Assembly: GCA_963170165.1 (NCBI GenBank)
Contig: CAUJGQ010000121.1
Location: 1-32,442, forward strand
Source of the DNA: Chloroflexota bacterium
GTDB taxonomy: Bacteria > Chloroflexota > Dehalococcoidia > CAUJGQ01
Length of the DNA stretch: 32,442 nt
Direction of reading: 5' to 3'
Shown here: positions 1 through 32,442 of the stretch, one piece after another
How positions within the stretch are numbered: position 1 is the first letter of the stretch
How the letters are laid out: the number at the start of each line of letters is the position of its first letter
The notes under the pieces: model-generated
What the model was told of the DNA's origin: nothing
Seen by the model: the letters and a program-made list of their open reading frames with translations, nothing else
The model's database searches: none
Translations under genes and position numbers: made by a program

Positions 1-400
1 GGCACAGGTCAAGGAAGGCGTCATGGCGGCAGAGGCCAACGTCTTCGCCGTCAAAGGAGTCGATCAGTTCCAGCTTGAAGGGCTGATCGGCGAACAGCCG
101 CCGCGCCTCCTCCTTGGGTACGCGCGACTCCTCGAAGGGAACGTTGGCTTTGACCACCTCGCGCATCCGCTCCTCCAGCCGCTCCAAATCCTCGGGTGTG
201 GCTGGGCGCGGCAGGCGGAAGTCATAGTAGAAGCCGGTGTCGATCGGCGGGCCAATGGCCAGCTCCGCGCCGGGGAACTGCTCGGTGACGGCCTGTGCGA
301 GGATGTGTGCGGCGGAGTGGCGCATGCGAAACAGCCGGTCTTCGCGCTCATCCCCGGCGTTGACCGCCTCTGCATCCAGGTGACTGTGGTCGGTGGTCAT
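1..400 (-). CDS. thrS: Threonine--tRNA ligase, N-terminal part (cut by window edge), no TGS domain
   Basis: Charges tRNA-Thr with threonine in the cytoplasm. The first 133 codons lie in the window and the gene runs off the left edge. After about 22 leader residues comes the editing-type N2 (tRNA_SAD) domain: RMRHSAAHILAQAV carries the HxxxH metal motif, followed by IGPPIDTGFYYDF, both typical of ThrRS. The usual ThrRS starts with a TGS domain of about 60 residues, which is absent here. It cannot lie upstream in the same frame, because a TGA at 413-415 stands five codons before the ATG. The ATG at 398-400 has an AGGGA ribosome site about 9 nt upstream. The T-box leader upstream fits an aminoacyl-tRNA synthetase gene. 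AlaRS shares the SAD domain but does not begin with it, so ThrRS is preferred. The catalytic core is outside the window. Confidence 0.9.
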   Translation of the reverse strand, partial: MTTDHSHLDAEAVNAGDEREDRLFRMRHSAAHILAQAVTEQFPGAELAIGPPIDTGFYYDFRLPRPATPEDLERLEERMREVVKANVPFEESRVPKEEARRLFADQPFKLELIDSFDGEDVGLCRHDAFLDLC

Positions 401-685
401 GATTCGCGTCCCTCACTCATCATCTCTGAAGCCCATCGGCGCTCCGCTGCGTACCGGTAAGGAACCCACACCCAGACCGCGCGGTTCGCGGCGCATGGTG
501 CCCAATGGCGCGGCAACCGGGACAGCGGATGTGCCAATCCCGGCATCTCGCTGGGTGTCTCAGCGCTGGCCAAACTCCGGCACGGTCACACCGCTCCGCG
601 GCGGCGGAGCGGCGGTCACCTCAACTATCAGGCCATCGTCGCGCACGAAGCGGCCCTCCCTGCCATCCCGGCAATTAAGCACGAA
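401..685 (-). other. Long untranslated leader segment between T-box terminator and thrS
   Basis: About 285 nt separate the attenuator hairpin from the thrS start codon, longer than usual. I see no second T-box sequence and no convincing gene. One GC-rich hairpin is visible, with arms 591-599 (ccgctccgc) and 604-612. An open frame of 117 codons (560-913) crosses this segment and the T-box, but has no ribosome site or recognisable protein. Confidence 0.5.
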
Positions 686-713
686 CGCCTCCCGTCCCAA
701 GGGACGGGAGGCG
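686..713 (-). terminator. T-box attenuator (terminator) hairpin
   Basis: A perfect 13-bp inverted repeat has arms 686-698 and 701-713 (CGCCTCCCGTCCC and its complement). It stands 7 nt downstream of the T-box motif on the minus strand. On that strand it is followed by TTCGTGCTTAATT, a weak U-rich tract. The GTCCC-TT-GGGAC core next to a T-box is the usual arrangement for transcription-attenuating T-boxes. The poor U-run leaves a translational or Rho-assisted mode possible. Confidence 0.85.
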
Positions 714-932
714 ATGCTCACGTGGTTCCACCCTACTTCAAGCGCGGCGCGTCGCAGCGCTTCTTGGTCTGGCCGGTAACGGGGCCAACCGTAGACGGCT
801 ACCTCGCCGAGGCGCTTCACCGTTAGGCTCGCGGGTGGTGTACGGCGGTGCCGGAGTGGAGACGGCTTGCAGCCGGTGGCCGTCTCTCTCTGGGCGCGGC
901 GCCCGCGGTGCATGTCCCGGTCATTGCCGGTG
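687..932 (-). promoter_or_regulatory. T-box riboswitch controlling thrS
   Basis: The 14-nt T-box signature AGGGTGGAACCACG is read on the minus strand at 734-721, just before the attenuator hairpin. Upstream are Stem I features: CCAGAGAGAGACGG (AGAGAG K-turn element) and GGCTGCAAGCC near 870-895. A candidate threonine specifier ACC lies in CACCACCCGCGAGCC near 834-839. By family knowledge, uncharged tRNA-Thr binds the specifier and the antiterminator bulge and lets transcription continue into thrS. The 5' limit (about 932) and the exact specifier triplet are estimates, because two overlapping ACC triplets occur. Confidence 0.88.
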
Positions 933-947
933 GCTATGGCTCACAGC

Positions 948-1024
948 TGGTGGGCGATACTGGATTCGAACCAGTGACCTCTGCGATGTCAACGCAGCGC
1001 TCTAACCAACTGAGCTAACCGCCC
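948..1024 (-). tRNA. tRNA-Val (anticodon GAC), CCA encoded
   Basis: A 77-nt cloverleaf reads on the minus strand from GGGCGGTTAGCTCAG to ATCGCCCACCA. The acceptor stem GGGCGGT/ATCGCCC has seven pairs including one G-U. The D-arm is GCTC-AGTTGGTTA-GAGC. The anticodon stem CTGCG/CGCAG holds the loop TTGACAT, giving anticodon GAC (988-990), which reads GUC and GUU. The T-loop is GGTTCGAATCC. The 3' CCA is encoded. It sits between the LLM oxidoreductase gene and the thrS T-box leader on the same strand. No terminator is visible between tRNA and T-box, so they may share a transcript. Confidence 0.97.
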
Positions 1025-1037
1025 AAAACGCCCCCTC

Positions 1038-1066
1038 ATGGTAGGTGCCGGTCCACTACGCGTCAA
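1038..1066 (-). promoter_or_regulatory. Sigma-70-like promoter for tRNA-Val (and possibly thrS)
   Basis: On the minus strand TTGACG (1066-1061) is separated by 17 nt from TACCAT (1043-1038). The tRNA 5' end follows 13 nt later. The -35 box matches consensus at 5 of 6 positions and the -10 box at 4 of 6. It lies entirely in the 50-nt gap after the upstream gene's stop codon. Confidence 0.7.
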
Positions 1067-1074
1067 CCAGCGCT

Positions 1075-1920
1075 TCACACCGCCGCAGCCTTGACCGCCG
1101 CGGCGAAGCGCTGCACCAGCGGCAGCACCACATCACCGGGGGCAGCGGGCAGCGCGAACACCAGCCGGGATACACCCGCCACTGCATACCGCTCAATCTG
1201 GGCGGGGTCGGCGCGCACGCCAAACAGCGACACGGGAATAGGACCGCGGCCACGCGCAGCCGCCATTGTGTTGAGCCGTGCGATCTTCTCGTCGAGCGGC
1301 TCCCGGCTCCGGCCGGGGATCGGCATCCACTCGTCGCCGTACTCCACCACCCGCTGCAGGGTATGCGGCCCGTCACCGCCGATGACGATGGGCGGGTGTG
1401 GCTTCTGCACCGGCTTGGGCCACGACCAGATCGGGTCGAAGTTCACATGCTCGCCGTGGAACTCGGCGTCATCCTTGGTCCAGATTTCCTTCATCGCGAG
1501 GATGCGTTCTCGCAGGATGCGCCAGCGCTGGCGAGGATCGGTGCCGTGGTTTTCCATCTCCTCCAGGTTCCAGCCACCACCGATGCCAAACAGGAACCGG
1601 CCGCCGGAGAGATGGTCAACCGTCGCCACCTCCTTCGCCAGGGTAATAGGGTCGCGCTCAACGACAAGACAGATGCCGGTGCCCAGCCGCAGCGTCTTTG
1701 TGACCGCCGCAACCGCACCCAGCGCCGCGAACGGGTCGAGCGTATGTGCGTACTCGCGCGGTAGCTCGGCGCCGCCGGGCCACGGTGAGCGGCGGCTGGC
1801 GGGGATGTGGGTGTGCTCCGGGAACCACAGGGACTCCATGCCGCTGTCTTCGGCAGCGCGTCCCAACTCCGTCACCGCGATCGCGTAGTCCGTCGGGAAC
1901 ATCTCCAGGCCGAACTTCAT
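1075..1920 (-). CDS. LLM-class (probably F420-dependent) oxidoreductase
   Basis: A 281-residue luciferase-like TIM-barrel oxidoreductase, probably using F420H2 or FMN on an unknown small substrate. The start MKFGLEMFPTDY, then ESLWFPEHTHIPASRR, the TKTLRLGTGICLVVERDP strand and HLSGGRFLFGIGGGW are characteristic of the TIGR03619-like LLM subfamily. PHPPIVIGGDGPHTLQRVVEYGDEW is the usual late motif. The ATG at 1918-1920 is chosen because GGGGAGGAAGA stands just upstream; a longer frame begins at 1950 but has no better site. It is the last of three minus-strand genes, 26 nt after the methyltransferase, so probably co-transcribed. The cofactor assignment (F420 rather than FMN) is inference from the subfamily. 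Confidence 0.88.
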   Translation of the reverse strand: MKFGLEMFPTDYAIAVTELGRAAEDSGMESLWFPEHTHIPASRRSPWPGGAELPREYAHTLDPFAALGAVAAVTKTLRLGTGICLVVERDPITLAKEVATVDHLSGGRFLFGIGGGWNLEEMENHGTDPRQRWRILRERILAMKEIWTKDDAEFHGEHVNFDPIWSWPKPVQKPHPPIVIGGDGPHTLQRVVEYGDEWMPIPGRSREPLDEKIARLNTMAAARGRGPIPVSLFGVRADPAQIERYAVAGVSRLVFALPAAPGDVVLPLVQRFAAAVKAAAV

Positions 1921-1946
1921 CGCCGTCTTCCTCCCCAGCGCCGGTC

Positions 1947-2726
1947 TCACGCAATGCCGGCCGTGACAAATAGGTAGTCGCCGTCTGCGTGCCGCGCGGA
2001 GCGTATCACGTTCTCAATCTCACCCGTGGCGATATCGCCTTCCAACCGGCGAAGCCCGGCGTCAACCTCATCCGGCGCCGCCGTCGCAAAGGACGAGATG
2101 CCCGCGCGTACCTGCGGGTCAAGGTACCGTTCCGGCCGGTGCTTGCCGCTGTACAGGAACAGGTCTTGCAGATCGGGGCGCACCTCGTAGCGTTCATGCG
2201 CTATGGCGCCGAATCCGGCTGTCAGCAGGGCAGCATCGATGCTTGCGATAGCGGGCATCTGCATCGCCGCCCGCTCGATCAGCGTGGGGAAGTAATGCCG
2301 CAGCCACATGCCGCGGGTCTGTTCCGGCGCGCTGGTGAACAGCACGAACCGGCCGCCACGCAGCACACGCCGCACCTCGGTGAAGACCGGTACCAATCCC
2401 GGGAAGTGGTGCAGCGCCAGCGTACACACGGCTCCATCGTGCGACCGTTCGCGCAGCGGCAGCGACGCGCCATCGGCCAGCACCAGGGCTTGGCCGGCCT
2501 GCGCCTTAGCAGCGGCAACGCTGATCATGCGCTGCGCGATATCGACGCCGGTCATCACCAACCCGGCCGCGGCCAGCCCGGTGGTGTAGTTGCCCGTGCC
2601 ACAGGCGACATCCAGACAGGTAGCACCGGCCTCTAGACCCAGCAGCGCCCGCAGCCGCGAGAGCAGGTACGGGTCGGCACGGCGCGTGCGGTCATAGTCA
2701 AGGCCGATGTGGTTGTACAGCGCCAT
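1947..2726 (-). CDS. Class I SAM-dependent methyltransferase
   Basis: A 259-residue Rossmann-fold methyltransferase of the UbiE/Methyltransf_11 type. SAM-binding motif I is CLDVACGTGNY (residues 37-47). The acidic end of strand 2 is MTGVDIAQRM. Motif II/III is SHDGAVCTLALHHFPGL and the post-motif is VRRVLRGGRFVLFTSAPEQ. The substrate cannot be read from the sequence. The ATG at 2724-2726 has GAGGTGG upstream. An alternative ATG at 2739-2741 overlaps the preceding stop as ATGA and would add five residues. It lies between the acyl-CoA dehydrogenase-like gene (11 nt away) and the LLM oxidoreductase, suggesting one operon working on one small molecule. Confidence 0.88.
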   Translation of the reverse strand: MALYNHIGLDYDRTRRADPYLLSRLRALLGLEAGATCLDVACGTGNYTTGLAAAGLVMTGVDIAQRMISVAAAKAQAGQALVLADGASLPLRERSHDGAVCTLALHHFPGLVPVFTEVRRVLRGGRFVLFTSAPEQTRGMWLRHYFPTLIERAAMQMPAIASIDAALLTAGFGAIAHERYEVRPDLQDLFLYSGKHRPERYLDPQVRAGISSFATAAPDEVDAGLRRLEGDIATGEIENVIRSARHADGDYLFVTAGIA

Positions 2727-2737
2727 CGCCCGCCACC

Positions 2738-4000
2738 TCATGAACCAGCCGGACCGACCAGTGTGATCGGCAGTCCCAACGCGCCGCGACCGAGCACCTG
2801 TACCAGTTCGTCGGTCTTCCAGGCCATGACGACACCGCCCATCATGTCGCGGGCGATGCGCTCCAGCGGCCGGGAGCGTACGTAGGCATGGGCGCCGCAC
2901 GTCTTCATGGCGCCCAGCATCACATCCTCAACCATCCGCCGCAGGTGGTACACCGTGCGGACGAGGTGACGCGTGAATGCCTGCGCACTGGGAAATGGCG
3001 TATCTAGCCGCGCCACGGTGTCATAGAGGAGGCTGCGGCCCGTCTCAAGCCAGTGCTCCATGTGACCGATTGCCCCCTGAGCCCAGCCTTGCTCGGCGCG
3101 GTAGGTCGCCGGCGCCCCAAGCGTAGCGGCCTCGCCCGCCAAAAAACCGTGCCGCTTCTGCACGTACTCAACCGTAAAGTCAAACGCCGCCTGTGCCAGC
3201 CCCAACCAGATCGCCAGGATGCCGAGCGTACCCAGCGAACGGCGCTGGCTCTGGGCGGACACCTGGTTCTGCAACGCCTCAAACACCGCGCGGATCATCG
3301 GCAGCGGCAACACCAGCGCGGCAGAGCGCGGCAGCACCAGGCCCTCGATCTCGATGTCGTGGCTGGCCGTGGCGCGCATCCCCATCGCATCCCAGTTGTG
3401 CTGCAACTTGACGCCGGGCGCGTCCATGCGTGGAAAGGCGAAGACCAGGTCAGGATCGTTGGGCTTGCCCTCGGCGTTCAGGCCGCGGTCAATCACCGCG
3501 CCGCAGAACAAGTACGCCGCCCCTTCACTCATCGAGGCGAATCCTGCCCGGCCGCTGATGACCAGGTCCGGGCCCTGCTCGACGGCGCGATAGCCGGTCG
3601 TGCGGTTGTCAAGCTCGCCGGTGGGGATGGAACCGGGAGCGCAGAGCAGCGCACCGTTGCGGGCGATATCCTCCAGCACGGCGTTACGGCTCGGGAACGG
3701 CGGCAAGGTAGACACGAGATCGGTGCCGATACGGTGCATGTTCAGCGCCACGGCGGTGGAAGCATCGCCGTAGGCAATCTCCTCCATCACCCGCATCTGC
3801 GCCAAGGGGGAGAGCCCGAGTCCGCCCTGCTCGGCCGTGAGCGACAGCCCGGCGAGTCCCAGACCCCGCAGCTGCTCGATATTGGCGGCGGGGAAGCTGC
3901 CATCACGGTCGTGCGCGGCGGCCCGTCCGGCGAAGTCATCGCGCGCCAGCGACCGCACCTGCTCCACCAGCGCCTGTTCCCGCGCGTCGATCATCAGCAT
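2738..4000 (-). CDS. Acyl-CoA dehydrogenase-superfamily flavoprotein
   Basis: A 420-residue flavoprotein with the ACAD fold. The helical N-terminal domain carries GLAGLSLTAEQGGLGLSP. The middle beta domain carries WDAMGMRATASHDIEIEG (about 203-220). The C-terminal four-helix region carries GAHAYVRSRPLERIARDMMGG. Normal dehydrogenases end this helix with an Ile-(Tyr/Phe)-Glu-Gly-Thr motif near the active site; here it reads VMAWKTDEL, so the common catalytic/anchor pattern is missing. That resembles DszC/HsaA-type monooxygenases or atypical members, but function is open. The ATG at 3998-4000 is supported by GGGAGGGAAG 6 nt upstream; the frame extends to 4120 without a ribosome site. It is first of the minus-strand three-gene operon and divergent from the PLD lipoprotein gene. 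Confidence 0.85.
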   Translation of the reverse strand: MLMIDAREQALVEQVRSLARDDFAGRAAAHDRDGSFPAANIEQLRGLGLAGLSLTAEQGGLGLSPLAQMRVMEEIAYGDASTAVALNMHRIGTDLVSTLPPFPSRNAVLEDIARNGALLCAPGSIPTGELDNRTTGYRAVEQGPDLVISGRAGFASMSEGAAYLFCGAVIDRGLNAEGKPNDPDLVFAFPRMDAPGVKLQHNWDAMGMRATASHDIEIEGLVLPRSAALVLPLPMIRAVFEALQNQVSAQSQRRSLGTLGILAIWLGLAQAAFDFTVEYVQKRHGFLAGEAATLGAPATYRAEQGWAQGAIGHMEHWLETGRSLLYDTVARLDTPFPSAQAFTRHLVRTVYHLRRMVEDVMLGAMKTCGAHAYVRSRPLERIARDMMGGVVMAWKTDELVQVLGRGALGLPITLVGPAGS

Positions 4001-4123
4001 CTGCGCTTCCCTCCCGGCCTGCCACGTTTGGGCCTGCGGCCACGTGCCCTGAGCATGACCGATCGACACGCGCCGCGGAAGCTGGACCCCCTTTTTGACG
4101 GCCGGCGCCGGTGCAACCACAAT

Positions 4124-7100
4124 ATGGCGATGGCGGCCTTCCGACAGCCAAACCGGCGAATCCGCGGACGGATGGCAGTCGTGCTGCTGGCGCTTGTGGT
4201 TGTCGCCTGCCGGGAGCCAGAACGGCGCGCCGCCGTCAGCCCATCACCGCCTGCCCCGATGCCGTCACCGCCGGCCGCGACACCGGCGGCCTCCCAATCT
4301 TCGACACATACTCCCATTGCTGCCGCCCGCATGCTGCCGTCGGGCTCCCCGGTTCGCCTGGCCGGCATCGTCACGGCGGACGCCCGCGTGTTCGATAGTC
4401 ATGGTCGCAAGTTCTACATGCAGGACAGCAGCGGCGGTATTGCGGTCTTCGCCGCGGGCGGTGATCTCCGGGTCCGCGAAGGTGATCAGGTCTCGGTGAC
4501 CGGTACCCTTGCTGCCTTCAACAGCGAATTGCAGTTAACGCTGGCCAGTACAAGCGCCGTCCATGTGACGGGGACAGGTGCCCCCATCACGCCGGTTCAA
4601 CGGCGCACGGGTGAGATCACTGTTTCCCAATACGGTGATCTGGCGACGGTGCAGGGCGGGGTGATCGCGAGGCAGGGCACCGCCATCTGGCTTGATGACG
4701 GTACCGGGAGCATTCAGGCGCTGGTCATCCCGCCCGGTATCAACCCGCTACCTGCCGCCGGGGACGCTGTGTCCATCACCGGCATCACCAGCCGCTCCAA
4801 AGGCACTCTGCAGATCCTCCCGCGCCGGCAGGGGGATCTGACGGTTCTGGGGCGGTGGCCCGACCCGGAGCAGCCGTCGCCTGCGCCATCATGGCCGCTG
4901 AGCACGCGGCCCGAGGCCGGTCAGCTGAAACTCACGGCGGTGTACCCGCACACGTACGAAAGCCGGGCGGGAGAGCGGGCGGAGGCAATCGGTGTGGAGA
5001 ACACCGGTGACAGGGCGGTTGACGTCACCAGCTGGCGGCTCAGCGATGCGACGCACGTGGCGGTTTTCCCGCCGGGGACGGTGCTGGCACCAGGTGAGCG
5101 CGTGTGGGTGACCGGTGATGCGGCTCGCTTTGCGCTGGAGTTTGGGTACGCGCCGGATCTGAGCTGGGGAGCGGGCGGCTCTGGCGCGCCTGACGCGCCC
5201 GCGCAGATGGAAGGCGGCGGGCTGCGTTTCTCCAACTTCGGCGGCACGGCGGCGCTGCTCGACCCAGAGGGGGCGGGCGTCGATGTCTTCGTCTACGGTC
5301 TGGGCAGGCTACCTCAATCGGGGTGGAACGGTGTGGCAGTCCAGCCGTACCTGTTTGATACGTTCGTGCCGCCCGCCGGCCAGGTCTTTCAGCGGAAGCT
5401 TGATCAGCACACCGGCCGGCCGCTGCCCGACACCAACACCGCTGCCGACTGGCTGCAAGACACTGACGACGCAGAGCATGGGCGGCGGCTGCTGTATGCC
5501 GGCTGGTCGCTGGGGCCGTTCTTCTATCCGGCAGCAGGCGTCGAACCGGCGACGACGCAGTTGCTGTTGGGACCAGACCATCTGTACGAGGCCACGGCTG
5601 CGTTGATCGACTCCGCACGGGAGCAGATCGACATCGAGGTCTATACCTTCTCCAACCCGTATCTGCTAGACCGGCTGCTGGCCCGCCAGCGGGATGGGGT
5701 CGTGGTGCGCGCGCTGTTTGATGGCGGCGTGTATAACGCTCCCGATGGCAGCTATGAGGAAGACCGCTGGGTCGCGCAGCAGATTGTGCGGGCCGGTGGC
5801 CGCGCCTGGTTCTGGAGCGACGCGCCAGACGAGCGCATTGCGGCCCGCTTCAATAACCACCACCAGAAGTTCCTGATCGTCGATGGCCGCCGCGCGCTGA
5901 TCGCAACCGAGAACTTCGAGCAATCGTCCATGCCTGCCGGCCCCAAGGGCAACGGCACGGCGGGCAACCGGGGGACGGGCGTCATCACCGACGCGCCCGG
6001 CGTGGTGGCCCGGCTTCAGGCGATCTTCGAGCACGATGCCAATCCGGCGCGGCCCGACATCCAGCCGGTAGCGTTGGACAGGATCTATCGCGCCCCGGTA
6101 CGACGGGCTGACCAGAGCGGCTACAGCGTGCAGCGGCCGTCCCCGTTGACGTTGACGGGACCGCTGACCTACGAGCTGATTCAGGCCCCGGAATCGTCAC
6201 TGCGGACCGTGGATTCCCTAATTGGGATGGTGCGGCGGGCGGGGGCGGGTGACTCGGTGCTGGTGCAACAGCAATATGAGCACCTGACCTGGGGCGGCGG
6301 CCGGCCGAACCCCCGGCTGCAGGCGTACATCGCCGCCGCCCGGCGTGGCGCGCGCGTGCTGGTGCTGCTGGATGCGGTAAACGACGCCGGTCCGAACCAG
6401 CGAACGGTTGACTGGTTGCGCGATACCGCGCGGCGAGAAGGCCTGGCACTCGATGCCCGGTTGGGGCGGCCGGCGGGAGGACCGATTCACAACAAGATGG
6501 TGCTGGTGACCGGCGACGCCGAGGGGTGGGTGCACATCTCAAGCATCAACGGCTCGGAGAACTCATCGGTCTTCAACCGCGAGGTTGGCATTCAGCTTGG
6601 GTCAATCGATGCCTACCGCTACTTTGCCCAGGTGTTCGCTTCAGACTGGCACGCGGCGGGTGGGCTGCTGGCCGTAGATACCCGCTCGCCGTCCGCACCG
6701 GCCGCGGCGCTGCATCCTGTGGTCACCAGCGGCATGCTGACCTTGACCGCCCGCTGTATCTGCGAGTTCGCCATCGACGCGGACCCCAGCGCCGGCGCGG
6801 CGCAGCCGGTGGACGGTGTGGCGGCGGTGAACACGCAGACGCTGGCCGATGGCGGCCACATCCTCTACGTGCGCCAGCAGGACGGCGCCGGGGTGTGGGG
6901 GCCGTTGACGGCGCTACCATTCACCGTCTCGCGATCGCCCCCCGCGCTTGACATCGGCTTCGACCCAAATCGCCGGATGGTGACATTGGTGCCCAGTGGA
7001 CCGCACAGCGCCACGGCTGTGATCGCGCCGGAGCAGGTGCGCGCCGGACGGCACGAGTACGTCATGCGCGACGCGTCCGCAGACGAGCTGCGGGTCGTGC

Positions 7101-7387
7101 TTGACAGCGAACTGCAAGCGGAACGGGCGGTGGTGAGGGTGGTCGGGATCGCAGCCGGTGATGGGCCGGTGGTTCCTGTATCCGGCAGCTACCTGCGCAT
7201 CGACTTCAGTGAGGGTGCAGGGCTCACCACTCTCGACAGTGAGGCAGTCACGCCAGACGAGTCCATCACGGCTGCCTACGATGCAATAGCGAACCAAACG
7301 CGGATCGGCGGGACGGTGCGCCCGGGACCGCGGGCACCAGAGCTACGGGTGTCACGCGAGGGTGTGACGATCGTGGTTGGCCGCTGA
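4124..7387 (+). CDS. Secreted multidomain phospholipase D-like lipoprotein (OB-fold + lamin-tail-like + two PLD domains)
   Basis: About 1087 residues. The N-terminus RRIRGRMAVVLLALVVVAC is a signal peptide with a lipobox-like end (Cys29), followed by a Pro/Ser-rich linker. Residues about 75-265 hold two OB-fold-like repeats (GRKFYMQDSSGGIAVF; GTAIWLDDGTGSIQALV) of the kind fused to exported nucleases. Residues about 275-400 resemble a lamin-tail domain (AIGVENTGDRAVDVTSWRLSD). Then come two PLD halves: HQKFLIVD (His580, Lys582, Asp587) and HNKMVLVTGD (His789, Lys791). In the second the Asp is replaced by Thr at the standard spacing, with an Asp two residues later. About 270 C-terminal residues are beta-rich and unrecognised. 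It probably cleaves phosphodiesters (DNA or lipid) at the cell surface. The start is uncertain: ATGs at 4124, 4130 and 4172 all lack a clear ribosome site. The open frame back to 3053 is antisense to the dehydrogenase gene. Confidence 0.87.
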   Translation: MAMAAFRQPNRRIRGRMAVVLLALVVVACREPERRAAVSPSPPAPMPSPPAATPAASQSSTHTPIAAARMLPSGSPVRLAGIVTADARVFDSHGRKFYMQDSSGGIAVFAAGGDLRVREGDQVSVTGTLAAFNSELQLTLASTSAVHVTGTGAPITPVQRRTGEITVSQYGDLATVQGGVIARQGTAIWLDDGTGSIQALVIPPGINPLPAAGDAVSITGITSRSKGTLQILPRRQGDLTVLGRWPDPEQPSPAPSWPLSTRPEAGQLKLTAVYPHTYESRAGERAEAIGVENTGDRAVDVTSWRLSDATHVAVFPPGTVLAPGERVWVTGDAARFALEFGYAPDLSWGAGGSGAPDAPAQMEGGGLRFSNFGGTAALLDPEGAGVDVFVYGLGRLPQSGWNGVAVQPYLFDTFVPPAGQVFQRKLDQHTGRPLPDTNTAADWLQDTDDAEHGRRLLYAGWSLGPFFYPAAGVEPATTQLLLGPDHLYEATAALIDSAREQIDIEVYTFSNPYLLDRLLARQRDGVVVRALFDGGVYNAPDGSYEEDRWVAQQIVRAGGRAWFWSDAPDERIAARFNNHHQKFLIVDGRRALIATENFEQSSMPAGPKGNGTAGNRGTGVITDAPGVVARLQAIFEHDANPARPDIQPVALDRIYRAPVRRADQSGYSVQRPSPLTLTGPLTYELIQAPESSLRTVDSLIGMVRRAGAGDSVLVQQQYEHLTWGGGRPNPRLQAYIAAARRGARVLVLLDAVNDAGPNQRTVDWLRDTARREGLALDARLGRPAGGPIHNKMVLVTGDAEGWVHISSINGSENSSVFNREVGIQLGSIDAYRYFAQVFASDWHAAGGLLAVDTRSPSAPAAALHPVVTSGMLTLTARCICEFAIDADPSAGAAQPVDGVAAVNTQTLADGGHILYVRQQDGAGVWGPLTALPFTVSRSPPALDIGFDPNRRMVTLVPSGPHSATAVIAPEQVRAGRHEYVMRDASADELRVVLDSELQAERAVVRVVGIAAGDGPVVPVSGSYLRIDFSEGAGLTTLDSEAVTPDESITAAYDAIANQTRIGGTVRPGPRAPELRVSREGVTIVVGR

Positions 7388-7394
7388 TGCAGGC

Positions 7395-7805
7395 TTAGGA
7401 GCCTGCCGCCGGCTCGTCCGCTGGGACCACCATGATCTGAGCGATCATGTTCTCGTGGTAGCTGCAGTAGTAGGTCCAGAACCCCTCGACATCGAAGGCG
7501 AAAGACCACTGCCCGCCGGGCGGGATTGGCGGTGAGCTGAACCAGCCATCCTCCGCATAGACGTCGTGCGTGCTCCCGTCGCCTTCGTCCTGGTTGACCC
7601 AGATCACCGTCGAGCCAACGGTCACGATTTCGAAGTCTGGGCGAAACCTGCTGTCGTGCATGACGATCTCAACGGCGCCGTGGCGCGGTACAGCCTCGGA
7701 AGCCTGCGCGTCCAGGGAGCTGCCGGCGGCAGTCACCACCGCCATCATCGCGACCACCGCCGCAGCGCTAAGGCCGAGCCGGGCGAGCTGGTTCCTTCGG
7801 TTCAT
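7395..7805 (-). CDS. Exported plastocyanin-like cupredoxin
   Basis: A 136-residue type 1 copper protein, probably an electron carrier or copper-binding protein outside the membrane. Residues 1-34 form a signal peptide or anchor (MNRRNQLARLGLSAAAVVAM, then a hydrophobic stretch). The cupredoxin domain shows the expected ligands: His80 in STHDVYA, then Cys114, His117 and Met120 in TYYCSYHENM, plus the strand TVGSTVIWVNQDEG. The ATG at 7803-7805 follows GGAAGG with short spacing; a longer frame from 7844 adds 13 residues before the signal peptide. It converges with the PLD lipoprotein gene, leaving only 7 nt between stops and no room for a separate terminator. Confidence 0.88.
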   Translation of the reverse strand: MNRRNQLARLGLSAAAVVAMMAVVTAAGSSLDAQASEAVPRHGAVEIVMHDSRFRPDFEIVTVGSTVIWVNQDEGDGSTHDVYAEDGWFSSPPIPPGGQWSFAFDVEGFWTYYCSYHENMIAQIMVVPADEPAAGS

Positions 7806-7953
7806 GCGTGCCTTCCCACACCGAAGCACGACGGCCAGCGCCATTGCGTTTCAAGTGCTTCCTCCTCGGGCGGCCGTAGACGCAACAATGCATCTGCCGG
7901 AAGCCGGTCCCGTTCCTGTCCGCCGGCGCCAGGAAGACGGTGACGCCAGCCTG

Positions 7954-7983
7954 TGGACGGCCCCTCGCAGCCACGGCTATGAT
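7954..7983 (+). promoter_or_regulatory. Candidate promoter for the 65-residue gene
   Basis: TGGACG (7954-7959) is 18 nt from TATGAT (7978-7983). This matches the consensus at 4 of 6 and 5 of 6 positions and would give a leader of roughly 60 nt before the ATG at 8050. Confidence 0.45.
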
Positions 7984-8049
7984 CCCGGCGAAGGCGAAAT
8001 CAAGTCAACGATTTATCAATTTGTGGCGCGCAGCGCGAAGGAGCAGGGC

Positions 8050-8247
8050 ATGGCGAGCATCGAGCGGCAGGCGGCGATCGACATTGACCGGCGGACGTTC
8101 TCGTTCTTCCTGGACTCCCGCGAATCGCTGCGCCGCGGTGATACCGTGATCGTGCGCGATGTGATCGAAGTCGATGGCCGCCTGCAGATCCGCGCCGTCA
8201 CTGAGGATGCGTTGCGCGAAGTGGCGACCCGGCTCCTGGTCGACTGA
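8050..8247 (+). CDS. Hypothetical protein, 65 residues
   Basis: I do not recognise this protein. It is short and highly charged, with no signal peptide or membrane helix. The pattern is a strand-rich core (TFSFFLDSRESLRRGDTVIVRDVIEVDGRLQIRAV) followed by an amphipathic helix (TEDALREVATRLLVD). The start is well supported: GAAGGAG lies 6 nt before the ATG at 8050, and a plausible promoter lies upstream. The open frame continues upstream to 7570, but that part is antisense to the cupredoxin gene. A hairpin at 8273-8304 follows the stop. It faces the P-loop/deoxyribosyltransferase-like gene tail to tail. Confidence 0.7.
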   Translation: MASIERQAAIDIDRRTFSFFLDSRESLRRGDTVIVRDVIEVDGRLQIRAVTEDALREVATRLLVD

Positions 8248-8272
8248 TCCAGACCACGTGACGTGACCGTTT

Positions 8273-8304
8273 GGGGCGGACGAGATCGCGGTCTCGACCG
8301 CCCC
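8273..8304. terminator. Bidirectional terminator-like hairpin
   Basis: Arms ggggcgg-a-cgaga (8273-8285) and tctcg-a-ccgcccc (8292-8304) pair over 12 bp with one A-A mismatch and a 6-nt loop. It lies between convergent stops at 8247 and 8325. There is no clear T-run on either side. Confidence 0.6.
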
Positions 8305-8324
8305 TGATGTTGCCCCGGTGGTGA

Positions 8325-9368
8325 CTACCCCCCGGCGTTCCGCCGGAGTGCGGCGAGCAAGTCCTCCGGCGTGGCGAATGCCTCCTGGTATAGAATCCCG
8401 AGAAACGGGCTGATTGCCCCGGGGAAGGCGCACAGGAAGACCGGGATGCGGACGTCGCGGGCGTGCTGCATCTCGCTCAACACGCCCGGCGAGATCTTGT
8501 CGGTGGGGTAGTACACCACCACCCAGTCCGCCTGATCAATGAGCTGGAAGTCGCGGCTGATCGTCTGGCTATTGAGGTAGGGCTCCGCAGCGGCAATGCC
8601 TTGCTGGGTGACCCCCATTTCCAGCCCGCGGGTGCCGAGGCTGACCGGGGTGTCATCGACCGCCATCGGGTTGTACACCACGTAGCCTTCGTCACGCAGG
8701 CGCGCCGCCAGCGCGGATGCCTCCTCCAGCAGCTCCGGGTTGGTGCGCGTTATCGCGGTGATCGGGTAGCTCAGGTAGATGCGCTTGGGTAGTGGCCGCT
8801 GACACAGGCGGTACAGCATCTCCGGCGGCTCTGCCCGGGCAAGCACGTAGAACGGCTTGCTCTCGTACGTCGCCAGCACCTGCGTCAGCGTCGTCTCGAA
8901 GTCCCGCCAAATGGCGATCTCGGCGACCGTGAGGTGGCCGCGCCATTCAGCGTGTTCCTGCTGACGGGCGTACACCTCGAACGCGCCGTCCACGACGGTG
9001 GCGTAGAAGTCGACGATCGGCGCGAGGTGGGCCTTGACCTGGGCCATGTCCATCGCGGTTTGCAGCCGGCCGCGGCGCATGAAGCAGGCGTGATTCGAGA
9101 TGATCGCCACATCTTCCGCCGGCCAGCCGCGCAGCTCGTCCATCAGCCGCCGGAACGCTGCCGACCGCTGCACATCGAGCACCACCGGATTGCCATCGAG
9201 CAGCGTGGTGGCGTCGTCGGCGATGCGGGTCTCACCTTGCACCTTGGCCAGCAGCTCACCGAACTCCAGCACGCGGCAGCGCCGGCCCTGCTGCTGGAAA
9301 TACGCTGCCACCTCGCGCAGGTAGTCCTTGCGCCCCGACCCCGAGATACCTGAGCACCAGATGATCAT
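8325..9368 (-). CDS. Fusion of degenerate P-loop domain and nucleoside 2-deoxyribosyltransferase-like domain
   Basis: A 347-residue cytoplasmic protein with two parts. The N-terminus MIIWCSGISGSGRKDYL resembles a nucleotide-kinase P-loop, but GxxxxGK[ST] reads G7-ISGS-G12-R13-K14-D15, so the Lys/Ser pair is altered or shifted. Strand-like PVVLDVQ and EDVAIISNHACF could supply Walker-B-like elements. From about residue 195 the sequence resembles nucleoside 2-deoxyribosyltransferases/DUF4406: RIYLSYPIT, DEGYVVYNPMAVDD, IDQADWVVVYYPTD and SPGVLSEMQHAR, where Glu299 sits at the usual nucleophile position. Activity is unproven; it may act on nucleosides, nucleotides or NAD-like substrates. The ATG at 9366-9368 has GGAGG 5 nt upstream. 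It is divergent from the DEDDy exonuclease-like gene 137 nt away. Confidence 0.72.
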   Translation of the reverse strand: MIIWCSGISGSGRKDYLREVAAYFQQQGRRCRVLEFGELLAKVQGETRIADDATTLLDGNPVVLDVQRSAAFRRLMDELRGWPAEDVAIISNHACFMRRGRLQTAMDMAQVKAHLAPIVDFYATVVDGAFEVYARQQEHAEWRGHLTVAEIAIWRDFETTLTQVLATYESKPFYVLARAEPPEMLYRLCQRPLPKRIYLSYPITAITRTNPELLEEASALAARLRDEGYVVYNPMAVDDTPVSLGTRGLEMGVTQQGIAAAEPYLNSQTISRDFQLIDQADWVVVYYPTDKISPGVLSEMQHARDVRIPVFLCAFPGAISPFLGILYQEAFATPEDLLAALRRNAGG

Positions 9369-9400
9369 GCCGTCCTCCGGCGCTGCACTGCGATGCGCAC

Positions 9401-9429
9401 AGCGTACGGACGGCGGTTGAGTACGGCAA
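9401..9429 (-). promoter_or_regulatory. Weak candidate promoter for the P-loop fusion gene
   Basis: On the minus strand TTGCCG (9429-9424) is 17 nt from TACGCT (9406-9401). The -35 is fair and the -10 weak. It lies in the divergent gap. Confidence 0.3.
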
Positions 9430-9505
9430 TGCTCCGTCCGGGCACAGGGTTGCGCGTAGGGACGCCAGGCTCTACCAAGTACCCACGACGGCGATGGAGT
9501 GAGGC

Positions 9506-10084
9506 ATGGGCACCTGGGCCGTATGGGATGTGGAGACGCTGCGCTGGGCTTTCGAGGTGCCGGGCGGCTGGGCGAACCCCGCCGGCTTCGGTCTGGCCGT
9601 GGCGAAGGCGCTGGACGAGCGGGGAGACATGCACACGTTCTACGAGCAGGATGGTCCTGCCCTGCGCGCGTTCCTGGAGCGCAAAGACCTGGTCGTCGGC
9701 TTTAACAGCCTGCGCTTCGATTGCGGCGTCCTGGCCGTGCACGGCGATGTCAGTGGCATCCGCGCCCGCTCGCTGGACCTGCTCCACAGCCTGAGCGAAG
9801 TCACCGGCATCCCCCACTGTGTCAGCCTCGAACGTGCCAGCCGCACCACGCTCGGCGCCAGCAAGCTGCTGGCCGACGGTGGCGAGGCGGTTCAGTTGTG
9901 GCGCGACGCCACACCCTCTAGCCGGCGTCTGGTGGAGGATTACTGCGAGCAGGATGTCCGCCTGACGTTTGACCTGTGGCGGTTCGGCGCCGTCAACGGC
10001 CATGTGATCATTCCGCTCCGTGCGCATCGCGGCCGTCCCGCCCGATTCCGGCAACGGGTTGAGGTGTGCTGGCCGGTACCGTAG
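9506..10084 (+). CDS. DEDDy-type 3'-5' exonuclease-like (RNase H fold) protein
   Basis: A 192-residue single-domain protein with the three DnaQ-like exonuclease motifs in order. Exo I is VWDVETL (Asp8, Glu10). Exo II is VGFNSLRFD (Asp72). Exo III is DYCEQDVRLTFDLWRF (Tyr146, Asp150), a Tyr-x3-Asp spacing that marks the DEDDy class. It therefore probably removes nucleotides from the 3' end of DNA or RNA using two metal ions. It resembles the RNase_H_2/YprB-like group found alone or next to helicases, but no helicase or polymerase is beside it here. The ATG at 9506 follows GGAGTGAGG. The last 25 residues are basic and not conserved-looking. Its partner may be the divergent P-loop fusion gene, which is inference from position only. 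Confidence 0.75.
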   Translation: MGTWAVWDVETLRWAFEVPGGWANPAGFGLAVAKALDERGDMHTFYEQDGPALRAFLERKDLVVGFNSLRFDCGVLAVHGDVSGIRARSLDLLHSLSEVTGIPHCVSLERASRTTLGASKLLADGGEAVQLWRDATPSSRRLVEDYCEQDVRLTFDLWRFGAVNGHVIIPLRAHRGRPARFRQRVEVCWPVP

Positions 10085-10210
10085 ATACACGCAGGCGGGC
10101 GCTACTCCCCCCGGTCACGGCAGGGCGGTGAGCGTACCCGGATTGATGATTGACCGGCACATACCGGCAGGCGCATCGTCAACGGCAGCGACAGCGATGG
10201 AGGCAGATGC

Positions 10211-11338
10211 ATGGCGCGGGTGCTGCTGGATGCCGTCACCAAGCAGTTCGGCGATGTGGTGGCCGTTCAAGAGCTTACCCTTGAGGCGCGCGACGGCGAA
10301 TTTCTCGTGCTCGTCGGCCCATCAGGCTGCGGCAAGTCTACCGCGCTGCGCATGATCGCCGGCCTGGAGGACGTCACCCGCGGTGAGATCTTCATCGGCG
10401 AGCGGCGTGTGACCAGCGTGGCGCCACGCGACCGCGACATCGCGATGGTGTTCCAGTCGTATGCGCTGTACCCGCACATGTCGGTATTCGACAACATGGC
10501 CTTCGGACTCAAGCTGCGCAAGGTGGCGAAGTCCGAGATCAAGCGGCGGGTGCACGAGGCGGCGGAGATGCTCGACATCGAGACGCTGCTCAACCGCAAG
10601 CCACGCCAGCTCTCCGGCGGCCAGCGCCAGCGGGTAGCCGTGGGCCGTGCCATTGTGCGGGAGCCGGCTGCGTTCTTGTTTGATGAGCCGCTGTCGAACC
10701 TGGACGCCAAGCTGCGTGTCCAGACGCGCGCCGACCTTATCCGCCTGCACCAGAGACTGCGGACGACATCGGTGTACGTGACGCACGATCAGGTTGAAGC
10801 GATGACGATGGGCACCCGCATTGCCGTAATGCAGGCCGGCGTGCTGCAGCAACTCGACACGCCGCAATCGTTATACGACAACCCGGTCAACACCTTCGTG
10901 GCAGGGTTCATCGGTAGCCCGGCGATGAATATGCTCCGCATGGGCGTCCGCGCCGAAGGCGACGCCGTGACGCTGCATCGCGAGCACATCACGGTAGCGG
11001 CGCCCTCGCGCTTTCACCCGGCATTGCGGCCCTACCATGGCCGCGAGATCATCACCGGCATCCGCCCGGAGGATCTGCACGAGCGGGCTCGGCCGAACAG
11101 CGAGGATACCCCGCTCCCGGCCCGTGTCGACGTGGTCGAGCATTTGGGCAGCGAAGTGTACCTGTACGCCCACATCGACGGCCAGACCCACATCGCCCGG
11201 GTAGAGCCAGACACGCGCGCGCGCCCCGACGACCAGCTCACGTTGTACGCCGTGGCGGAGAAACTGCATTTCTTCGACCCCGACACCGAGCAAAACATCC
11301 TGCTGCCAGCGCCGACGGCGCCGGCGGTCAGCCGGTAG
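10211..11338 (+). CDS. ugpC: Carbohydrate ABC transporter ATP-binding subunit (UgpC/MsmK/MalK type)
   Basis: A 375-residue ATPase that powers sugar or glycerol-phosphate import at the inner face of the membrane. Walker A is GPSGCGKST (36-44), the Q-loop is MVFQSYALYPHMSV, the signature is LSGGQRQR, Walker B is FLFDEPLSNLD and the switch His is in VYVTHDQVEAMTMG. The C-terminal OB-fold regulatory domain (from about 240) carries GIRPEDL and VEHLGSEVYLYAHI, typical of the MalK/UgpC branch. The ATG at 10211 has GGAGG 8-9 nt upstream. It opens a cassette with two permeases and a binding protein. Such ATPases often serve several importers, so the substrate is undetermined. Confidence 0.95.
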   Translation: MARVLLDAVTKQFGDVVAVQELTLEARDGEFLVLVGPSGCGKSTALRMIAGLEDVTRGEIFIGERRVTSVAPRDRDIAMVFQSYALYPHMSVFDNMAFGLKLRKVAKSEIKRRVHEAAEMLDIETLLNRKPRQLSGGQRQRVAVGRAIVREPAAFLFDEPLSNLDAKLRVQTRADLIRLHQRLRTTSVYVTHDQVEAMTMGTRIAVMQAGVLQQLDTPQSLYDNPVNTFVAGFIGSPAMNMLRMGVRAEGDAVTLHREHITVAAPSRFHPALRPYHGREIITGIRPEDLHERARPNSEDTPLPARVDVVEHLGSEVYLYAHIDGQTHIARVEPDTRARPDDQLTLYAVAEKLHFFDPDTEQNILLPAPTAPAVSR

Positions 11339-11439
11339 TTCGAAGTGGGGTGCGCTGGTCCTCTCGCGCCGCCTTGACCGCTCTGATACAGTGCCCCTGG
11401 ATTTTTGGGGGCCGGCGCAGGGCAGTAACGGGCGAGTCG

Positions 11440-12474
11440 ATGACGGTCGTCGAGCAGTCTCCCGCAGTCGCTCCGGCGCAATCACGGCGTGCATCGCGCT
11501 GGCCGCGGCGGCTTCGGCCGGAGGGCAACCCGCGCGAGTGGCTGACGGCGCTTGTCCTGCTTTCCCCAGCGCTCGTCATCCTCGGGCTGTTTCACATCTT
11601 CCCGATGTTTTACGCCGCCTGGATCTCCACCCGCGATTGGCGGCGGCTGCGGGACCGCGGCTACATCGGTATCGACAACTACATCGAAGCATTCACGAAC
11701 GGCGATGTGTGGCGCTCGTTCGGCAACACGGTATGGTTCGCCCTCGGTACCGTACCGTTCGAGATCATCCTCGGCGTGGTCATCGCCTACCTGCTCTTCC
11801 AGCGGGTGCGCTTCCTGTCCTTCTTCCGCACGGCGTTCTTCCTGCCATACGTCACCTCTACCGTGGCCGCGGCGGCCGTGTGGCTCTGGATCTTCGACCC
11901 GCGCGTGGGCGTGATGAACACGATCCTCGGCTGGTTTGGGGCCGGACCGTTTCGCTGGATTCAGGAGCCCAAGGGCATCTTCGAGATGTTCGCCGGCTTC
12001 CTTGGTGTCCCGTGGCCCGGGTGGGCAGACGGCCCCAGCCTGGCGCTGGTGGCGATCATGGTCGTCACGATCTGGCACTATCTGGGCTTCCACGTGGTGA
12101 TTTACCTGGTCGGCCTGGGCAACGTGCCGAAGGACCTGTATGAAGCGGCGCGGGTGGACGGCGCCAACGAACGGCAGTTATTCTTTCGCATCACCCTGCC
12201 AATGTTGACGCCCACGATCCTGTTCGGCGCAATCATCGCCACCATCGGCTCGTTCCAATCGTTCAACCAGATCTATCAGATGACCGTCCGCGCCAATGTC
12301 GGCGGTCCCGGCGGACCGCTGGGCACCACCGAGACCATGGTCATCAAGATCCTGAACGAATTCCAGACCAATTTCTTTGGGTACGGATCGGCGCTGTCGA
12401 TGATGCTGTTCGCCGTCATCCTGTTGCTGACGATCATCCAGCTTTGGGCCAGCCGCAAGTGGGTTCGATACTAG
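11440..12474 (+). CDS. Carbohydrate ABC transporter permease (UgpA/MalF type)
   Basis: A 344-residue inner-membrane permease with six predicted helices (for example TALVLLSPALVILGLFHIF, VWFALGTVPFEIILGVVIAY, FFRTAFFLPYVTSTVAAAAV). The cytoplasmic EAA loop that docks on the ATPase is EAARVDGANERQLFFRITLP. The ATG at 11440 (MTVVEQSPAV) is chosen because the preceding 30 codons look non-coding-like; its ribosome site GGGCGAG is weak. It follows the ATPase gene by 101 nt and precedes the second permease by 14 nt. Together they form the transmembrane heterodimer. Confidence 0.93.
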   Translation: MTVVEQSPAVAPAQSRRASRWPRRLRPEGNPREWLTALVLLSPALVILGLFHIFPMFYAAWISTRDWRRLRDRGYIGIDNYIEAFTNGDVWRSFGNTVWFALGTVPFEIILGVVIAYLLFQRVRFLSFFRTAFFLPYVTSTVAAAAVWLWIFDPRVGVMNTILGWFGAGPFRWIQEPKGIFEMFAGFLGVPWPGWADGPSLALVAIMVVTIWHYLGFHVVIYLVGLGNVPKDLYEAARVDGANERQLFFRITLPMLTPTILFGAIIATIGSFQSFNQIYQMTVRANVGGPGGPLGTTETMVIKILNEFQTNFFGYGSALSMMLFAVILLLTIIQLWASRKWVRY

Positions 12475-12488
12475 CGCAGGAGAGGCGG

Positions 12489-13367
12489 ATGGCATCCGTC
12501 GCGAAATCACCAATCCGGCAGCCGCCGAGCCGCGGTAGCGAGCGCGGCACCCGACTGCTTCGGCGCGCCGGGCTGTATGGGGCGCTCAGCTTCGGCACGG
12601 TGCTGACGGCGTTTCCGTTCTTCTGGATGGTGATGACGGCGCTCAAGACACGCCAAGAGACAACGCGCAACCCGCCGACCATCATCCCCTCCTCCCCGCA
12701 GTGGCATAACTTCGCCGAGGCGTGGCATGCTGCGCCGTTTGGCCGGTACTTCCTGAACTCCGTCGTCACCTCCTCGCTGGTCGCGCTTGGCGTGGTAACG
12801 ACGAGCCTGCTGGCGGCGTACGCCTTCACGCGCATCCGGTTTCCCGGCCGGGACGTGCTGTTCATCGTCTTCCTGGCGACGATGATGATCCCGTTCGAGG
12901 CGACCCTGATCCCCAATTTCATTCTCATCCGTGACCTGCATATCTACGACACGTATGCGGCGCTGGTGGTGCCGTGGCTGGCGAACGTCGTCGGGGTGTT
13001 CATGTTCCGGCAGTTCTTCTTGTCGTTGCCGAATGAGCTGTTCGAGGCGGCTACCATTGATGGCTGCGGCCACTGGCGTATGATTCTCAATATCGTGTTG
13101 CCGCTGGCGCGCGGCCCAATCGGCGCGGTGGCGCTGTTCAACTTCCTCGGACAGTGGAACAGCCTGCTGTGGCCGCTGATCGCCACCGGCGATGACGACC
13201 TACGGCCGATTCAGTTGGGGCTGTCGGTGTTCGTCAACGCCGAAGCCAACGACCCGCACCTACAGATGGCGGCGGCGACCTTCACGATAGCGCCGATTCT
13301 CGTGCTGTTCTTCTTCGTGCAGCGGCAGTTCATCGAGGGAATCGCCAGTTCTGGGTTGAAGGGCTGA
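12489..13367 (+). CDS. Carbohydrate ABC transporter permease (UgpE/MalG type)
   Basis: A 292-residue second permease with six predicted helices and a short N-terminal cytoplasmic tail. The EAA loop reads FEAATIDGCGHWRMILNIVL. LNSVVTSSLVALGVVTTSLL and FLGQWNSLLWPLIAT are typical of the MalG/UgpE branch. The ATG at 12489 follows CAGGAGAGGCGG. An upstream in-frame ATG at 12444 lies inside the first permease gene and is not preferred. It partners with the preceding permease and the binding protein that begins 87 nt downstream. Confidence 0.93.
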   Translation: MASVAKSPIRQPPSRGSERGTRLLRRAGLYGALSFGTVLTAFPFFWMVMTALKTRQETTRNPPTIIPSSPQWHNFAEAWHAAPFGRYFLNSVVTSSLVALGVVTTSLLAAYAFTRIRFPGRDVLFIVFLATMMIPFEATLIPNFILIRDLHIYDTYAALVVPWLANVVGVFMFRQFFLSLPNELFEAATIDGCGHWRMILNIVLPLARGPIGAVALFNFLGQWNSLLWPLIATGDDDLRPIQLGLSVFVNAEANDPHLQMAAATFTIAPILVLFFFVQRQFIEGIASSGLKG

Positions 13368-13454
13368 GAGCCGGCGGCGTGAGGAGGTGCCGGTAAGGGA
13401 CGACAGGCATAGGACGTGCGGCGCAGATAACGGAAGCCAACGAGGAGGGAATCC

Positions 13455-14870
13455 GTGCGCATCACCCGACAGCTCACGCTGCTGATGCTGTCCGCCATGC
13501 TGGTTGTGGCGGCGGCGTGCGGCTCGGGCGACGACAAGAAGGACGAGGCCAAGGCCACGACGGCGCCGAGCAGCGGTTCGCCGGCAGCGCAGGCCACCAC
13601 CGGCGCCGGCGGCGCCGCTACCCAAGTTGCCGCCTCCAACAACCCAATCGACAAAATTGACCTGGGCAACGAGCAGATCAAGCTCGTCTTCTGGCACACC
13701 CAGCAGGGGCCCAACGCCGATAAGCTCAAGCAGGTGATCGAGGGCTTCCAGAAGAAGTACCCGAACATCAGCATTGACGCCCAATTCACCGGTAACTACA
13801 CCGACAACTACAAGAAGGTCAACGCCGCCATCACCGGCGGCGGGCTGCCTGACATCTCGGTCGCCTATCCGAGCATGGTGTCTGACTGGCAGCAGGCCGA
13901 CAAAATGCTGGCCTTCGACGACTACATCAACTCGCAGAAGTACGGCCTCACTAAGGAAGACCTGGCCGACTTCTATCCACCGTTCCTGGCCGAGAGCAAG
14001 AACTACCCGGAATTCGGCAACAAGTACTACTCGTTCCCGTTCACCAAGAGCATGCTGGTGATGTACTACAACCAGGATGCGCTCGATAAGGCGGGCGTGA
14101 AGGTTCCGGAGACCTGGGACGACTTCAAGGCCGTGGCCAAGAAGGTGACCAGCGGCAACACCAAGGCTTATGCCTACGAGCCGTCTGCCTCGACGTTCAA
14201 GGGCTGGGTGTTCTCGCGCGGCGGCAAAGTCATCTCCGACGACTACAAGAAGTGGACCTTCAACGAGCAGGCCGGGGTGGACTCCATCGCGCTGCTGCAA
14301 GAGATGCTGCGCGACGGCACCGCCTATCAGACCTCGAAGGCCTTCGCCGACCAGACCGACTTCGGCAACCAGCAGGCGATCTTCACCTTCGGCTCCACCT
14401 CGGGTATCCCCTTCTACGAGAAGGAGGTCGGTGGCAAGTTCAAGTGGGGCCTGGCAAACCTCCCCCACGCCACCAACGCCAAGGCCGCCACGGTGTTGTA
14501 CGGCGGGTCCATCGCCGCGTTCAAGAGCAACGACGCCAAGAAGCAGCTGGCGTCATGGCTGTTCATCAGGTACTTCTCGAGCCCTGAGGTCACGGCCGAT
14601 TGGGGTCCGGCCACCGGTTACTTCCCGGTGCGCAAGAGCGCCGCGACCATGGCCCCGGTGAAGACACGTATCGAGCAGTTTCCGGCGTACGGCATTGCCC
14701 TCAACCAGATTCTGCCCACGGCCATCGCGGAAGAGAGCGTCTCCGGCAGCCAGGACGTGCGCACGTTCATTGAGTCCGCTATGACGGCCGCCGTGCAGGA
14801 CCCGGCAAAGCCCGCCAAGCCGTTCCTGGATGATGCCGTCCAGAAGGCGCAGAAGGCCATCGGCCGCTAA
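13455..14870 (+). CDS. Sugar ABC transporter substrate-binding lipoprotein (family 1, UgpB-like)
   Basis: A 471-residue extracellular solute receptor. It has a GTG start with GAGGAGGGA 5 nt upstream, then a lipoprotein signal ending LVVAAACGSG (Cys22). A low-complexity Ala/Thr/Ser linker (about 27-62) follows. The binding domain starts IKLVFWHTQQGPNADKLKQV, with GGGLPDISVAYPSM and a late KKQLASWLFIRYFSSPEVTADW segment that is typical of family 1 binding proteins. The ligand is probably an oligosaccharide, sugar or glycerol phosphate ester; the sequence does not decide. It is the last gene of the cassette and usually the most expressed. A long hairpin follows the stop. Confidence 0.94.
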   Translation: MRITRQLTLLMLSAMLVVAAACGSGDDKKDEAKATTAPSSGSPAAQATTGAGGAATQVAASNNPIDKIDLGNEQIKLVFWHTQQGPNADKLKQVIEGFQKKYPNISIDAQFTGNYTDNYKKVNAAITGGGLPDISVAYPSMVSDWQQADKMLAFDDYINSQKYGLTKEDLADFYPPFLAESKNYPEFGNKYYSFPFTKSMLVMYYNQDALDKAGVKVPETWDDFKAVAKKVTSGNTKAYAYEPSASTFKGWVFSRGGKVISDDYKKWTFNEQAGVDSIALLQEMLRDGTAYQTSKAFADQTDFGNQQAIFTFGSTSGIPFYEKEVGGKFKWGLANLPHATNAKAATVLYGGSIAAFKSNDAKKQLASWLFIRYFSSPEVTADWGPATGYFPVRKSAATMAPVKTRIEQFPAYGIALNQILPTAIAEESVSGSQDVRTFIESAMTAAVQDPAKPAKPFLDDAVQKAQKAIGR

Positions 14871-14885
14871 CTGCAGGCCCAGCGC

Positions 14886-14937
14886 CACAACGAATCGGGA
14901 GGAGGCCGGCCGCCGTGCCACCTCCTCCCACGTTGTG
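14886..14937 (+). terminator. Hairpin after the sugar ABC cassette
   Basis: cacaacg (14886-14892) plus gggaggagg (14897-14905) pair with cctcctccc (14921-14929) plus cgttgtg (14931-14937). This makes 16 bp with a small internal loop. No T-run follows. It starts 16 nt after the binding-protein stop codon, as expected for a terminator or mRNA-stabilising hairpin. Confidence 0.6.
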
Positions 14938-14950
14938 CGTGCGGACGGCC

Positions 14951-14978
14951 TTGCCTCTGTCCGGCCGGTGGCTAGACT
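14951..14978 (+). promoter_or_regulatory. Candidate promoter of the CoA-transferase gene
   Basis: TTGCCT (14951-14956) is 16 nt from TAGACT (14973-14978), 30 nt before the ATG and downstream of the previous hairpin. Confidence 0.5.
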
Positions 14979-15007
14979 GACCGCATCCACATCGGGAGGC
15001 GGCTGGG

Positions 15008-17419
15008 ATGGGTGCGCTGGACGGGGTGCGGGTTCTCGACCTGGCGGGTGGTATCGCCGGCGGCTATGCCGGCAAGCTGCTCGCGGATTTGGGCGCAGAT
15101 GTGCTCCTGGTCGAGCCGCCCGCGGGCGACTCCTGCCGTTATCTCGGACCGTATGCCGCTGATTCCACCGACCGCGAACGCAGTGGTCTGCATCTGTACC
15201 TGCATGCCGGCAAGCGCAGTGTCGTGGCCGGCCTGGCGTCGGAGGCAGGTCGCGCCCTGGTCGCGCGGCTGCTGCCCGATGCAGACGTGCTGCTCACCGC
15301 CCAGCAGCCGGAGGCCCTCGCCGCCGCCGGGCTTGACCCGGACGGGCTGCGCGAGGCGTGCCCGCGGCTGGTGCACATCTCCCTGACTGCCTATGGCGCC
15401 AGCGGGCCGTACCGGCACTGGCACAGCGATGAGATCACCGACTACGCCATGGGCGGCTGGCTGGGCTTTGGTGGTGAGCCGGAGCGCGGCCCGCTGATGA
15501 TCCCCGGTGGCCAGGCGCAGCACCACGGCGGCATGCAGGCGGCGTTGGCGGTGCTGGTGGCGCTGCACGAGCGGGAACGATCCGGACTCGGCCAGTTTGT
15601 CGACATCTCCACGGTCGAGGCAATGCTCTCCGCTCACTCGTGGCTCAGCGTCGCATGGTCCCACACCGGCCAGATCATGGCCCGCACAGCGACGGACTTA
15701 GTCCGCTGCGCTGACGGCTGGGTGTACTTCATGCCGGCGAACCTGGACCGTACCTTTCTGCTGATCGAGCAGCCAGAACTGCTGGATGACCCGCGCTTCA
15801 GCACCCTGCAAGCGCGCATGCAGCACCGGCCCGAACTGCAGGCCATTGTGGCGGAGTGGTGCAAAGACCGCACGATGGAGGAGATCTACCGCACGGGGCA
15901 GGAACTGCGCGTTGCCGTCACGCCGGTGCACACCGTGCGCGACCTGGACCGCGCGGCACAATTGGCGGCGCGTGACTGGTGGGTAGAGCGGGAGCATCCG
16001 CGCGCCGGGCGCGTCCGCCTGCCGGGTGTGCCCTACTGCCTATCAGACACCCCAGCGCAGGTGAGCCACCCGGCGCCGGCCCTGGACGAGCACGGCGCGG
16101 CAGTGCGGGCGACCGGTTGGGGCACGGAGTACACCGCTCGGCCTGCGCCTGGGCCCGTATCAACGGTTGGAGGTAGCGAGCTCCCGCTGGCGGGCGTGCG
16201 CGTGCTGGAGATCACCGCCAACTGGGCGGGACCGCTCGCGGCCCGCTACCTGGCCGATCTCGGCGCCGATGTGATCAAGGTGGAGGCGCCCGCCCGTCCG
16301 GCGACTCGCGGCATGTACTGGCCCGGCAATGACCCCCGCGCCCGTCCTTACAACCGCTCCGGCTACTTCAACAAGCTCAACCGCAACAAGCGCGGCCTGG
16401 TACTGGACCTGGCTCACCCACGCGGTCGCGAGCTGTTCCTCGATCTGGCCCGCTCCACCGACATCGTGATCGAGAACAATAGCGCCCGCGTGATGGGCAA
16501 CCTCGGGCTCGACTACGCCGCGCTGTGCACCGTCAAGCCGGACATGATCATGTGCTCCATGTCGGGATTCGGCGCGACCGGGCCGGAACGGGATTATGTC
16601 GCGTATGGCTCCAACATCGAGACGGTCTCCGGGCTAGCGGCGCTGATGACGTACCCCGGTGATCCCACGCCCCACCGCACCGGCAGCTACTACGCCGACC
16701 CGGTTGCCGGCGGCCATGGCGTCATCGCCATCCTGGCGGCGCTCCGTCACCGCGAGCGCACCGGCCGCGGACAGTGGATTGACCTGTCGCTGCTGGAATC
16801 GGCGGCGGCGCTGTTCGGCGAGGCGCTGATGACGTGGACGATGACCGGGCAGCTGCCCGCGCCGCGTGGCAACCGCCACCCCCAGCACGCTCCCCAGGGC
16901 ACGTATCCCTGTGCTGGCAATGACTCCTGGCTGGCGCTCACGGTCCGCGCTGAGGAGGATTGGCAGGCACTGTGCCGTACGATGGGCCGTGGTGACCTTG
17001 AGTCGCGTTCCGATCTGGCGACGGCGGCCGGCCGCCACGCCGCGCATGACGAGCTGGACACGGCGATTGCCGCCTGGTCGCGATCGCTCGACCATTACGA
17101 GGCAGCGCGCCACCTCCAGGCGGCCGGTATCGCTGCTGCGCCGGTGCTGTCCAACTACGAGCTGCTTTCTGACCCGCACCTGACAGCGCGCGGCTTCTAC
17201 ACACCGGTACCGCACCCAGAGGTTGGGACATTGCCCTTCCCGGGCATGCCCTGGCGCTTTTCGCGGACGCCTGGAACCGTGCGCCGCGGCGCCCCATGCT
17301 TTGGCGAACACAACCGCGCCATCTTCACCGAGGAGCTGGGGCTGAGCGAGCAGGCCATCGCCGAACTGTACGACGCCGGCATCACGGCTGATGAGCCGTT
17401 GGTGCAGTTGACGGGCTAG
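15008..17419 (+). CDS. Double-length class III (CaiB/BaiF) CoA-transferase
   Basis: An 803-residue tandem fusion of two family III CoA-transferase domains; usual members have about 400 residues. Each half begins with the typical strand (GALDGVRVLDLAGGIAGGYAGK; then LAGVRVLEITANWAGPLAAR from about residue 395) and LADLGADV. The second half keeps the catalytic Asp motif, TGSYYADPVAGGHG with Asp564, then RERTGRGQWIDLS. The first half reads PGGQAQHHGGMQ at the same place, with no Asp, so it is probably inactive and structural. Such enzymes move CoA between acyl-CoA and a free acid; the acids are unknown. The ATG at 15008 follows GGGAGG. Its stop overlaps that of the convergent MarR gene in CTAG. 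Confidence 0.92.
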   Translation: MGALDGVRVLDLAGGIAGGYAGKLLADLGADVLLVEPPAGDSCRYLGPYAADSTDRERSGLHLYLHAGKRSVVAGLASEAGRALVARLLPDADVLLTAQQPEALAAAGLDPDGLREACPRLVHISLTAYGASGPYRHWHSDEITDYAMGGWLGFGGEPERGPLMIPGGQAQHHGGMQAALAVLVALHERERSGLGQFVDISTVEAMLSAHSWLSVAWSHTGQIMARTATDLVRCADGWVYFMPANLDRTFLLIEQPELLDDPRFSTLQARMQHRPELQAIVAEWCKDRTMEEIYRTGQELRVAVTPVHTVRDLDRAAQLAARDWWVEREHPRAGRVRLPGVPYCLSDTPAQVSHPAPALDEHGAAVRATGWGTEYTARPAPGPVSTVGGSELPLAGVRVLEITANWAGPLAARYLADLGADVIKVEAPARPATRGMYWPGNDPRARPYNRSGYFNKLNRNKRGLVLDLAHPRGRELFLDLARSTDIVIENNSARVMGNLGLDYAALCTVKPDMIMCSMSGFGATGPERDYVAYGSNIETVSGLAALMTYPGDPTPHRTGSYYADPVAGGHGVIAILAALRHRERTGRGQWIDLSLLESAAALFGEALMTWTMTGQLPAPRGNRHPQHAPQGTYPCAGNDSWLALTVRAEEDWQALCRTMGRGDLESRSDLATAAGRHAAHDELDTAIAAWSRSLDHYEAARHLQAAGIAAAPVLSNYELLSDPHLTARGFYTPVPHPEVGTLPFPGMPWRFSRTPGTVRRGAPCFGEHNRAIFTEELGLSEQAIAELYDAGITADEPLVQLTG

Positions 17420-17850
17420 GTGTCTGCCAGTGCACCAGAGACAGCATCAAGCAACGGTAGCGCGGCGGTACCGGTCATCACTTGGGTGAGTGCTTTCGAG
17501 AGATCAAGCGTCACGTGTGCGGCGAGCCGGCGGCCGGCCTCCGTCAGCGCCAGCTCGGAGACCCGACGATCGCGCAGGTGGGGCCGCCGCTCCAGCCAGC
17601 CACGGCGCTCCAGCCGGTCGACCACTGCCGTCATCGCAGTGCGCCCCAGCCCCATTTCCTGGACCAACCACGTGGCGTTGACCGGCTCGTCTTGCTCGGC
17701 AAGCAGTATCAGGCTCATCGCCTGCGGCCAGGTCACATCATGCGCGGTCAGCGCACGGCCGATCTCGCGGGCCAGCAGCGCCGTGCAGGCGTTCATGTCC
17801 CGCGCCAGCGCCAGCGTGCGGTCTGTGTCGTGAGCCGCTGGTATTGCCAT
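17416..17850 (-). CDS. MarR-family transcriptional regulator
   Basis: A 144-residue winged-helix repressor. The helix-turn-helix and wing are readable: TWPQAMSLILLAEQDEPVNA, then QEMGLGRTAMTAVVDRLERRGWLERRPHLRDRR, the classical MarR recognition helix and wing with Asp-Arg-Arg. Long helices at both ends would form the dimer interface. Two starts are possible: ATG 17848-17850 (used here) and ATG 17875-17877. Neither has a well-spaced ribosome site, although AGGGGGA precedes the second too closely. It is divergent from the ThDP enzyme gene, which it may control, and its stop shares CTAG with the CoA-transferase stop. I could not find a clear palindromic operator in the gap. Confidence 0.9.
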   Translation of the reverse strand: MAIPAAHDTDRTLALARDMNACTALLAREIGRALTAHDVTWPQAMSLILLAEQDEPVNATWLVQEMGLGRTAMTAVVDRLERRGWLERRPHLRDRRVSELALTEAGRRLAAHVTLDLSKALTQVMTGTAALPLLDAVSGALADT

Positions 17851-17919
17851 GCTCGCACCCACGCGCGAGCGTAGCATTCCCCCTGTCAGACTGCCACTGC
17901 CCGTAACTGTGCGCCGCGG

Positions 17920-17925
17920 TATACT
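17920..17925 (+). promoter_or_regulatory. -10-like element upstream of the ThDP enzyme gene
   Basis: TATACT matches the -10 consensus at 5 of 6 positions and lies 59 nt before the GTG start. No good -35 is present at the right distance, which would suit an activator- or repressor-controlled promoter. Confidence 0.4.
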
Positions 17926-17984
17926 TGCGCGACACCGGCAATCGCGGGCGGCCATGGTCAGGGCGGCCCGGTAGGAGGACCACC

Positions 17985-19604
17985 GTGGCAGAGATGACGG
18001 GCGGGCAAGCCCTGGTGCAGTCACTCAAGATGGAAGGGGTCACCACCATCTTCGGGCTGCCCGGAGTGCAGCTCGACTGGGCGTTCAGCGCACTCTGGGA
18101 AGAGCAAGACAGTATCAAGGTCTACCATGCCCGCCACGAACAGGCGACGGCGTACATGGCTGACGGCTATGCCCGGACGACGGGCAAAGTCGGGACATGC
18201 CTGGTGGTGCCGGGCCCGGGCCTGCTCAACGCCATGGCTGGGCTCTCCACGGCCTACGCCACCAACTCCCCCGTCCTGTGCGTCGCCGGCCAGATCCAGT
18301 CTGACCTGATTGGCGTTGAGCGCGGGCTGCTGCACGAAATCAAGAACCAGCTCGAGATGGTGCAGTCGGTGACTAAGTGGGCGGGCCGCGGCATGACGCC
18401 GCAGGAGGTCCCCGGCCTGGTGCACGAGGCGTTCCGCCAGCTCAACAGCGGCCGGCCTCGACCGGTCGAAATTGAGATCCCACCGGACGTTCTGCAGGCC
18501 AAGGCGGACGTGCGTATCCTCGAGCCCGATCAGCCGTCACGCCCCAGGATTAGTGACCTTGACCAACTGGATCGGGCGGCGCAGGCGCTGGGCAAGGCGC
18601 AAAACCCCGTGATCTTCGCCGGCGGCGGCGTTATCACCGCCGACGCGGCCGAGGAGCTGAAGCGGCTGGCCGAGATGCTACAGGCGCCGGTGGTGATGAC
18701 CACTAATGGCCGCGGCGCCTTGTCTGACCGGCACTATCTCGCCCATTCACCGCTGGCCGGCACGGTGCTCACACCGGAAGCAGACGTCGTGCTCGCGGTT
18801 GGCACCCGGTTCGTCCAGCCCGCCACCATGCCCTGGGGCGTCAAAGAGCACCAGACGGTAATCCAGCTTGACATTGATCCGGCTGAGATTGGCCGCAACA
18901 CCAAGGTGGACATCTCCCTGCTGGCGGACGCGCGTGAAGGGCTGGCGCAGCTGGTGGAGCGGCTGCCGCGCTACAACAAGGCCCGCCCCTCGCGCAGGGA
19001 AGAGAACGAAGCGTTGCAGCGGCGTGAGCGCGAGCAGTTTGCCCGCATCGAGCCCCAGTCGTCGCTGGCGATGGCGATCCGCGAGGAATTGCCCGATGAC
19101 GGTATCCTCGTATCTGAGATGACACAGGTCGGCTACTGGTCCAACCAGGCATTCCCGATCTACCAGCCACGCACGTTGGTCACCGCCGGCTATCAGGGCA
19201 CCCTGGGCTACGGGTTCACGACCGCCATGGGCGCCAAGGTCGGCAACCCGGACAAGAAAGTCGTCTCCATCAACGGTGACGGCGGCTTCGGCTACCAGCT
19301 CCAAGAGCTGAGCACGATGAAGCACTTCAATATCAACATGGTGACGGTGGTCTTCAGCGACAACGCCTTCGGCAACGTCAACCGCATCCAGCGCGAGCAG
19401 ATGGGCAACCGCGTGCTGGGCTCAGAGTTGACGAACCCGGACTGGGTCAAGCTGGCTGAGTCGTTCGGCGTCAACGGCGTCCGCGCCAACGGCGCTGCCG
19501 AGCTGCGGCTTGCCATGCGCGAGGCGCTGAGCGCTGATTACCCGACGGTGATCGAAGTGCCGATGGGCCAGGTCCCCAGCATGTGGGGACTGTCACTGAA
19601 GTAG
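17985..19604 (+). CDS. ThDP-dependent enzyme of the acetolactate synthase/decarboxylase superfamily
   Basis: A 539-residue three-domain ThDP enzyme. The N-terminal PYR domain carries the proton-relay Glu in YHARHEQATAYMADGYAR (Glu52) and VVPGPGLLNAMAGLSTAY. The middle domain follows NPVIFAGGGVITADAAEEL. The C-terminal PP domain carries the ThDP/Mg motif INGDGGFGYQL (Gly431-Asp-Gly) and SDNAFGN. The GTG at 17985 is preferred over the frame start at 17925 because GGAGGACCACC precedes it. Possible activities include acetolactate synthase-like, benzoylformate-type or acyl-CoA decarboxylation. The nearby CoA-transferase recalls frc-oxc oxalate gene pairs, but I cannot confirm a CoA-binding site. 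No ilvN-like small subunit follows. Confidence 0.88.
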   Translation: MAEMTGGQALVQSLKMEGVTTIFGLPGVQLDWAFSALWEEQDSIKVYHARHEQATAYMADGYARTTGKVGTCLVVPGPGLLNAMAGLSTAYATNSPVLCVAGQIQSDLIGVERGLLHEIKNQLEMVQSVTKWAGRGMTPQEVPGLVHEAFRQLNSGRPRPVEIEIPPDVLQAKADVRILEPDQPSRPRISDLDQLDRAAQALGKAQNPVIFAGGGVITADAAEELKRLAEMLQAPVVMTTNGRGALSDRHYLAHSPLAGTVLTPEADVVLAVGTRFVQPATMPWGVKEHQTVIQLDIDPAEIGRNTKVDISLLADAREGLAQLVERLPRYNKARPSRREENEALQRREREQFARIEPQSSLAMAIREELPDDGILVSEMTQVGYWSNQAFPIYQPRTLVTAGYQGTLGYGFTTAMGAKVGNPDKKVVSINGDGGFGYQLQELSTMKHFNINMVTVVFSDNAFGNVNRIQREQMGNRVLGSELTNPDWVKLAESFGVNGVRANGAAELRLAMREALSADYPTVIEVPMGQVPSMWGLSLK

Positions 19605-19621
19605 CCGGATGCGCGGTCCAC

Positions 19622-19659
19622 CCGCAGACCCCCGGTCGTGAGCGGCAGGGGGTCTGCGG
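19622..19659. terminator. Terminator-like hairpin between convergent genes
   Basis: A perfect 12-bp stem pairs ccgcagaccccc (19622-19633) with its complement (19648-19659) across a 14-nt loop. It lies between the ThDP enzyme stop and the membrane-protein stop on the other strand. No T-run is present. Confidence 0.7.
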
Positions 19660-19678
19660 CTGCTCACAGGATGGCCGG

Positions 19679-19981
19679 CTAGCGCCGGTCCGGTGTATCC
19701 ATCCGCGCACCGCCGACGCTCCAGGCGAGGCCGGCGATGAAGGCCGCGAACAGCGCGACGTACGATGTCACGCCGAATGCGAACGCCAGCGCCTCGCGGC
19801 TGCTCATGTCAAATAGTCCCCGCGCCGTGATCAGCAGCAGGGCCCACACCAGCGCATAGCCCGCGGCGAAGCTCGCGGCCAGCTCTCGTCCCCGCCAGCG
19901 GTGGTGCTGCGGCGTCGCTACCTGCCCCGCCTGGTGGTGGCGGTGCGGCAGGTGGTCGCGCGTCCAGGCAATCGCTCCCAT
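19679..19981 (-). CDS. Small two-helix membrane protein, unknown function
   Basis: A 100-residue protein that I do not recognise. The N-terminal 32 residues are His/Arg-rich (WTRDHLPHRHHQAGQ), likely cytoplasmic or metal-binding. Two hydrophobic helices follow: SFAAGYALVWALLLITARGLF (about 37-57) and FAFGVTSYVALFAAFIAGLAWSV (about 67-89). A short polar tail ends the protein. The ATG at 19979-19981 follows AAGGAGAG with 6-8 nt spacing, and a promoter-like element lies at 20029-20057. It stands alone, with a terminator hairpin after it. Confidence 0.72.
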   Translation of the reverse strand: MGAIAWTRDHLPHRHHQAGQVATPQHHRWRGRELAASFAAGYALVWALLLITARGLFDMSSREALAFAFGVTSYVALFAAFIAGLAWSVGGARMDTPDRR

Positions 19982-20028
19982 CTCGGTCTCTCCTTTGCTC
20001 CTCCGGTTCCGCTACATCCGGTAGTTGT

Positions 20029-20057
20029 ACTATCACGCATAAATACCACGGTCGCAA
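20029..20057 (-). promoter_or_regulatory. Candidate promoter for the small membrane protein
   Basis: On the minus strand TTGCGA (20057-20052) is 17 nt from GATAGT (20034-20029), about 48 nt before the start codon. Confidence 0.45.
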
Positions 20058-20159
20058 GTTATCCGACATCGTCTTATTGCGCTGATCATTTGCTGCGCAG
20101 CCGGGACAAGCGGATAATCCGGGGACGGGAGGGGTGGCAGCAGCGGGCCGGGCGCGCCC

Positions 20160-20186
20160 TTGCCCGACCGCTGTACGCGCTATACT
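20160..20186 (+). promoter_or_regulatory. Candidate promoter of the MoxR-VWA operon
   Basis: TTGCCC (20160-20165) and TATACT (20181-20186) have a short 15-nt spacer. The -10 box is strong (5 of 6). The leader would be about 145 nt before the GTG start. Confidence 0.4.
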
Positions 20187-20337
20187 GTGTGCGCGCCGTT
20201 CTCGGCGCACTGGTTCGCCTGGGGAAGCGGCCAGAGCGGGATGATCCCCTACCCGCCGGTGGCAACGGTCCGGCCCAGCACCATGGTTCCGCTGGCCGGT
20301 GACCGAGCGGAGAACGACACACCAGAAGGAAGCAATC

Positions 20338-21786
20338 GTGACCAGTCTCGAAAAGCCCCGGACGGTTGGGGAGTTGCGCGCGTCGGGCTACCAGGTGCTG
20401 CCGGTACGCGAGGAACTTCGCAAGAACCTGATTGCCAAGATCCGGCGTGGCGAGCCCATGTTCTCTGGCATCGTCGGCTATGGCGATACCGTGATCCCGG
20501 CGCTGGAGAACGCCATCCTGGCGGGGCAGGACATCATCTTCCTGGGCGAGCGCGGCCAGGCGAAGTCACGCATGATCCGCTCACTGGTGGAGTTGCTCGA
20601 CGAAGAGACGCCCACCCTCGCGGCCGTCATCCTGGAGGAACACGGTTCCCACGCTCACTCTTTGGCTGAGCCAGAGCTGTTGGAGAACCCCTTCGAGCCG
20701 ATTTCCGCCATTGGCAAGAAGATCATCGAAGAGATGGGTGATCGGGCACCCATTCGCTGGGTCCGGCGCGAAGACCGATACGGCGAGAAGCTGGCGACCC
20801 CTGACATCACCATCGCCGACCTGATCGGCGAGGTTGACCCGATCAAGGTCGCCGAAGGCCGGTACCTCTCGGACGAGCTCACGATCCACTACGGGCTGAT
20901 CCCGCGCACGAACCGTGGCATCTTCTGCCTGAACGAACTGCCGGACCTGGCCGAGCGCATCCAGGTCGGCCTGCTGAATATCATGGAAGAGCGCGACGTG
21001 CAGATCCGTGGCTACCGCGTACGGCTACCGCTGGATGTGTTCGTCGTTGCCTCCGCCAACCCTGAGGATTACACCAATCGCGGCCGCATCATCACGCCGC
21101 TCAAGGACCGTTACGGCGCCCAGATCCGCACCCACTACCCGCGCTCCATCGAGTACGAGATCGACATCATGGAGCGCGAGCGTTCGCAGTTCACGGACAA
21201 GGACTTCACGGTCAGCGTGCCGCAGTTCATGAAGGAAGTCGTCGCCGAGATCACCCGGCTCGCGCGCCGCTCGCCTGATGTGAACCAGCGGTCCGGCGTT
21301 TCCGTCCGCGCCAGTATAGCCAACTACGAGTCGCTCATGGCGAACGCGCTGCGCCGCGCCATCCGTCTCGGTGAAAACCAGGTTGTGCCACGGGTGACGG
21401 ACCTGCCGTTCATCATCCCGGCCATTCAGGGCAAGATTGAGCTGGAGACGGTCGAGGACGGGCGAGAGGAGCAGATCCTGGACAAGCTGATCCAGGGCGC
21501 GCTGGTCGCGGTGTTCAACCGCCACTTCAACATCGGCGAGCTTGAGCCGCTCGTCCAGAAATTCAAGTCCGGCATCTCGGTTGAAGTGTCCGACGCCATG
21601 GGCTCCGAGGAGTACATCCGGCTGGTGCGGCAGATCGAGCCCTTGAGCAAGGCGGTAGACAAGCTCGGCGCCGGGGCATCGCCGGCAACGGTCGCTTCCG
21701 CTGTTGAGTTCGTCCTAGAAGGGCTGCACCTGAACAAGCGCCTCAACAAGGACAAGGTCTCCGGCCGCGTGCAGTATCGTGGCTAG
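20338..21786 (+). CDS. MoxR/magnesium-chelatase-type AAA+ ATPase
   Basis: A 482-residue AAA+ ATPase, probably a chaperone that acts with the VWA protein encoded next. Walker A is LGERGQAKSR (Gly70 to Lys76). The Walker B strand reads GIFCLNELPDL, with Asn199-Glu200 instead of Asp-Glu. Sensor 1 is VFVVASANPEDYTNRG, and arginine-rich TPLKDRYGAQIRTHYP follows as in chelatase I subunits. The C-terminal lid is helical. It lacks the sigma-54 GAFTGA loop, so it is not a transcription activator. The GTG at 20338 has AGAAGGAAG 5-7 nt upstream; an earlier GTG at 20299 has no such site. Downstream, 65 nt separate it from the VWA gene. Confidence 0.88.
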   Translation: MTSLEKPRTVGELRASGYQVLPVREELRKNLIAKIRRGEPMFSGIVGYGDTVIPALENAILAGQDIIFLGERGQAKSRMIRSLVELLDEETPTLAAVILEEHGSHAHSLAEPELLENPFEPISAIGKKIIEEMGDRAPIRWVRREDRYGEKLATPDITIADLIGEVDPIKVAEGRYLSDELTIHYGLIPRTNRGIFCLNELPDLAERIQVGLLNIMEERDVQIRGYRVRLPLDVFVVASANPEDYTNRGRIITPLKDRYGAQIRTHYPRSIEYEIDIMERERSQFTDKDFTVSVPQFMKEVVAEITRLARRSPDVNQRSGVSVRASIANYESLMANALRRAIRLGENQVVPRVTDLPFIIPAIQGKIELETVEDGREEQILDKLIQGALVAVFNRHFNIGELEPLVQKFKSGISVEVSDAMGSEEYIRLVRQIEPLSKAVDKLGAGASPATVASAVEFVLEGLHLNKRLNKDKVSGRVQYRG

Positions 21787-21851
21787 CGGTCCGGCGCGCA
21801 CCGGCCGCAGCATCACCGCGGCACGCGCCTATCCCGAAGGGATCATCCCCA

Positions 21852-24131
21852 ATGACGCTCTATCGCTACTCGGAATGGGACGGCAGCCAGGAGATCCCGC
21901 CCCTCAATGCCGATGAGGTGCTGGAGAACCTCACCGATGATCTGCTGAACTTCGGTGACTTACAGCATTCACTCCGCAACCTCCTCCAACGCGGCATGCG
22001 CAATCCAACGGGGCAGCGCATGCAAGGCCTGCGTGACCTGCTGCAGCAGCTTCGCCAGCAACGCCGCCAGACGCTGGACCGCTATAACCTCTCCTCTGCC
22101 TTCGATGACATCAAGAACAAGCTCAACGAGATCGTCGAGATGGAGAAGGACACCATCGACCGCCGGCTCCAGGAGGCGACGCGCGACCAGCAGGGAGACG
22201 GCGGCCAGCCGGCGGCGGGCGGCCGGCCCGAAGGTGGCGACCAGAGCGATCAAATGTCCGCGCTGGACCAGGCGCTGCGCGACGCGCTCGAGACGGCGCA
22301 GCGGGCCATGGAGCAGGGCGACCGTCAGCAGGGCCAGCAAGGCCAGCAGGGCCAGCAAGGCCAGCAGGGCCAGCGCGGCCAGCAAGGACAACCGGGGCAG
22401 CAAGGGCAGCGGGCGCAAGCGGGGCAACCGGGGCAACCGGGACAACCGAGTGATGACGGCCAGTCTGATCAGTTCAATAAGATGCTGCAGCAGATTGCCG
22501 ACCGCAAACGTAACTTCCTGGAGAACCTGCCGGGTGACCTGCCGGGCGCCGTCAAGGAACTGCAAAACTACGAGTTCATGGACCCGGAGGCCCGCCAGAA
22601 GTTCCAGGAACTGATGGAGAGCTTGAAGAAGGCGATGATGGACACCTTCTTCAAGGACCTCTACAACCAGATCTCCAATATGACTCCCGAGCAACTGGAG
22701 CGGATGAAGCAAATGATCCGCGACCTCAACCAGATGCTCCAGGAGAAGATGTCCGGTGGGCAGCCGGACTTTGACAGCTTCATGCAGCAATACGGTGATC
22801 TGTTTGGCGACAACCCGCCGCAGTCACTGGAAGAGCTGATGGCGCAGATGCAGCAGCAAATCGCGCAGATGCAGAGCCTGCTGGATTCCATGCCCTCGGA
22901 CATGCGCCAGCAACTATCGGATCTCCTGCGTGACAAGGTGGGCGATCCTGAGCTGCAGTCACAGCTTGATGAGCTGGCGCAGAATATCGAGATGATGTTC
23001 CCGATGCGTGACCGGGGCGGCCAGTACCCCTTCCGGGGAGACGAGGAGATCGACCTCCAGGAAGCCATGCGCCTGATGGACAAGATGCAGGGCATCGATG
23101 ACCTCGAGCGCCAGCTCGAGCGCACCCAGTACGGTGGGGACATCGAGGACATCGATGAGAAGCGGCTTGAGGAGATTCTTGGCGAGGAAGCCGCCGACAC
23201 CCTCCGCCAGCTCAAGCAATTCCTGGAGATCCTGGAAGAGGCAGGGTACATCCGCAAGAAGGGCAACACCTGGGAGCTTACGCCGCGCGGAACCCGCAAG
23301 ATTGGCCAGAAAGCGCTGGGAGAGATCTACGCCCAGCTCAAGAAGGACTCCATCGGTAAGCACGCCGTCCGCGAGCGCGGCACCGGTGGTGAGCGGGCCG
23401 ACGAGTCCAAGAAATACGAGTTCGGCGACCCATTCCACCTTGATATTGAAAAGACGATCTTCAACTCGTTCTACCGCGAGGGCGGCCCGCAGGTACCGAT
23501 CAAGCTGACACCGGACGACTTCGAGGTGTTCCGCTCGGAGCAGCTCACGCAGACCGCGACGGTGATGATGCTCGACCTCTCCTGGTCGATGGCGTTGCGC
23601 GGTTCGTTCCAGGCGGCGAAGAAGGTGGCGCTGGCGCTGAATAACCTCATCCGCTCGCAGTTCTCGCGCGACAGTCTGTACATCATTGGCTTCTCCGCAT
23701 ACGCACGCGAGCTGAAGGCCGAGCAACTACCTTATGTTCGCTGGGATGAGTCGGTGCTAGGCACCAACATGCACCACGCCCTGATGCTCGCTCAATCGCT
23801 GCTGGCCAAGCACAAGGCGGGCACCCGGCAGATCATTATGATCTCTGACGGCGAACCCACCGCCCACCTGGAGAAGGGCCGCTCCTACTTTGCCTATCCG
23901 CCCAGCCCGATCACGATCCGCGAAACGCTCAAAGAGGTGAAGCGCTGCACGCAAAAGGGTATTGTCATCAATACCTTCATGCTGGACCGGAACTACTACC
24001 TCAAGGAGTTCGTCAACCAGGTCGCTAAGATCAACAAAGGGCGCGTGTTTTACACTACCCCGGACAAACTCGGCCAGTACATTCTGGTCGATTATGTCGC
24101 CAGCAAGCGTAAGAACCTCGGCGGCTCGTAG
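21852..24131 (+). CDS. VWA-domain protein with coiled-coil and collagen-like Gly-X-Y linker
   Basis: A 759-residue cytoplasmic-type protein without signal peptide. Residues 1-110 are helical. About 159-200 form a Gln/Gly/Pro-rich Gly-X-Y run. About 205-480 are strongly charged, Gln/Met-rich helices likely to be coiled coil. A basic wing-like segment (RKKGNTWELTPRGTRKIG, near 475-490) resembles a winged helix. The C-terminal VWA domain has the MIDAS motif MLDLSWSM (Asp575, Ser577, Ser579), a GTNMHHAL loop and ISDGEPTAH (Asp666). VWA proteins paired with MoxR ATPases insert metals or remodel targets; here the client is unknown. The ATG at 21852 has GAAGGG at a rather long distance. A strong terminator follows. 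Confidence 0.88.
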   Translation: MTLYRYSEWDGSQEIPPLNADEVLENLTDDLLNFGDLQHSLRNLLQRGMRNPTGQRMQGLRDLLQQLRQQRRQTLDRYNLSSAFDDIKNKLNEIVEMEKDTIDRRLQEATRDQQGDGGQPAAGGRPEGGDQSDQMSALDQALRDALETAQRAMEQGDRQQGQQGQQGQQGQQGQRGQQGQPGQQGQRAQAGQPGQPGQPSDDGQSDQFNKMLQQIADRKRNFLENLPGDLPGAVKELQNYEFMDPEARQKFQELMESLKKAMMDTFFKDLYNQISNMTPEQLERMKQMIRDLNQMLQEKMSGGQPDFDSFMQQYGDLFGDNPPQSLEELMAQMQQQIAQMQSLLDSMPSDMRQQLSDLLRDKVGDPELQSQLDELAQNIEMMFPMRDRGGQYPFRGDEEIDLQEAMRLMDKMQGIDDLERQLERTQYGGDIEDIDEKRLEEILGEEAADTLRQLKQFLEILEEAGYIRKKGNTWELTPRGTRKIGQKALGEIYAQLKKDSIGKHAVRERGTGGERADESKKYEFGDPFHLDIEKTIFNSFYREGGPQVPIKLTPDDFEVFRSEQLTQTATVMMLDLSWSMALRGSFQAAKKVALALNNLIRSQFSRDSLYIIGFSAYARELKAEQLPYVRWDESVLGTNMHHALMLAQSLLAKHKAGTRQIIMISDGEPTAHLEKGRSYFAYPPSPITIRETLKEVKRCTQKGIVINTFMLDRNYYLKEFVNQVAKINKGRVFYTTPDKLGQYILVDYVASKRKNLGGS
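22325..22450 (+). repeat. Tandem 9-nt repeat coding a Gly-X-Y tract
   Basis: Near-perfect units of cagcagggc and cagcaaggc are repeated, then degenerate copies rich in ggggcaacc. They encode about 14 Gly-X-Y triplets (mainly Gly-Gln-Gln, Gly-Gln-Arg, Gly-Gln-Pro) inside the VWA protein. This is a likely site of length variation by slippage. Confidence 0.9.
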
Positions 24132-24151
24132 CACACGAAGGCGCAGCAACC

Positions 24152-24193
24152 GGCAGCGGGGCGGGCGTGGAAGCCTGGCCCCGCTGCCCTTTT
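24152..24193 (+). terminator. Rho-independent terminator after the VWA gene
   Basis: An 11-bp perfect stem pairs ggcagcggggc (24152-24162) with its complement (24178-24188), followed by CTTTT (24189-24193). It begins 20 nt after the VWA stop and ends before the channel gene. Confidence 0.82.
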
Positions 24194-24255
24194 CGCGTGA
24201 GGGCAGCGCGGCGCTATTCTAGGGTCACATAGCGCGACCGTGACCGTGAGCTGGT

Positions 24256-25359
24256 ATGAGCCTCCGCCGCCGCCTCGTGTTGCCGCTCTCGCTGCTGGGT
24301 CTGGTGCTGATCACCGGCACCGGCGGCTACATGCTGATTGAGGGCTGGGGGCTGCTGGATGCGCTGTATCAGACGGTCATTACCTTATCGTCAGTCGGCT
24401 TCCAGGAAGTCAGACCGATCTCATCACAGGGACGGATCTTCACGATTCTCCTGATCATGGGCGGTGTTGGCGGAGCCGCCTATACCCTCACCACCATCGT
24501 GACCTTGGTCGTGGAAGGGGAACTGGGCGAGTACTACGGGAGACGGCGCATGACCGGCCAGATTCAGTCGATGCGTGGCCACCAGATCATCTGCGGTTTC
24601 GGCCGGGTGGGCCGGGCCATTGCCGAGGAGTTCGCCGAGCGCCGCACACCGTTTGTTGTGATCGACAACAACATCACCGTGCACGAACAACTACGAGCGC
24701 TTGGCTATCATTACCTTGACGGCAACGCCACCAGCGACGACACGTTGGTCGCAGCCGGCATTAACCATGCCGGCGGGCTGCACGCCGCGGCTGACTCCGA
24801 CACCGACAACACCTTCATCGTGCTCACCGCCCGCGCACTCAATCCCAGCATCTTCATCGTTGCCCGCGCCGGGCACGCCAGCAGCGAGGCGAAGCTGCGC
24901 CGCGCGGGCGCCGATCGGGTGATCTCCCCGTACGCCATCGCCGGCTCGCACATGGCGGTTGCCGCCCTTCAGCCCGCGATGGTCGACTTCATGACGACCA
25001 CCTTCCCCAGCCGCGAAGGGGAGCTGATCTTGGCCGAGCTGACGATCACGCCACAGTCGTTGCTGCTGGGCCGTACCGTCAGCGACGTCTTTGGCCGCCG
25101 CCGGGCCACCACGGTGCTGTGCCTGCGGCGAGAAGGCAGCGACCCCGAGCCCAGCCCTTCACCTGACGCCGACTTACGTCCGTTAGACCAGTTGATCGTC
25201 ATGGGGCCGCCCGAAGAACTGGAACAACTCCACGCTTCAGCAGCGGTGACCGGCGCCGCCGTTTCCCTGGACGGCCGGACGAGCTCCGAGCCTGCCCGGC
25301 GTGGCTGGCGGCCCGTCGTCTTCCGGCCACCGCGGCGGGACTCGAGCGTCCGCCCGTGA
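24256..25359 (+). CDS. Two-helix potassium channel with TrkA-N/TrkA-C (RCK) domains
   Basis: A 367-residue K+ channel of the MthK-like layout. Helix 1 spans about 8-28. A pore loop with the filter TLSSVGFQEV follows, then helix 2 (about 60-85). The filter is SSVGF (Ser45-Phe49) instead of the standard TVGYG. The RCK Rossmann domain has IICGFGRVGRAIAEEF (Gly114, Gly116, Gly119) and the ribose-binding VVIDNN. TrkA-C-like sequence (ILAELTITPQSLLLGRTVSD, ending DQLIVMGPPEELEQL) follows to about residue 325, then an Arg-rich tail. It probably opens on a ligand such as Ca2+ or nucleotide bound to the RCK ring. The ATG at 24256 has no strong ribosome site. Confidence 0.88.
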   Translation: MSLRRRLVLPLSLLGLVLITGTGGYMLIEGWGLLDALYQTVITLSSVGFQEVRPISSQGRIFTILLIMGGVGGAAYTLTTIVTLVVEGELGEYYGRRRMTGQIQSMRGHQIICGFGRVGRAIAEEFAERRTPFVVIDNNITVHEQLRALGYHYLDGNATSDDTLVAAGINHAGGLHAAADSDTDNTFIVLTARALNPSIFIVARAGHASSEAKLRRAGADRVISPYAIAGSHMAVAALQPAMVDFMTTTFPSREGELILAELTITPQSLLLGRTVSDVFGRRRATTVLCLRREGSDPEPSPSPDADLRPLDQLIVMGPPEELEQLHASAAVTGAAVSLDGRTSSEPARRGWRPVVFRPPRRDSSVRP

Positions 25360-25435
25360 ACCGCTTCCGTGTGTGCGGCGCCGCCTGCTGCGCTATGATG
25401 GGCTGCGCGGCGTTGGAATAGGTCGGAGGGGAGTC

Positions 25436-26464
25436 ATGATCCGTCGGCTCAGCCTGCCTGCGGTGTTGCTTGGTGCGGTCCTGCAATTGGCCGGCCTGAT
25501 GGTTGACGCGGTGCTCCACGGACGTGACGCCACGCTGGCGCAGCGCGAAGGGGTGCTCACGCTCGCTAATCCCGGCCACCTGCTGTTCGCCCTCGGTCTG
25601 TCGCTGTGCCTGGCCGGCGCATGCCTGCTTGTCCTGGCGCCATTGCTGTCCCGGCAGCGCCGCCGCGCCGGTGGGGCAATACTGGCGGTGGCGCCGGTGG
25701 CCGCCGTTGCCACGCTGGCGATCGCGGCGTTTGTAGTGGTTGAGCGCAGTGGCGGCCTGTCCGGCCACCAGCATGACACCGCTGCCTCTGTCACGGACCA
25801 TGGGCACGACGCGGAGGAGCATGCCGGCGCCGCCGGTGATCCGAACCACAACCACGCCCACCCGGACGCTACCGGTGGCGCCACCGCTGCCACCCTCGAC
25901 GCTGCCGCGCACCAACACGGCAACGAGGTCAACATCAGCTGGGAACAGATCCGGCAGATCGACGCATACCTCGTCGCGGCCAAGGCTGCTACCGAGAAGT
26001 ACCGCGACGTGCGGCTGGCACGGGCCGACGGCTACCGGCAGGTAACGCAGAACGTGCCAGGGCTGGGGGCACACTTCACCCACGCTGGTCTGCTGGCCCA
26101 GGGCACCTTCGACCCGGAGCGGCCGCAGATCCTGCTCTATGACCAGCTGGCAGACGGCAGCTTCGAGCTGGTCGGCGTCAGCTGGGCGCTGCCCAAGCGT
26201 CCCGGTAACGATACGCCACCCTTCCCGTACTTTGGCAAGCTTGCCACCTGGCACTACCACACGAATCTGTGCTTTGGCGCCCGCGCCGGTTCCCCCGTGG
26301 TGGCAATCAGCACACCCGAAGGTTGCCGGGCGGCGGGTGGCGCCCACGTCAAGGAGACGCCCTGGATGGTGCATGCCTGGCTGTTCCGCGAGAGTCCGGA
26401 GGGTGTGTTCAGCCACGAGAACAGCACGATCAAGGGCACACAGCCGCTGGCTGCCAGCCGCTAG
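25436..26464 (+). CDS. Membrane protein with His-rich linker and uncharacterised conserved-looking C-terminal domain
   Basis: A 342-residue protein with three predicted N-terminal helices (about 8-27, 45-70, 80-102). A linker at 110-161 holds twelve His residues (HQHD, DHGHD, NHNHAHPD, HQHG) and could bind Cu, Zn or Ni. The C-terminal 170 residues probably fold outside the membrane. They carry regularly placed His/Cys residues: GAHFTHAG (213, 216), TWHYHTNLC (273, 275, 279), Cys297, His304, His313 in WMVHAWLF and His327. This layout recalls domains of unknown function seen in exported proteins of other phyla, but I cannot name it. The ATG at 25436 has GGAGGGG upstream. The K+ channel lies before it and a lipid kinase after. 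Confidence 0.78.
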   Translation: MIRRLSLPAVLLGAVLQLAGLMVDAVLHGRDATLAQREGVLTLANPGHLLFALGLSLCLAGACLLVLAPLLSRQRRRAGGAILAVAPVAAVATLAIAAFVVVERSGGLSGHQHDTAASVTDHGHDAEEHAGAAGDPNHNHAHPDATGGATAATLDAAAHQHGNEVNISWEQIRQIDAYLVAAKAATEKYRDVRLARADGYRQVTQNVPGLGAHFTHAGLLAQGTFDPERPQILLYDQLADGSFELVGVSWALPKRPGNDTPPFPYFGKLATWHYHTNLCFGARAGSPVVAISTPEGCRAAGGAHVKETPWMVHAWLFRESPEGVFSHENSTIKGTQPLAASR

Positions 26465-26504
26465 CGCTGGCTCGGGATCGCTGACCGCCCGCGGTTGCCA
26501 GCGC
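26464..26504 (+). terminator. Weak terminator-like hairpin
   Basis: gcgctggc (26464-26471) pairs with gccagcgc (26497-26504), and a smaller nested accgc/gcggt pair lies inside. No T-run follows. It overlaps the last base of the preceding stop codon. Confidence 0.35.
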
Positions 26505-26555
26505 CCGATGTGCCTGACTACAGTGGGAAGAACTTTGCCTGCACGGGCGGTCGCC

Positions 26556-27620
26556 ATGGCCGGTCAGGCTTGCATGATCGTCAACCCGGTGGCGCGAACG
26601 CTGCCGTCTCCGGACCGGCTGGCGACCGCGCCCGCCTGGTTACGGCTGCGCGGCTGGAGCGTGCAGGAGCGGTGGACCGAAGCGCCCGGCCATGCCCAGC
26701 GACTGGCGCGCGAGGCGGCTGCGCGTGGCTGTGAGGCCGTGATCGCCGTCGGTGGCGACGGCACGATCAATGAGGTGATCCACGGCCTGGCCGGTACCAA
26801 GACGGCACTGGCGGTGATCCCGGCAGGCACCGCCAATGTCTGGGCGCGCGAGGTGCAACTACCCCGCCATCCCGCCGCTATCGCTCGCTTGCTTGAACAT
26901 GGCGATGTCCACGAGGTGGACCTGGGTACGGTCAACGGTCGCTACTTCCTGCTGATGGCCAGCCTGGGAGTCGATTCGATTGTCGTGTCAGCCATCGAGC
27001 CCTGGGCCAAGCGCACCTTCGGCCGGGCAGCATACGTCACCCGCGGGCTGCGGGAGGCTGCGACATTTCCCGCGGTCGAGGCGCTGATTGATGTAGACGG
27101 CGAGCGCATTCGGGCCAATCTCCTGATGCTCGTGGTGGGGAACACGCGGTCATACGGCGGCGCACTCAAGATCACCAACCGTGCCATCGCTGACGATGGA
27201 CAGCTTGACATGGTGCTGTACCGCGGCTCCGGCATCGGCCGGTTTGCCGGCTACCTGGCGCGGACCGTGATCGGCAGCCACGTTCAGGCAGCGGGAACGT
27301 TGTACCGCGGCGCGCGCAGCATCAACATCGAAACCGCCAGACCGCTGCCGGTGCAGGTCGACGGCGATGTGATCGGCGAGACACCCGCCAGCTTCGGTGT
27401 GGAGCGCTGTGCGTTGCGGGTCATCGTCCCGACCGGGTTGCGCTCGCCCCTCTTTTACCGGCAGCCGCTGGCGCGCGGCGCCTTGGCTGCGGGAACCGCT
27501 GTCCCAGGCTCAAGCGCAAGTGTGGCGCCCGTCGGGATTACGGGCTCTGGGACACAGCCGGAGCCGTCTCGGCCGCATCCGATCCCTGGTCGCCGGCGGC
27601 GGTCCCGCCGGTCGGGGTAA
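26556..27620 (+). CDS. YegS/BmrU/DagK-family lipid kinase
   Basis: A 354-residue kinase of the diacylglycerol kinase catalytic-domain family. It phosphorylates a lipid hydroxyl such as that of diacylglycerol, probably at the inner membrane face. The start ACMIVNPVART is the classical first strand. The nucleotide motif is AVIAVGGDGTINEVIHGL (GGDGT at 66-70), followed by LAVIPAGTANVWAREV. The C-terminal domain has VGNTRSYGGALKITNRA and the late VQVDGDVIGETP. The last 50 residues are Gly/Pro/Arg-rich and probably disordered. The ATG at 26556 or 26574 could be used; neither has a strong ribosome site. The 3' end overlaps the convergent recF gene by 83 bp. Confidence 0.9.
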   Translation: MAGQACMIVNPVARTLPSPDRLATAPAWLRLRGWSVQERWTEAPGHAQRLAREAAARGCEAVIAVGGDGTINEVIHGLAGTKTALAVIPAGTANVWAREVQLPRHPAAIARLLEHGDVHEVDLGTVNGRYFLLMASLGVDSIVVSAIEPWAKRTFGRAAYVTRGLREAATFPAVEALIDVDGERIRANLLMLVVGNTRSYGGALKITNRAIADDGQLDMVLYRGSGIGRFAGYLARTVIGSHVQAAGTLYRGARSINIETARPLPVQVDGDVIGETPASFGVERCALRVIVPTGLRSPLFYRQPLARGALAAGTAVPGSSASVAPVGITGSGTQPEPSRPHPIPGRRRRSRRSG

Positions 27621-28782
27621 CGCGGCGGAGTGTACCCGCCGCCACATCGAATACCGCCGCGCCGGCGAGAAAGGCGGGGGTGAACCGGTCAAGCTCAGCG
27701 GTGGTGATCAGGCTCTGTTGCGTGGCGAGCACGGCATCGAGCACCGCGGCCCGCCGGCGCTGATCCAGTTCCGACAGGATATCGTCAAGTAACAGCACGG
27801 GCTCCTCGCCCGAGCGCTCACGCAGAAACGCTGCCTCGGCCAGCCGCAGCGCTAGCGCCACCGTCCGCTGTTGTGCCCGCGAGCCATAGGCGCCGGCGGA
27901 GCGGCCGGATAGCTCGAACACCAGATCATCGCGATGGGGACCTACCAACGACACGCCGGCGGCGATCTCCTTGGCTTGCCGGCGCACGATAGCGGTGCGG
28001 TAGAGCTGGCGCAGCTCTTCAACGCTCTCCGGCAGCCCCCCACGCCGCTCCTCGGCGAGTTGTGGTGTGTAGCGGATGCTCATTTGTTCGCGCTGGTCCG
28101 ACAGTGTTCGATGGACCTGCGCCGCTCCGATGCTCAACTCCGTCACCGCCTGTGCGCGGGCCGTGGTGATGGCGCTTCCCTGCAGGATCAGCTCCTCATT
28201 CCAGGAAGCGAGCTGCTCAGGTGTGGCCCGACCCTCGCCGATCCGGCGCAGGAGCATGTTGCGTTGCTGCATCACGCGCTGATAGCGCTGGAGGGCGCGC
28301 AGGTACGCGTGATCGATCTGCGACAGCGTCAGGTCGAGATACCGCCGCCGCCCGGCCGGTGGCCCCGTGAGCAGGTCGATATCTTGCGAAGTGAACAGCA
28401 CGGCCAGCAGGTTGCCAATCATCTCGGTCGCGCGGCGGGGAATACCGTTGACGCGCAGCCGTTTCGCTGCCTTTGGCAACTGGCCATCCTCGCCGCCACG
28501 CGCCATCAGCGCGATTTCTATCTGTGTCGCCACGCGGCCGCGGTAAGCACGCCCGATGATGCGCGTGGCGGCGATGCCGTCCTCCATCGCATCCCAGCGC
28601 ACGAACTCAGCGTCGTTGGTCGTGCGTGGCGAGCGGGTCGTCGCCAGCAGGTAGACCGCTTCGAGCAGATTGGTCTTGCCCTGTGCGTTCTCTCCCCAGA
28701 AGATGCTGGCGCCGGCCGGCAGCTCAAGATCGAGCCGGCGGTAGTTGCGGAAGTTGCTGAGCGAGAGCTGGCCCAGATACAC
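27538..28782 (-). CDS. recF: DNA replication and repair protein RecF
   Basis: A 414-residue SMC-like ATPase that loads RecA at gaps with RecO and RecR. The start YLGQLSLSNFRNYRRLDLEL is typical of RecF. Walker A is WGENAQGKTNLLEAVYLL (Lys36, Thr37). The middle carries GPPAGRRRYLDLTLSQID. The signature is SRAQQRTVALALRLAEA and Walker B is PVLLLDDILSELD. The GTG at 28780-28782 is used, with AGG 5 nt upstream; the upstream gene stops only 5 nt before, so the two are probably translated together. In many bacteria recF sits beside dnaA/dnaN, but neither is here. The last 35 residues are low complexity and overlap the lipid kinase gene tail to tail. Confidence 0.96.
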   Translation of the reverse strand: MYLGQLSLSNFRNYRRLDLELPAGASIFWGENAQGKTNLLEAVYLLATTRSPRTTNDAEFVRWDAMEDGIAATRIIGRAYRGRVATQIEIALMARGGEDGQLPKAAKRLRVNGIPRRATEMIGNLLAVLFTSQDIDLLTGPPAGRRRYLDLTLSQIDHAYLRALQRYQRVMQQRNMLLRRIGEGRATPEQLASWNEELILQGSAITTARAQAVTELSIGAAQVHRTLSDQREQMSIRYTPQLAEERRGGLPESVEELRQLYRTAIVRRQAKEIAAGVSLVGPHRDDLVFELSGRSAGAYGSRAQQRTVALALRLAEAAFLRERSGEEPVLLLDDILSELDQRRRAAVLDAVLATQQSLITTAELDRFTPAFLAGAAVFDVAAGTLRRVTPTGGTAAGDQGSDAAETAPAVSQSP

Positions 28783-28787
28783 GAAAC

Positions 28788-29720
28788 CTACCCTGGCTCT
28801 GACGGCGCGGCCCGGCCAGACCGCGCTTGCAGCCGTAATTCAACTTCGCCCCCAGCATCCTGCACCGCACCTTCAGCCAGAGCGGCGCCGAGCGCGCGTT
28901 CGAGCGTATGGCGCAGCGTCGATAGATCGCCGGGCTCACGCAGTCGCAGCCGTACCCGCGTCACGCCCGCGCCGGAGGCGGCCGGCAGCACCCGCTCTAC
29001 CAGCGGCTCGCGTTCCAGCGCCCTGCACAGCCGGTCGATGTGCTGTGGCCGCTGAGCCGGCCGCACCGACAGCACCACCCCTTCGCCGCCGGGCGGGAAG
29101 CGGCGTCCGGATTCTCCGGCGGTGGGGCTTGGACCGCTCTCACCGCTCACATCCTCAGGCACGCCATCTGGGCTATCCGCTGGGGGCTGCACGATTGGTG
29201 CTGCGGCCGCCGGAGGTGCCGCCAACCAGTTCGCCCGCGGGGCAGGTGGCGGCGGCAGCGCAACCCTTATCCCGGCCAGCTCCGCGCGCAGCGCGCTGAC
29301 CTCAGCGGTCAGCTGGGCGACCTGCGCCCGCAGCGCCCAACGCTCTTCATCCGCGCCGGCGAGCAAGCGGTCAATCTGGTCGGTGTATGCGCGCAGAGCC
29401 TGGCGCAGCGCCGCCGCCTCAGACGGCACGTGGCCGGCCGCGCTCGCATCAATAGGTGCGATGGCTGTGGCGGGTGCGTTGTCCTCGTCGTGCAACAGCG
29501 TCGGCATCTCGGCGGCGGCCTGGGCGAGCGCCTCCCGCGCGCGCAGCACGGCATCCGGCGGTGGTGCAGGCATGGGGCGGTGACGCGGCGGCGGAGACGC
29601 CGTAAGCGCGCCTAACGCGGTAGACACTACCCGGCGCACCACGCCGAGCATGCCCAAGCCGGCGCTGCGCGGCCCGCGCCGCCGCGGGGCGTCATCATTG
29701 ATTCGCTGCACGCGCCACAC
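28788..29720 (-). CDS. Hypothetical coiled-coil protein upstream of recF
   Basis: A 310-residue protein that I do not recognise. Residues 1-60 are basic. A heptad-rich coiled coil lies at about 100-152 (LRQALRAYTDQIDRLLAG, then EERWALRAQVAQLTAEVSAL). A Pro/Ala/Gly-rich disordered linker spans about 155-215. The last 85 residues alternate strands and helices (VVLSVRPAQ, HIDRLCRALEREPL, VTRVRLRLREPGD, LSTLRHTLERALG) and look like a ferredoxin-like beta-alpha-beta fold. There is no signal peptide. The gene is directly upstream of recF with a 5-nt gap, where other bacteria may carry DUF721/DciA, but no DciA motif is visible. The start is uncertain: GTG 29720 (used) and ATG 29651 both lack ribosome sites. 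Confidence 0.65.
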   Translation of the reverse strand: MWRVQRINDDAPRRRGPRSAGLGMLGVVRRVVSTALGALTASPPPRHRPMPAPPPDAVLRAREALAQAAAEMPTLLHDEDNAPATAIAPIDASAAGHVPSEAAALRQALRAYTDQIDRLLAGADEERWALRAQVAQLTAEVSALRAELAGIRVALPPPPAPRANWLAAPPAAAAPIVQPPADSPDGVPEDVSGESGPSPTAGESGRRFPPGGEGVVLSVRPAQRPQHIDRLCRALEREPLVERVLPAASGAGVTRVRLRLREPGDLSTLRHTLERALGAALAEGAVQDAGGEVELRLQARSGRAAPSEPG

Positions 29721-29733
29721 CTGGGTTACAGAC

Positions 29734-29763
29734 TTGACGGGTAGGTTGTGCCGTCAGTATAGC
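29734..29763 (+). promoter_or_regulatory. Candidate promoter of the response regulator gene
   Basis: TTGACG (29734-29739) is 18 nt from TATAGC (29758-29763). It lies in the divergent gap and would give a leader of about 110 nt before the GTG start. Confidence 0.55.
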
Positions 29764-29878
29764 CGAGCAGGGACAGCGGATCAGGGGATGCACCGGCGAA
29801 GTGCGATACCTCACAGGGCGTGGTATTGTTCGGTCCGAGGCGATGTGTGCGCCCGCATCGCGCCGTGGGGGTGACCGG

Positions 29879-30568
29879 GTGAAGGTGCTCGTGGTGGATG
29901 ATGACGCCGCCGTCCGCGATCTTGCGGGCACATATCTGCGCCGCGAGGGATATACCGTCTTGACCGCGCGGGACGGTGAAGAGGCGCTGCGACGTGCACG
30001 TACGGAATCGCCCGAGCTGGTACTGCTCGATCTGATGCTGCCCGTGCTGGACGGCTTTGAAGTGTGCCGGATGCTGCGGGCCGAGTCGGACGTACCGATC
30101 ATGATGCTGACCGCGCGAGGAGACGACATCGACAAGGTCGTGGGCCTCGAGATCGGCGCCGATGACTACCTGACCAAGCCGTTCAACCCGCGGGAACTGA
30201 TCGCCAGGGTGAAGGCGATTGCCCGGCGCGCAGCCCGAAAGGAACGGCCCAGGACCGTTATCCAAGCCGGCTGCCTGGTGGCGGACCGTGCGCGACGCGA
30301 GGTGCGGGCGGGCGACGCGCCGGTTCACCTGCGCGCCAAGGAGTTTGACCTGCTGGTGACCTTCCTGGAGCACCCCGGCCTGGTACTCACGCGTGAACAA
30401 CTGCTGGCGGATGTATGGGGCTACACCATCCCCGGCCAGACGCGAACGGTGGATGTCCACGTCAATCACCTGCGCCAGCGGCTAGCGGGCACCGGCGTCG
30501 AGATCGCAACACTGCGCGGCGTCGGCTACAAGCTGGTCATTACCCGTGCCACCGGTGCTCCTGCATGA
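29879..30568 (+). CDS. OmpR/PhoB-family response regulator (no adjacent kinase)
   Basis: A 229-residue two-domain regulator. The receiver domain has the acidic pair Asp7-Asp8, phospho-acceptor Asp51 in LVLLDLMLPVLDG, the switch Thr in MMLTARGDD and Lys in YLTKPFNPREL. The C-terminal winged helix carries LRAKEFDLLVTFLEHPGLVLTREQLL, VHVNHLRQRL and GVGYKL, typical of the OmpR class. The GTG at 29879 is used because it begins the receiver strand and follows GGGGGTGA; an earlier in-frame start at 29801 is less likely. No histidine kinase gene is next to it. Its stop overlaps the start of the dehydrogenase gene (ATGA), so the two are translationally coupled. Confidence 0.93.
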   Translation: MKVLVVDDDAAVRDLAGTYLRREGYTVLTARDGEEALRRARTESPELVLLDLMLPVLDGFEVCRMLRAESDVPIMMLTARGDDIDKVVGLEIGADDYLTKPFNPRELIARVKAIARRAARKERPRTVIQAGCLVADRARREVRAGDAPVHLRAKEFDLLVTFLEHPGLVLTREQLLADVWGYTIPGQTRTVDVHVNHLRQRLAGTGVEIATLRGVGYKLVITRATGAPA

Positions 30569-31659
30569 CAGCTGACGAACCGATCCTGGCCTATCGCTTC
30601 CTGCCGGTGGACAGCGTGCACCATGGGGATGGGGCTGCCGTTCGGCTACCGCACGAGCTGGACCGGCTGGGCCTGCGCCGGGCGCTGGTGCTGACGGGCA
30701 ACAGCCTCGCCAATGAGACGGGCCTGCTGTGGTACGTCGAGCATCTTCTCGGCCCGCGGCACGCGGCCAGCTACTCCGGAGTACGCGCCCATGTCCCATC
30801 GGGCGTGGTGGACGAGGCGGCCGAACTGGCCCGACTGGCCGGTATCGACTGCCTGGTTAGCCTGGGCGGCGGCAGCGCCACCGACACGGCGAAGGCCGTC
30901 GCCCACCGGCTGGCGCAGCAAACCGGCGCTCCGCCACCGGCCATCGCCGCCCTCCCGACGACGCTGTCGGCGGCGGAGTTCACGCACTACTACGGCGTGA
31001 CGGACGAGGCATCGCATGCCAAGCACGGCGCCGGCGATCGCTCGCTGGTTCCGCGGGTAGTCTTCCTTGACCCGCGGCTGACGCTCGCCACACCGCTGCA
31101 ATTGTGGCTATCCACCGGCATCAAGGCGCTCGATCATGCTATCGAGGTCTATCTCAGTCCGCGGGCCCACCCGGTGACCGATGTACTGGCGCGTGAGGCG
31201 ATCTCGCAGCTATTTCGCTGGCTGCCGGTCTGCCATGCTGAGCCGGAGCGCCTCGACGCTCGGTTGACCTGCCAGCTCGCTGCGTGGATGTCGCTATTCA
31301 GCCCCGCCACCGTTCGCGGAGGTCTCAGTCACGCGGTCGGGCACCAGCTCGGCGGACACGGCGTCCCCCATGGCATCACATCCTGTGTCACCTTGCCACA
31401 GGTGTTGCAGGCGCTAGCCCCAAGCGCCGGCCAGCGTGCGGCCGAGCTGGCGGCAGTGATGCAGTCCGCCGGTGCCAGCGAAGCCACCGCCGCTGCCGCC
31501 GTCAGCGGCCTGGTTGCACGACTCGGCCTGCCGGCCAGGCTGCGCGATACGGGTCTGCCAGCGGAGGCGGTCGCGACGGTGGCTGGCGCGGCCGCACTCG
31601 AGCTTGGCGCCCGCGCGGGCGGCATCGACCTCGCAGAGCTCGTGCATCGCATGTGGTGA
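30565..31659 (+). CDS. Iron-type alcohol dehydrogenase / maleylacetate reductase-like enzyme
   Basis: A 364-residue NAD(P)-dependent oxidoreductase of the DHQS-like superfamily. The dinucleotide-binding segment is SLGGGSATDTAKAVA (about 99-113), followed by ALPTTLSAAEFT. The second half carries LSTGIKALDHAIEVYLSPR and GLSHAVGHQLGGHGVPHG. In classical iron alcohol dehydrogenases the first of these reads Gly-x-Asp-Ala-Leu-x-His; here the Asp is Lys, as tends to vary in maleylacetate reductase-like members, so metal use is doubtful. Maleylacetate reductase acts in chlorinated or hydroxylated aromatic breakdown, but no ring-cleavage gene lies here. The ATG at 30565 overlaps the regulator's stop. 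Confidence 0.86.
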   Translation: MTADEPILAYRFLPVDSVHHGDGAAVRLPHELDRLGLRRALVLTGNSLANETGLLWYVEHLLGPRHAASYSGVRAHVPSGVVDEAAELARLAGIDCLVSLGGGSATDTAKAVAHRLAQQTGAPPPAIAALPTTLSAAEFTHYYGVTDEASHAKHGAGDRSLVPRVVFLDPRLTLATPLQLWLSTGIKALDHAIEVYLSPRAHPVTDVLAREAISQLFRWLPVCHAEPERLDARLTCQLAAWMSLFSPATVRGGLSHAVGHQLGGHGVPHGITSCVTLPQVLQALAPSAGQRAAELAAVMQSAGASEATAAAAVSGLVARLGLPARLRDTGLPAEAVATVAGAAALELGARAGGIDLAELVHRMW

Positions 31660-31871
31660 CCGGGGCGTGGTCCCGTACCAATGTCCCGTGGACGGCTGAT
31701 GGGCTGTGTGGTAGCTTCGTGACCATCTTGACGAGAGCAGGCGGCGCAATCGTGCGGCAGCGGCAAGCGTACATGGCGTTGATGATGGCGTCCGGTAGTA
31801 TCACCGCGATGCTTCACGCCGTATATCCGCGTGGCCGCGGTGCTGCTCCCGGTTGGTAGCTCGGAGCGTGA

Positions 31872-31923
31872 GGGAAATGCACCAGGGCCGCGGTATGGTG
31901 ACCGCGGCCCTGGTGCATTTCCC
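31872..31923. repeat. Perfect 23-bp inverted repeat (terminator or operator-like)
   Basis: Arms 31872-31894 and 31901-31923 are exact reverse complements (start GGGAAATGCACCAGGG) around the 6-nt loop ATGGTG. It lies 212 nt after the dehydrogenase stop and 18 nt before the ABC ATPase start. There is no T-run, yet the stem is the longest perfect one in the window. Confidence 0.92.
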
Positions 31924-31941
31924 GGGAAGGCACAGTCCTGC

Positions 31942-32442
31942 ATGAGTGCGGCGATTCGCGTGCAGGGTCTCACCAAGACGTTTCAGCGTCGTGAGCGAGG
32001 AACGGGCCCCGGCGGCCGGCTGCAAGCGTTCCTGCGCCCGCGCACCGTGGCACTGACGGCCGTTGAGGCGGTGTCGTTTGCGATTGAACCGGGTGAGCTG
32101 GTGGCGTTCATCGGGCCGAACGGCGCCGGCAAGTCGACGACGATCAAGATGCTGACCGGCATACTCCACCCCACTGCCGGTCAGGCGGAGGTGCTTGGGC
32201 TCGTGCCCTGGCGGCAGCGCACCCAACTCGCCCGCCGGATCGCGTCGGTGTTCGGCCAGCGCTCACAGCTCTCATACCATCTGCCACCGCGTGACAGCTT
32301 CACCTTGCTGGCGGCGGTCTACGAGGTGGACGAGCACGACTACCGCCGGCGGCTCGCGGAACTGGTGGAGCTGTTCGACCTGGCCCGCCTGATTGAGACG
32401 CCGGTGCGACGCCTGAGCCTGGGGGAACGGATGCGCTGCGAG
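31942..32442 (+). CDS. ABC-2 type transporter ATP-binding protein (COG4586-like), 5' part
   Basis: The first 167 codons of an exporter ATPase, cut by the right edge. Walker A is IGPNGAGKSTTIKMLTG. The Q-loop region SVFGQRSQLSYHLPPRDSFTLLAAVYEV is characteristic of the COG4586 branch, where a Gln-Arg-Ser-Gln-Leu segment precedes a Leu-Pro pair. The signature LSLGERMRCE is the last readable part. An insertion (RRERGTGPGGRLQAFLRPR) between the first strands is also common in this branch. Partner permeases of the ABC-2 type are expected downstream. The ATG at 31942 follows a GGGAAGG site (31924-31929) with long spacing. The 23-bp inverted repeat just upstream may limit or control its transcription. 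Confidence 0.9.
   Translation, partial: MSAAIRVQGLTKTFQRRERGTGPGGRLQAFLRPRTVALTAVEAVSFAIEPGELVAFIGPNGAGKSTTIKMLTGILHPTAGQAEVLGLVPWRQRTQLARRIASVFGQRSQLSYHLPPRDSFTLLAAVYEVDEHDYRRRLAELVELFDLARLIETPVRRLSLGERMRCE

Follow-up and report, generated by a model that had tools for sequence, protein, structure and literature searches.

What would a protein do in which a kinase-like P-loop domain is joined to a domain of the nucleoside 2-deoxyribosyltransferase (NDT) type? This question was raised by an open reading frame in a 32,442-nt stretch of DNA from a Chloroflexota bacterium (class Dehalococcoidia, contig CAUJGQ010000121.1; the whole stretch is hereafter the window), for which an earlier note, made from the sequence alone, had claimed such a fusion. 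The reading frame at 8325-9368 proved real, with the correction that it is read from the minus strand; stops interrupt the plus strand in this region. The 347-aa ORF is not a product of chance, because its codon bias places it among the better-scoring genes of the window and because full-length homologues with both halves occur in other genomes (E down to 9.7e-94). The AlphaFold2 (AF2) model of the whole protein (mean pLDDT 90.4, pTM 0.89; all structure predictions here are of monomers) agrees with a domain border near residue 190, and the motifs quoted in the earlier note were all located in the translation, namely GISGSGRKD and YLSYPIT at the residues given below, QADWVVVYYPTD at residues 279-290 and SPGVLSEMQHAR at residues 293-304. 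We hold the assignment of the protein as a two-domain P-loop/NDT architecture to be nearly certain. Within the window the gene stands by itself, and a search for an intrinsic terminator or a strong promoter marking it gave neither. The features to which we refer are as follows.

8325-9368, minus strand: gene for the fusion of a putative pseudo-adenylate kinase and an NDT-superfamily domain, 347 aa, stop codon included
8328-8795, minus strand: NDT/DNPH1-superfamily domain, residues 192-347 (phrog_355 E 4e-10, Foldseek, AF2)
8472-8492, minus strand: SPGVLSE, residues 293-299, with Ser293 corresponding to phosphate-binding Ser98 and Glu299 to the nucleophile Glu104 of DNPH1
8532-8555, minus strand: RDFQLIDQ, residues 272-279, aligned to EQDLEWLQQ of DNPH1, with Asp273 corresponding to the general acid Asp80
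8757-8777, minus strand: YLSYPIT, residues 198-204, with Tyr198 corresponding to catalytic Tyr24 of DNPH1
8799-9368, minus strand: archaeal adenylate kinase (ADKA)-type domain, residues 1-190 (PDB profile search, Foldseek, NF003122, AF2)
9075-9107, minus strand: Walker B-like strand AIISNHACFMR, residues 88-98, with Ser91 in place of the adenylate kinase (ADK) Asp and His93 kept
9324-9350, minus strand: degenerate Walker A GISGSGRKD, residues 7-15, with Arg13 in place of Lys and Lys14 in place of Ser/Thr
9373-9378, minus strand: Shine-Dalgarno sequence GGAGGA, 4 nt upstream of the ATG start, read from the sequence

Having established the gene, we explored how widely the fusion is distributed. 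Scanning genome and viral collections with this one protein returned no relatives, and the first family alignment was too diverse to serve a pattern search; relatives surfaced through whole-genome searches of the class and the phylum, followed by alignment of intermediates. Full-length fusion relatives (24-48% identical) were found in Chloroflexota, Planctomycetota and archaea of the Thermofilales. With the source genome itself counted, a protein search found them in 8 of the 393 genomes sampled from its class, and an alignment search found relatives in 15 of the 400 from its phylum. A scan of named genome contigs recovered 27 loci in Chloroflexota (including Dehalococcoidia), Planctomycetota (some of them Phycisphaerae), Thermofilales and Thaumarchaeota, the last represented by one truncated contig; these counts of relatives are lower bounds, since the contig scan relied on two peptide patterns only. 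In a maximum-likelihood tree of 31 members, four well-supported subfamilies were resolved, namely the clade of the window's protein (5 rows, support 100/100), Thermofilales (100/99), Planctomycetota together with two Dehalococcoidia/Chloroflexota rows (100/99), and other Chloroflexota (98/98), while long branches are present and the branching order among the four subfamilies is unresolved. The fusion family is ancient and common to archaea and bacteria. An archaeal origin of the N-terminal half would fit, because its closest solved relatives are archaeal kinases.

Several more distant proteins were also seen. Locus L023 (G533:C21) encodes a much diverged and longer relative, a 603-aa ORF with the P-loop GPGGVRAPQ, in which the glycosidase motifs are kept by eye (YISHPIT, SRD and SQGVKAE). 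Two viral models in BFVD, A0A8S5VIY1 and A0A0U4IH67 (294 and 315 aa), can be aligned to the greater part of the query, with a high rmsd and another domain orientation, and may be separate kinase-NDT fusions.

The suggestion that the N-terminal half is kinase-like was borne out and can be made more precise, in that the fold is that of an archaeal-type adenylate kinase. A 23-member profile searched against the PDB (hmmsearch) matched 6LN3 with E 1.9e-16 and 6PJW, 1NKS and 1KI9 with E of about 1e-10, and Foldseek aligned this half to 6PJW with a TM-score of 0.84 (195 columns, rmsd 2.6), so that the ADKA fold is kept across the full N-terminal domain. The NCBIfam adenylate kinase model NF003122 matched 22 of 23 members, all below the cut-off where bit scores are given (best family score 34.2 bits vs a 155-bit cut-off), and the query protein itself had no match to this model. 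The site itself is eroded. Residues were counted in 29 relatives aligned with three ADKs. Where the Walker A of archaeal adenylate kinases has Lys-Ser/Thr, the query reads Arg-Lys; across the family the Lys position (13) is always basic (Arg in 23 of 29 relatives, Lys in 6), position 14 is Thr in 11 of 29 and never Ser (Lys, Leu, Val, Ile or Pro otherwise), and GxxG is invariant, with variants such as GMSGSGRT, GISGSERT, GISGSGRL, GQVGLDRP and GQTGIDKK. The degenerate P-loop described in the earlier note is thus a family trait, while its exact Arg-Lys-Asp is peculiar to the query protein. A missing P-loop Lys is by itself insufficient to establish a dead kinase, because the methanogen ADK 1KI9 also lacks it (GVGGTT). 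The losses extend well beyond the P-loop, however: where the three ADKs compared read DTH, the Walker B Asp occurs in none of the 29 relatives (Ser, Asn, Val or Ala instead) and His93 in all of them; the Arg of DRDxxR, present in all three ADKs, is replaced by Leu57 in 29 of 29; two conserved ADK Gln residues have become invariant Leu64 and Arg68; and the Asp-Thr-Thr-Arg lid motif is gone. New invariants have appeared in this half (Leu57, Leu64, Arg68, Phe96, Trp154, Arg155 and Glu158). An ordinary separate Adk is encoded elsewhere in the source genome. Given the sum of these residue losses, the N-terminal half is probably a catalytically dead kinase, as judged from its sequence.

The C-terminal half, in contrast to this eroded kinase site, has an intact glycosidase site. 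Its assignment to the NDT superfamily held up by structure, by profile matches and by the invariant Glu299, and the possibility that residues 191-347 would turn out to have another fold did not materialize. The whole protein matched phrog_355 with E 1.2e-9. A separate model was made of this domain alone (pLDDT 85.7), and all 19 of its Foldseek matches listed at E <= 0.001 were NDT, YtoQ, DNPH1 or BcmB structures, the best being the type II NDTs 7O62 and 6EVS; the better matches had E of about 1e-4 and TM-scores (by target length) of 0.59-0.79. Pfam PF05014 matched 13 of 23 members, with the query below the cut-off (23.3 vs 28.8 bits), as it also was for DUF4406 (PF14359, 17.7 bits vs 22). The best PDB match by sequence profile was DNPH1; its E of 0.011 is weak taken alone, but the register is correct. 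The earlier note's comparison with free-standing NDT/DUF4406 proteins needs a correction: by fold NDTs rank first, whereas the solved relative closest in sequence is DNPH1 and not DUF4406. In DNPH1, the catalytic triad consists of Tyr24, Asp80 and Glu104, and the phosphate of the substrate is bound by Ser98 (PMC10603095). The profile alignment pairs Asp80 with Asp273, Ser98 with Ser293 and Glu104 with Glu299, while Tyr24 was paired with Tyr198 by hand from its position in the first strand. The Tyr/Asp (or Asn)/Glu triad of the superfamily is thus present as Tyr198, Asp273 and Glu299, and Glu299, numbered correctly in the earlier note, does sit at the nucleophile position. Tyr198, Ser200, Pro202, Asp273, Gln279, Gly295, Val296 and Glu299 are each found in 29 of 29 relatives, and Ser293 in 27, with Ala in the other two. 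The protein is not a DNPH1 orthologue, since Arg30 and His56, the base-recognition residues of DNPH1, have no conserved counterpart in the family: position Tyr+6, where DNPH1 has Arg30, is Thr, Ser or Gln (Thr204 in the query), and in the C-terminal half none of the columns that are invariant or almost so is a His. For the same reason, the base or the substrate may be quite different from that of DNPH1.

With the kinase site eroded and the glycosidase site untouched across archaea and bacteria, it seems that the glycosidase half is the catalytic one and that the kinase-like half has been kept for a role other than phosphate transfer. We therefore lean, with somewhat better than even confidence, towards a nucleotide N-glycosidase of the NDT superfamily, whether hydrolase or transferase, with a dead ADKA module that would bind a nucleotide and position or gate the reaction. 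In this scheme, a (deoxy)nucleoside 5'-phosphate would dock in the C-terminal domain, its phosphate lying close to Ser293, Asp273 would protonate the leaving base, and Glu299, held by Tyr198, would attack C1' to give a covalent sugar-phosphate ester that water (or another base) would then resolve. The N-terminal domain, with its ADKA fold kept and phosphate transfer presumably lost, would most likely bind a nucleotide and thereby shape the substrate site, hold an oligomer or gate activity, and the biological role may be cleaning of the nucleotide pool or salvage. N-glycosidic chemistry is the likely part of this proposal, judging by the conserved triad residues. A nucleotide substrate we put at about an even chance: a 5'-phosphate is suggested by Ser293, since nucleotide-acting members of the superfamily have an uncharged residue in the 5' pocket where nucleoside NDTs have Asp/Asn (PMC12884076) and since the latter lack a phosphate pocket (PMC10603095). 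A more specific version, in which the dead adenylate kinase would respond to AMP, ADP or ATP and turn the removal of bases from nucleotides on or off according to energy charge, is speculative and, in our estimate, rather unlikely to be correct as it stands; if true, it would make a pseudo-nucleotide-kinase an allosteric sensor for nucleotide-pool cleaning, ancient and common to archaea and bacteria.

We then considered gene neighbourhoods. In three sister genomes (L003, L005 and L006), the fusion gene directly follows cinA within a few bases (the L003 cinA scored 433 bits vs a cut-off of 379 for NF001813) and is adjoined downstream by a gene for an MBL-fold hydrolase. CinA (competence/damage-inducible protein A) is a nucleotide enzyme of the NMN deamidase/ADP-ribose pyrophosphatase type. 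Elsewhere, by names read from the sequence, the gene overlaps the end of an isoleucyl-tRNA synthetase-like (ileS) gene (L002), is preceded by a gatB-like gene (L035 and L055) or lies between glmS-like and dnaG-like genes (L049), and folP is also among the neighbours in other groups. A comparison of neighbours across subfamilies found no conserved partner beyond common families such as ABC ATPases. The context does not fix a pathway, because the cinA operon is confined to one genus-level group. At all four Thermofilales loci (L040, L041, L052 and L054), the fusion gene is divergent from small glutaredoxin-like and AIR-synthase/ThiL-like genes.

These data bear on several other explanations. The cinA gene immediately upstream in the three sister genomes would suit a catalytic domain acting on pyridine dinucleotides or their fragments (NMN, NAD or ADP-ribose) in NAD turnover, as would an AMP-binding-type domain, which could accommodate the ADP half of NAD or ADP-ribose; yet the link is limited to that single genus-level group and the closest triad residues belong to enzymes acting on (deoxy)nucleotides, and we regard this explanation as unlikely. 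Slightly less probable still is a bifunctional salvage enzyme, in which the N-terminal domain would remain an active nucleotide kinase that supplies the glycosidase with its substrate or takes the substrate away. A kinase would account for a fold kept over the whole length of the domain, for the invariant His93 and GxxG and for the always basic Walker position, methanogen ADKs lack the Lys as well, and there is a characterised HGPRT/adenylate kinase fusion (PMC7326950), but such an enzyme would have to work without the Walker B Asp in any member, without Ser/Thr after the basic residue in 18 of 29, with an invariant Leu57 for the ADK Arg and with no Asp-Thr-Thr-Arg lid motif.

Improbable to much the same degree is a nucleoside (rather than nucleotide) deoxyribosyltransferase that exchanges bases in salvage and to which the kinase-like domain lends structural support: the ranking of 7O62 and 6EVS as the best Foldseek matches of the isolated domain speaks for it, against a 5' pocket with Ser and not Asp/Asn (27 of 29) and a best sequence match to nucleotide hydrolases. 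The earlier note had also allowed for a toxin or a nucleotide signal, and NDT-like domains are indeed used in conflict systems. That the protein is a toxin or defence effector, with the kinase-like domain sensing a trigger and nucleotides being depleted in response, is nevertheless very improbable, and this option found no support here. No PADLOC model matched the query, and the family yielded only weak matches of single members; phage, plasmid and viral collections held no relatives of the fusion protein; and the neighbours are housekeeping genes, with no defence-island context and no partner or antitoxin adjoining the gene.

The nucleotide N-glycosidase with a dead ADKA module can be compared with several known systems. 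DNPH1 (Rcl, 2'-deoxynucleoside 5'-phosphate N-hydrolase 1) shares the fold of the C-terminal domain, the Tyr-Asp-Glu triad and the phosphate-binding Ser in register, but it is a stand-alone dimer of ~150-170 aa in which Ser128' is donated by the helical extension of the partner subunit, whereas the fusion protein has a preceding 190-aa ADKA-type domain and a helical insert (residues ~241-278). Archaeal adenylate kinases (ADKA; 6LN3, 6PJW, 1NKS and 1KI9; NF003122) resemble residues 1-190 in fold, in the GxxG loop and in a THA-type motif; relative to them, the fusion protein has lost the Walker B Asp, the DRDxxR Arg, two Gln and the lid Asp/Arg motif, its family mostly has Arg for the Walker A Lys, and a second domain is attached. 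Type II NDTs, YtoQ, the CMP N-glycosidases MilB/BcmB and DUF4406 proteins have the superfamily fold and the catalytic Glu but no kinase-like domain, and nucleoside NDTs have Asp/Asn at the position where the fusion family has Ser (PMC12884076). Precedents exist for an NDT-type enzyme joined to another nucleotide enzyme (the DmtZ-DutZ, or NDT-dUTPase, phage fusions) and for a salvage enzyme joined to a nucleotide enzyme (HGPRT/adenylate kinase; PMC7326950), although the partner or the catalytic partner differs and neither combines ADKA with NDT. The architecture as a whole is named by none of the Pfam, NCBIfam and PADLOC models, and our literature searches, for which subscription papers were mostly out of reach, returned no description of the fusion; the earlier note, too, knew of none as a described enzyme. 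Both parts are of known kinds, and what is new is their combination, one partner being an apparently dead nucleotide kinase. Among the minor matches, PelA and lectin hits from a single-sequence PDB search were judged to be chance, being absent from the profile searches, as was a Pfam PreAtp-grasp match seen in one member only.

Among proteins with the protein-kinase fold, pseudo-enzymes are familiar. For a family-wide pseudo-nucleotide-kinase conserved with a partner domain in archaea and two bacterial phyla, our searches found no description. Because 22 of 23 members weakly match NF003122, many probably carry an adenylate kinase or AAA-domain annotation, which would be wrong for most of them. 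An eroded kinase site beside an intact glycosidase site is a clear contrast, and it opens the function to direct testing.

The surroundings of the gene in the window were also inspected. On its downstream side lies a small minus-strand ORF (7395-7844), cupredoxin-like by eye and with no Pfam match, which is separated from the fusion gene by a short unmatched plus-strand ORF. On the other side, a 192-aa RNase_H_2-type protein (9506-10084, plus strand; PF13482, 22.5 bits vs a cut-off of 22) is encoded head to head with the fusion gene. An operon with the minus-strand ORF 9365-10090, which overlaps the fusion gene by 4 bases, was rejected, as that ORF is antisense to the better-scoring RNase H-type gene. 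In the plus-strand ORF 3053-7387, two PLD-like domains occur together with a lamin tail domain and an OB-fold-like stretch; the initial several hundred codons of this ORF are probably an overrun, being antisense to an acyl-CoA dehydrogenase-like ORF (2738-4120, minus strand). Farther along the plus strand, we observed an 803-aa protein with a tandem pair of CoA-transferase family III domains (15008-17419), a pair of AAA-type (MoxR/RavA-like by eye) and VWA genes (20299-24131), with a QGQQGQ collagen-like low-complexity stretch in the VWA protein, and a 342-aa protein without Pfam or NCBIfam match (25436-26464) that has a membrane-like N-terminus and a His-rich middle.

Follow-up and report, generated by a model that had tools for sequence, protein, structure and literature searches.

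A membrane-anchored Chloroflexota protein with a His-rich linker and a widespread outer domain carrying a putative four-His, two-Cys metal site

Results

The gene and its surroundings

The analysed window is a 32,442-nt stretch of Chloroflexota DNA (contig CAUJGQ010000121.1), and the gene under study occupies positions 25436..26464 of its forward strand, from an ATG at 25436 to a stop codon ending at 26464, encoding 342 aa. These coordinates and the reading frame had been given correctly in the initial annotation, and the open reading frame, its translation and relatives in other genomes show that the gene is genuine. The product comprises three membrane helices, a His-rich linker and a C-terminal domain (Table 1).

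Table 1. Positions of features in the window gene, and of loci pairing a DUF5602 gene with a plastocyanin-type gene
Feature	Position	Strand	Basis
Shine–Dalgarno-like sequence GGAGGGGAG	25425..25433	+	just 5' of the ATG; read from sequence
Three membrane helices, aa 9-27, 49-67, 84-102	25460..25741	+	hydropathy, AF2 helices
His-rich linker, aa 103-164, 10 His	25742..25927	+	pLDDT <50 in 106-152
C-terminal domain, aa 165-342, helix plus strands	25928..26461	+	AF2 pLDDT 91.2, pTM 0.87
H213, conserved (Glu in L054, L055)	26072..26074	+	alignments
H273 and H275 of WHxHxxxC	26252..26260	+	45/45 anchored-type rows; absent in 13 short exported proteins
C279, conserved, likely disulfide partner of C297	26270..26272	+	alignment
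C297, conserved, probable disulfide	26324..26326	+	alignment
H313 of (L/V)H(V/A)W, conserved in both groups	26372..26374	+	alignments
DUF5602–plastocyanin locus	L067:3878-4812
DUF5602–plastocyanin locus	L068:3896-4842
DUF5602–plastocyanin locus	L069:3887-4818
DUF5602–plastocyanin locus	L070:3878-4815
DUF5602–plastocyanin locus	L073:2899-3830
DUF5602–plastocyanin locus	L074:2926-3857

Both neighbours lie on the same strand. On the 5' side, 76 nt separate the gene from that of a TrkA_N/Ion_trans_2 potassium channel; on the 3' side, a YegS-type lipid kinase gene begins after ~90 nt, with its start assumed at the ATG at 26556. Co-location with metal genes was not borne out, as no metal gene lies beside the window gene and its flanks are this TrkA-type channel and lipid kinase. 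Around 26 relatives, none of the 25 families displayed (of 135) was a Cu, Zn or Ni family; placement beside copper genes, a mark of copper-binding extracytoplasmic proteins, was thus seen neither at the locus nor among these displayed families. The displayed families also gave no conserved neighbourhood beyond closely related records. Acyl-CoA dehydrogenase, carboxylase, MscS and UvrD families recurred in the relatives' loci, largely, it seems, from closely related Tepidiforma-type records. This comparison used 116 of 135 ORFs from a crude caller (19 mostly short or overlapping ORFs were dropped), and the focal gene itself was uncalled in five of the 26 loci.

Membrane topology and the His-rich linker

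The three membrane helices described in the initial annotation were recovered by hydropathy, and the AF2 helices of this part (residues 2-30, 46-78 and 85-108) agree with them. Most Arg residues of the membrane part are N-terminal or in the loop joining helices 2 and 3 (68-83), which by the positive-inside rule suggests that the N-terminus is inside and that the linker and C-terminal domain face outward. An outside location of the domain is well supported and is the feature common to all its architectures; relatives have Tat-like, signal-peptide or lipobox starts (read by eye), and Pfam TAT_signal matched one of 13 relatives. The three-helix part weakly matched DUF998 (PF06197; E 0.001), its 19.2 bits falling below the gathering cut-off of 30 and hence short of membership.

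The linker had been credited with twelve His residues, whereas our count is ten. When the protein's own composition was shuffled, some 62-aa stretch held at least ten His in 282 of 20,000 shuffles, so that the cluster in the linker carries modest weight by itself. The clustering is real, not extreme, and conservation is the stronger evidence. Overall His content is 5.6%, against 0.7–2.2% in seven of eight other window genes checked and 4.9% in the remaining one, an ORF at 30565-31656 which by eye resembles an iron-dependent alcohol dehydrogenase.

A His-rich linker is common to many relatives, with the positions of its His not kept; in 22 of 26 proteins measured, a set that counts the window protein, His made up a larger fraction of the linker than of the remaining sequence. 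Three relatives (L049, L052, L054) have linkers of 0–4 residues lacking His, yet retain the HxH pair, the Cys pair and the last domain His, hence the linker His are not essential. The linker of a fourth (L051) also lacks His, and the same domain residues are kept.

Conserved residues of the C-terminal domain

The initial annotation had placed at least six His and two Cys at regular places in this domain. Residues 165-342 do contain seven His and two Cys, but only four of the His (H213, H273, H275 and H313) are conserved. Nine residues are invariant in a 28-row alignment of the window protein and 27 relatives, namely G199, Y235, W272, H273, H275, C279, C297, G302 and H313, with H213 kept in at least 90% of rows. 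Among the motifs listed earlier, the His and Cys of WHYHTNLC, the His of WMVHAW and the first His of HFTH proved conserved, but FSHEN (H327) and the second His of HFTH (H216) did not; H304 is also unconserved, and part of the family has a His at or adjacent to H327. The earlier observation was real, its His count slightly wrong, and the fixed His/Cys pattern that it had described in the outer domain stands as H213, H273, H275, H313, C279 and C297.

This four-His, two-Cys core is most likely a metal site. Two Chloroflexota relatives (L054 and L055) have Glu in place of H213 while keeping HxH and H313, possibly a swap to another metal ligand.

Fold model and searches of curated families

AF2 run on the 28-row domain alignment gave a confident model with a long helix followed mostly by strands (Table 1). 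H213, H313 and the S249 column fall within strands, and H273 and H275 at or just before short strands (domain residues 49, 149, 109 and 111 for H213, H313, H273 and H275, respectively). The conserved His are accordingly on or beside strands of the fold, rather than scattered through it.

Foldseek against PDB and BFVD returned no match at E <= 0.001, a missing match not being the same as a new fold. The top VIA-align row was 3vg8, TTHB210 of Thermus thermophilus (Z 3.7, 2.8 A, 77 of 105 residues, 22% identity), tied with the next row, the cytochrome c' beta 7s5o (Z 2.9, 6% identity), and the 3vg8 fold match is therefore weak alone. By sequence, the best PDB match had E 0.04, with short, chance-like matches.

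The domain had been described as unassigned, and curated libraries agree. It had no match in Pfam (window protein, 10 relatives, 13 short relatives and 28 alignment members), NCBIfam (window protein and 10 relatives) or PHROGs (window protein), and membership of a known non-metal family, which would have spoken against the earlier proposal, was rejected on these searches. A search of phages gave one tblastn match of 44% coverage, in an unannotated record.

Distribution and sampling of relatives

The domain defines a family that is widespread yet undescribed, with relatives in Chloroflexota, Actinomycetota, Proteobacteria and haloarchaea. It was found in 25 of 301 genomes of a phylum sample and, by profile, in 30 of 245 genomes of a class sample, some with several copies; both counts include the window's own genome. 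Four of 40 near relatives had a match, among them the sole member of the window's family on that list. A scan of named genomes yielded 27 loci with titles from Chloroflexota, Actinomycetota, Deltaproteobacteria and, singly, others such as Holophagae. The domain also occurs on plasmid records of Limimaricola, Neorhizobium, Ensifer, Gemmatirosa and haloarchaea, the annotated ones reading 'hypothetical protein'.

The domain follows three helices, a longer membrane part or an apparent signal, Tat or lipobox start. The longer membrane part of L008 matches DUF7475. In a second domain copy in the window's own genome (L084:1420-2985), the membrane part is likewise longer, and judged by eye there are fewer His ahead of the domain. 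Four loci of one family in the same class (L079, L080, L081, L082) carry two or three tandem domain copies, each preceded by what we take, by eye, to be a dockerin- or EF-hand-like repeat, and the tandem copies directly adjoin apparent nuoM/nuoN respiratory genes (by eye).

Relatives L032-L058 were fetched with patterns demanding WHxHx[ND]LCF or the last His, and the invariance of these residues there is therefore partly built in. Relatives from the phylum sample were fetched without such patterns and contribute 17 HxH relatives to the alignment, 18 rows with the window protein. For the pooled alignment, 24 of 29 phylum-sample relatives were taken and five near repeats (L013, L015, L016, L028, L029) dropped, which also show WHQH with Cys; seven further places had no locus, and Ensifer (L071) and Gemmatirosa were left out. 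Three row pairs (L004/L040, L007/L052, L008/L050) stem from equally long contigs and are probably the same records, making the 45 HxH rows at most 42 independent ones. Among 13 further copies in L078-L083, WHxH followed by Cys was present in 12, the exception being an L082 copy (2441-3022) that ends early and lacks the HxH part.

A short exported sister group with exchanged residues

Profile comparison joined the anchored proteins (A5) to a group of short exported proteins (A6) with an hhalign value of 99.5% and E 3.7e-23, so that the two are, by sequence, one family. In the pooled 68-row alignment, HxH was found in 45/45 anchored-type rows, 27 of which had been fetched with patterns partly demanding these His and 18 of which were unselected, and Glu at the S249 column in none of the 45. 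The 13 distinct short proteins were the reverse, all having this Glu and none HxH; the two never occurred together in the rows compared. H313 was kept throughout both groups (45/45 and 13/13), and H213 in 43 of 45 anchored-type rows (Glu in the other two) and 12 of 13 short proteins; L062 lacks it. Mutual exclusion of HxH and Glu is what one would expect from a swap of metal-site ligands, and it is the best argument for a common metal site; even so, a difference between two clades at these columns could have other causes.

The TTHB210 link and hints of copper

The gene of plasmid pTT27 that carries the NCBI label DUF5602 and lies beside sigma and anti-sigma genes is taken to be TTHB210, and its product matched PF18197 ('Hypothetical protein TTHB210') in Pfam. 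No PF18197 match at the gathering score was found in the window protein, 10 relatives, 13 short relatives or 28 alignment members, nor any match in 151 genomes of the phylum. By profile–profile comparison, homology to TTHB210 was detected only through the sister group. Alignment of A6 with an eight-row DUF5602 alignment (A8) scored 44.1 (E 2.6e-6, 75 columns), a score reached by none of 200 column shuffles (best shuffle 21.9), much of this strength leaning on the T. oshimai member L072. Direct comparisons with A8 were weak (A5, E 0.0042, 52 columns; A1, E 0.0025, 39 columns). With a narrower, five-row DUF5602 alignment (A7), the A5 score was reached by 0/200 shuffles at a probability of 9%, and the A6 score by 2/200.

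The T. oshimai protein has His, Glu and PHYDIH in register with the short exported relatives. Of the eight DUF5602 rows, only L072 has H213 and the Glu, both being absent from TTHB210 itself and from six of the seven others; most of these rows have neither ligand set. On balance, the profile comparisons suggest that the window family is a distant branch of the TTHB210 superfamily missed by the Pfam model. Literature searches for TTHB210, DUF5602, TTHB210-like and PF18197, and one on Thermus sigma-E, found nothing, and among the matches listed by a further search nothing concerned this protein.

Two observations bear on the identity of the metal. Segments rich in Met and His precede the domain in L045, L047 and L048 (9, 6 and 11 Met). 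In addition, at all six alphaproteobacterial plasmid loci examined, the DUF5602 gene overlaps a plastocyanin/azurin-type gene by 1–4 nt (Table 1), a link to copper that comes from DUF5602, hence from distant relatives only. The plastocyanin-type product of L067 matched Copper-bind with E 1.5e-12, and the other five are 45–77% identical to it. No plastocyanin-type gene is annotated at two Thermus loci. Together, the Met/His-rich segments and the gene overlap would favour copper. In L073 and L074, a sigma factor gene follows the pair.

Discussion

The reading we prefer, with middling confidence, is that the protein holds a membrane-anchored extracytoplasmic domain that binds a single transition-metal ion, for which copper is the best guess; metal, binding and job are all inferred. 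The metal site would be made of H213 on a strand, H273 and H275 on a loop leading into a strand, and H313, also on a strand, with a probable C279–C297 disulfide pinning the H273/H275 loop. The flexible His-rich linker might act as an arm of low specificity, collecting metal close to the site. A likely job would be metal handling on the periplasmic or wall side, or a redox step that depends on the metal and takes place on the outer face. The initial interpretation, a metal sensor, store or enzyme outside the membrane, is thus partly supported.

Alternatively, the four His could serve catalysis or ligand binding on the outer face with no metal involved, through acid–base chemistry or by binding a small molecule, the linker being incidental. 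We think this unlikely. It would suit the invariant or near-invariant W272, Y235 and W315 that accompany the His, the lack of adjoining metal genes and the relatives without a linker, but exchange of HxH for Glu and of His for Glu at position 213 suits metal ligands, and linker His richness recurs in many relatives. If the protein stored or buffered zinc or nickel, binding would fall to the linker and the domain would be a docking or scaffold module, as the ten His in a mostly disordered stretch of 62 residues and their enrichment in 22 of 26 proteins might suggest. Against such a role, which we judge quite unlikely, the linker His are not conserved in position and are absent from L049, L051, L052 and L054, while the domain of these proteins retains HxH, both Cys and its last His.

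Of the jobs proposed, that of sensor is the least supported. If the domain sensed a metal and the three helices relayed the signal to a partner in the cytoplasm, for instance the product of the neighbouring K+ channel or lipid kinase gene, the two close, same-strand neighbours would make sense, but the protein lacks a cytoplasmic signalling domain, no neighbourhood shared by relatives beyond closely related records was seen among the families displayed, and exported proteins without these helices also carry the domain; we regard this explanation as very improbable.

Extending the preferred reading of an extracytoplasmic metal site, the bacterial and haloarchaeal proteins might represent a new metal-dependent class with one fold and two ligand sets, His-His-His-His in anchored proteins with HxH and His-Glu-His in exported ones, working at the cell surface alongside copper electron carriers, either as oxidoreductases or as partners in copper handling. 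We think this broader proposal unlikely.

The domain is present in many environmental bacteria and haloarchaea, and the annotated plasmid records seen label it 'hypothetical protein'. With a defined four-His/two-Cys site, an apparent natural ligand exchange between two groups and a connection to an orphan crystal structure, its function is open to direct testing, and if the pairing of DUF5602 with plastocyanin reflects a partnership, it would offer a functional clue for the TTHB210 superfamily.

Compared with known systems, the three-helix part is weakly like DUF998, which only one of 28 alignment members matches. The short exported relatives (e.g. those on Haloarcula, Neorhizobium and Limimaricola plasmids) have the same domain, with export signals read by eye, but differ from the window protein in having Glu for S249, no HxH, no three-helix anchor and other Cys positions. 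The TTHB210-like family has a PGLG/PGMG core and an LV-V-x-M/Y strand in common with the window family, whereas TTHB210 itself is small and without membrane helices, His linker or WHxHxxxC.
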